Part shown: positions 1 to 64,000 of the stretch, one piece after another | Numbering within the stretch: position 1 is the first letter of the stretch | How the letters are laid out: the number at the start of each line of letters is the position of its first letter | Assembly: GCF_028389875.1 (NCBI RefSeq) | Contig: NC_084676.1 | Span: 1,240,001-1,304,000 of the forward strand | Reading direction: 5' to 3' | Length of the DNA stretch: 64,000 nt | DNA from: Rhea pennata | Taxonomy: Eukaryota > Chordata > Aves > Rheiformes > Rheidae | Position numbers and translations under genes: made by a program | The notes under the pieces: generated by a model | Told to the model about the DNA's origin: nothing | Database searches by the model: none | What the model saw: the letters and a program-made list of their open reading frames with translations, nothing else

Positions 1-3000
1 AAGGGTCTGCTCCTGCTGCTGCCAGCACCGAGGAAGCAGGCAGGCTGGAAGGCTTTGCTGGCAGCGCGAAGCACAAGCAGAGCTGAATCCCATGTAGGAG
101 GAAAGCAAGCCTCAAAAGCGAGTGGAAGCTCCCTGCCCAAGCTGACAGACAGAGGACAACTGCCTCCTACCCCAAACCTCTCTAAGAGCCACCAAACAGC
201 TGAGGTTTTGCACTCATTGCAGTATCCCCCCCCCCCAGCTCTGACTGAGGGTGCCCCAATTTTGCGGGTATTTGAAGGTGCTGCAGGGTGGCATAAACGC
301 AGACGTAGCTTGGCCCACCACTGGTACGTGCTAGGCTGGGCAGCAGCGGCCCCAAGCTCTCAGCAGCCCACAGATACAAGGGGATAAAAGCCCTGATGTC
401 CCTGCTGGTTCCCTGGGGCCCCAACACAGCCTCACTTCAGTGAGGCCCATGCTCCAGCACCATGGCCATCAGTCAGTGCACAGGGTCTGGCCACGCATGA
501 GCGAGGCACAGAGCTGGGCGCAGTGTGGCCACAACCTAGCTCTGGCCGGGAGCGGTGCCGGGACCAAGCTCGGCTGCAGCTCCCGAGCGAGGACAAGGCT
601 TCCCGGAGCTCCTCCTCACAGCTTAGCTGTTTGCCCAGCAAATTTTGTCAGTACTGCTTGGATCCAAATGAGCTGAGCTCCTGCTCCTTTGCAGCCACGG
701 AGCTGCCAAGCTGGCAGTCATTACGGAGGCACACTTTGGTCTTTTCTCCTTGCAGGTGATTAGAAATCAGCAGTGACTGCTAACTGCCAGCGGTGATCCA
801 TCAGTCCTGCTCCCTATAGCAGAGGTGAGTGTTAGTCTCTAACCTCAGCGTGGCCAGTAGGAGAGTTTTCTTAAAGACCCAGTGCAGACCAGGTGCTTGT
901 GTTTGGAAATGGAGAGCTTAGGATTTCTTTTTATGGAGATGTGTGGAGGTTTTTTTATGGAGGTTACCCTTACCACCTAAAATCCCTTTAGACTCTCCAA
1001 AAATATGTATTTTTTTCTCTAAAGGGAAATGTATACTAAAGATAACTTGCCTGAAAGTCCTGGGTATTTTGAGATTGACTCCACCAATACTCAGCAGAAG
1101 GGTGGGAGCTGAAAGGTGCTTCGTCCTCAACAGGTTTAAGATGAGAGGTTTAAGATGCAAGTACTGAAACATCAGCAGATTTCCCTGGCAATTTTTCTCT
1201 GGAGGCTCAGGACCGGTCTCATCCCTCTCTCGGTAAACATCGGCTCAGCGCAGAGGAGAGGGTTCCCTGCCACCGCCAGGAGCCGCTGATCTGTGCCGCC
1301 GTTTGACTTCAGCAAACCTTGCTGCCTAGCTGGGCTCTGGTACCTATACAAAAAGGTTGTGAACTGCCACCTTTATCGCAGCAGCTGTCTTATTTTAACG
1401 GCCAGGTTTTCATTTGGGATGCATAGTAACGAAACGCACCGATAAACTGCCTCCTTTGGCTAGTCCTCTCGAACACAAGGTGGTGCAGAGCATCATCTTA
1501 ACCCTCGCTGTCCAGGATCTGCAGTTAGAAGATGAAACTGCTGCTGGTGTGGCAGATGCTTATGAGAAGCAGTACCAGACCAGTGTTCACATATGGCCAT
1601 GAGAGGGACCCCGGCCAGTTTGCTGTGCCCTTTAATCCCATGCTCTGGGATGCTCACTGTGAGACACACCGTGTTGGGAGCTGGAAATCCCATCCAGCTC
1701 TTCTGGGAAACCTCATCCCATCTCCTGCTGGGTAGCAATGGACATTGGTACCGTGGCCAGGTTTGGATTGCTCCTACTCCAGAGCTGAAAGGCAAGAAAA
1801 ATTCACCAAGATAACTTGTGTCTCACATCAGCAAAATGTCACCAGCACTGCAAGCCGGATCCCTTGATCTGGCATCTCTTCTCAGCTCAGACTGTGCTCT
1901 CTTCAGCACTGGCTTTTTAAAGTCCTTTCCAACACATCCACACATTGATCCCCTAGTACCCAGCACTGCTTAAAGAGTTTGAGGTGGAGCATTACTGCTT
2001 GCTACAGAGAAGTGACCCTTTTTGTCTCCAAATTTAAAACCTTGTGCAGTTCTCTGGCCCGAAACTATGAATACATCAATGCTCTGCTTAAAATTGGAGG
2101 AACTTATTTTGAGCCATTTAAGTTAATTCAGTTCCTGGTGGGAACTGGAGTTGCACTGTACAGAATGCTTACGTATTCACATCTCATCTTGAGCAGCATA
2201 GGAAAGACCCACGGCTTCAAAGAGGAGGAAAGAAGATGCAGTGTTCCTTGCTCTCAGCTATGCTATCACTTGCTTGTTCATGAATCGGAGCAGCTGATCC
2301 TGATGCTGGTTTTCTCCATCTAGCTCTCACTGACTGTGCCTGTAGGACTTTGTCCCTGCAAAGGTTGTTAATGCTGGCAGTTAGCAACTGGATCATGGGA
2401 AATGGGTAGCGGCTTCCCATTTCTGCTTACCTTCCTGATGACTGCTGTCTGCTGTGTCTTCAAGTCTTGTGCCAAATATATGTCTTAACATTTTCCTTCT
2501 AATGGAAAAGCCAGGGTGAACTTCAAAGCTTCTAAAACGTTATGCAGTGGCTTGAATATAAATGTTGGCATTAATAAAACAAATCCTCTAGAAGACCCTG
2601 AAACTTGACTTGCTCTAAAACCATCTCCAGTACCGAGTGGCCCAAAGTGTCCCCAGCCTTGCTTGTGTTCCCACCCATCCACCACCCCCATGAACAACAA
2701 CCCCATCCTCACTTGGGCCTAGAAGTATTTGAGAAGAAACTTCCTGCTTTTTTAAAAAGGTCATATTAAGGAGGCTTGCAAATTCAGGCTGTTTCCTTAT
2801 CTGAGGTGCGCAGGAGGGGAGAAGAAGCCAAAGTGAAATATTGCTGAAGCCTGACAATAGCTAACAAAATTCACCAGGACCTACTTTCACTTGTATCCCT
2901 AAATCTTACATCCATACGATTTCTAAAGAGCAGGTCAATTCAGCTGATCCCTCCACTCTGGAGTGGTGGTAACACTTTGTGAACGATGGTGAGTCACAAT

Positions 3001-4869
3001 CAGTTTTGCGCTGCTGGTTTCGCTTTGTGAGGCTGCAGTAAAACCAGGTATCACCAATACAGCTCCAATACGTGTGCGTGGAGCCAGTGGGAGCTGCGTG
3101 CTTCAATGGAGGAAAAGATGCTTTTCCTGCTGTTCTGCAGGAAAGTGCTTGTCAGAGAGGCCACGAGTGGGTGTTTCCTGAAGAAGCTGCTACAGGCAGT
3201 GAGCAGCCATGGCTTTTCAGTGATGCTATGCTGCCCTCAAGTGCTTTTTCCAGCAATATCTCAATTTTCAAAGTCAGCCTGCACGGTTTGCACTTTTCAA
3301 GTTTTGTGCATGTGCTCCAGAAACAGCCCTTGCATTCAGACTGATTTTTTACCTTCGTGTAGTTAAGACCTTGCTTGAGAAATGAGTTTATTTGAAGTAA
3401 TCGAGAAGATGGCAGTTCCCCAAGGGCCATCTCCTGCCTATAGTTAAAGTTTTGCATCCCAAACTTTACACCCTCGCAAACTTTTCATCCTTGCAAAGCA
3501 AGGAAAATAGCAACCCAGTGCTTCAGCATGCCTGTCAGCCACATTTGGCCTCTCATGGCTCTCAGACTTAAATTAGATATTAAGTAACTGCTCCGCTCGA
3601 TGGTACATCTGGCACTGACTCTGCAGTGCCTTCGATTTCCTCCTCCCACTGTCTCAGTGCAAGCAGTATGAAGTATACTATGGGTGTGTATAAACTGAAT
3701 TTGAGAGCAGCCAGCCGTCTGAAGGTCAGGAAGCCTTCACTGGGCTGACTTGATGTTCCTGCACGCTGCCTGTTTCAGAGCATAGCTGCGACTGTGAACA
3801 CCCATCTTTATATCTTTGAGCCTTCAAATCCTGGAGTGGCCTCCACGAGGGGCAGTACACAGAGAAAATCCACTGCCCCAATTGCGTATAAAATTGTTGG
3901 CTCAGGATCTGCAATGTGCATTTCTCTTGCTCCCTCAAATTCCCCTGTGGCTCGGTAGTGTGTGTTTACCAAGATATAAGTGCTGCAGTTCAGGGTTTCA
4001 CTGGCACCTTCAGTGAACGTGTCACACTGAATATGTCTGCACAGTGCTTAGGAAAGGTGCACAGGCAAAGCAGTGGAAAAACAACTTAAAGCTCCGAGGA
4101 CATAGGGAAGGGAGGTCAAAGCAATGTTGGCAGCATTAGTCGTGCTGCAGCCACTTTCAGAGTGACATGCTGAGGTAAGGCAAAAGAGGAGCCTTTTGCT
4201 CTACTTAGCATTTTTTGATGCTGAAAATTTTGATCAACAGCAGGTGATAGAGGTAGATGCATGCTCTCCTCCCTACACTGTCCTCTTCAGTCACCCTGGG
4301 TACTAGCATCAAGTAAAACCGTGTCTTGCGAGGGTGAAGCGAGGTGGTGGGAAAGTAAAATACTTTGCAGGCTCTGTGCCCTGACTGAGAAAGTAATGGC
4401 AGCCGTGATATTCCAGCATCTTTCCCTGTGAACTGGTCTGCAGGTGCACAGCACCTGACCTGCTATTTCTTGGGCCAGCAAAGAGAAAGCCTGTGTTAAC
4501 TGCACAAGAAGAGTATGGTGAAAACATTAGATTATAAGAAAAGCATTTTCTGCATCATTTAATTTTCCATTTTTTAACAATCCAGACTGGCCTGAACTGT
4601 AAGATGTTGACTGAAGGCAGGGAACTGTTTTGATGCTGAAGGCCTCTGCAATACACAACAGCTGCAACCTGCATGCCTCTTCTCATGAAGTCCTTCGAGG
4701 AATAACTGGTGACATTACTGACCAAGGCAGTAGCCAGGCTCCAGCAGCCAGCCCCGCACACCCCAACCCTAGTGTGAGCATGGGTCGCTTCCTGCCCCAG
4801 GCCCCATGGAGCCTCTGTGCACCAAGTGTGGGTGAAGTAGCCCAGCTGTGCAGGGCCAAGGGCACCTAG

Positions 4870-5045
4870 AGGGGCTAAGGATGGCTGCAGGGCCACAGGG
4901 GCTACCATTGAAACTGCAGGGTTACCACGGGAGCTTCAGGGCTGCTGGAAGGACTTTTGTAGGGGCTGAAAGGCCACCACAGGGAGCACCACAGGGGCTG
5001 CAGAGCCACCAAAGGAATCTGTGGGGGCTGCAGGGCCACTCATGG
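4870..5045. repeat. Degenerate GC-rich minisatellite
   Basis: Recurring, diverged units built on 'ggggctgcagggccacc' with spacers, about 25-35 bases each. Copies differ a lot, so the period is approximate. No coding meaning is seen. Confidence 0.35.
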
Positions 5046-5558
5046 TTTGCAAATGATGCCAGGTCAGGGGCATTCCCAGCCAGGCCCTCTCACTCGTCTT
5101 CCAGATGGCTGGGGCCCTGGGGAGCCAAGACAGGGGGGTCTTAGCCCTGGCCCTGTAGGGCACTGGGCTGAGAGCCCAGTCTGACCCAGTGGTCTGCTCC
5201 CCTGCCAAGCTGGATGGTGTGTGTCATGTCAGTGCTGGGGCTGGTGCCATCGGGCTCCTGGGCCTCCCAGCCCTTCCCTGAGGCCAGTGCGACCCACAGG
5301 GCTCTGCCTGGGATGGCAGCACAGAAGACTGGTGTCTGGACGCACAGATCAGCCCTTGGAGGGGATCACCACCAGTTACAGCCAGAAAACTACAGCAGAG
5401 ACGCATCCCATCTTGGCTGTCTTCCCTCCAGAGGCTCACACCCCAAAGAGGTCACATCTCACCGCAGCTTTTTTCCCTCCAGAGATATGTCCCTATACCA
5501 CCAGTCTTCTCTCATCCCAGTGGAAGAAACATACCCACACAGAAGAGCAACTGGAAGC

Positions 5559-5721
5559 AGGTGCACAGAAGGACCTGGAGGTCCTGGTGGACACCAAGTT
5601 GACCATGAGCCAGCAACATGCCCTTACGGCAAAGGAGGCCAATGGCATCCTGGGCAGCATCAGGAATAGCATTGCCAGCACATTAAGAGGGGTGATCCTT
5701 CCCCTCTATTCAGCAGGAAAT
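5559..5721 (+). mobile_element. CR1 LINE fragment (reverse transcriptase ORF2, C-terminal part)
   Basis: The + frame reads KDLEVLVDTKLTMSQQHA, then LTAKEANGILGSIR, then ILPLYSA. This is the CR1 ORF2 signature (consensus resembles DLGVLVDxKLxMSQQCA, AKKANxILGxIR, VILPLYSALVRP). The fragment is about 160 bases, lacks both element ends and is clearly dead. Its divergence from the remembered consensus suggests an old avian insertion. Confidence 0.8.
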
Positions 5722-8700
5722 CTTGAGGTCTTTGGGAGCTGGTTTTCAGGTCACTTGCAGCTGAATGATACAAGTTCACTCAGCAGTGCATCAGGCCTTC
5801 CCTCTGCTTGAAAAAAAAACAGAGCTTTTATTCCCAATGTGGTACGGACTGGAATTGTCACAATGTGGAGTTTTGTTCTTTTTCTGTACAAAAATGGTCA
5901 AAGCATTTCAGTGTGAACCCTCAAATGGGCCTGCCAGGCTGGTGATAGAAAACCATGCTCTGCCCTTGTCTTTGTTGCTGGTGGTAAGTGCTATCTCAAC
6001 TCTTACCCATCCTTTGACCAGCTGTTTAGGGCCATTCTGTGAAATACCAGAGAGAGCCGCAAAGGGTAAGTGAGCTTGTTTTCCAGACAACCTTGCAGAA
6101 GGAGCAGTAACTAGAATTTGTATTCATTAACCCATGGATAAAATACTGCAGAAGAACGGAAGCAGGCAGGCCTGCCGCACTTTTTCCCCCACTGGCTTTT
6201 TCTGCTTATGGCAGCCTATACACCCCTTGCTGTGGAGCTACTGGGAAAAGTTGAGTGGGAATCACACGTCTCATCAACATGCTGCATCATTTTTACCCTT
6301 GGGAGTAAGATTTGGAGAGCCACAACTGATACAAAGCAGCTCTTCACTTATTTAATTTGTGGCCAAAAGAAAAAGAACGAACTTGCTTGCAGAACAAGTT
6401 GCTTGTTCCCCAGCTCCTCCTTTGGAAGAGCTCTTGGGCTATGCTGCTGGAGTTAAGAGAAGGTAGCTGAGAACCATCTCCATGTCCCTACTGCTGTCTG
6501 CCCACTGCACTTCTTTTCATGGGTCATGGTGGGAGAAGCAAGTGTTCTCCTGGGGTTCCTTCTCTCCTTCCCCTTTACACATGCTTTCCTGTCCCACTGC
6601 GCTCTCTTTTTTTACAAAGGTACAGAAAGTAAAATTTCAGCTACTTATGTACTTACATTCCATTTACAAGGCTGTAAAGCACTGTCATAAATCAATATTA
6701 ATATCACTGTTGGAATATGAATAAATACTGGAAATCAGAAGCCCTGTCTGCTCATGTTTCTTGGGTGGGGAGAAAAGAAGTTTCTGCTCTAAAAACTGTA
6801 TCAGACATGAGTCAGATTTGTGCAGGCTGTCTTTGTGGCTGCTGGAGACTGAAGACAGACTCCCCTTCCAGCAGTCTCCAAGAGCTGTCCTACATGCATG
6901 TGGCTCTCTTTCCCAGAAATGGCTGACTGAGCCTCCCACTTTGGTCCCCAAAACAGTCAAGTGGAACAAAATGCCTCAGCCCTTTATATGGTAGCTGGCA
7001 GAGGACAGTTCAGTCCAACCACCTCTGTTCCCCCACAGTGAATTTACTGTATTTAGGAACCGCTACTACACTTATCTCTTAGCAGAGAGATCTCCCCAGA
7101 AGAGACATAGCTACTGACTGGGTTAGTCGTTTTCTCTTTGATCCAGCCCCTCCATTGCCATTACAGAGGTTCACCCATCCCTAAAATCCCCTCCCAGGAT
7201 AGTAGCAGCTGCTGCTTCACCCACTCCTCCTCAAGGAGATATAACCTGCGAGTGCTGGGAACACAGCCCAGCAGGGCAGGAGAGGCTTTTTTTCATCCCA
7301 GCAGCTCTAGAGAAGAGCTGCCACTTCACCAATGTGCTTTAAGCTCCAGGGCAAAGGTGAAGCCCCTTTGTTTCTGGGTGCGCTACAGAGAAGTAAAACC
7401 CGAAACTTCCTTCCTCTGCCCATCACTCCTGCTTTGGTCCCGCCTGGCAACCCTAAGACCCTACAAGCCTGCTCCACCCCTTGGGTAACATTACGCTTAG
7501 GACCAAAGTTGAGAGTGAATCTCCACTGCTCCAGGCAGCAAATTTTGTCTGCAGTAAAAGGAAGAGCCAACTAGGCTGCTGCTCCCATCATACCTGAGTA
7601 TATGCTCAAGTCTACCTGGGAAGCTGCTCATGGCAAGAACAGCGATCCGAAGAATCATGGCAGATATGGATACAGACAGGATGCCTTGGTCACCTTCTAC
7701 CCCCAGAAAAAAAAGCACTGACTTCTAATCTACTTTGACTGGTGAGTGAAGAGCCCACAGCATCGTCTGCACAAACACAAGTGTTCTGTTCCTGAAACAG
7801 AGAGGAAGATGGTTTAATAAGGATGAGAAAGATTCTGCCTCTTGTTCCTGCTGCTGGTACTGTCCTTGGCTGGACATAGCCTGATACAGCAAGAAACCAT
7901 CATGTCTGCCCTGAAACCTGCAGCAGGAGAGACCTGAGGGGGCTGCCTCTACCCCTCAATGCTGGATAAAGGAAAGCTGTCCAGGTACCACCGCCTACGG
8001 CCAGGGAGTGGGCAGGTAGGAGTCCCAGCCACAGAATTGGCAAGTAATATCCAGCCACTACATTTGGGACCAAGCATGTCCTGACAGACCCCTGCTGACA
8101 GACCGCAGTGAAAGGTGGTACTGTGAGCACAGCCACAGCTGAGAACTGCTGTTTCTCCTGTGTGGGCTGTGGGGACAACTTGCTCTCTCTGACCACCCCT
8201 ATGGGTGAACTCCCTCACCTGCTATGGTGGCACAGGGACTGCACCCATATCAGCAGCTGCAGACTCTTTTTGGTGAGCTGTTGCATATCCTCTGCTGGTC
8301 TCCAGGCACTGCAACGCACACAGCTGGGTGAGAGGGGTCCCCAACTCCTCCCCTTCCCAAACGTTCCTTCTGGGCAGATGTGGAACAGGTATGCAATTAC
8401 CTTTTATCTTAAGGTGCATCAAGTCAGAGCTAAAATTTATTAGAACACCTTTCAGTCGTTAAGCTGTTACTATTAATAGACTCTAACTGGTATTACTAGA
8501 AACATAACCAGTCCCACAACAAAGTGACTTACTCATGCAGGTCACTTGCATTCACCATGCTGCTACCTGGGTGACAACCCCTGGGATCCGACTCCAGATG
8601 ATTACTGAGGAGTGGAGGGTCACACTGACACAGCAGGGGTTTCCAGGTAGTAGCTTACAGCATTGCACAGAGGGGCTCTTCTCTCATTTGATGCTTGTAT

Positions 8701-9689
8701 AATGCTGCAGTCTCTGTTTGCATACAGCAGCCTCTGCGTTCTTGGTCATGGTCCAAGTTACACAACCTACAGCTGATGCTAGCCTGTGATGCTAGCCTGG
8801 TACAGATTCAGCAGGTTCATAGTATGCTGGGTTTTTAAGTTCTTGCAGATTCAACACCACTGCCAGTCTCCAGACCACATCAGTTTTGGGGAGACTTTCA
8901 CAATCTGTCTCTTAGCACATACTCTTCCTCTCTTTGGCCTGCTGTTCTCAAATAGCTACTTCTTCACCTCCATCTGCAGTTATCTATTCACACAGACTTA
9001 CACAGAACAGGCCTTTACGACACAAGAGCTGACCCACATGCAGTACAGACATGAAGGGAGGAGACTCTGATGAAACAGGGGCTGCAGAGGGGCAGGTCCT
9101 GACTCCGGAGAACCTCAGTTGGGCCCTCCCAGCCTTGACAGTGCTTTCCTTGAACCCTGCCTCTGGACTCCCACTCTCACCCAGCTGCCTTAACTCAGTT
9201 TGGTTCCTCGATGTTTTCTGTCTTTCACAAAGGCTCCCCTTTGAACTGCAGGGGCCAGTCCCCCCATGACTAGGAGGACATTCCTTTGCCCACAGGTGGA
9301 TCACAGCATCCTCGGGTGAGTGCAGGTAGAGGTGTAAAAACAGAGGCATAAAACAAAAGGCTTAGAAAAGGACTGGGAGTTCCATAATCAGGGACCCCTT
9401 TTACATACCTTTTTGGGTCAGGCAGCTGGAGCAGAGGGAAGAGGGCTGAGCTCAAGGGCTGGGCTCAACCTGCTCCCTCACTTCCCGTGCAGCAGCTCCT
9501 CCTCCCCTCGGCAGGAATGTGGAGCGGGCAGCAGGAAGGTGGTCCCCCACCGTGCTTGGTGGCAGGAAGGCAGCACTTTGCCTCCACCCCTTTCCTCTTC
9601 TCCTTTGCGTCCTTGGCCAGGCCTCCAAGCTCATCTGCAGCTGCTCCTTCCCTAGGCCTGAGGGAAGAGAGACTCGGTGGTTGCAGTTA

Positions 9690-9998
9690 ACTGCCCAGCC
9701 GGGGGCCGACTGGGATCCCCAAGCCCACGGGCCCGAGGCAGACCTTTACCAGAGCGGAAAGCGGGCAGGGCGCGGGCCCGCCAAGGCTGCTGCTTGCCGC
9801 CCAGCGGCGCCTCTCCGGCCCCAGCACCGCCCCCCCTGCCCAGCCGCGCCAGGGGCAGCCGCCAGCAGCCGCTGCAGCCCCTTCGCGTGAGGAGCTCCGG
9901 ACTGCCGGCCGTTCCCACCGCCCCGCCTCAAGATGGCGCCGCGCGCCGCTGCGGGCGCCCCGTGAGGCGCGGGCTGCGCGTGCGCCGCCGGCGGGAAG
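9690..9998 (+). promoter_or_regulatory. SLC35A4: SLC35A4 CpG-island promoter and 5' UTR
   Basis: The stretch is abruptly CpG-rich compared with the sequence to its left and runs into the first coding exon. YY1-like 'aagatggcgcc' lies at 9930-9940, and a second 'gaagatggcgg' overlaps the microprotein start codon at 9996-10006. An ATG at 9933 opens a 10-codon frame ending at 9965. If transcription starts upstream of 9933, that would be an extra tiny uORF. The exact start site cannot be told from sequence. Confidence 0.7.
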
Positions 9999-10489
9999 AT
10001 GGCGGACGATAAGGTGAGCGGGGCGCGGGGCGCGCGGCGTCTCTTGGCCGTGGCCGTGGCCGTGGCCGTCTAGCAGCACGTGTTTCTCGCGCAGGACTCG
10101 GTGCCCAAGCTGAAGGACCTCGCCTTCCTGAAGGGCCAGCTGGAGAGCCTGCAGCGGCGCGTGGAGGACGAGGTGCAGGCGGGCGTGGGGCAGGTAACGG
10201 CGAGCGGCGCGGCGCGGCCTCGCGCGGCTCGGCTCCGCGCGGCGCGGCTCGGCGCGGGGCTCTCATGCTTCTCCCCGCTCTGCTGCTGCAGGACGGCTCG
10301 CTGCTGGCTTCTCCGTTTCTCAAGGGCTTTCTGGCAGGCTACGTGGTCGCCAAACTGCGCTTCTCGGCCGTGCTGGGGTTCGTGGCTGGGACGTGCACGG
10401 GAATATACGCCGCGCAGAACTACGCCGTTCCCAACGTCGAAAAGACAATCCGGGACTATTTCAATTCTCTGAAAAAAGGCCGGGACTAG
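9999..10489 (+). CDS. SLC35A4: SLC35A4 upstream-ORF microprotein, 103 aa (three coding exons)
   Basis: Coding exons 9999-10013, 10095-10193 and 10292-10489, joined at gtgagc/gcgcag and gtaacg/ctgcag, give 103 codons plus stop. The start reads MADDKDSVPKLKDLAF and the tail EKTIRDYFNSLKKGRD. This is the conserved microprotein encoded upstream of the transporter in the same mRNA; the human one is also 103 aa and nearly superimposable. A coiled segment (LESLQRRVEDEV, residues about 22-33) is followed by a hydrophobic, glycine-rich membrane segment (about residues 48-75, with FLAGYVVAKL and VLGFVAGTCTGIYAA). Published work on the mammalian form places it in the mitochondrial inner membrane. The third exon runs on as the long exon holding the transporter frame, so one transcript carries both. 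Confidence 0.93.
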
Positions 10490-11052
10490 AGAGGAGTGGT
10501 TTTGGCAGAGGTGACTCTCCAGAAGCAGCTTTTCTCGGTGAGGTGGCAGGAGCAGATGGGCTTTTGGGGACAGCAGTCACATACACCATTCTGCTGGAAA
10601 AATGCTTCATACCAGATACTCCTGAGACATCAGCAAGTCTGGCTCTGCGATATTTATTAGAGTATTGTGGAAGAGGCGATTGCTCCGTTAACTCTTCGTA
10701 GCTTGGAAGCGTCAGCAGCCAAGTGGTTGCCAGTTGCCTTTTCCCTTCACTTCTCCCCCTGTTCCCCTGTGGAGTGAAAAGCTGTCGGTGGCACGTCTGC
10801 CCGTGCACCTTTCCATCCAGTAATCGCTGTGCCTGAGGAACATGCTTTGCCTGGCTTCCTGGCAAGGCCTGAAGCTCTCTCCTGAATGAAGAATGAAACT
10901 GTTCCGTTCTACCACAAATGTAACAGTTAACGTATCTTAATCGAACTCATTAAATTCATGGTATTTGATCTCTTCTTGAATGTTTTAGGGTGCAAGTCTG
11001 TCTGGCCTCCCTGCCCTGGTAGCAGCTTGCCCTTGCTGGCTGCCACTCCAGA

Positions 11053-12021
11053 ATGATAATGTCTGGTAATGCTGCTGGCTTTCTGCTCAGCCCTGCGAAC
11101 TGGCTGCTTCGGAGGGTGCTGTGGGGACTGATGCTGATCTTGTCTGTAGCCATATATGGCTCTCATGCTCCCCTCCTAAACCTCTGTAAGGTGGATGGGA
11201 AGATCCCCTTCAGCTCCTCATCTGTTGTGGTTCTTATTGAACTGACGAAGTTGGTGTTCTCCCTCCTGTTTTTGCTGATCTGGGACCGAAAGCTGTTGGG
11301 AGGCTCTGTGTCATGGTATCATGTTGCCCCCTTTGGCCTCTCTGCCCTGCTCTATGCTGCAAACAACAACCTGGTGGTTCACATGCAGCTCTTCATGGAT
11401 CCCAGCACCTACCAGGTCCTGAGTAACTTAAAGATCGTCAGCACGGCACTCCTCTACAGCTTCTTTCTGCGCCAAAGGCTCTGCATGCGCAAGTGGCTGG
11501 CTCTCTTCCTGCTGACGGCTGCTGGGGTGAGCTACAGCTGTGGAGGCCTGCAGGACCCGCATGACCCTGGCAACCCCTCCAAGATGCAGCTGCACATCAC
11601 ACTGGTGGGCTTGCTGTTGATCTCAGTGTACTGCCTCATATCAGGCTTGTCTGCTGTATACACAGAAGCTATCCTGAAAGCCCAGGCTCTACCTCTCAGC
11701 CTCCAGAACCTCTTCCTTTACTTCTTTGGGGTTCTGCTCAATGTGACTGGCCACTTCTGGAGCAGCACAGAGGGAGGTTTCCTGGAGGGCTTCTCCTCCT
11801 GGGTGCTGGTCATCGTGGTCAGCCAGGCTTTGAATGGTTTGATCATGTCTGTGGTCATGAAGCACAGCAGTAACATCACCAGGCTCTTTGTGATTTCCTG
11901 CTCCATCCTTGTTAACGCCTTCCTGTCCGTCACCCTCTTTGACCTACAGCTCACCCTCTTCTTCTTCGTCGCTGTTGCAAGTATTGGCCTTGCTGTTCAC
12001 TTATACTATGGGATCACATAG
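11053..12021 (+). CDS. SLC35A4: SLC35A4, nucleotide-sugar transporter family protein, 322 aa
   Basis: An uninterrupted 322-codon frame in one exon; the human protein is 324 aa. It starts MIMSGNAAGFLLSP and ends AVASIGLAVHLYYGIT. About ten hydrophobic helices are spaced as in the SLC35A (UDP-/CMP-sugar antiporter) fold. Typical family blocks are present: LCKVDGKIPFSSSSVVVLIEL near residue 40-60, the ALLYAANNNLVVHMQ block, and the SVVMKHSSNITRLFVISCS block near the end. It would act in ER/Golgi membranes; human SLC35A4 has been tied to CDP-ribitol or to organising sister transporters, so the substrate is inferred. The frame lies 563 bases after the microprotein stop in the same exon, so translation depends on getting past the upstream frame, as described for the stress-resistant human mRNA. 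Confidence 0.95.
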   Translation: MIMSGNAAGFLLSPANWLLRRVLWGLMLILSVAIYGSHAPLLNLCKVDGKIPFSSSSVVVLIELTKLVFSLLFLLIWDRKLLGGSVSWYHVAPFGLSALLYAANNNLVVHMQLFMDPSTYQVLSNLKIVSTALLYSFFLRQRLCMRKWLALFLLTAAGVSYSCGGLQDPHDPGNPSKMQLHITLVGLLLISVYCLISGLSAVYTEAILKAQALPLSLQNLFLYFFGVLLNVTGHFWSSTEGGFLEGFSSWVLVIVVSQALNGLIMSVVMKHSSNITRLFVISCSILVNAFLSVTLFDLQLTLFFFVAVASIGLAVHLYYGIT

Positions 12022-13359
12022 CTACTGCCTTCCTGCCCTGCATGCAGTACCAGGGCAGCCATTACTTAGGGGTGTCATTGCTGTATCGGGGCTGGCTTAT
12101 ATAAGAAGCATAGCACTGCTCGGACCATCAGCCTTCCTGCCCTTCTTTATGTGCAAAGAGGCAGAGCAGCTGAATGCGAGTTGTTACTGAGCAGGAGCAA
12201 GTGCACGTGAGGGCTTTGGTTAGTGCATGCAAGACTAGCAAGGACTCCAGGAGATGGCGTGCTGGGACGGGGGTGCCCTATCGCTGTTTCCAAAGGACTG
12301 GAGCTGAAAATGCTGGTTTGGCACCTTCCTTCTGTGCCCTGCTCTTTGCAGGACCGAGTCCAAATCCTCCCACTCCTGGAGCTGACAAAGTTCCATTAAG
12401 AAAAAATGGGCTAGGACCTCTCTGCCCCTATTTTAGCAGTGTAATGTGTGTACAAAGCAGCATTGGCCCCTTTTTCAGAGTGCCCCTGCTTGGGAGAGCT
12501 GGACCGTGCTCCAGCCTGGCCAGCTTCCTGGCCAGCCAGGCTCCAAGTGCCTTTGGGAAGAGGGAACGCTCCATGTCCTGGGATTCTTGCACCACTGGAT
12601 GGGCCCAGCCTCTGCAATGGAGCCTGGTGCAGAGCGTACTGCATTGTCCAGCTGCTTCTGCCCATCTTCTACACACCAAAGAACACACTCTCTCCTGTGC
12701 CAACAAGCACTGCTGGCTCAAAGATTCCCCTGCAGCGGTTAGCTCTGGTGTGCTGTAGGCTCACATGTACACTTACCGAGCCCTGCTGCACAATCTGCCA
12801 GGCCAGCGTTGCTCTGGTGCCATTTTTATTCCTGTAACACTGTGGGACAGTGCTTTCCTGTGGCTGGAGCCATGTCCACCCCAAGTGCCCAGCTGATCCC
12901 CAGCCCTCATCTCTAGGGGAGCCTGGCACTGAAGTCCTTGGGTAGGAGGTGCCCTGCGCTGATCCTTGCCACTTCTGAGGACCCAGAAATGTGAGGAAGA
13001 GAGTTTTCTCCTTCTGGGCTTTTAAGGTTAATGGTGCTCTGCATAGAGCTGCGTGCTGCTCTGGAGAGTCTCATGGCACAGCCTGGAGTCTCTCCCTCCA
13101 CCTCTTCTCAGCATTTTTTCCAGCCTGTCTTTCACCCCGGTTCCTGGCCAAAGGGCTTTTGCCCTTGGGGCTTGTTTGCCGTTCCTGGGTACAGTGTGGC
13201 TGCCCTCCGCCACTGCCTTATACTGAGCAGATGGGGAATATGAGGGTGCATGGACTGTTTTGCCCACTCCCCACAGGGGAGATGGCACCTGGATTTTCAT
13301 GAACACTGCTGCTGGTGAGTTCCTGGCAGGCAGAAGTCGGTGCTGGCTCTGCTGGGATT

Positions 13360-13365
13360 ATTAAA
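13360..13365 (+). terminator. SLC35A4: Poly(A) signal (ATTAAA) of SLC35A4
   Basis: The first good + strand poly(A) hexamer after the stop lies at the end of a 1.3-kb stretch that has no other gene and reads as 3' UTR. It sits about 140 bases before the minus-strand poly(A) signal of the convergent kinesin-like gene. Confidence 0.6.
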
Positions 13366-13506
13366 GTTGCTGTTCAACAGCACGCATGTGTTTGTCCTCC
13401 CTGCAGGAAGGCATCTGCTCTGCTTGGCAGAGCCCTACGCAGTCGCCATTCAAGGGGCCCAGGGCACATCTGAGCCTGACAACACTCATTGGTGAAGGGC
13501 ACCCAC

Positions 13507-13512
13507 TTTATT
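13507..13512 (-). terminator. Poly(A) signal (AATAAA) of the kinesin-like gene
   Basis: The + strand TTTATT reads AATAAA on the minus strand, about 500 bases past the TGA at 14008-14010. It gives a compact 3' UTR and puts the two convergent genes tail-to-tail with little or no gap. Confidence 0.6.
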
Positions 13513-14007
13513 CCATGTGGCAGCACCCTCAGGGCTGTTAAATCTCCTGTGGCCCGTGCTCTGCTCCTGCTGCTGTGCTCGTCCGCGTCAGCACGGTGCC
13601 CGCAGGGGGCCCTGCCGGTGCACTGTCTGGTCTCATTACCTTGCGCACCTTTGAGGCTCAGCCTTAGGCAGCAGAGCTGTGTCCGAGCCTGTGCTCCTGC
13701 AGACACCTGCCCTGCTGCAGCACAGGGTTTTCCCCGGGGGACAGGGGTAAAAAGCTCCTCTTCCACTGGTGAGGGTCCTGTCCTTGTACCCTCGCCAGAC
13801 TCCTACAGCAGCAGCACTCCAAAGCCAGAGCAGGCTAGATTGGAGGACTTGCCCTGGGGACAATCAGAGGATGGGCCTGTCCATCTGACCTGTATCAGGG
13901 CTGGTGGCTTACATGTGCTGCATGGTGTGGACCCAGGTGGCAGGGACCTGTGGACATCCCTTCCTTCCTGCCAGAGCAGCCGTGCCCACCACCCTGGAGC
14001 TGTTGGC

Positions 14008-17000
14008 TCAGGACGTCTGCGTGGCGGCATCGGCTGCGCCTTGCTGTTTGGCTGCCCTCAGCTGCTGGTTTTGTGCGGAGAGCTCCACAGCATCCTGGAG
14101 TGCCTCTTGCAGAAGTACCCGGTACTGGCGATCCAGTGCCTCTGCCTGCTCCTCTGCCAGGCGCCGCTGGGCCTGAAACACCTGCGAGGCAACTAGGGTT
14201 CCCTAATGCAGCCCTGGTGCTGTCCAGGGCCATGCCAGCAGCCTGGACGTGCGCCCCATGCCCACCTGCAGTGTGTGCTGCCTCCAGGCCTCCATCTCCT
14301 GCCGGTGACTGTGCAGCAGAGCCTCCAGATCCTCCTCAGCCATCTCACGCTCTCTCCGTGCTGCCTCTAGGCTCCGGCTCAACACAGTCACTTCCCACTG
14401 CCGGTGAGCTGTGTCCCGCTGCAGGGGCAGAGACAAGGACAAGGGCAGAGCTGCGCTGGAGTGTGGCAGCTGCCTGAGGCTCTTGCCTGCTGCTTTGCCG
14501 CAGGAGAGTGGCTCCAGGGAGGTGAGGAAGCTCCTGCTGAAGGCTTTACTTTAGCTCCAGTCTCTGCCCCTGTCCTACTCAGAGCTCTCCTGTGCCCACC
14601 TCCCCACTCACCTCCTGGCCTGGCGCTACCTCATCCCCAAACTCCCCGAGCTCCTGCTGGAGGAGCAGATGGTGTTGAGCCTGCAGGCGCTGCCTCCGGG
14701 CTTTGGCCAGGGAGAACTGGACCTCTAGGGACAGGCAGGGCTGGGACAGGCAGGGCTGGCACTGGCTCCTCGCCTGAGAGAGAGAGCAGAGAGGGTTTGG
14801 ACTGGAGCTGTAGGGCTTACAGTGAGGCACTCCCTTGCCCAGCCCCAGACAGGGACCCAGCAGGGTCTCGCTCACCACGCCAGCCCCACTCGGTGCCCAC
14901 TGCCACGGCGCTTTGCCCTGCAAGGGCTCTTCTGGCAGGCCCTGTTCTGCCCTCCTAGGGCCCTGGCTGTTCCCTCTCCAGCAGCTCTCAGCAGCACTGG
15001 CTCCTCGTTGGCAAGAGGGAAGGAAAATAAGTGTGATGTAGGGGGCTGGAGAAGCCAGTCCAAAGCCACGAACCCTTTTCCTCTTCAAGTCCCCTGAGCA
15101 GAGGGGTTTCCCATAATTTAAAGTGATGCCCCATGCCCATGTATCAGCCACCAGGGCACAGTGGCACATCTCTGTCTCCATATTCCATACCTTCCCCCTG
15201 CTCCAGACTGGGTCCATCCAGGGGCTCTTGGGTCCTAGGCTGTTTGCCCAGTGCTGGGTTCTCTGCAGGGACCAGGTCCTGTGGGAATAGGAGGTGTCAT
15301 TATGGGGATGTCACCAGGATTTGGGGCTTCTTCTATGTCCAGGTTGTCCCCACAGAGGGAGGTCTGGCCTGTGCCCACCTTGGCGCCAGGTTGATGCATC
15401 TGGTTTGCCCTGAATGCTTTGGTCGCCATCTGCTTCTTCTCCCACCTCTGGCTCTTCAGCACCTGGAAGAAGGGACTGGGCATCCTTGCTAGGGTGCTGG
15501 AGACTGCCAGGCATGGCACAACTGCATGGGCATGTCTCACTGCACTGTCCCCTCCCCCTAGGCAGGCTACCTCTGGCTCCCTTCCCTGCCCATGGTGCCA
15601 GACAAGGGTTTGTAACACCAGGACACAGCCAAGACCTCATCCAACAGGGGGGATGGTGCCACCCTGGGTCCCAGTTGAGGCACATGGTGCTCGGGGCATC
15701 CCTCTACCTGCAGCTCCTGCAGTGCTCTCCGCAGCTGGGCCACGGCTCTCTCTTGCTCCGGGCGGCCCGCTCCAGCCAGCAGCTTGGCCCGCAGCCCTCG
15801 GATCTCCACCTGCCGCACCGTGGCCTCTTGCACAGGGTCCCAGTGGGTGGGTGAGACTGTCTTGGCCAGCCCCTTCACCCGCTCAGCAAGTGCCAGGGCT
15901 GCCAGGATATCTTCTCCAGAAGTGTCTGAAAAAAATGTCTGGATGGTTGGATAGGGGCTGTGGTGTGCATGGGCCCAGCGATGTCCCCAGGCCCAGCACA
16001 GCATCGCAGCAGATGGGCCAGGCTGGCACAGATGGGCAGAGCTGGTGCCTGGCTTGTTGATGACCACGTGCATCCCCAGGCAGGGCCCAGGGCAGCAGGA
16101 GAGCAGGGACCAAGTGCCTGCAGCCGGGTGGGAGGAAGGTCCTCCCGAGGCGGTTATCCCCTTCCCGGGGTTACCTGGCAGCGTCATGCACAGCAGCAGG
16201 AATGTGAGGCTGTTCCCCTCCAGCAGTCGCTCGATGACCCAGGGCAGGGAGCCGGCGCTGGCCGGCGGGCGTCCTGTAGCCAGCGCCCCAAGCAGGGGTG
16301 AGAGCCTGGGGAGAGTCAGCATGAGGGGAGCGATGGGGCACAGAGGTGAGGGGCACAGCAGCATCACAGCAGGGTCTGCACCCCCTTGCTGGGCTGAGCA
16401 CCAGTCTGAGAGCTTTGGGACTGGTCTCCCAGTTAGCCAGACAGGGCCAGAGTGGGAGCAAGCCAGCCCGTGTGCCTGAGGGGTAGTGGGATCTTCCCTT
16501 AGCTCCCAGGCACAGGCTCCCATTGGGATACCAAGGCTCTCCTGCCCCTCTGAAGCCCAAACAGTTTCTCTTCCAGGTAGCGAACCTTGTCCTCACCCCC
16601 CTGCCCGGCACTGCTGGTTCATGGGAGTCCCTGAGAGAGGAGCTGGCTCAGCCCCACAGGCAGAGCCGCAGCTCCGGTACATACGGCTCAGGGCCGGGGC
16701 CCCCGGAGACAGCCAGGATCCTGAGAGCCGAGCGCCGGCACCCACATCCCTCCAGTTCCCACTCCAAGGTGAGCGTGAAGAGGCTGCTGGCCCTGCAGAG
16801 AGGCAGGCGGGTAAGCGGAGCTGTGGAGGTGACCTCGGCCTGGTCCCTCCCTATGCACCAGCCTAGCTCTGGCCCTCTGAGCTAAGCTGTTCCCAGAGCA
16901 TCCCTCTTCAGGTGCTACCCAAATCCCTCACCCCTGTGCAGCTGAGCACCCATCTGCCACGGGGCACTGCATGCACCCAGGGAACGGTGCTGGAAGGGCA

Positions 17001-19912
17001 CCCAGCCCCCATGCGTAGATGCTCATGGCAGCTCGGGCGTCTGGCACAGCGATTTCCATCACTTCCTCCACCATCCTGGAAGCAGAGAGAGCCAAGAGTG
17101 AACAAGTGGAGCCATGTTCACCCCACATCCCCGAGGGACTGGAGCATGAGCACTATGTCCCAGTCCCAGCCCTATGCCCCATGCCTGGCCATCAGCCCCC
17201 GCCCCCGAATGCAGATGCCAGAACATAGGGCACTGGATACCTACAAGCCCAGGGGTGCAATGTCCATCACCTGCAGGGCTTGGCCACCAGGACGGAGCAG
17301 GTCCCAGGCTCCTCCCTGGGCACAGACCTGGAAAGGCGCAGCATTAGAAAACAGAGCAGCAAGATGGGGCTGCTGGGACCTGCCCTGCTCACTGGAGCCC
17401 TCATTTGCTCATGCCCATGCAAATGTGAATGCTGGGAAGGAATATGTCTTGGAGCACCTCCAGCATTTCCAAGCCCAGGACTGGAGAGAGCCACTGCCCT
17501 GGGACATCGACAGGCACGCAGAGCCTGGCAGGCCCTGGCAGCATCTGGGAACCAAAAGCAAAAGCCTGGCCTGGCAGTGGAAGCTGGCATCTTCTTTATG
17601 CCAACTGAGCACAGATGGGAGGGTCTTTTCAAGCCATGAAGAAGGGTCAGCATCAGAAAAAGCCCCAAAGTCCAGACATGTGGTGGGAAAGGAGATATTA
17701 GAGGGTTCCCTGTGCCCACAGTGCTGCTGGAGCAGGGCAAGTGACATGCTGCTGGGGAAGCTTGGAGACACCCTCAGCCCCTCAGGGTGACAGGGAGGCA
17801 GGGCAGGCCTCCATTGCCTACAAAGACCTGTGAGGGGGTGAGAAAACCTGAAATCTCAAGGTCTTCAGCCCCTGGGGTTGGACACTGGTACAGTGTAAGC
17901 CTCACAGCACAGCAGTGGCTAGTCAGCAGCAGTGGCAGAGTGGGACCCCCACCCGGGGCACCCTGTCCCAGCCAGCCCTGCTCTCACCATACCTGCACCA
18001 GGCTGACAGTTTGCATGCCCCGTGTGTCACCTTCTGTGGCCTCCAGCTCTTGGAAAACACTGTCAATCACCTAGGGACAAGCCGACCAAGCTAGGAGCCA
18101 TGGGTTCCTCACACCTGTGGCTGGGTTTCACTCTTGTACCAGCAGGATCAGGGCCAACAGGATGAGCCTGATATCACCAGCCCGGGTGGGAGCCCAGAGC
18201 CCCGCACTACAGGGCACACTGGACACACTGTCATGTGTCCAGTGTCCACATGGCTGTGCCCTTACCTGCCAGATGATGTCCTGGAGTGGCAGCTGTGTCT
18301 CAGAACCATGAGGATCCCACAGCAGCAGGGATACACTATAGCCAAGGGGCACCAGGGCCAGCTGGGGTCTTGCCAGCTCCAAAACCTTCTCCTGGAAGGA
18401 GAGACATAGATGGCATAGCAGGGATGGCACAGCACATATGGTATGGCATGGCACAGAGCACAGCACAGAGCATGGCACAGATGGTGTGGCACAGATGGCA
18501 GCCACATCCCAGCACCTAAGAGTAGCCAGGAGGTGGTGAAGAGTAGCAGTAGAGCCACGCCTAGGACTAAGCCCAAGGTGCCAAGCACTGCCTGCAACCT
18601 CTGAGGAGTTGGCAGTGGCACTCGATACCTCTGGAGATGAGCCAGGTGAGCTGCAGAGTGATAGGCCCCTGCCTGGGGCCAGCATGTCCCTGGAGCACCC
18701 AGCTGGGGAGGGATGTAGGGATGGGGGTCTAGAAGGAGGACCCAGAGCTCACAGTACCTGTCCTGTGTCCAAGTGAAAGATGCCATCGATGGTCAAACAG
18801 CTCTCCTGGCAGGAGGGAATGAGTATGTTAACGGTCAGCTGTCCGCTGTTCCAGTGTGACCAGCGCAGGCTGCAGGAGGGACTTGGCAGTGCTGCATCTG
18901 GGCATGGCATGGAGGGCCTGGCACAGGCCTGGAGGATGGTGGAGATCCCCTTCCTTCTCCTGCTCTCTGCTAGCTCTCAGAACCCCCCCAGAAGGATCCA
19001 GAGAGGCATACGGCAGGTCAACCAAAGGCTTCAGCACCCATTGGGATCCTGAGTGTGACAGGCCTCTACTGGGGGTCCTGGTCTGGCAGGTGGCTGGGAT
19101 GGGGACCCCTGCTCCCATCTCATCCCCCACGAACCCTCATCCCCTTAGTTCCCTTGTCCCTGCCATTCTCACCTGGACCTCCCTCTCCGCAAAGAGGAGC
19201 CGTGCGGGATCTTCGCTGCTGGCCATCTGGCTCTGCCCCAGCCCTGTAACACCACAAGTGGGTGATGCAGGGAGGGTGCCATCCCCACCAGACCCCACTA
19301 CCCCTCCCTCAGAGCCGGCTCCTAGGGATTTCACATTCGCCATCACTGTGAGCCCTCCTGCTGTGACCATGGCACTCAGCACCACAGCATGGGGGAGGAT
19401 TCCCTCTCCCTAACCCCCCCCCCCGGCCAGTCCCACCAGTATGACCCATGGTCCCAGTGCCACAGTGCCACCCAGTGCCACCACAGCACCCAACCCTAGT
19501 TCCCTGGGGAGGCATTTGGGCAGGGCCCCATGCCCAAAGGGGCTGGGACACTGCAGCTGCAGCCACTTCCCAAGCCCTGGCCCTACCTGCTGCCCGGTGG
19601 AGTCCTACAGCTGCTCGTACGCGCACATCCTGCTCGGCCTGGAGGGATGTGTGGTAAAGGGGGCGTGAGCTGGGTCCTGCCCCAACCACTCAGCACCGTA
19701 AAGAGCTGGACGAGCCCTTCAGGCCTGAGCAGCATCAGGCCACACCATGCCAAAGGCAGAGGGCAGATCCCCCCAAACCAGCCTGTGCTGTCCCACCCAA
19801 GGACGCTCACCTTCTCAGCATCCATGACCAGCTCAATATGAGCAAACTTGGAGCTGGTGCTTGGGACAGGGCAGAGGATGAGGTTACAAGGGGTGATCGC
19901 GTTTCCGTGCAT
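14008..19912 (-). CDS. Kinesin-like protein with degenerate motor domain, about 649 aa (17 exons)
   Basis: Exons, 5' to 3': 19912-19811, 19638-19587, 19243-19173, 18805-18758, 18391-18266, 18070-17993, 17327-17245, 17075-16932, 16792-16685, 16305-16175, 15925-15708, 15462-15379, 15278-15191, 15003-14876, 14773-14612, 14418-14266, 14181-14008. All junctions are GT-AG, phases match throughout and the sum is 1950 bases. A kinesin motor order can be followed: CLTIDGIFHLDTGQEKVLE (FDxVF and tip), GYSVSLLLWDPHGSETQ (P-loop site, about 117-123), GASSLFTLTLE (switch I site, about 236), LRILAVSGGPGPE (switch II site, about 262-267), RLLEGNSLTFLLLCMTLP (the LGGNSKT strand) and DILAALALAERVKGLAKT (neck). 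GQTGSGKT, SSRSH and DLAGSE are all lost, so ATP hydrolysis is unlikely. A coiled coil fills residues about 340-640; the end AATQTS resembles a dynein-light-chain TQT motif. The start may be M1 or a later ATG in exon 1. The family name is unknown to me. Confidence 0.78.
18400..18505. repeat. Simple minisatellite in the kinesin-like gene intron
   Basis: Repeated 'ggcacagagcat' and 'atggcacag' type units, 10-15 bases each and imperfect, lie in the intron between the 18758-18805 and 18266-18391 exons. No coding sense. Confidence 0.5.
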
Positions 19913-21281
19913 TATTCATGGGTGTCAGGCACAGCCGTGTGGGCAGAGTTGGGCAGGGCCAGAGCCTGGAGGTCGCATCCTGCAACACCAAGCCCAACTG
20001 GTGACGGAGTAGTGAGGTTTTACAGTGTCGAAGATTGTTCATCATGGGGCTGTTTGATGGCAATGATGCCCCGAGAACTTCTCCTGGCCCTCGGACAAAG
20101 CAGCTGGAGAGGGCAGGGCTCTTGCTAGGGTGTGAGGTCAGCCATCCCAGCGCCATTCATGCATAATTGATGGTGGGTTGGCAAAGCGCCGTAGAGCACG
20201 TGCCCCCCACAGGCCCTGTGGCCCAGCTCCCTCCAACACTGCTGCCAGCCCCAGAAGCCGATGGGGTCATGGGAGGCCAGTGGGCACCTGACATCACTTG
20301 CCTGGTGTTAGCAAGCTCCCAGCTTCATGAGTGACATCCTTGCAAGGTAGGAGCAGGAGAGGAGGGACTCTGGACCATCATGAAGGCTTTTTAGACACAA
20401 GGAGCAACCACAAACCATGGAACCACATTTATTTGAAATCAGTCATACCAAGAAAGCATAAAAGGAAATGCTAAAGCCAAGGTCTCCACAATGCATGGAA
20501 ATACAGACTGTGAGATGCAAGAGAGAGATCCCAGGACAGCCCCTGCTCCCTGCGTTTGGATGGGACCAGGCACCACAGGGAGATGCACACATTTGTCTCA
20601 TGTCTGCCACTACTCCCCTTTGCAGAAGGAGATTATGGAGCTGCCCCTGCTTCCCTGATCCTCTGCTTCCCCAAATGTTTTCAGATATGAGGGTGATATC
20701 AGGTTGCACATGAGCCATGACTGCAAATAAGGAAATGGCAAATGAGCACAGTCAGTCAAGTAAGGGTTCAGATATCCCTTAGGCTTGGCAGAGTCATCTC
20801 CTGGATGCTGTCATGGGAAGGTGAGTCTTAGGATTTTAAAACACAAGGATTTCTCCTTCCCAGTTCACTAGATGTAAGCTGCCGCTCCCCATTCCCAGGT
20901 CTGGCCAGTTGTGAGGCTGAGTGCAAATTCAAAAATGCAATTATAGACCCACAGTACAGACACAATTAACCCTGTGGATCAAACCTGCTGTTACCAGCAC
21001 CCACCTAAATACCTACAGCACTCACATGAACACAAGCACATGGGCAGCCTGACTCCGTCCCTCCCCTCCAGATCAGGACTGACACTCGCTGACGGCACAT
21101 ACCCTCGATCCCCATGCACATGCGCACCCACAGGCCCTCAAACCCTTCAGCAGACATCCAAACCATCCAGGATCCATGCCTGGACCCTGGGCCTGATTTA
21201 TCCAGTCTCCAGCTCTGACCTTGGCTCTTTCTATATTCTGATTTCCTACTCAACAGGTCATCCAACTTGTGTTTGCTAGCA

Positions 21282-21329
21282 GGTGACACAACCAACACAC
21301 ACATACACACACACACACTCACACACACC
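21282..21329. repeat. (CA)n-rich microsatellite
   Basis: An interrupted run of ACAC dinucleotides of about 48 bases, with AT and CT interruptions. Confidence 0.85.
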
Positions 21330-21849
21330 ACCGAAGCATAGAGAGGGAGGTCACACACAAAATGTGGGACCAGTGCAGGGCTCAGCCAGGCAAAGTCCTT
21401 TACCAACCCTGCTTACCTGTGACCAGCCCCTTTTCTTCCCCATCCTCTCTATTTTCCTGTGCTTGTTCCTTGCCCAGCCACTCACCATGACCCCTCCCTT
21501 TCAGCTTTGATGCTTCTCTTAAACATCCCTTGGTAAGTTTTGCACACTTCCATAATCCTCAACATCTCCTAATCAGTTCAGTCTTTCCTGTGAGACCCAT
21601 TCTGATAACCCAGAATAAACCTGCTTTCTTAACAGTTACAAAGTTTGTGGTTGAACCTCTTTGAGGTTGCATTGGAGAGGGTCACCCACCAGTGCCTTGA
21701 GAGCTCTGGTCTTTGTTACCATCTCCATTATCTCCTGCTCATTAGGGTTTGCATATGCGGTTGTTTAATTTATCACTTTTCCTTTCTTGTGTTTTTTCTC
21801 TTAGGCTGAATAGCAATTAAGCAGATATCCTCACAAACCAGACATCCTT

Positions 21850-22260
21850 ACAGATGTGGCCCAGTGTGGAGCCCTCAGGTCAGGAAAGAGGCAGGAAAGG
21901 GATCTGTGAAGGCTGCCAGGATGATTGTGCTGGAGGGCACAGGGCTACACAGAGGTGCGGGAAGCTGGGATGGGATGGTCCAGCCAAGTTGAGCCTCGGG
22001 GGGAGGATCCAAGAGGAGCCAGTAGCTGCTCGGAGGGAAGAACAAGCACAATGGAGCCAAACTCCTCTTGCTCAGGGCAGACGAGACCATGGGAGCAATG
22101 GGTGCAAATTAGGACTTGTGAGGTTCAGGTTGGGCGTTAGGAAAATCTTTCTGTCTAGCATGGTGCAGCCCTGGGACAGAGCACAGCAAGGGCAAACTCC
22201 ATTCTTGGGACTTTCCAAGACTTGGCCAGACAAAGCTGTGGCCCCCCTGAGCTAAAGCCT
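21850..22260 (+). mobile_element. CR1 LINE 3' fragment
   Basis: The text follows the CR1 3' region in order: 'ctgccaggatgattgtgctggag', later 'aggttcaggttgggcgttagg', then 'gggacagagcacagcaagg'. It is old, diverged and 5'-truncated. Both borders are approximate. Confidence 0.65.
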
Positions 22261-22422
22261 AGTACAGTCCTGCTCCACAGGGGAGGCTGGACTAGGGACC
22301 CCAGAGAGTTTCCCACCAGCATGTTGGGGCCTTGTGAGACTTCCCCGGCAGCTCCCAGCCTTGCAGCCCCCTGAATGTGCCATAGCCAAGCTGCTGTATG
22401 GGAAGCACTGGTGGGAACGGTC

Positions 22423-23790
22423 CTACGCCCCCTTCACAGCCCTGCGGCAGTCCTGGAACAGCCTGTACCTGGATTTGGCCAGGTAGACTGCTCCAGCCAC
22501 ACAGAGTAAGGCAAGAATAATGCAGATGGGAGTGATCACCGCAGCACTGTTGCACTGCAGTACTGAGACAGGCACATCTTTCACCAGAATGCCCTGGTAG
22601 TGAGGGGGTGCATGGCACACATAGCCATGGGGCCAGGCCGGCCCTAGGTGCACCATTGCTGCCAGTGTCTGGATCCCCCTGGCCCCAGAGCATGAGCAGT
22701 TGTAGGGGTTGCCAGCTGCAGCCAGGTCCTTCAAGTGCTCCAGGACCCGCACCTCATCCCAGGGCAGCTCTGGGATCAAATTGTCATCCAGATGGAGGAC
22801 TTCCAACACGGGGCAATTCCTGATGAAGGAGGCATCTTGAAGCATGTTTTGGCTGAGGAGGAGCGTCTTCAGGGAGCCAAAAGAAATGTCTAAAGTATGG
22901 AGGTGGTTGTAGCTCATGTCCAGCACTTCTAGATTGGGAGGCAGAGGTGTGGGGACTCCATCCAAGCCAGTGCCAGATAAGTTAAAGATTCGAAGGGACA
23001 TCGGCCACTGGCAGGAGGAGGCCAGACCAGCAATGAGCTTGTTCTGGCTGATGTCTAAATGCTGGAGCTCATGCAGCAGCTGCAGGCTCTCACACACGCT
23101 GTGGTAGGATGTCAGGTTGTTGCGTTGCAGACTCAGTAACTGGAGCTGTGGAAATGCACCCTCACAGAAGGTGGGCATCAAGCTGTCATCCCTGAGGCTG
23201 TTCTGTGCCACATCCAGGGAGCGCAATGTTCCGAAAACTCTGCCGATGGCACAGGGCAGGGTGGTGACATGGGAGCTGGTGACTGCCAGCTCCTGCAGTG
23301 TCTCCAGCCAGCTGCTTAGGCTGGAGAAGCCCTGCTCACGGCCTGTCAGAGGGGCTGACGTCACGTTGTGGAAGCGCAGGGTCAATATGGGTAAGTTACA
23401 CCCGGCCATTTCGGTCCAGTTACTTCTACCCGCAAAACTGCAGCTCTCAAACACCAGCTCCTGCACTCGGGTGTAGGAAAAGAACATCAAGACCTTGGCA
23501 AGCAGGACCTCAGGCACCAGGAGGTCTCCAAAGACAAGTTTCCTGATGTGGAGGGTTTCCAGCAAGTCCATGGTGGAGGGCTGCAGATTGCTAATAGGTA
23601 AGGCTGCATACTTCTCCAGGTCTCCCCCCCAAAACTCCACAACAGAGGCTGGGAGGCACTGGATGATGCTCCCCAGGGTCTCCTCGGACAGGCTACGGCA
23701 CACACAATGTTCCTCAGTGCGGTTGAAGAAACACCTGCCTTCTCCCTCCACCAGGCCCAGCCCCAGCAGAAGGAGGATGGCCACATTCAT
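22423..23790 (-). CDS. CD14: CD14-like LRR receptor with C-terminal transmembrane helix, 455 aa
   Basis: I start at the ATG at 23790 because it opens a signal peptide (MNVAILLLLGLGLVEGEG) followed by CFFNRTEEHCVC. An acceptor-like 'tttctag' lies ten bases upstream, which fits the 5' intron of CD14 genes. The same frame is open a further 66 codons upstream, but that part has no signal-peptide logic. About ten leucine-rich repeats follow (LRSLDVAQNSL, LQLLSLQRNNL, LQHLDISQNKL, LEVLDMSYNHL, LKTLLLSQNML, LEVLHLDDNL), then a cysteine cap (NPYNCSCSGARG). It ends with VITPICIILALLCVAGAVYLA, a membrane helix at about residues 415-435, and a 20-residue basic tail. CD14 hands lipopolysaccharide to TLR4/MD-2. 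Mammalian CD14 is GPI-anchored; chicken CD14 is transmembrane, as here. Its place between SLC35A4 and TMCO6 is the conserved location. Confidence 0.93.
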   Translation of the reverse strand: MNVAILLLLGLGLVEGEGRCFFNRTEEHCVCRSLSEETLGSIIQCLPASVVEFWGGDLEKYAALPISNLQPSTMDLLETLHIRKLVFGDLLVPEVLLAKVLMFFSYTRVQELVFESCSFAGRSNWTEMAGCNLPILTLRFHNVTSAPLTGREQGFSSLSSWLETLQELAVTSSHVTTLPCAIGRVFGTLRSLDVAQNSLRDDSLMPTFCEGAFPQLQLLSLQRNNLTSYHSVCESLQLLHELQHLDISQNKLIAGLASSCQWPMSLRIFNLSGTGLDGVPTPLPPNLEVLDMSYNHLHTLDISFGSLKTLLLSQNMLQDASFIRNCPVLEVLHLDDNLIPELPWDEVRVLEHLKDLAAAGNPYNCSCSGARGIQTLAAMVHLGPAWPHGYVCHAPPHYQGILVKDVPVSVLQCNSAAVITPICIILALLCVAGAVYLAKSRYRLFQDCRRAVKGA

Positions 23791-23800
23791 GGCGAACAGC

Positions 23801-26524
23801 CTAGAAATGAAGAGCGCGAAGGTGAAAGGCAGCACTTTGCTTTGGCAGTGGCAGCAGAGAGGAGCACAAAAGGAATGGGAAGGGCTGATCTGGGTCTGTT
23901 CAGCACAGGAGAGCCTGAGCAATGCGATAGCCTCACAGAGATGGTGCTCCCCACACCTGCCTGACTGCCCTTCGTATGGGTCCAGCACCCCTGCGCCTGG
24001 TCACTTTGCCAGTGCAAAGCTCTCAACCCCAAAAGCAGGAGTTCAGCAAGACAGGGCTGAGACGCAGACAGCAGACCTCCCCCCGAGGCAGTGGCTGCCA
24101 CACAAGTTTCATGCCTGGGTCACCTTCCTGCAGAGCCTCCTGTGTCTAAATGACCGGCAAATTTTGAGGATCAGGAAAAATGAGAAATGCTGAGCAATGC
24201 ACAACAGAGCCCGATCTATCGGGTTGCAAGACAGAAGAGCCACAGATCTGGGTTTCTGCGTGGCTCTGCGCAGTCCAGGACAGGAAATTGCAGCACTGGG
24301 CTTCATATTTTCCTTTCTCACACAGGAATTTGATTCATTACCAGCTGGCAAGTGGACAGCTGGAAATCATTTCTGAGGCTCTCTAACGCCCCTGGCAGCA
24401 CCGAGATTGTTTTTCTGATGGGAGAGTCTTATTAATAGCTTGCAAAAAAGTGGCAGTTAAAGATTAAGAGCTCCTAAGACTGTGCTGTCTCGGTTCAATC
24501 GAGGACCCCTACAAGTGGTGGAAAGGGGACTTTGGGAGTCTCTGGTCCAGCCTCGTGCTCGGAGCAAGACTGTTGCCGGCAGTAGCCCAGGCTTGCCACA
24601 GCTTTCTCTGGCTGAGTCTCAAATACCTCCGAGGACAGTGGTTTCCCCACCTCTCTGTGTCATCGTGGGGTTGCACCATTCTCCAAGGGAAAATCTATCC
24701 TCCTGGTGCAAAGAAGCACTTGCATGAAGCCACCCCTCACCAAGGAAGCAGCATTAAGCAAGGGAGGGGGGGCTGTCCAGGGACTCACCGGCCAGGTTAC
24801 AACTGAAATCTTTCCCTGTGCTGTGGCTGCTTTCTCTCGCTGTTGCCAACTCCTAGGTTCAGGTGTCAGACTCCTAGGTTCTGCTCTCCAGAGCCAGATC
24901 TTCCCCTGCGTAAGGAGACTTTCCAGCCCGCAGGTGTCTTCCAGTTGCTGTTTCCTCTTTTGCAGCCCTGTCCTGCTTGTGTTTAGTGAACACAGGCGTC
25001 CCCCCGCCCTGCATCACCCGCCTTGATCCACGCACCCAGGGCTGGCAGACACGTGGCAGCAGGCTCCCGGGCTCTGCACCAGTCCTGCTGAGGAACTTCC
25101 TGAGCGTGACGGGGCCTCCTGGGCCTCAGAAAGCAACCGCCCTAAGTCACTTCTGCTCCACTTCCCTGTATCTAAGGGTTCCCAGATAACCACAGCTGCC
25201 CTTGGCTGCAGGCAGGGAGGGATTTTGGTCTAAGTGCCAATAGTCTCAGCTTTCCTAGGAAGGACTGGGGAACAGTGGGGCTGGGGTGCCGTGAATGCAC
25301 CCGAGTCTGGCTGGTCAGCACCCTGCAGCCACCAGTGAAGGAGGATTGTCACATCCTGCCTCCAGACAGTCCCTGGATCCCTGTGTGCCATGTAGGATGG
25401 GACATCTACTGACAAAATACTCTTCGCTCCCCTCAGCCTCTCACACAATCTGCTCCACACTACACAGCCCAGTGCTGCTAAGGACACTTCTTCATCCAAG
25501 GTCGGGCATTCTTGGCAAGCTGGCTCCTTCACTGGGCCAAGGAAACCACACACACCCTCTGCCCTGTGCTCCAGAGGCAACTGCTCTTGGCGGTGCCTGC
25601 TCCAAATCTTAATGCTGCCTGTCAGTGAGCAGAGATCACTAGGCATTTTTTGAAAGACACCAGTTTCCTCCACAAGAATTTCTCTGTGTCACCAAAAGGT
25701 TTCAGAAAGACAGCGAAACAGCACAGCTGGAAGACGCAATTCCCGGTTCGTTGTTGATGTGACCCAGCAGGGAGAGATGATCGGCATAAGAACTTCTGGG
25801 GCCCAGGATGCCTGGTCCTGGCTCTCTGGCACTGTCTTTCTGCAGCAGGTGAAGGGAAGATCTCTATCCACTTGTTGCATGCATGGCAGTTCCTTTTCCT
25901 GCTCTCAGCATTGTGGGCTCAATGTTGCACTAATTTCACTTCCTTTTCTTGAGCAATCCAGCGATTCTCCTTCTCCTTCTTCTTCTTGGGTTACATGAAA
26001 CCACTTCCATGTAAATTGCTGAAAAGTTGCAGCAGCCTTTTTGAGTTCCCCTCACTACTTCCCTTGGTGAAATCAGTGCTTCTAACTCGCTAGGTCTGGT
26101 ACTTTTTAACTCTTTCTTCTTGCTGTCTGCTGCAAATTTGCCCAAACAGCTTCTTCTTGTAAAAATGGAGTTCTTCCATCTCCTTAGTGGTCTGCTACAT
26201 TCACCTTCCAAGGCACTTGATTTTGCACCTGCCCTTGGGTGACATCCTTCTGGTTGTAACTTCTACCCTGAAAGATCCCAGCACACTGCCTGGAGCTGAC
26301 ACCCCAGCTGTGGACATACGGCCACACTGTGCGAGGGGGACTGAGGGACTAACTCTGCTTGCTGGCATCGAGGGCACAGCAGGGCACCGTGCGCCAGGTG
26401 CGGCGCTGCAGTGTGGCGCCGGGCCGGGCCCCGCCTTCTCGGGGGCTCCCGCTGGGATAAGCTGGGATAGGCCGGAGGCCCCCAGCTCGCCAGCGAAATG
26501 CTCCCAGCCCCAGGACCGGGCTGC
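23801..26524. other. Interval between CD14 and the TMCO6 promoter
   Basis: This holds the CD14 5' flank and likely 5' UTR exon (acceptor at 23801), one minus-oriented CR1 fragment (24525-24720) and otherwise sequence in which I see no gene. Frames here are short or lack motifs. Confidence 0.5.
24525..24720 (-). mobile_element. CR1 LINE 3' fragment
   Basis: Read on the minus strand the right edge matches the CR1 tail ('gaggctggaccagagactcc', like the consensus 'gttggactagatgatctcc'). The rest follows the upstream CR1 3' region with many changes. It is an old copy. Confidence 0.55.
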
Positions 26525-26935
26525 ATCCCACCGCCCACCAGCAGTACCGAGGCCCCGCCCCAAGGCCCCGCCCCGAAGCCCCGCCCCTCCGCCCGCCAGC
26601 GGCACTGAGGCCCCGCCCCCAATGCCCTGCCCCACCGCTTGCCCGCCCGCCCGCGTCCTCGAGGCCCCGCCCCACTGCCCACCAGCAGTACCGAGGCCCC
26701 GCCCCGCCGCGCCCCCGAAGCCCCGCCCCACCGCCTGCCAGCGGTACCGAGGCCCCGCCCCGCCGCGCCCCCGGCCCTATCTTCCCCAGCAGTGTCCATG
26801 GCCCCGCCCCCTCCCGCCCTCTCGCCCCGCCCCCAGGGTCCCGCCGCGCTCCCTGCCGGCCGCGCCCCGCCCCCGCCAGCCGTACGCATGGCCCCGCCCC
26901 CGCCCCTCTCCCGGCCCCGCCCCGCCCCGCCGCCG
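26525..26935. repeat. GC-box minisatellite upstream of TMCO6
   Basis: A unit around 'ccagcagtaccgaggccccg' recurs near 26537, 26597, 26683 and 26740, embedded in a run of more than fifteen CCCCGCCC or GCCCCGCCC boxes that continues to the TMCO6 start codon. Each box is an Sp1/KLF site. This tandem array is probably the core promoter. The long open frames that cross it on both strands are a by-product of GC content. Confidence 0.75.
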
Positions 26936-26948
26936 CTCCTCCGCCGCC

Positions 26949-29900
26949 ATGTGGAGCCGGAGGCGGTGCCGGGCCCGGGCCGGCGGCCGCGGCCTGGAGG
27001 AGCTTCGCGCTCGGCGGCGGGAGCGAGAGGCAGGTCGGGAGCCGGGGAAGCGGCCCGGGCCGCTCGGCAGGGCCGGGGCACCCGGCGGCGGAAGGGAAGG
27101 GCCCGGGGCAGAGCTGAGGGCCGGGGGAGGAGGCCGTGGAGGTGCTTCTGGAGGGAGCTGCTGGTCCGGGCCCGGCTGCCTGCGGCTTCCGTCCACGGTC
27201 TTGCCCCGCTGTGGCCCGTCGGTGCCTGGTGAAAGGGGCAGAGTGACCCGGGGAGGGGAGCAGGTCACGGGGGTAACACGGGGCACCGAGAGCCACCGGC
27301 TGCCCCGCGGCAGGATGGCCGCCCACCTCACCATGATCCCCGGGGACCCTCACCCTGCCCAGCTTCTGCACTGGGTGCTGTGTGTGCCCGATGGGTGCCT
27401 GAGAAGGTCCTGTGCGCTGGGGTCCCAGGGCTCCCTGCCGATTTGGGCCGGCATTTTGCATCCTTCTCTATCCCCGTGGCCTTTCTGTCTTGGGCACCCC
27501 AGTGTTTCCTTGGCTGTCTCCCTGTGGGAGTTTTTCTCTTGAGGCTTTTCAAGGCCTGCCCTTTATAAAAGCAGCCTTGGGGCCCTCCGAGCACAGCCCT
27601 CGTGGCTCCATCGTGCTCTCTTGGCCTGGCTGCCGCGGCCTCACGTGCTGCCGTGCAGCTCCGGCCCTGTGCCTAGCCCGGGGCACCCAGCGTGACAGCA
27701 TCTCCCCATTGAAAAGAATGAGGCCATTTGGGGAGATCAAAACATGCCCTGGTGTAGGCAGGTGGTGATAGGGACCAGTCTGATTGCAGTTCTCAGGAAG
27801 GCCCGGCGGCAGGAGCAGCTGGTCAGCAAGAGGCTTCTGCGGGAAGACCCTGTGGCAGAGGGTGGGCAGGATGGAGTGGAGATCGTGCCAGACCCCCTCA
27901 CGGAGGAGGAGGTGAGGAACATTACCTTCTGCATGATGATGGGGAGTCCTGGGGCTCTTCCCCAGGCATGCTGAGGAGCATGTGTGGCTAGGGGTGGGGG
28001 TGTGAGTGTTTTCTTAGTCACTGTGAGACGCAGTTACCCTGAGAAGCACCAAGGTCCATCATGACCATCTGCAGTTGTACCCTGGACTTCTTTACTTCCA
28101 AGGTTAACGGGATGAAATTTTTACCCTGGTTCTGTTTGAAATTCACCCATCTCTTTTTCTTTTGGCAGGTTTTGGGACTGCTTAGAGGTGTGCAGAGAGG
28201 TTCGGAGGACAGGAAAAGATCGCTGAGCCGCCTCCGCTGGGCTCTGCAGAATAAGGAGACACAGCAAAAATTTGTCAGGTCAGCCCAAGTCTGACACTGT
28301 GTGGCTGCCAAACCAAAGCAGTGCTATTAAGGCTATGCCCAGAGTGGTCCTTTGTCCCTCTCTTTGCATGGACACAGTGGTGTGTGGCTGCGGGTGGGAA
28401 GGCAGGAGGTAACAGCACCCTTTGGGTTCCTGCAGGCTGGATGGCAGTGTTCGGGTGCTCATTGGACTGTTCACCAGCAGCCTGGCTGACATGCAGATGG
28501 AGGCAGCTCGCTGTCTCCACGAGCTCTCCCACTCCAGTGACCCTGCTGTGGCTGAGGCATGTCTACCAGTGACCTCTTATCTCCTGACCTACCTCTCGGG
28601 ACACAGCGTTGAGTTTATGGTAAGATCCAGGCCTATGTATGCCAGGAGTCTCTCTCCTGATGCTCATTTGGTAGCTGTTGGGTTTCAGTAGGACCTATTT
28701 TGGTCAGCTGTGGCCTAACAGGGCTCACACAGAAGTGCTGGTGAGAAGGGATCCTCTAGAAGTCTCTAGTCCAACCTCTCCCTTGGAGCAGGACTGTCCC
28801 CAGCATTAGCCCAGGGCAGCCATGACTTTGACCGAGTCTTGGAAATCCACAAGTGTGAAAAATCTTCCTTGCTGTGCCCTGTCCCAAAACCAAGAGGAGC
28901 TTGACCCTATCGTGTTTGTACCTCCTTCCAAGCGGCTGCTGGCTGCTCATGTAAATGTCCCTGAGCTTTGTCTTAGCTAGGTGAACCCAGCCCAGCACCC
29001 CTCATCCCTCTTGTAGCCCTTTGCTGATGTCCCAGCTACTCTGGCAGCCTCCAGCTCTCCAGAGCTGGGGCCTCCAGACTAGGCCCACCACTCCGGTGTG
29101 GTCTCCCCAGTGCCAAGCAGAGGGGATAACTCCATTTCTCACTCTGCTAGCCACACTGCTGGTATATTTAATGAGGTAAACTGCATCCTGGGCTCTGTCA
29201 TTTGCAGTGGTTTGTCCCACTCGCAGTGGGTTTCTCTGTGCAGCCCCAGGACCAGCTGCCCTCTCCAGCTCAGAGCTACATCTTCAGGGGGGCTGTGGGT
29301 TGTGGCGCTTGGACTCTACCATCAGATCTGTGGGCTTCGTGTCTGTGTGCCAAGAACCAGGTGATGCAGGTTGTTTCAGATGTTTAAAAGACCTTGGATT
29401 GCTTGCAAGGAGCGATTGAAAAACTTGAGCAGTTGCAGGCTGAGATGAGAGGACGGATACTTTGTTGGCTCACCTGTCAAGAAAATAGACAGCTTTCATC
29501 GAGGTGGAGGGAAGAGCAGGGTGCTTGTGACTCCAAACTGTGAAGCTTGATCCAGGTGAATGAGTGAACAGTTGGACAAGCTTTGGGACACATGTGTTTT
29601 GCCAGCTGGGTCAGCTAGTGCCTGCGGAGGCTGGATCTATGAGAACGCTTCCTGGGATGGGCAAATGGGCAGCACAAAGGCAGCAAGAGAACCCTGCAGA
29701 GCCCCTGATGGTGGAGAGGAAGGCTGTGTTAGTCAGTCAGTGTTACTCAGTCAGTGTTTGAGGCAAGTGGTCAGTTTAGGGAAGGAACCACACGTGAGCT
29801 GTAAAGCAGAGAGCCTTGCCTAGCAAGCAGCGCCTCTCTGAGGAGCAGACAGGATCAGAGCTAAGGGACAAGATGGGGACTAACTCCAAGACAACACACA

Positions 29901-32900
29901 CCACATTTTAATACAGCACATAGGCAGCCTCCAAGAGGATGCATTGGAATTAGAGGGGTCTCAGAGAAACATGATGAGAATAAGAGGCCTCGAAAACCTC
30001 TGAAATGGAAATGATCAGATGTTCTGCCAGTCCTAGCCTGAGCAAGAGAAGAAAGATAAACTGAAGCCAATCTAGCTGGGAACAGAGGGGAGCTGGGAGA
30101 GTCCAGCTTCATCTTCCTGTGTTTGCCCTTCTGCAGACAGCTTCTGCCCTGCTCTGGGGAAGCTTGGCCTGGGCTGCAGGGCCCCGAAGTCGTCCTGGCT
30201 GCCATGGCATGGGCACCCAGGCTGGCTGGGGTCCTGCTGAGGATCATGGAGGAGGTGACCTGCTTTTTTGGGTGTATTTCAGGAGCTGTGTTTGTATACG
30301 CTGGGGAACCTGGTAGTAGAAAGCGAGGCCGTGAGGAAACAGCTTCTGCCTCAGGGCATTATTCCAGCACTGGCATCCTGCATCCAGGTAAGTGAAATAG
30401 CTGTGCCAAGGCTCTTCGCACGCCATGCCCCAAAAGAGGCCTTTCCTTGTGCTCCTTAGACACTGTCTGACAGTACTGAGTTCTGCAGTTGTGGCTGTGC
30501 GTGGAGACTGCTCAGCAAAGGGCTGCCTCTTCATAGGCAAGGGGCTTGCATGGGCTCTCCAGCATACCAGTTTAGCGACTCAGGATACCGTTTTGCGCTC
30601 TTCTCCAATTAAACCTCTCACATGCATAACTGTGACTTGCAGATAAACTATCTCTAACATAGTGACCTGCAGGTTTCTCCCCGCTGCATGGTTTGGGTCC
30701 AGCAGGCAGATGAGGCCAGCACAAAGTGAGCAGGGCTGTCATTCGCAGAGCTGAACATCCAGTGCAACGCAGCCGCTGTGACCTGTTCACGCAAGGCCTG
30801 AGCTGGCTCCGTTGCTCTCAGCCCCTGCTGTTGCCCCTCTCTTCCCCAGGCATAGAGAGACTATGCCTCCTACCTGCTGGGTTTTGGCATTACATAAAAG
30901 TATCGCCCTTTCTCCAGCATGGTGGCCAGTACCCTGGGTTCCTCGTGAGTCTATCTTGTGGCATTAGCTTTGTTCTCTTTAACTGCAGTCCCCACATGAG
31001 GCTGTGCTGGAAGGTTTGGGCTACGTCCTGTCGCAGCTGCTCCAAGCCAAGGAAGCCCCCACAGAGATTGTACCGTGAGTCTGAGTCTCTTACCCTGTAA
31101 GGATGGTCCCTGGGGCCAAGCATGGTATTTGCATGCCAGGGACAATGATGCATCTCCCATCCCAGTGATATTAATAGTTCAGAGCAGAACCCTACCAGAA
31201 ATATGGAGATTTTATGCAGATCAGGGTGCAGGGCTTGGCTCTGTTCCTTCAGCCTTATCTGAGCAGACAGCCTTGGTATTTCAGTAAAGGACAGTGGTGA
31301 GTGGACTAGGGAAACTCTGTCCGTGTTTTTCCTGACAGGGAAAAGATCCATTTGACAGTCCCCAGTGCCAAAGATGTGACCCTGGCCAAGGTGTTCCAAG
31401 TGTCCTCAAAGCCCTGCCACAGACAGGGATGTTAGTGCCTGGCATGGTATTTTTCACAATGGAGATAACTGAGCAGTCTGGATTTATTAACTGATGGGAT
31501 ATAAGCAGCCAGTGGTGTTTGCTGAAAGCGTGCAACTGCCTTGCACCACATCTTAGCTGTGCCCATGTCTGTAGCCCTTTGGAGAGAGTTTCTTCCAGGT
31601 GCTTTTCGGAGCACATGTCCCTGCCTGGACAGCATGGAGGAGAGCAGTGCTCTGCCTGGCAGTGGGGACTGATCTTTGCCTGTCGATTGTCTGTCCTGCT
31701 TGTACTCCAGCCTGTGTCTCTGTTAACTCTACCCTTCTGCCTGCAGCTTGGTTCTGGACTCTGGTCTCCCCCAGCACATGCTTCGACTGGTTTGCTCTGG
31801 CCTCAAGTCTGGAACAGGAGCTGCTGTGGAGTTTGCCTGGTGTCTCCACTACATCATTTGTAGGTAAACACACTTTTCCTCTTGTTTCGAATCCCCTGGG
31901 GCAGCCAGAACGCAGAAGCGCGAGGGCTCCGCTGGCTGGAGCACAGGCCTGCGCGGAGCCTGCTGCTGCTGATCTCCGGGCTCTGACCTGGACTGTCTCC
32001 CCTTGCCCTTATCCTTTGGGAAAGCAATTTTCCTCTCATGCTGGGCACATCAAATCTTACATCCTAGTGCACACATGCTGTTTATAGGATCACTGAGTTT
32101 GTTTACAGCACAATACTGTTGATAGTAACCCAAGGCTGTTTCTGAGAAAGTCCTCTGAGAAACTATCCACTACCTCCCCGTGTTTGGCCCTGTCCTCCCA
32201 AGCTCCCTGAATCCTCAAAGTTGTGGGGCTAATTCAGTGTCACCTGGCCAGGCTGACTGCAGCCAGCAACCTATGTCTGCCTCAGCCTGGCTGTTTTGGT
32301 GACACAAAAAACCCGCAAGGGGGGGGAAGGAGTGTAAATGAGTACTCAGAGCTAACAGCCAGGGTGGTTGTCTCTGGAGCCATTTCGAGGATTCATTCAT
32401 TTTCCATGGACTTTTAAACTTTCTAAAAGCATCTGCACAGGTGCAAGCCACTCTTTGAATGCAGAATGAACCCTGTGATGGTTCAGAAGGACAGGAAACA
32501 ATTCCAGGTCCAGATGTTTGGGAAGAGCTGCAGTCTCTAGGCTGAGTGCAGAGAGCAATGATGTTGTCCCTTCCTTTTGCAGCCATACAGCCAACACGGC
32601 GTTGCTATCCCTGGGGGCTATTCCTGCTCTTGCCTCACTCTTGCTCGACTTGGCCTCTGAAATCTCCCAAAACGCTTCCGAGGGCCTGGAGCTGGTAAGC
32701 TTAGGCAGGGCTCTTGCCTTCCTCAGCATTGCTGTGGGGGTGCAGTTTAGCTCTAGGATGTTACATTTCCCACTGTCAGCTCGTCTGCCCGGTGCTGCGG
32801 TGCCTTAGCAACCTGCTTGCAGAGGAGACGGTGGGCTGCAAAGACCAGATCCAGGATGAGCGCCTGCTCATGGCCCTGTTCATAATCCTGCGATGCTTCT

Positions 32901-35528
32901 TCCAGGAGCACCCATTCATTGTGCAAGAGTGTCTCTGGCTGTTGAATAACCTTACGGGTGAGTGTCCCTGTGTGGCCACGAGCAGAGCTAGAGCTGCTGC
33001 TGCTGGGACCTGCCCTGATTGATGGGAGACTCGGAGATCATTGCACAAGGAGCCTCCCAGCAGAACAACACCGCACGCAGGGTTAGTCAGCGTGGGAGGG
33101 ACTGCCAGTAGGTGCCTGAAGTCAAGCACTTGGCAATGCCCGTGGGATGGGAAAATTCTCCTTTCTGAGGTGTGACAGCAAAAATGCTCTGAAATTGAAC
33201 AGGCCTTTCCCATTATGCACGTTGCTGCCTTGATTCAGTCCCCAGAATAGGTTTTGAACTTGGTAAATGGAAGGGTGGGGATCATCTGTCCTCTTGCACC
33301 CTGTGTTTCTGAATCCAAGCCCGTCATGTGCTGTGAGCATACCTCATGTTTGCCAAGCGCACCTGGCATATACCACCTCTGTCCCTTGTCTAAGCCACCT
33401 CCTGCATTGAGACCTCTGCTTCATTAACATGTTTGTCCTTCACCCCTCCTAGCGGATGAGCCCTTCTTCTGCTCTGCTGTGCTTGGTCTGGACCTGCTCC
33501 CGGCCCTGCTGCAGCTCCTGCCCTGTTCCCAGACAGTGAGCGTGTTGGTAAGAACTTGTCTTGCACCCCAGATCCGGGTAAAAGCACTCAGCTTTCAGGA
33601 ACTTGAATCCTGCGTGTGCAGTGCTCAGGTTGGACATTGGCTTGGGACAGGGACAACAGCTTGGCGGAGGATCCTGCCTTGTGTTAGCATCCCCATCTGC
33701 CTCCTCTGAAGTCGCTGCCTTCACTGGTGCCCTTGACAGAGGCCTTTCCCAGCGGAGGAGGGATCCCCAACTCTCCCTACTGCCATTGTTGCAGGAACCC
33801 AAGGCAGCCACTAGCTTGGTGCCAGGCCTGCCAATACCTGGAGTGGGTTGAGGGAAGCTGCTGCCTTCTTTTGGAAGACCCCATGCCTTCCTCTTGGCAG
33901 GTGCTCTACCAGGGGTGGTCTGGCCTTTGCTACTGAGGAAAGGATCCTGCCAAGTTAAACCAGAGCAGGGTAGATGGATGAACAGAGCCCCAGCAGGGTG
34001 AAGATGAGGAAGGCTTTTAACGAGCATTCAAAAACCAGCAGGCATCAGTGGGCATACGGAGCTGGGGAAACACGGCTTGCCTGGCCTCCAGGGAGGGGAT
34101 GGGGAGGTTGTCTGCAGCCCTCCAAAGTCTGTCAGAAATCCCTTGGCCATTAATGGAGTTTTGGTTGGTCACTGTCACAGCTTCTCCCTCCAGGTCCTGA
34201 CCGTGCTGTGCAATATAGCGGAGAAGGGGCCAGCCTACTGCCAGGAGCAGCACCGGCAGGGGATGATTCCCCCACTGCTGGGCACCCTCACGCTCACTGA
34301 CTCAGAAGTGGTGGGGCAATGTCTCGAGCTGCTGCACCTTCTCTTCCTGCACCGGCCAGAGGTAGGGCTGCGAGATTCACACCACACAGCTCAGCGCGAG
34401 ATCTTACAGCAAGGGACAAGAATGGTTATTTAAACAAAGCCGGCTTCACCCACTCCAATGTTGTCCCCACATGCCTCAGCACACCGACCTGTGCCTGAGG
34501 AAGGAGCAGGATCAACTGTGTGACAGAGAGGACAGAAGTCCTTGTCATGTGTCTGTCCCTGGCAGTCAAGAGGAACCCCAAAGTGTTTTTTTTGGACAGG
34601 TTGTTTGTACCCTTAAGGAGTTGCTGGTTATTACAGAGCTTTCTTCAGTTGTGCTTACTTCAGGCTCCATGTTCTCCAGGCTGGCCTGCTGCCTAGCATG
34701 TTTTTCCTCATTCTGTCAGGCTAAGTGGGAGAAGGAGGGCACGTGCCTTGTTGCTGGGACCTTTTCACGATCCTCCTGCCATTAAGCAGATGCATTTCCA
34801 CTGCCAAGTTGTCTGTGATGCAGCTACAGCAACACAGTCTTTCAGGGCTTCACATAAACACGTTCTCTGTGGTTTATTGATAGTCAGGAACACAACTGGC
34901 AGTAATACAGGCTGTCTTTGAACTCTTGTTCTGCTGTTTCTTTCACATACATTTCCATTGATGTTTCATTCAGACCAACTTTATTTCCAGTACAACTCTG
35001 GGTCAGTCCTGTCTGGGCCAACCCAGCATGGAGCTGCTATGGAAAAATGGGCTAATGGGAAAAGCCCAGGTACTGAGGCCTTTTTCTGTGCAGAGCTCTT
35101 GGCACTGAATGCAGGTGTTCAGTGTGCAGGGGGTCAACACAGCTTTGTGCTTAAAATGATCTAGGCAGCTGTATTTACCTGACTTTAGGCTTTGGTGTCT
35201 GGTAGGGCTCTGGTGAATTTTCTAGCCCTGCTCCTGGGGTTTAGAATGGTGGTTGGAGGGCTCGGATGGATAAGAGCAACTGTAGTGACTACTCAGCTGC
35301 CTTAGCTCTCAGGAAGCAGCCGAGATCCTGACAGCTCTTACCCCTCCCTCTCTCTTTCCACAGGCTGCTGTTGACTTTGTCAGCCAAGGAGGACATCAAG
35401 CCCTTGAGCAGCATCAGAGCACCCCAGAACTCCAGGAGCGAGTGCGAGCACTGCTGGACATGGCCTTGCAGCCAGCAGGAGCCTCTGCTGTCAGTACCAC
35501 GCAGGCAGCACTGCCTGCTCTCTCCTAG
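26949..35528 (+). CDS. TMCO6: TMCO6, armadillo-repeat protein, 508 aa (12 exons)
   Basis: Exons 26949-27033, 27790-27911, 28169-28278, 28436-28619, 30283-30387, 30989-31074, 31747-31863, 32583-32694, 32780-32957, 33453-33547, 34194-34361 and 35364-35528. All are GT-AG, in phase, 1527 bases. The start MWSRRRCRARAGGRGLEELR and the following arginine-rich block (RARRREREA, then VLRKARRQEQLVSKRLLR) match vertebrate TMCO6 and resemble an importin-beta-binding segment. Armadillo-type helices follow, with hallmark stretches AARCLHELSHSSDPAVAEAC, ELCLYTLGNLVVESEAVR, CPVLRCLSNLL, CLWLLNNLT and VLTVLCNIAEKGPAYC. Human TMCO6 is 493 aa. Its role is poorly known; the fold is importin-alpha-like in spite of the name. 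The last exon ends STTQAALPALS, longer than the human tail. Intron 4 holds a CR1 fragment. Confidence 0.9.
28735..29180 (-). mobile_element. CR1 LINE 3' fragment in TMCO6 intron 4
   Basis: On the minus strand it shows the CR1 3' end followed by the 'ggagctggaggctgccagag' and 'ggcctagtctggaggcccc' type blocks. On the + strand the left edge reads 'ctctagtccaacctctcc'. About 440 bases, moderately diverged, 5'-truncated. Confidence 0.7.
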
Positions 35529-35977
35529 GTGATGCTGTCTCCCTTCCCTCCACCTGCCCTTGTGCTACAAGGAGGAATGAAGTGTGCTCTACTCTCACAC
35601 GCACCATTGACCTAGGGATGGTTAGGGGTCTAACAGCCAGCTGTAAACCCCAGCACAGGGCTGTTGGTCCCAGATGAGAGTCCTTAGCAAAGTATGGCTG
35701 TTCTCCATGCTCTCTCCCCAAGGTATTCGCAGTCAGCTAGTCGGACCTAAGTCCGGCAGGTTCCTCCATGCTTCATTGTGTGCAGCCAGGGCAGAGCTGT
35801 GCTGCAACCAATGCAGAAAGGCTCTCACTTCTGGTATGGTGGCGTATAAGCCTTGCTGGATTTGCTGGTTTACTCCAGTGTCTCCTTTAGTCACTGCAGT
35901 TTTAAGCCCAACACACACAGCTCAGGGTAAGCATATGCCTTTATGAGATTAATAACTTAATGATAGACACGTTTAAC

Positions 35978-35983
35978 ATTAAA
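35978..35983 (+). terminator. TMCO6: Poly(A) signal (ATTAAA) of TMCO6
   Basis: It lies about 450 bases after the TMCO6 stop and only 41 bases before the NDUFA2 stop codon on the other strand, so the two 3' ends nearly touch or overlap. Confidence 0.5.
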
Positions 35984-36023
35984 GCTTATCAGAAAAGTCA
36001 TCAGCATGTGCAGTTCACTGTGT

Positions 36024-37438
36024 TCAGACCTTGCATTTCACAATGTCCTCTAAGGCCTTGGCTACTTCATCCACACTCAGGTTATTAAGCGGCACGCTTC
36101 TCTCCTTGCCAAACTCTGTAGGAGAGACAGAAGGTAAGAGAGAGGGAATAGATGCCTTGTTCCTTTTCAGGGCAGCCAAAGCCCCGATTTAGGTTTGTGA
36201 GGGCTTCAGCCAGTGGCACTGGAGCCACAGCCCTGGCTGCCACCACCCTCCTTTATCACCCAGCACTCTGTAGTGCGCCTTGCCATGCCCAAGTTACCGC
36301 TTCCACATTCCCTTTACACTATGATTCGACCTTTCCCTTAGAAAAGCCAAAGTAGCATGCCAGGCTTGCTTCCCTCTTCTTGTTTACTCTTAAAGCAGCT
36401 GAACAGAGGCTGCAGTGATATCCCCAAAGTAATATGTGGGCTTTCAACACACGCATCCAAATCCTCACAAACACTTCAGTAAAATGCTGCTGAAAGACAC
36501 ACTGCTTCCTCAGCAACTCCTGCCTTGCACCATGTCTTCCTGCAAGTCACAGCAAGACAGAAGAGACACACTGTACTTGGAGGCTGTGCTGGCCCTTCTG
36601 CTAACACTGGGAAATTCACATTTAAAGAGTTGTTGCATCTCATCAAAAGAAAGTTTCTGAATGATCTTTGCCTAGCCCAGATGCCTTTGAGAAGAAACCA
36701 AAGCTTCCTCTGCAGGTGCTTTCCTGCTCCTTCCTGTTTCACTGAGGATACAGGGAAAGCAGAAAGAAAAAGCAGGGTTTGGGGTTTTTTTTTTTTTTTT
36801 TTTGCATGGGCATTTTACGGTGGCGGGAGATGGCAGGCACATGCTGGGAAAGCCCTCGCAGCAAGTGTGTCTGCTCTGTGCCTCCCACCCACTTGATGTG
36901 TCCAGAATGCGCGCAGATAAGAACGCCGCTGACGTGCCCCGGCGTTTGAATCTCACCGGTCAGGGATCACCATTGCCCTGCTTACCGTACCGCGCCCACA
37001 GTTTGGGCTGCACCTCGGAGCACTCGCGAATGAGGATGGGGAAATCCGGGTTTGCCTTCTTCAGCGTCACGTAGTGCTGCTCAATGAAGTCCCTGGGAAC
37101 AGAGGGGGGGTCCTGGCTCGCGGGGCGGCAGGCGCACGGCCGGGCCCCCCCTTTACCCCCCGCCCCCGCGAGCCACCGCGGCAGCACGCCGGCCCCGGGG
37201 AGCCCGCCGGGCCAACGGCAGGGACGGCCGAGGCCGCCCGGCACGCCCCGACAGCACCGAGCGGCGGCGCCGCGCGGCTCGGGCTTCCCGCAGCCATGAC
37301 GCGGGGGCTGCGGCGCCGGCGGCCGCACCTGACGCCGCGGCTGCCCGCGGAGCGCTGGCACAGGTGGACGCGGAGCTCCCGCACGCTCCGGCCCAGGCCG
37401 CCCCCGATACCCCTCACGATCGCCGCTGCCGCCGCCAT
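36024..37438 (-). CDS. NDUFA2: NDUFA2, complex I subunit B8, 102 aa (3 exons)
   Basis: Exons 37438-37329, 37092-36986 and 36115-36024 join in phase (309 bases). The protein runs [20 protein letters not shown], then [19 protein letters not shown], then [40 protein letters not shown] and [20 protein letters not shown], ending CKV. The two cysteines of the thioredoxin-like fold (HLCQRS and LIRECS) are kept. It is an accessory subunit in the matrix arm of mitochondrial NADH dehydrogenase. Intron 2 contains an 18-base T run (about 36786-36803). Human NDUFA2 is 99 aa, and the gene is head-to-head with IK in both species. Confidence 0.95.
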
Positions 37439-37643
37439 CTTCCTCTTGGGCCTGCCCCTGGCGACGGCAGGGGGCGGGGCTTCGGCCCCCGCCAATCGCC
37501 GCGGCCCTGGCTCCGAAGCTGGCCAATGCGCGGGGGGGCGGGGGGAGGCAAGGCCGGGCTGGGGCGGAAGGGCTGGCCGCGGGGTGTGCTGGGAGGGCGA
37601 GGGGGCGCTTCCGGTGCGGAGCTGCTGCGCGGAGCAGGCCGAG
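37439..37643. promoter_or_regulatory. Bidirectional CpG promoter of NDUFA2 and IK
   Basis: Only 205 bases separate the two divergent start codons. The interval holds GC boxes (ggggcgggg near 37471), CCAAT boxes at 37492-37496 and 37523-37527, and an ETS/NRF-2-like 'cttccgg' at 37608-37614 just upstream of IK. This set is typical of shared promoters of nuclear mitochondrial genes. Confidence 0.8.
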
Positions 37644-40600
37644 ATGCCGGAGCGGGACAGTGAGTCGGGGCGGCGGCGGCACCGGGGGGTGGTGGCCGCC
37701 CGTCGAGGGGGCAGGGGGGGGGCAGCGGCGCTGGGCGGGCCCGGCGCGAGCGCTGCCGCCCTCGCAGCAGGGCCGGGGCGGCCGCTCTGAGCGCTGCCTC
37801 TCTCTCTCTCTCTCTCCCCCGCGCCCCAGGCGAGCCGTTCTCCAACCCGCTGGCCCCCGATGGCCACGACGTGGACGACGCGCACTCCTTCCACCAGTGA
37901 GCAACGGCACCCGCGCGCCGGGCGGCTCGCGCGCGCCCGCGGGCCTCGGGGTGGTGGTGCCGGGTCCGGAGGCCGAGGGCGCCCCGTCGAGCACGGCCCG
38001 CAGGCTGCCTCGGCGCTGCCCTGCACCCGCCCGCGTCGTGCCGGGCGCCCTCGGTCTCCGCGGTGCCCGTCCCTCGGGCCGGTCTTTCTCCGGGAGGTGA
38101 GCGTCACTTTTCCCGTGTTTTCTTTGCAGATCCAAGCTGACCAATGAAGACTTCCGAAAGCTTCTCATGACCCCGCGGGCAGCGCCAACATCTGCGCCGC
38201 CGTCCAAATCTCGCCACCATGAGTGAGTAGAGAGCTTTTCGCGTAGCCCGGGTCCGAGCACAGCCTTTGGCCCTTCCGGACTGTTTCTGTATGACTTTCC
38301 CAGCCTGTACTCTGTAGTGGGGCACTTCAGGCAGACTTTGGCTTTGCTTTGTGTTCAGGCCCATACAAACCGTGTACATGTTGTTGGAGTTAATTGGACA
38401 AGTAAGTTGGTCAGAACTGCTAGGCATGGCAGAGTGGATTTTGCATGGTTTTTTAAAATCTATGTGAAGGATTTCAAGAGGCAGCCTTGTTTTTTCATTC
38501 TGTGAAAGCCCTTTGGTATCTCAGTGTCTTGTTGTGCCTGAGTTCCTGTTCTGTCTAGCTGCCTTTGCTGGTGTGAGTCTGTGCAGGTTACAATGCATGT
38601 GGTTTCTCACCCTTTTTCAGGATGCCCCGGGAGTACAATGAAGATGAAGATCCGGCTGCTCGCAGAAGGAAGAAGAAAAGGTAAATGGGGGAAGTAATGC
38701 ATCAAGAGACATCTTCCCATGTCATCTCCTTCCCATGGAAGCAATTCTTCAGCAGCTTGGGCTACCAAGGAGGACCCTAAATGGCCTGGATTATTTAGGG
38801 ACTTTGGAGCAAGAGCAAAGGAGCTGAGTGCTAAAGGCTTAGACTGAGTGACTGTCACTGCTTGTGGGAGTGGATGTGGAAAGATGATAGCAGAGTGGGA
38901 GTAAAGCTTCTCTGCCAGAAGAAGTGGGAGAGAGCTCTGCAGGTGACTGGCAAATCTGGACATTGCTGGAACATCTATACTAGTGAGCATTTCCTTTGGT
39001 GCATATCTGTGTAGCAGGATGGTACTAGGAGTTTTTCCCCTTTTAGAAGGGGCTTAGCTCCTCTCCAGTGAGCCTCTGCAATGGTTTTACCTCGTCTAGT
39101 GTTTTCAAAGCAAATTGTGTCCCTTGCTGCTTTAGCACGTGTTAGGGGAAGGGGTAGGGAGCAGAAAAGGCATGTATGGGGCCTTGGTGGCTGTGTTAGC
39201 TGGCCAAGTGTTATAAGTGTAACCCTGTAATTCTAATGCTGAGCTGTTTCTCCAATCCCAGCTACTATGCAAAGCTGCGCCAGCAGGAGATAGAGCGGGA
39301 GCGGGAGCTGGCTGAGAAGTACAGGGATCGAGCCAAGGAAAGGAGAGATGGTGTCAACAAGGACTACGAGGAAACAGAGCTGATCAGCACAACTGCAAAC
39401 TACAGAGCTGTGGGGCCCACTGCAGAGGCGTACGTGAGCCTGTGGCCAGGCTTTCTTACCTGTCTGCTTCAGGCTGACTCTATCATAATTGGCTCTATTT
39501 TTGTTTTACAGGGATAAGTCAGCTGCAGAGAAGAGGAGGCAGTTGATTCAGGAGTCCAAGTTCTTGGGTGGTGACATGGAGCACACTCACTTGGTGAAGG
39601 GTCTGGATTTTGCGCTGCTGCAGAAGGTGAGCACAGATAGCACATGTTGCTTTGGATAGCGCTTGTCTTAGAGTGTCACTTGTATTCCTCAGTTTTCTCC
39701 TCTTTTCCTCTAATGGCAGAGGGTAGGGAGAAGGTAACAGTCACTGCTCTTACAGACTCCTCCATCCAGTCTTGTCAGTGTGTTCCAGGAATAGCTTGCT
39801 CTTATGGGGAGCGATTTAAGAGGGGCTGAGGATCTGGTGGAGGAACTCTTGCTGGTTCAGATGGACAGCTGTGTCATGGATTGGTCTGTAACATACGGAT
39901 TTGCGTTGTGGCCAGGTACGAGCTGAGATTGCCAGCAAAGAGAAGGAAGAGGAGGAGATGATGGAGAAGCCCCAAAAGGAAACCAAGTAAGTAGTTAAGG
40001 ATGCTCTGCTCCTGAGTGCAGCAGCCCCCCCTGGAGGAAGAGGATGAAGCATACAAACACTTACTGTAATGCTTCTATTCCGTTTCAGGAAAGATGAAGA
40101 TCCTGAAAACAAAATTGAATTCAAGACTCGGTTGGGTAAGACTGTCTGCATGTGGCTACTCACCACCTTACATGGGTTCTGTCATGAAGGGTAGGAGAAG
40201 TCTTGAAGGGTGAATGGAAAAATGAAAGTCTTAATTTGTTGGACGGGAGGGTCTGGCAAACAAGAACATCTCCATTGACTAGAAACTCTGATTTTGAGGG
40301 CTGGAGGAAGCAGCCTAGCAGGTGATTATGAGATCTCTGATCAGCTCCAGGTGCCTCAGCATGGCACTGTCCATTGCTCTTTCAAGAGCAGCTCTCCCAC
40401 ATGTTTCCTTCTGCTCAGGGCGGAACGTCTACCGCATTCTGTTCAAGAGCAAAGCCTATGAACGGAACGAGCTGTTCCTGCCGGGGAGGATGGCCTACGT
40501 GGTGGATCTGGATGACGAGTATGCCGACACTGATATCCCAACCACGCTGATCCGGAGCAAGGCTGACTGCCCCACTATGGAGGTACCCAGCTAGCATCCC

Positions 40601-43600
40601 GGTTTTTTAACTACTTTGGTTTGACCCGGCCAGGGCAGGGCCTGGCAAGAGGGGCTGCCTGGCTAGAGAATCAGCTGCTTCCTTGGGGATTTCCCTTTCA
40701 GGCGCAAACTACGCTGACCACAAATGATATTGTCATCAGCAAATTGACACAGATCCTCTCCTATCTCAGGCAAGGGACCCGCAACAAGAAGCTCAAGAAG
40801 AAAGACAAAGGTAAGACAGTTGGCTTAAGTGAGCCAATAACAGGACTTTTTGCTTGAAGCACACCTTGAAAGAATGAGGTGTATTTTGTTGGTGTCATAC
40901 GTCCCTGTGCCATGAGGTGGTGGACTTGGAGGATGGCAACTCCCTATAGTTCTGGGTCATGAAGGTGGGCCGTTCTGTGCCAGGACTACAAGGGATGGGG
41001 ACAGGCTGTTGGGAACTTAGAGCTGCAAGAGTTGCAGCTGCTCTATCCTCTGTGATTAAGTCAAATTTCCTTAGGGAAATGCTCCTTGTCAGGGAGGGGC
41101 ATGGTAGCTTACTGAAGGGGATATGATGTGGGAACCTCAGAGGAACTTGGGAGGACATCCTCTAGGCCTGCTGTTGTAGGGACTTGGGAACCAGGGTGGA
41201 AACAGGGAAGTTGTATGGGTGGGGTGAAGGATGACCTGCCTCTGACTGCTGCTGTGTATTTGCAGGGAAGCTGGATGAGAAGAAACCCCCTGAAGCTGAT
41301 ATGAAGTAAGTGGGCCCCACTAGGATTGTTAGGTCATAGCTTTCTGCTCTTTGGAATGTCTCTCTGGATTGGGAGAGGGCCGTGTTTACGTCATCTGGAG
41401 CAAGGTGCCTCTTTGCATGTCATTTCTTTGAGTTGTTTTTAGGACAAGGAAGCCCAGGCTGAGGGCAAGCCCTGGTTTTAGTTCAGATTTGAGGTATGAA
41501 AGGGCTTTGTGTTGTCCTGGTCCACAGGAAGTAAGTCCAGGCAATAGGAGAGAGCAGAGATGCAGTGATAACTCGGATAGATATGGAAGCCAGTGGGCAT
41601 CCTTAACTCTCTGCTAGTGCTGCGTGCTGCTTCTTTAAGTTCCAGTTCAAGGGGAGGTGGTTGTGGCCTCTCCTGTTGCACCATTCATAACTGGAGGCTC
41701 TTTTCCACTTCCAGTATTTTTGAAGACATTGGGGATTACGTACCCTCCACCGCAAAGATTCCGCGAGAGAAGGAGCGGGAAAGGTACCGTGAGAGAGAGC
41801 GCGACAGAGACCGGGAACGGGACAGGGAGCGCGAGAGGGACCGGGAGCGTGACCGTGAGAGGGAGCGGGAGGAGGAGAAGAAAAGACACAGCTACTTTGA
41901 GAAGCCTAAAGCTGATGATGAGGTGAGTCCCTGCTTATGAAGTATGGTCTTCCTCCACCTGATCTCTGCCTTTTGGGAACCACAGCTGCGGGGTTAGTGT
42001 GGTTACTCTGGTGGCTTTGGGTATCTCCCTGGTCATGTCATCATGTGTACCTATGTTCAGCTCCTACTGAGCTCTGTCTCACAGCCAGGGGCTGGTGTGG
42101 ACCTGGGCAATTGTTGTCTTCTTCAGTGGTAAGGCAGGACTGGAGCAAGCTGATGACCCTTATGGCTTGGTCCTGTATGCATTCACTTGCCACAGACAGT
42201 CTAAGGTGGAGCTGCATGTCCTGCAGCACTGTCATTTGCCTGTTTTGAGCTGTCCTAGGTAACACTGTATCTCTTCCTTTTCTTTCCAGCCCGCAGACAT
42301 GGACAAAGGTGAGTCAAGTCATGTGCAGGCTGTAGAACAGCTGCTTAGTTCCCTCTCTCTAACTGCATGAGCTCTCTGTGCTCCCGCAGGGTGCTATGAC
42401 AGGGGGAACTGCCTGCCCTGAGGGATGGGGATTGGAGTGAAGAGCTTTTTGCCTCCAGGCTGGTGCATGCCAGCCCTGCCTGAGTGTGCATGCAGATGTT
42501 TTCCTGGCAGTGGACCAGCTCAACAGGCTGTATGCTGGCAGTAAACTAAGGAGTTTCAGGGTCTCCTGGGATTAGCCTTGCAAAAACTGCCCCTCACTAG
42601 TCCTGTTCTGTCATCAGATTGGAGTTTGTTGCTCCTCAATTTTTCTCCCAGCTCCTCCTCTTCTACCTTGTATGGAGAAAAGCAACTGTCCTGCTGCCTG
42701 TTGTCCCATCCTAGGACTGTCCATCTCAAATACCTTGCACAGGCTGCCCTTGGCTGCCACAGGAGGCTGTATGAATTGGTCATGCAGAAGGGGGCTCATG
42801 TCAGCCCTACATGTTTATCAAGAGGAGCTGTTCCCCCACCAAAACTCAGTCTGCTGCTCTCTCTATCCCAGGACCTGGCTCAGCCAAGGAGCTCATCAAA
42901 TCTATCAATGAGAAGTTTGCTGGAGCTGCTGGTTGGGAGGGAACAGAGACATATCCTTTACCATCCGTGCCAGCCTGGTTGACTACAGGGCTGGGCTTCC
43001 TTGGAGAGCAAGTCTTGCATGAGCATACTTGCGTGGCTGCCCTTTCTTAATGCAGTAGGGCTCCTTTTGCTGTAGTGGAGAAATGTCACCCAAACCTTGC
43101 TACATGTTGTACACTACATACAAGTCTTGCAGCCTCTAAATTGCTTGTTGTGGGGCAAGCAGATGCCTGGGGAGTGGGGGGACAGAGGGAGGTGGAAGAG
43201 AATTGCTCTTTGCCTGGCTGTGCTCAGCCCTTTGCTATGGGGCTACGTGGTGTTGCTGTGCTGTTGCTTTCCTTTACCAATGTCACATTGAAGAAGCCAG
43301 AAGACAAGAAGCAGCTGGGCGACTTCTTTGGCATGTCGAACAGCTACGCTGAGTGCTACCCTGCCACGTAAGTGAGCCCCAGGAGGCTGTGAGGTGGGAG
43401 TGGGAGGCACTGAGGGGGCTAGTTTTCTCTAGCAGCAAGAGCTGGCACAGCAGCCCCACTGTCCCTTGCTGTCTCTGGAGGCCTTGTCACCCCATGCAAC
43501 TGGTTAGTAAAATACTCCCTGCATTCAGATAGAGATGACTTTTCTTTCTTAGCAGGTCTCTGCTACATCTACCTGGGGCCTGCTGCCCCCACCCAGTCCT

Positions 43601-46291
43601 GTCCCAGTCCTCTTGCAGGGAGAGATGAAGGGGGCTTGGAGTTGGCTGTGTGCCCTGGTAAAGGATGCCCTCATTAAGCTTGGGCTGCAGAGCAGTCAGT
43701 CAGCATAAGAGCAGCTTTCAGCCTGTAGAGTTATCTTAGGAGTATGTGCCATTTGACCTTGGATGCCCTTGTGATCCAGGTTTACCTTTATAGCTTGCAA
43801 GTGGAGTAACTTCCCTCTGGTCTGGGAATTAAGCGTGTTTGACCTGGGGTTGTGAGAGATGGCTCGCGCCGGCTTGCTGCCTTATGAGCTTTGTAGCTAG
43901 GTCATGAGGTCCTCATTTGTGTCCCAAGGACCCTTCTTCCAGCACTTTTCTTATTTTTCTTTTGCAGAATGGATGATATGGCTGTGGATAGCGATGAAGA
44001 GGTGGACTACAGCAAAATGGATCAGGTATGCCCTTACAAACTTTTAGGACCAGGTAGTTATCTAAGCATCAGTACAGGCTCAGAGGAGCCCGCAGGAGGG
44101 GAATGTGCTTGTGCAGGTGGGTTGGATGCTCTGGACCTGGATGTCGAATGTGTTTCGAGGCTTGCTGAAGCGCTGTGTGCCTGGGTCTGTGAAGGAGCTA
44201 TTGTCCTAGGGAGCAAATATGCGCTGCTTTCTGACAATTAACGGAGAAGCTCTTGGGATGTGAGCTAGTCTGTCTCGACTCCCTGTTCCACAACATCTAC
44301 CATTTGGAGTTCCTCGGGGAAGGGATCTCAGAGCCAAATCTAGGCTTGCTGCTAGAGTTCAATGCTGCTGCATTGAACGTTAAGCTGACAGGAGGTTGAG
44401 ATCTTACCTGAGCCCATAGGCTGCATAAGAATTACTGGGGAGCAGGACTGAATTTCTCTCTCTTTTTTTGCTGCAGGGTAACAAGAAGGGGCCCCTAGGC
44501 CGCTGGGACTTCGACACGCAGGAGGAGTACAGTGAATACATGAACAACAAAGAGGCTCTGCCCAAGTGAGTGCAGCAGTTGTGAAGGGCTGGATGCAGCT
44601 GGAGGAGGGTTCTGAGTGGGGACAGTAACACTGGCCAAAGCTATGCTTTGGAGAAGCTTAAATCAAGAAGGAGATGGATCCTTTGAAGGGGGGGGACTAG
44701 AAAAAGATCCCCAAAGTCTGGTGCCTGGTGGCTTGTGTTTGCTCTTAGTATCTCCCTTTGGGACTTCAGCTCAGAGAGATCCATGCTGCTTTCAGGGATC
44801 CAATACAGCCCTCTGGAGAATAGACTTGTAACTGGAGCAGATCTAAGTGTCCATTTTCACTGTCAGCCTAGTGCATCTGCTCTGAGTACTGTGCTCTCTA
44901 TCCTATTCCTTCCCCAGAGCGGCATTCCAGTATGGAATCAAGATGTCCGAGGGACGCAAAACCCGTCGCTTCAAGGAGACAAATGACAAGGCAGAGCTGG
45001 ACCGACAGTGGAAGAAGATCAGTGCGGTAAGTGCCTTGAGCTGGGGTGCTGTCTGCCTGGGCCACGGACTGTTAGCATATCTTGGGATCAGGAGAGTTCC
45101 CGCACCAGCTCTGCACTCACTGACACCTTTCTTTGGTCCAGCCTATCATTGCAGCCAGGCATTGCTGATGTGCAGCAGGTCTGGCTCCCTCCAGAGCTGG
45201 ATCTGCTCTGTACCAGATCATCAGCCAGACCCAGGTACCTGAGGCTTCAGGAACTGGGAGGTATCCAGAGGCTCAGATTCTCCTTTTGCAGCTCTTTCAC
45301 TTTGAGCAGCCCTGATCCAAGTAGCCTTGCTCAGGGCCTTCAGAGCTCTGCAGCAGATGAATGTTTTCAAAGCTGACAGCTCTGAGCTGTCTGAATGGGC
45401 TTGGAGGGCCCAGGTGTGTTACTAGTCCCTTGTTCCCCAGCTGGTGGTGCTGGGAGCTCTGGGAGGAGGGTATCATGACAGGACGAGCTGGCCATGAACA
45501 GCATGATTGGGTAGGAGAAAGCAAGAACAGAAACTAAGAAAACATGGCTTATCCTTGCTGGCCCAGAGGGAACAAAGAAGGAACAGGGCAAGCTTTTCTA
45601 GGCTTTGGGCAGCTCGTGGCACAGCCTCCCCTTACCTCAGCTGGCTTCAGCCCTCTGCTAAAAGACCAGAGCTCCACCCTGCCTTTCCCTTGTAGGAGGG
45701 AGTTGACCTTGTGTGGTTGCAGGCAGCCATCTACCCTCAGGGTAACAGAAGCTTGTGTTTTCTTTGCAGATCATCGAGAAGAGAAAGAAACTGGAGGCTG
45801 ATGGGTTAGTATAATTGCCTCTGCTGTTAGTTCAGTAGCTGGGCAGCTCTGAGGCCTGCATCCTTCAGTGTGAAGAACATGGCCGCCTCCTGCCAGCTCT
45901 CCCTGGGGCTGGAATGGGCAAGGACTCCCGATCTCCCTGCCAGCTCTCATCAGTGGGCCTGGAGAGACAGTGGAGAACATTCAGCCTCTCCAGAGTGTTT
46001 CTGCAGTGCTTGCAGGGCACCTCTGTCCCTGGCTGTGGGTGGGTGCTGAGCAGCCCTAACAGCTGAGGGCCCTGCTTGGACTCTTCCTTGACGAGGCAGT
46101 CAGCTGAGCACGGTCTAGCTGGGTGCACCAAGGAACTGCTGAGTCCCAGCACTCTGCTGTGAGGTGAAACCCTTGGCCCCAGGGCTGAGTTCTGGGTGGG
46201 AGGAGGCTTGAGTTGTTTGCTCTGCATTCTTCTCTCCAGCATCACTCCCATATCTCATTTCAGGGTTGAGGTGAAAAGGCCTAAGTACTGA
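37644..46291 (+). CDS. IK: IK (RED), spliceosomal protein, 551 aa (20 exons)
   Basis: Exons 37644-37659, 37830-37896, 38130-38222, 38621-38680, 39262-39429, 39512-39626, 39916-39986, 40089-40135, 40419-40582, 40702-40810, 41266-41305, 41715-41922, 42290-42308, 42872-42950, 43287-43367, 43968-44025, 44477-44565, 44918-45026, 45770-45804 and 46264-46291 sum to 1656 bases in phase. The protein starts [19 protein letters not shown] and ends [14 protein letters not shown]. It keeps the conserved N-terminal RED block ([49 protein letters not shown]) and the C-terminal block ([20 protein letters not shown]). The RE/RD/ER dipeptide tract that names RED lies at about residues 330-370. RED works with SMU1 in the spliceosomal B complex. 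The human protein is 557 aa. The intron 42951-43286 is AT-AC. Confidence 0.95.
42951..43286 (+). other. IK: AT-AC (U12-type) intron in IK
   Basis: The intron begins ATATCCTTT, the U12 donor consensus, and ends with 'tttcctttaccaatgtcac'. TTCCTTTAC is a near-perfect U12 branch site whose A is at 43276, ten bases from the AC. Splicing here gives [14 protein letters not shown], the vertebrate IK sequence (human [14 protein letters not shown]). There is no GT donor that restores that protein. Confidence 0.9.
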
Positions 46292-46525
46292 TGCCCTGGC
46301 TGCATTCCCATGTCTCATCCTCCAGCTCCTGGAGCCCCTGCCCACTGGATGCTGTGTTCCTAGAGCTCATTGACATGCTCCCTTGGCCTCTGAGCAATCT
46401 TCTCTCTGCTCCAGGCTGGGGTGATGTGTGCTACCTGATGTTGTGCTGTCTGGCTGTGCTCCAAGGCTCTCCCTACTCTGGAGCCAGCTGTGCAGCCTGT
46501 GATTTGTTGTAACCCTTGTAGCTGC

Positions 46526-46531
46526 AATAAA
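46526..46531 (+). terminator. IK: Poly(A) signal (AATAAA) of IK
   Basis: 'gctgcaataaaattgc' lies 235 bases after the stop codon and is followed by a GT-rich stretch (gagtgtgtgtctgtgtg), a good downstream element. Confidence 0.85.
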
Positions 46532-46559
46532 ATTGCACTAACTTTGAGGGAGTGTGTGT

Positions 46560-47882
46560 CTGTGTGAACTGAGAGCAGCATGAGCTCCTTCCCTCATACA
46601 GGGGGTCTGTCCACCCCTAGTAGTGACCATCCATTTGGGGCTTCAGCCTGGTTCTGCTACCCTTGGCATGGCAAAGCCACCTCCACTCCCTTGTCCCAGA
46701 TAAGAACATCTTGCATGGGAGCTGCCTAGGGCACAGATGAGCCCTGTCCAGCAAATAGAGCGGGGGCAGAGGCCGGAGCGTTCCAGAAGTTGGAACCTGA
46801 AATGAATTGCAGTTAAGCTTTTAACAGTAATGCTGCTGTACCTGCAGAGAAGTTGGTAACAAGTTAGGAAGGAATTACATCTTTCTCTTACCCCAATCTA
46901 TGAAGTGTGGATTTTCAGGGCACTACTACCTGGCTGTGAGAACCTGCAACTAGTAAAGATTAGAGTATGTTTAGGCTATCTTAGTACCTGGAGAAACAGT
47001 AAATGCTATTCTAATGGTGTTTTGGGGCTGGAGAAAATTAGCTGCTGAGCCTACTGGAGGAAATGACACAGCTGTCAGGAGTGTATCAGGCACCTATGTC
47101 TTGATGCTTGGGAAAGAAATTGGATGCTAGTTTGAGGGACTTCATCGTTCATCATGGAGGAGTCATACTCCTTCCTGTGTGTAAAATTTGTCCAAGCTGC
47201 CAAAATGGCTGGTGGTGGGACTGAACCTAGCATGGGAGCAGCAACCCTCCCTGAGCTCTACAGCCCCAGCCTCAGAGCTGGTCTCTGCTGCCCAGTGCTG
47301 TGGCTCGATGTGCAAGGAGCCTCTGTCACTGTCTCAGAGGCAGGTAGGGTGCTGGGGCTCGGGGTGACACTTTGCTGTGCAGCCCGGCCGGGGGACTAGC
47401 TGCGTGGTGCATGTGATGGGGCTGGTATAGCAGAGAGCCTGGGGATGTGGCCACCACGGGGCAAAGCTCATCACTGCAGTGTGCAGCCTGCAAAGAGCTG
47501 GAAATGCCCATAAGGGCAAGTGTAGAGATGTTGCTGACTGCTTTTGGGGGTGTGGATGAGGTGCTGAGCAGCACCTTTGGGTGCTATGTGCTTCTTGCAG
47601 CTAAGCCTTTGAGAGGGGTTGAGCTCCCACCTGGACACAGGTTACCACCAGGCCCTGGCTGCTTTCTTCTGGCACACAGGACTCTCACGGGAGGGGCAGA
47701 AGAGGCCACGGCCAGGGTATTTCTAGAGTCAGATGGCACAAAGAAAGGTGCTGCCAAGGGCTCCTACCGGCTTCCTGAGCGGCACAGCAGGAGCCTAGTG
47801 TGCAAATGAGTAATTAAAAAAGAGAATATGTTACAAAGCCAGGTACATTAACAAACTAAAAGATAATGGACTGGCGTCCGAC
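46560..47882. other. Intergenic interval between IK and the vault RNA gene
   Basis: I see no gene in this stretch. Frames up to 120 codons occur but lack motifs and splice logic. Confidence 0.5.
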
Positions 47883-47978
47883 AAAAGGGCCAGGGGTGCC
47901 CGCGGGAATCGAACCCCAAACGGGGCGAAACTGAGCACAACTCAATTTGCCGAAGTAACCGCTGGGCTATAGCCGGCC
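47883..47978 (-). ncRNA. Vault RNA gene (pol III, about 96 nt)
   Basis: Minus-strand sequence starts GGCCGGCTATAGCCCAGCGG, continues TTACTTCGGCA, and ends CCCGCGGGCACCCCTGGCCC followed by TTTT (47883-47886). Human VTRNA1-1 has GGCUGGCUUUAGCUCAGCGG UUACUUCGACA at the start and CCCGCGGGCGCUCUCCAGUCC UUUU at the end, so both arms match nearly base for base while the middle differs, as is usual among vault RNAs. The A box TAGCCCAGCGG (47959-47969) and a perfect B box GGTTCGATTCC (47905-47915) are present, and the ends pair as a terminal stem (GGCC with GGCC). Vault RNAs ride in the MVP vault particle and also exist free, with roles in autophagy and small-RNA production in mammals. In human they sit in the same syntenic block, near ZMAT2. 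A tRNA is excluded by the absence of an anticodon arm. Confidence 0.92.
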
Positions 47979-48211
47979 CCGGCGTTCTTCTGCCCTCCCC
48001 TGCTCCTAAGAGCTCGGGCTGCGGCCGCACGCAAGTGCAGCCGTGACGTACTGCGGGCGGTGGGCGGGGCTGCGGCGGCCCTGGGAGGGCTTTAGCGCCC
48101 GGCGCTGCATGCAAACGAGGGGGCGGGGGGTGAGCCTGCGCCTGCGCGCGGGGCGGGGTCTGCGCCGGGGTGTGCACCTGCGCCTGCGCGGCGCGTGGCT
48201 GCTGGGCCGGC
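47979..48211. promoter_or_regulatory. Divergent promoter interval: vault RNA (-) and WDR55 (+)
   Basis: The RNA 5' end and the WDR55 start codon are 234 bases apart. The interval is CpG-rich. It holds a CRE-like TGACGTA at 48044-48050, GC boxes (ggtgggcggggctg near 48060; gggcggggtct near 48150) and Myc-like GC elements. CRE-like upstream elements are known for vault RNA genes, so the site may serve the pol III side, the pol II side or both. Confidence 0.65.
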
Positions 48212-50336
48212 ATGGCGGCGCCGGCGGTGGTGAGCGCGTCGGGGAGGGCGGCGGCGGCCTCGGCCTCGGCCTCGGCCTCGGCCTCGGCCTCGGCCTCGGC
48301 CTCACCGCGCCGCTCTGCCCCAGGTGTGCGCGGCCGGCGGCGAGGCGGAGGAGGAGGCGGAGGAGGCGGCGGCGCCGCGGCTGCGGGACGCCCCTGAGGA
48401 CATCCTCCTGGAGGCGGCGGCTAACGCCATCGCCCTGCACCCGGCCCGGGCTGTGCTGGCGGCGGGGGACGTGGACGGCGACGTGTACCTGTGAGTGGGG
48501 CCGCCCGCCCGGGCCCTCTGGGGCCACGGCCGTAGCCCAGGGGAGGGGGGCAGGGGGTCCAACGGGGCTTCTGCTGCTCGCAGGTACTCGTTCTCCTGCG
48601 TGGAGGGGGACAACCGGGAGCTCTGGTCGTCGGGGCACCACCTGAAGTCGTGCCGGGACGTGGCCTTTTCTCCTGACGGGCAGAGTGAGTGCGCAACCAT
48701 GCGGGGCGGCCAGGCCTCGGCTGGGGCGCTGGCCGGCGGGGCAGGAGCCCGTGGCCCCGACCCACGTGCCCACCGTGGTGCCCTCGGGGCTGACACGGCT
48801 CTCCAGAGCTCTTCACCGTGTCCAAAGATAAGTCTATCCACATCCTGACGGTGGAGGAGGGCCGGCTGGAGACGCGCTTCTCGAAGGCTCACAGGTATGT
48901 GTGCGCAGACCACGCAACCCCTGGGGAGGGGGATGGCTCATCCGAGGTACTTTGACACCCTGTTTCCTTTTTGTCCTGTGCTGGGCTACAAGCCCAGGGC
49001 CAGGCAGGCAGAGGCTGCCCCAGCGCTTTGGGCTCTGTTTGCTAGTGACTGGGGCAAGAGCCTGTGCCGTGACTATGCCAATATGGGGCTGGGGTCTCTG
49101 CAGCTCGGCCCTCAACTGTGTGCTGCCTATCAATGATCACGTCTTTGCCACGGGGGATGACGGTGGCGCACTGAAGGTGTGGGACCTGCGTAAGGGAGCC
49201 ACCATCCTGGAGGCCCAGCAGCACGAGGAATACATCAGCGCTATGGTTGTGGACAGTAATGGGAAGCTGCTGCTGACTGCCAGGTACCGCAGGGCTCCTC
49301 AGTGCCCGGATCAGCTCCATGTGCTCGTGTAGGGTGTTCCCCTGTGACCTGGGCTCATGCTGTCTGCACCCTGCTCCAGGATCCTGCACCTATGATGATG
49401 ATTCTGTCTCCTGCAGTGGTGATGGCACCCTGGGTGTCTTCAACATCAAGAGGCGTCGCTTTGAGCTGCTCTCAGAGCCGCAGAATGGGGACCTGACATC
49501 TGTTGTGCTTCTGAAGGTAGGTGCTAGGCCCTGCTGCAGCCCCACAGCCCCATGGCTTGCTCTCCATGTCCCCAGGCTGCTTGTCTTGCTTCCATCTTAC
49601 ATTTCTCTGCCTGGCTCAGAGAGGGAAGAAAGTGGCTTGTGGCTCCAGCGAGGGGACAATCTACCTCTTCAACTGGGATGGTTTTGGGGCCACTAGTGAC
49701 CGCTTCGCTCTGAGGGCAGAGTCCATCGATTGCATGGTCCCCATCACGGAGAACATCGTGTGCACGGGGTCCCTTGATGGAGTCATCAGGTCAGAGTGCT
49801 CCGGGGCTGGGCTAGAATGGGGGAAGGCTCTGGGAAACATACGGGATGAGATTGGCCTTGGGTGGGAGTGAGGAGGATGAAAAAGAAGGAAGGTGAGCAA
49901 CAGTTGTATTGGTGCCTAGGGGGCATGTGTCTGACCTGATGCCACAGGGGCTGGGCTTCTGGCCTGGATGAGGTCACGGTTGCCCCAGGAAGGTCCTCGC
50001 TCAGGTGTCACTCACCTCATCTCCAGGGCAGTGAACGTCTTGCCGAACCGAGTGCTGGGCTGCGTCGGGCAGCACGCGGGGGAGCCCATCGAGCAGCTGG
50101 CCGTGGCCCCGGGGGGGCAGCTCCTGGCCAGCTGCGCCCACGACCAGAAGGTGAAGTTCTGGGACATCTCCTCGCTGGCCTCCATTGTGGTGGACGACTA
50201 CCGGAAGAAGAAGAAGAAGGGGGGGCCGCTGAAGGCCCTGAGCAGCAAGGCCGCGGGCAGCGGCGAGGACTTCTTTGCGGACCTGCGCGAGGAGCCGGAG
50301 GCGGCGACGGGGAGCGACAGCGAAGACAGTGACTGA
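48212..50336 (+). CDS. WDR55: WDR55, nucleolar WD40 protein, 377 aa (8 exons)
   Basis: Exons 48212-48229, 48324-48490, 48584-48684, 48807-48894, 49104-49283, 49417-49516, 49620-49789 and 50027-50336 sum to 1134 bases in phase. The protein begins [20 protein letters not shown]40 blades then follow: [99 protein letters not shown]-type blade, and [19 protein letters not shown]. The basic [15 protein letters not shown] block and acidic DDFF-like tail ([10 protein letters not shown]) match vertebrate WDR55 (human 383 aa). It is needed for rRNA processing and pre-60S formation in the nucleolus. It lies between IK and DND1 as in mammals, but here a vault RNA and a UGDH paralogue flank it. Confidence 0.95.
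48256..48303 (+). repeat. (GGCCTC)8 hexanucleotide repeat in WDR55 intron 1
   Basis: Eight perfect GGCCTC units run back-to-back 26 bases after the exon 1 donor and end 20 bases before the exon 2 start at 48324, so they fill most of a 94-base intron. Confidence 0.97.
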
Positions 50337-50381
50337 GGGGGCGGGGCCGGCGGGGGCGGGGCCTCGCGGCCGCGGCCGGCC

Positions 50382-50387
50382 AATAAA
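50382..50387 (+). terminator. WDR55: Poly(A) signal (AATAAA) of WDR55
   Basis: 'ggccaataaagcttcg' lies 46 bases after the stop codon, a very short 3' UTR, directly before the next CpG island. Confidence 0.85.
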
Positions 50388-50399
50388 GCTTCGCTGGCC

Positions 50400-50660
50400 G
50401 CCGTCTGGCTCCGTTGGTGCGGCGGCTGGGGGTGGGGCTGTCCAGGCGTCGCGAGCGCGTGCGCGCCCGGCGGGAAGCGGCCGGCGCGCGGAGGTAGGGC
50501 GCGAGCGGCTGTTGTGAGCGCGAGCGGCCCGCTCGCCTCATTGGGCCGTGCCGGCGGGTGGCGGTGTTCTCATTGGCTCGCGGCACTGCCGCTCAGGCGG
50601 AGCCGCGGACGGGCCCGCCTCGGGGGGGGCTGTGGGGACAGCGGCGCTGGGGGACTGCCT
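50400..50660 (+). promoter_or_regulatory. CpG-island promoter and 5' UTR exon of the UGDH paralogue
   Basis: Dense CpG sequence starts right after WDR55. Two inverted CCAAT boxes (ATTGG at 50540-50544 and 50572-50576) and a possible 5' UTR donor (gcggag/gtaggg at 50494) are visible. The matching acceptor 'ttctcctag' ends at 51574, 43 bases before the start codon. Which start site is used is inferred. Confidence 0.55.
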
Positions 50661-51034
50661 CAGGATGGGGCAGCCGGGGCTGGGGGGTCCCTAATGATGA
50701 GGGGGGGGGGGAGCAGCATTCATGGCGGGTGCTGGAAGCGTGTGAGGGAGCAGCCCCGGGGGGGGATCTCTAGGGTTTGAGGGTGACTGGGGCCTTGACG
50801 AGAGCTGTCCCAAGAGTGACGTTATCTGGGGAGGGGGGGACAAGGCGGGGCGTCACTTTTGGGGCAATGCCTGGGTTGGGGGGTGACAATGGGTGCCTGT
50901 GGTGGGGAGGCCCTGGTGCCCCCTTCAGCCCCATGCAGTGTGGGGACATGACATATGCTACATGGTCTCCACTAGGCTGGAGCCGTCCCGAGCTAGTGGT
51001 TGTCATCGCCTGAGGCTCGGCACGCTCGGGGCAG

Positions 51035-51135
51035 GGGTTCCTAACTGCTGACTAGGTGACCCTGCTTGAGCAGAGAGGTTGGACTAGATGATTGCCAGAG
51101 ATCCTTTCCAACCTCAACCATTCTGCAACTCTGCC
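51035..51135 (+). mobile_element. CR1 LINE 3' terminal fragment
   Basis: 'gaccctgcttgagcagagagg', 'ttggactagatgattgcca' and 'tttccaacctcaaccattct' are the CR1 3' end almost unchanged, so it is a relatively young copy. It lies in the 5' UTR intron of the UGDH paralogue. Confidence 0.9.
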
Positions 51136-51617
51136 ATCAGAGCTGCTTGGACTGTCCAGGTGGCTTTTGCATGTTCCTCATAGCCGTGCACCAGGTAGCA
51201 TGACCACGTGTGCTCATCTTGCCAGGCAGGGTGCACGTTGGCCTTGAGGCCTTGCTAGAGGCGTTGGCTACAGGCACACGGGTCCCTGGCAGCTGAGACC
51301 GAGCCAGGGGAAGGGGACTGCTTTCCTGTGACACTCTGTGTCCTAGAAGAGCCTGCATCCTGCATTACACTCATGGGATTTCAAATCCCGTAAATCAGCA
51401 TAGGAACCTTGCTCTTGGCAAACAGCAGGAATGCTGATCTCCCTGGACCTAGGCAACCTGCCATGTACTCACTTCAGTCCTGCTCCTTAAGACATGGCCA
51501 GAGAGGGCCACTCTGGCTCTAGAGAGGGACACAGCTGTTAATTCACAGCATGGCTCCCCAGCTGTTTCTCCTAGGTATCAGCAAGTCCTGCTCTCTGAGC
51601 TGGCCAGCCCTGAGACC

Positions 51618-56034
<4,417 letters not shown>

Positions 56035-56196
56035 TGTGTCTGTGGATACATCATAAGATACATCTGGAGGGATGATGTGGCTGTAGCTGGTGCTGTTGAC
56101 CATGGATAAGATGAGTGGTCTTCCTGGGAACAGGTGCTCCATCTCTCCTGGAGTCTCACTGAGGTGAGGCTGATTTCTCTCCTTCCAGATTGTCAC

Positions 56197-56202
56197 AATA
56201 AA
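56197..56202 (+). terminator. Poly(A) signal (AATAAA) of the UGDH paralogue
   Basis: 'gtcacaataaagagac' lies 163 bases after the stop codon. Confidence 0.75.
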
Positions 56203-56209
56203 GAGACAT

Positions 56210-58940
56210 GAGCTGGAGGGAACCTTCTTCCAGCCCTCTTCCTTCTCCTGGCAGCTTACAGCTTCCTCCATGGCCCTGAGCCACACTAAGGCAGGACACG
56301 TTCCCACAGCCAGCCTGCCCCTCTGCCAAGTGTATCTGTGTAAGGCAAGAAGCAAGATGAGGGAGCTCACCTCCTCCTACACCCAGGGAGAGCCCCATGC
56401 TTATGGGACCACTTTGGTCCCACCTGAACCAGGGCAGTCATCCTTTCTTCCAGTGCCTCTGAGGCAGGGAGGCACTGGCTCAGGCCAGGGAGTTTTGGGG
56501 TTCACTCCCCCAGGAAAGCAGGAGAGGGAGACTCAGAGAGCCCCTGCTCCCTTTCCTCCAGGACTCCCTTCCCCAAGGGGCAGTGCTCCCCAGCCTGGGG
56601 CTTGGGGCAGATGGGGAGGGGGGCTGAGCATTTGCTGGGTTCAGGGTCCATTTCCTCATGCCCAAGAGTGATGGTGAGACCTGAGGGGACCAGGTTCTCA
56701 GAGTTGAACTGTAGCTCCTGAAGGATCTTCCTCTTACTCCAAGCTAGCATTCCAATGGAGACCAGGTGGGAGCAGCTCTAGCTCTTGCCCAGGCCACTCC
56801 CTGCCTCAGTGGCCTCCTGGGATTTCTGGCTGCAGATGATTGTTCGGCCTAACTGCCCCCCTCCTCCTCATGCACGCCTATCTGGGACCAATGCACCAGG
56901 CTGGCATGCCAAGCTGGACCTTGTGATACTATTTTACCTTGTGCCCACTGATCCGGATCTGCTCCTGAAGGAAGCAGTTGCCTGTGGCTCCAAGCAGTGC
57001 CAGGTGACTGGTGGAGGGCAAGCATATGCTGAGGGTGGTGCTGGATGCAGAGCTCCAGATAGTACTGTCTGGGGTGACTCTGGTGCCTGGGACACAGATG
57101 CTCTGAGCAATCTCCCAAGCAAACCCTCCCCAGTGACAGTGCAGCCTCTTTGCCCAAGCATGGAGCTCCAGGGCCTCCTGATCCTCCTCCATCAGGGACA
57201 AGGTCTCTCTTGTCCAGACATAGATGGCAGCAGCACCAGAGTGCAGTAACATGGAAGGTGGGTGGGTGGGTGGGTGTGTGTGGCAGGGGGGGCACCACTC
57301 TGCAGCTGGACACATCATAGGATCACCACTCCAAGGTGGGCAGGATTCCCAGCTTGGTCTCTAAACAATTCCTCACTGTGTGCATCCACAGTCTTTTCCT
57401 GAAATCCTGCCCCCAGCTCCAGCCTTGACACAGAACAGAGGCTTTACGCTATCAGGGGGCTGCCTCCCCGCAATCAGCCATATGATGGGGGATCCAGCCT
57501 GATGGCTGATATCTCTCCTTCACAGCACAAGTTGGTCCCACCAGCTCATTGGCCTGAGTGCAAAGCCTGAGGTAGGTTGGGAGGTCAATTAAAGGCCTCT
57601 TGGCTCTAGTCACCACTTTGAGGTGTGTGCCCATGGGCACAAGGGGAAATGTGCCTGTGCTGTCCACTCCAAGCCTGGCTCGTCACACTCCCACTGCTGT
57701 TTCCACAGGGATTGGGAAGAATCATCTGACTCAGCAGGAAACCTCAGCTCCACTGCCACTTGGCTGAGGAGCAGGATGAGCTGGCCATCCCTGTGTCCCA
57801 GTAGGAGCTGCTTGCACTGTAGGGCTCACTGGGTCACATCAGCACCTCACAGTCTGTCCTCAAAGCCTGCCAGAGGCTGGAGCTTGATGAGGAAGGCAAG
57901 TCTGGTTTGCTGGAGGCCTGGGAGCTGATGCACTGAGAGCACCAACTAATGTCTCTCCTGGGTGACCTTGCTGCACAACACATAGCTGATGTCCTAACAC
58001 AGGACACCTCCCTGAGCCTGTCCTGGGAGATGAGGAGGTGGCTCCTGCAACCCAGCATTACTTCTTATTGCCTGCAACCTAGCAGTGTGAGGTGGGGGGG
58101 GGGGGAGATGGAAGGAGCACCCTAAACAGGGTGCCCCTCACCCAAGCCTCACAGCTGCCCTCCACCTAAGCATAAGGCCATGGCAAGGGGCCTGGCTCCC
58201 ATGTAACATAGGCACACCCCAGAGAAGGGACGCAGCAGGGACACCAGGACAGCCAGTGGTTTGGGAGACATGGGCCTCCTCCAAGAGGGACACACAGGTC
58301 AGTAGGGCTGAGCAGATGCACAGGCACCCCACGACCCCAGAGCGAGGCTTGTGCCCTCGCAACCCCCATGCATACCCCATCTCACACGCACGCAGGGAAA
58401 CAGCACAGCTCCTGGGGCACAGCTCAGGGCCAGGGCTGCGAGCCAGCTGCATGGGCATGCCTGCTCCAGCCTCACCCACACTGGGGCAGCACGGCCTCAA
58501 CGGGGTGCTAGCCTCCAAGCAGCTCTTGGGAGAACCCTGGCCTGTGGGGCCGTCAAACACATCAGAAAGCCCTGGCAGCAGGGCGGGGTGTGCATGTGTG
58601 TGAGGAGCTGAGCCTTTGAAGGCCTTGGAGGAGATGGATCAGGGCATTATTCAGGATCCCCTAGACATCATTACTCCTGTAGGGTACTCTCAAACTCACA
58701 TGGAGGTGGTGGCATGTACCAAAAGGCACAGAGGGGCCCAGGGACAGCAGAAGACACCCAGCTCTCTTGGTCACACTGAAAACAGGGAGAAATCTCAGCA
58801 GCACCTAGGGCTCTAGGAGGCACCAATAGAAGGTGCAGAGAGATTTAAGGGAGTGAATGGAAACTATGCAGACCTCACCTGCTGAGCAGCCACATGGGAC
58901 AACAGAAGCTGCAGCGGCAAAAGACGACATAAAACAGCAG
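56210..58940. other. Interval between the UGDH paralogue and DND1
   Basis: No intact gene seen. It holds a (GGGT)n/(GT)n run near 57257-57280, a G13 run near 58095, and a stretch at about 57755-58065 that looks like decayed coding sequence. The rest shows nothing I can name. Confidence 0.5.
57755..58065 (+). pseudogene. Possible decayed coding stretch, family unknown
   Basis: One + frame reads like an amphipathic helical protein: SVLKACQRLELDEEGKSGLL, EAWELMH, HQLMSLLGDLAAQHIADVLT, QDTSLSLSWEMRRWLLQPS. Three in-frame stops interrupt it, two of them clustered near its start, and there are no clear splice sites, so it is not a working gene as read. The residue composition, rich in helix formers with heptad-like leucines, is unlike the surrounding non-coding sequence. 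I do not recognise the family. Confidence 0.3.
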
Positions 58941-58956
58941 GCGCCTTCCAGGCAAC

Positions 58957-58962
58957 TTTAAT
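58957..58962 (-). terminator. DND1: Candidate poly(A) signal (ATTAAA) of DND1
   Basis: The + strand TTTAAT reads ATTAAA on the minus strand, about 700 bases past the DND1 stop. No AATAAA is nearer. Confidence 0.35.
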
Positions 58963-59661
58963 ACCAAGTGGCCGGCTTGTGGCCGGTCCTCCCGGTGCTG
59001 AGGACTCATTCATAGATAGTTGATAACCCCACTGCTGCTTCCTCGCAGCCCAGGGATACAAACAGCCCCACATCTCCAAGAGCCTTTAGATGCTCTCCTA
59101 GTTAAAAAGCAGCTCTGCCAGGAAATGGGACATACCCCCTTTATCAGGACAGTCCCCATGCACGGCCCTGTCCTCATCCTGAACGCTGGCAACATGCCAT
59201 CAGCCAGACCGTTCCTCAGATACCAGGCATGCCAGCAAAGGAGAGCCAAGGCCACGCACAGTGCCCATGATCCCAGGCCAGCCCCTGCGGCCCCCTAAGC
59301 CTTCCTGGCCTTTACCCACTGCCAGAAGTCCCTCCAAGCAGTTTCCTCTTCTCCCAGGACCTACGCCAGGCTTCCCCACCAGAGCAGAGCAACACAAACT
59401 GATTAGAGAAAAGCTAAACCAGGGGGGTAAAACCTACACCCACCAAAAACAGAACAGAACCAACTGCTGGCTGAGGACGTGGCAGCCATCACAAGTTGTG
59501 ACAGCACCTCTATTCTCCAGAGCTAGCTTTCAAACCCAAACAAACTCAAACCAAAACAAACAGGACCGCATCCCCAGCTGGGCCTGCATCTCACTCCTGT
59601 GGACTGGTGATGAGTAGGCAGATGGCTCAGGTTTGGCCCATGGTTCAGGTGGGATGACTGC

Positions 59662-62600
59662 CTACATGAGCTGGCACCCTGTGACAGAGAGAAAAGTATC
59701 AGGCTCTGCAGGAAGCCAAGAGCTCATAATCCCAACACCTCCTCTTAGCTCCTCATGCCCTTTGCTTCCAACCAGGAACCCCACTCCACTCTTGCATATC
59801 CTAGATTTGGGCTCAAATCCTTGCCCCACTTGCCAGGCTATGCTGGGTCCTTCCCCGATTGGGTCCCAACCTGCCCTATGGAACACACAACTCCCACAGG
59901 CCCAGAAGATGCTGTAAGACGTTGGGAGAGGTGGGTATTGTGCTGGCTCTGTGGAAGGACTCACCTAGTATCCTGAGCACCTGCAGTGCCATCATGTCCT
60001 TTGCCTTTTCATGCCCACTGGCACCTGGCACGTCTTGCCGGACCCATGTGAACCCACTGAAGGGCATTGGGTACGCCGGGATCACCACTTGACACCAGAA
60101 CCGCAGCCACCCATCAGGGTTTTCCTGGACACATTTTGTAAAGAACAAGGGGGTCCCCAGGTGTCTCCTTCGGCACAGGGCATCCAGACGGTCCAGCACA
60201 TTGCACAACACTGGAGACAGGGGCACCTGTGCCTGCCTGAAGCTCCCTGGAGACTTGACACGTGGCACCCAGATGGCCAATGGCTTTTCCTCACTGGATC
60301 GTAGCTTCTGTTTCAGGTCAGGTTTCAGCCAGTCCACCCTCATTTCCTCCTCATAGATCCTCATATTCCCTGTGCAAGAGAGATCTCAGCTTGCAAGAGA
60401 CACTTGTGCACCAGCCCTCTACCTCTCAGGAGTGCTACAGGCTCTGCAGTCACTATCACACTGTCCCTTCCTGTTCCCCAGCATCTGGCACAATGACCCA
60501 AGGGCTAGTCTAACTCCGACCCAGAGTGCATAAACCACAGAGGATCCTCCACCTCTGTGACACCTCGCTCAGCCACAGGCCAGCTCTCATTTCAGAGTAC
60601 TGCTTCTCCACTCCATTTTGCAACCAAGCTAAGCTGGGGCACAGGGCTGCAAAGCTTGGGTGTTTTTAGAGACAGACTACAACTACCTGGAGACAGGTGC
60701 AAAGACGACGGAGCCAAATGCTTCTCAACTGGGGCAGATAAAAGTTGGAGACAGACACAAAAGCTGAGAAGGTTCAGTTTGGACCTTTGGGAAACATGTC
60801 CCATAAGAGGCTAGTGGAGCCCTGGGACAGGGCACTGAGAGGTGTGATGCCTCCACCAATGCGGTTTGCAGAACTTGGCCAAAGCCCCAGCTGACACAGA
60901 CCAGTACTGCTGGTGTCCTTGCTCCAAGCAGCCAACTAGACTGAGGCCCTCCAGATGCCCCCAGCACTGCTCAATTTGCATAATGACTGCCAGGGATCAG
61001 CCTCATAGAAGACCACTGCTCTTAGAGGGAACATGGGGAGAGGACAGGGGATGCGATGTCTCAAGGCTGAAGTCACCCCCCAGCTGAGCCTGGAGCTGGG
61101 GCCAGTGCTTGCCTAGACATACCAGGAAGACAAAACCCAGCACCATCCCATAGCAAACAAGCCTCCCCCTTGCCTCCCAGTACCTTCCATCAGGCTTTTC
61201 TTGGCCATGGCAGCAGCCCGGTGTGAGTTGTACTTCAGCACAGCAAGGTGGGCCTGCTTCCAGTAAGGGCTGGGATACAGCGTGATGCTGAGAATGCCCT
61301 CAGCAGCCTCCTGCAGCATGGCCTCCAGGTGCTTCCGGCTCAGCGAGGTGGCCAGGCCATCCATGCTCAGCTCACACTTCTCCGTGCTCTTGCACACCAG
61401 GATGGCGCAGCCTTCCTGCACCTCAAAGTTGTTGAGGGTGGTGATTGCCACCTTGGCACTGCGCCGGTTGCTGTACTTGGCATAGGCAAAGCCCCGGTTG
61501 AGCCCACTGAATGTCATCATGAGACGAAACTCATAGAGCTTCCCCACACTCTGGAAGAGGGGGATCAGCGTGTTCTCGTACATGTCCTGTGGCAACTTCC
61601 CAATGAATACCTCCGATCCCGTTGGTGGGGGGTCACCCACCCAGCCTGCAGGTACACAGTGACAGTGCATAGGGGCAAGACCCACTTAGCCTCCATGCCC
61701 ACCAGACGCCCAGGCATGCCACGCTTCCAGTGCACGGCAGTACTAAGATACCCTTCACATACCTGGTGGTGGGCCGCCATATCGCCTCTGCCCGTTGACC
61801 TGCACTAGGTCGATGCCAGTTTCCTTCATCCAGGTGAGCAGGGCCATCTTATTGACTTGGTTGATGCTGTCAGTCCAAGTCTGCAAAGGCAGATGACGCT
61901 ACAACGGCTCTGGGCAAAGAGTTTCCAGCCTCCCAGCGAGGCGCATCCCAACCCCAGGAAGCAACCATAAGCCCTACCACCAGCTGGCCACGGAGGAACA
62001 AATGCTTTGCTGCTCTGCCTTTAAGGTAAGGCTCCTCGGGAAACCCGAGCGGACTCCCAACACTGTACGTTCTAAGAGCTTCCACGTGTGCTCTCCAAGT
62101 CTGCTCCATGTGAAACAGTCAACTCCAGAGATTTTTGTACAGCACAAGGACACTGTTGGTGTTCCTCTACAGATACCCATTGGAGCTTTGAAAGCAAAGA
62201 CATAGGCACCTGCTCAATAGCCTGCACTGTTGCAAGAAAGGGCTAGAGCCCTTTCTGGGACCCCCCAGACAGCCAACTCTCTTCTCTGCCAGCACCTTCC
62301 TATGCTTTGGGGTCACAAAAACTTCAAGGAGGGACTGAAAACACCACCTATGTGACAATATTATGCTTTAGCTCATTAAGTGCTGCAAGGTCCCATTAGG
62401 GCCTCTGAAGGCCACAAACTGAGTAGATTAAAATGTACCCAAATGGGTAACTTCAATCTGATGTACCTTTGCATCATCAGGTAACGGCTGCTCTCTCTCT
62501 CCAAGCTGTTGGTCTTTTTCGAAGGTGAGAAAACAGTTTTGTATAGAGGTGGGGACTCTACAGTGGGTCAATTCTGCTGAGAGGGAGCGGAAAGACCAGC

Positions 62601-63465
62601 TTCACCTCCAGCCATTATGCAACTAGGCCTCCTGCCGCCACAGCGCCAGAGCTGCGTTACAGCCCAGGCTACTGCCCGCCCCTTCGGCCATCCTTCCCCC
62701 CACCCCGTCTCGGGTAGCTTGTGCATGCGGGCAGGCCCTCGGGAAGGGCAGGGCCCGGCTCTCCAGGCACAGCCGCAACCGATTAGGTGCTAACATCACC
62801 TTGATGGTCCCTAAACACCACCCAGGCACGGAGCCAACCCGCTGCCCCGAGGACACGCAGGAGGGCAGGCGGGCGGGCTCGGGGCTCCAGGCCCGGGGGA
62901 GCCATGAGCTCGGCCGGCTGCCCCGCCGGGAGGGGCCCGTTCCCACGGAGCCAGCGCAAACGCGCCAGGAGAAGGCGCGGAGCGAGGGGTCTACGCCGCC
63001 CCGACGGCTCTCGGGCTGGGCCCGACCCCGCCGCCGCCCAACGGGAGGTGCCTCGGGGCGCTGTTTGCCGGTGCGGACCACGACGGGGCCTTGCAGTAAG
63101 ACCGGCCCCGGGGGCTCCAGCCCCGACACACCGGCTCCGAGCCCTCCCCGCCAGCCCTCGAGACGGCTCCGAAACCGGCGGCTGCACCCCCGCCCCCCCG
63201 CAGCCTAAGTGGCGCCCGCGCTCTAGATACCGGCCTCGCGGCCGGGCCGGGCCGGGCCCAGCCGCAGCACCGGAGCTCCGTCACCCCCACCCTACGGGGC
63301 GATCGGGGGCCCGGCCGCCCCTCGAAGGGAAGCGCGGAGGACTCGAACCCGCCGCCGGCGGCCGGGCCCGCCCCAGGCCTAGACTCCCCCCCCAGATCCC
63401 AATCCCAATCCCAACCCCGGCTGCCCGCGGGGCCGCTCCCCGACGGCACCTACCGCCGCCTCCAT
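59662..63465 (-). CDS. DND1: DND1, germ-cell RNA-binding protein, 337 aa (5 coding exons)
   Basis: Exons 63465-63454, 61880-61763, 61645-61184, 60369-59965 and 59678-59662 sum to 1014 bases in phase. Exon 1 codes only MEAA and the last exon only GCQLM and the stop. Then follow [20 protein letters not shown] (the DND1 N-terminal helix), RRM1 with RNP2 VFIGKLP and RNP1 RGFAYAKY (about residues 55-130), a weaker second RRM ([17 protein letters not shown]), [14 protein letters not shown], and [13 protein letters not shown]. The C-terminal double-stranded RNA-binding-like domain ([32 protein letters not shown]) is complete. DND1 protects germ-line mRNAs from microRNA repression and recruits CCR4-NOT with NANOS2. 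Human DND1 is 353 aa. Being next to WDR55 matches conserved synteny. Intron 3 carries a CR1 fragment. Confidence 0.92.
60640..60930 (+). mobile_element. CR1 LINE 3' fragment in DND1 intron 3
   Basis: The order 'gacggagccaaatgcttctc', 'cacaaaagctgagaaggttc', 'ggagccctgggacagggcac' tracks the CR1 3' region in + orientation, with heavy divergence. Confidence 0.6.
63386..63418 (-). repeat. G-quadruplex candidate in DND1 intron 1
   Basis: The minus strand reads GGGGTTGGGATTGGGATTGGG followed by ATCT and eight G. It starts 35 bases after the exon 1 donor. The TTGGGA spacing resembles telomeric repeats. Confidence 0.85.
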
Positions 63466-64000
63466 CGCCGCGCCCGCTTCTCCTCGCCGCCGCCGCTCCG
63501 CCCTCGTCGGGGCCTGGAAGCTTCCAGCGCCGCCACCGCCCATTGGGCCGCGGCTACCCCGCCCCGGGGCGGGAGGATCCCACCGCCCCCCCCCATCCCC
63601 ACCCCAGGGACGCGCCCCCGGGGAAGCGGGGCGCCCTGGGGGGGTACCCGCGCCCTCCACGCTGCTGCTCCCCACTGCCTTGCAGTGAGGTTTGGGCGCT
63701 CCACCAGGGCTCTGTAACCGTAGGACCTCTGGGAAGGGGGAAAAACTGGGCAAATTAAAAAAAAAAAAAACAAAACACAGCTTTGCAGAGGGCAGGGGAG
63801 CAGCATGATGGGCGAGAGGCACAGGCACAGAGGTGAGACGCAGAGCTGAGGACTGGGCACTCACAGGCTCGGGGCGGGAGGGGAGGGGACCCGTTTGACC
63901 CAGCGTAGCAGTGGCACCCTGCACCGGCACCGTTTGTCCAGGGTGGACGTCAGCACAGCCTTTCTTTGTGCACAGCACCATGTTTTGCAGAATGGCTTGT
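63466..64000. other. DND1 promoter CpG island and right-hand flank
   Basis: CpG-rich sequence to about 63650 contains an inverted CCAAT (ATTGG at 63542-63546) and GC boxes and is the likely DND1 promoter. Beyond it lies an A14 run (about 63756) and nothing I can name. In human the head-to-head neighbour is HARS1, which would begin beyond this window. Confidence 0.55.

Follow-up and report, generated by a model that had tools for sequence, protein, structure and literature searches.

Gene content of the window and the gene model

The window, by which we mean the whole stretch of 64,000 nucleotides of Rhea pennata DNA that was analysed, contains a kinesin-like gene on the minus strand, with its start at 19912 and its end at 14008. 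A gene for a nucleotide-sugar transporter of the SLC35A4 type lies at 11053..12021 on the plus strand (Pfam PF04142, 4.2e-39), and a CD14-like leucine-rich repeat gene lies at 22423..23988 on the minus strand (the open reading frame as listed, with matches to Pfam LRR families); these two are probably SLC35A4 and CD14, respectively. The CD14-like gene is placed upstream of the kinesin-like gene and head-to-tail with it, both being on the minus strand. One turtle record (P0024) and one bird record (P0018) join leucine-rich repeats to the kinesin-like gene, representing either read-through transcripts or annotation merges, and a further record (P0023) carries the name CD14, which fits the adjacency of the two genes in several sauropsids. 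Elsewhere in the window, Pfam identifies RRM and DND1 domains at 59876-61685 on the minus strand. A vault RNA gene (47883-47979, minus strand) was identified with Rfam model RF00006 at 68.8 bits, the gathering score being 34; the Rfam scan gave no match inside the kinesin-like gene (19912-14008). The interval 26527-26948 contains GC-rich tandem arrays with units of 5 to 58 bases, within a 2-kb stretch of 68% GC.

The kinesin-like gene was modelled as a chain of 17 exons with GT-AG sites, which gives a single open frame of 649 amino acids plus a stop codon. All 16 introns are GT-AG by construction, since GT-AG sites were chosen when the chain was built. The donors of exon 8 (at 16932, GGG/GTGAGG) and exon 9 (at 16685, GCC/GTATGT) were set by comparison with relatives. 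Other splice choices at these two exons give chains of 627, 644 or 658 amino acids, likewise without internal stops, and were dropped after comparison with the emu and turtle proteins; in the 627-residue chain, exon 9 is read in a frame without kinesin similarity.

The 649-residue protein consists of a kinesin-like head (~35-330), a neck-like stretch with an SQRWEKK motif that extends to ~405, a variable linker and a C-terminal coil (~501-649), the borders between these regions having been set by us. All exons are on the minus strand. Exon 1 (19811..19912) holds the start codon at 19912 (MHGN...), with MDAE as a second possible start; in the protein alignment, the beginning MHGNFI recurs in the turtle records P0007, P0012 and P0021. 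The first motor strand, which aligns with relatives, is encoded by exon 2 (19587..19638); it is followed by exon 3 (19173..19243), taken from the exon chain, and by exon 4 (18758..18805), which encodes LTIDGIFHLDTGQ at the position of the kinesin FTFDxVF strand. Exon 5 (18266..18391) contains the former P-loop, where DPHGSETQ occupies 18293..18316 as counted from the sequence and placed by the alignment. Exon 6 (17993..18070) is again taken from the exon chain, and exon 7 (17245..17327) encodes WDLL and PLGL. The protein runs up to the switch I region in exon 8 (16932..17075), which has the same length in the owl record P0002, while exon 9 (16685..16792), based on the emu and turtle proteins, covers the end of switch I and the switch II region, with AVSGGP at 16696..16713 located in the same way as the P-loop segment. 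The alpha4-L12-alpha5 position (LPWVIERLLEGNS) is found in exon 10 (16175..16305), the alpha6 position together with a neck-linker-like and neck-coil-like stretch in exon 11 (15708..15925), and the SQRWEKK motif after the neck in exon 12 (15379..15462). Exons 13 (15191..15278) and 14 (14876..15003) encode the variable linker; both fit the emu protein and are otherwise weakly supported. The C-terminal coil starts in exon 15 (14612..14773) and continues through exon 16 (14266..14418) and exon 17 (14008..14181), the last of which also holds the stop codon; the parts encoded by exons 16 and 17 are helical in the model of an owl relative. Within exon 15, a 15-base tandem repeat of 2.1 copies (14728-14759) encodes a repeated QPCLS, and the QPCLS repeat is present in the emu protein too.

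The 16 junctions were compared with the proteins of eight relatives, among which the emu record begins in exon 7 and covers junctions 7-16. Junctions 4-7, 10, 11 and 16 are well supported among the eight proteins, except that turtles and gavial show a gap of 1 residue at junction 4 and one of 6 residues at junction 5, and that the short record P0004 departs at junction 16. At junction 3, chicken has 28 additional residues. Junction 9 matches emu, turtles and gavial; the records of chicken and of the two owls diverge at this point and do not match. The four junctions within or close to the linker (12-15) match emu and are poor or gapped in the other proteins. An earlier note on this DNA had described the frame as intact through 17 exons, and the annotated bird and turtle proteins agree with this. 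A chance open frame, or a pseudogene private to the Rhea pennata genome, is ruled out by relatives in many clades, because annotated emu, owl, chicken and turtle proteins match.

Relatives in other tetrapods

The nearest named relative of the window protein is that of emu, with 84% identity (81% in the search with the 658-residue chain); the values for owl, chicken and turtles are 69%, 65% and 50-54%. A protein search that used the earlier 658-residue chain returned 35 relatives (19 bird, 12 turtle, 3 crocodilian and 1 tree shrew), and 32 of these records are uncharacterized, hypothetical or unnamed by the first name given. The remaining automatic names of relatives conflict with one another (KIF3A, KIF4A, KIF17, CENP-E, plectin and CD14), and partial or low-quality records occur among the relatives. 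Searching from the tree shrew (Tupaia) protein P0035 gave 192 proteins, and the 120 that were listed are mammalian apart from record P0111 and include mouse E230025N22Rik. No human or ape protein is named among these 120 of the 192 matches, from which nothing follows for the status of the gene in human or apes. A search from six turtle records, one crocodilian record and the window protein gave 41 proteins: 16 turtle, 3 crocodilian, 17 squamate, 1 bird, P0158, P0170, the caecilian Microcaecilia (P0178) and an ordinary kinesin (P0179), which does not form part of the family alignment. This word-limited search yielded no relative from frogs or fish. A passage of PMC2764143 places Slc35a4 and then Cd14 with nothing between them, in human and Anolis; the search from the turtle, crocodilian and window proteins nonetheless found an Anolis relative (P0166).

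The earlier note knew of no mammalian counterpart of the gene, which proved to be wrong, as mouse E230025N22Rik (LOC240216) and many other mammalian genes are relatives. The mouse gene is linked via Tupaia: the window protein matches P0035 at 2e-34, and P0035 matches the mouse protein P0121 at 1.4e-174, with homology over head and coil in the searches and the alignment. The mammalian relatives have the order of head, neck and coil that is seen in the window protein and are 33-40% identical to it; in the rows shown, residues are missing at the P-loop, and in several the switch exon is absent. We regard the gene as the avian member of a family, as yet uncharacterized, to which mouse E230025N22Rik also belongs. 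The long conservation that had been supposed for it is borne out by relatives in birds, turtles, crocodilians, squamates, a caecilian and mammals.

Kinesin ancestry and the motor motifs

When the window protein is used alone, its match to the Pfam Kinesin family stays below the cut-off (E 0.06; an alternative head chain gives E 0.013), and its head finds KIF1A in the PDB at 0.0038. Profiles built from the family reach PDB kinesins at 8.4e-15 with 21 sequences and at 9.8e-19 with 37 sequences, the 60 rows shown for each being kinesins, in agreement with the kinesin ancestry that had been proposed. PF00225 (Pfam Kinesin) is matched by 15 of 21 members at E values up to 0.1 (best 5e-13) and Pfam Microtub_bd by 5 of the 21 (best E 0.0091), while the caecilian protein alone finds KIF13B in the PDB at 4e-15. 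By this homology, the ancestor of the protein was a kinesin whose motor lay at the N-terminus. The best match varies with the query: the caecilian protein matches KIF13B best, the 37-sequence profile KIF4, and the turtle protein P0006 kinesin heavy chain. The likeness to kinesin-3 (KIF13B, KIF1A, KLP-6) comprises the caecilian match to KIF13B, which is the best single-sequence match of that protein, a WEEK-like motif after the neck that aligns with the caecilian protein, and the two best PDB chains in both of the fold searches described below. However, the window protein contains no FHA domain (Pfam), and the 37-sequence profile ranks KIF4 and kinesin heavy chain above kinesin-3, so that kinesin-3 is one of several candidate parent families.

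The structure prediction that the earlier note had recommended was carried out on the owl and caecilian relatives. The owl model has a mean pLDDT of 66 and a pTM of 0.54, with 218 of its 625 residues below 50, and the caecilian model has a mean pLDDT of 77 and a pTM of 0.67; a long C-terminal helix is present in both. Foldseek searches against the PDB gave kinesin motors as the best matches, with a best E of 1.8e-14 for the owl model (TM-score by target 0.28-0.56 among the 50 rows shown) and of 4.2e-20 for the caecilian model (0.35-0.74 among the 50 rows shown). These models of two relatives suggest that the head of the protein adopts the fold of a kinesin motor. Of the rows shown, 50 per search, all could be assigned to kinesins save two chains of 9ijj. 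These two, chains c and d of a structure of the central apparatus of the mouse sperm axoneme, are high-ranking fold matches over ~480-500 alignment columns.

The consensus sequence of kinesins at switch I is SSRSH. The consensus motifs for the P-loop, GQTXXGK(S/T), and for switch II, DXXGXE, are given in a passage of PMC5076506. All three had been reported as lost from the window protein, which indeed reads DPHGSETQ at the P-loop and AVSGGP at switch II and has no SSR at switch I. In an alignment of the window protein with 178 relatives, these catalytic-motor motifs were looked for across the family. The Walker A pattern [AG]xxxxGK[ST] occurs in none of the 171 rows that cover the P-loop, and SSR occurs in none of the 91 rows that cover switch I. 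The caecilian alone keeps part of the P-loop and of switch II: it is the one row of the 171 with GxxxxGK (GSQCSGKD) and the one row, among the 95 that cover switch II, with DxxG(x)E (DLVGE). The same record (P0178) lacks the FTFDxVF strand, probably as a result of an exon skipped in the annotation. The switch II columns are covered in fewer rows than those of the P-loop (95 vs 171), and several mammalian records lack that exon; therefore, the kinesin fold may be loosening in mammals. Because Walker A is absent in all rows and the caecilian alone keeps GxxxxGK and DLVGE, the loss of the motifs appears to be old and was perhaps stepwise. The simplest reading, for which we depend on one caecilian record, would date the loss to before the common ancestor of amniotes and take the amphibian as a stage on the way; the alternative to a single early loss is that the motifs may have been lost in parallel.

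Possible roles of the protein

The surface of the microtubule is acidic, and the part of the motor head that would face it has changed in this family. The L12/alpha5 signature PYRxSKLT is found in 0 of 179 rows, not every one of which covers that place. The net charge of alpha4-L12-alpha5 has a median of -4 (range -8 to +1, 175 rows), and the head has a median pI of 4.6 (extremes 4.05 and 7.1, 145 rows of suitable length), the caecilian head being as acidic (pI 4.7). In a small control set, the ordinary kinesin P0179 has a head pI of 7.7 and an alpha4-L12-alpha5 charge of +7, and the corresponding stretch of KIF4 has a charge of +1 with 7 basic residues. Canonical docking on the microtubule seems unlikely because the signature is lost and both the alpha4-L12-alpha5 stretch and the head are acidic. 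The protein could still bind microtubules without nucleotide, through non-canonical docking like that of the KIF26A or Vik1/Cik1 heads, and so tether cargo or partners. KIF26A and KIF26B (kinesin-11) are kinesin-superfamily proteins of mammals, and passages of PMC7862435 describe the Kif26a head as divergent and without ATPase activity and report that it binds microtubules; no KIF26 chain is among the PDB rows shown for the present family. This precedent, the kinesin homology, the fold matches and the Microtub_bd matches can all be cited for such a binder, but with the signature missing and an acidic head set against an acidic microtubule we consider it unlikely. A related possibility is that the protein serves as the non-catalytic partner of an active kinesin, as Vik1 and Cik1 do for Kar3, its coil pairing with a catalytic chain and tuning the movement. 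The yeast proteins combine a kinesin-like head without catalysis with a coil, the same two elements as here, and that head serves as a foothold, according to passages of PMC4338441; in these passages, the head is C-terminal and the pairing is with the kinesin-14 Kar3, whereas the head of the window protein is N-terminal. Since the Vik1/Cik1 heads help to hold the microtubule (PMC4338441), a function that the charge pattern disfavours here, we consider this arrangement unlikely as well. As Kif26a and Vik1/Cik1 show by example, a kinesin head that lacks catalysis may still be important to the cell; these examples do bind microtubules, and for the present family such binding is less likely. The earlier note had proposed a microtubule-binding or scaffold protein, and the first part of that proposal is weakened by the loss of PYRxSKLT and a mostly acidic surface, while the second part, a scaffold, is the reading that we prefer.

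Two other explanations would do without a scaffold. The gene may be dying, with relaxed constraint and an open frame that is a remnant, and regional identities, calculated by leaving out residues that face gaps, were used as a substitute for dN/dS. Compared with turtle P0006, the window protein is 56% identical in the head, 52% in the neck, 59% in the coil and 32% in the linker; the values for squamate P0159 are 44% (head), 54% (coil) and 16% (linker), and those for lemur P0039 are 34%, 40% and 20%, respectively. In these comparisons, head and coil are conserved, and far better than the linker, which drifts; this argues against decay, as do the annotated frames across birds, turtles, crocodilians, squamates, a caecilian and mammals. 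Putative transcripts point in the same direction: the lizard-like records P0158 (614 amino acids on a contig of 2056 bases) and P0170 (549 amino acids on one of 1842 bases) have contiguous frames that look like spliced RNA. Decay would be consistent with the mammalian records that lack the switch exon, with the partial or low-quality records among the relatives, and with the dN/dS above 1 that a passage of a hare study reports for E230025N22Rik (PMC6065068), a value that may mean either relaxed constraint or positive selection. Weighing these observations, we regard a dying gene as improbable. The protein might also still work as an ATPase through a nucleotide site of unusual make-up, for which GSQCSGKD and DLVGE in the caecilian could be cited, but GxxxxGK is absent from the other 170 P-loop rows and some residues are missing at that place in the mammalian rows shown, so that this explanation can be given hardly any weight.

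The preferred reading, in which we have reasonable confidence, is that this is a real, conserved gene and that its product is a kinesin-derived, non-catalytic, probably dimeric protein of kinesin fold that works as a scaffold or regulatory subunit. The head would keep the motor fold but would not bind ATP. A helix of ~100 residues at the C-terminus, as it appears in the predicted models, could pair two chains, and the paired molecule would then present two kinesin-fold heads to a partner protein, with no walking on microtubules. The broader proposal, that a tetrapod-wide kinesin family gave up both its ATP chemistry and its microtubule surface and was kept as a two-headed scaffold, is plausible to us and is put forward tentatively, as we are not quite persuaded of it. 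Going by divergence times, the family would then have persisted for at least a quarter of a billion years. If the broader proposal is true, the caecilian protein, in which P-loop and switch II are partly kept, would stand midway between motor and scaffold, and therefore the steps from one to the other could be read off living species. The known uses of the kinesin fold would be broadened by a conserved family that has neither catalytic nor microtubule signatures, and the path by which a motor became a scaffold could then be traced. The reading also offers a hypothesis, open to testing, about a gene that most records leave uncharacterized, hypothetical or unnamed.

To our knowledge, the gene has no KIF name of its own. 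The number of KIFs counted in mouse and human is 45, according to a passage of PMC7862435. In the literature searched, no work on the function of E230025N22Rik was found, the passages that mention the gene being of a non-functional kind, and chicken LOC107054473 had no literature match. Among the matches listed for inactive kinesins, none concerns a gene of this family, and the passage matched by the term pseudokinesin concerns fungal sequences. The family is recorded but uncharacterized, and its nature as a motor turned non-motor was not found in the literature searched. As regards transcription, a table for uterine luminal epithelium in PMC8967306 lists mouse E230025N22Rik with values from 0.05 to 3.7.
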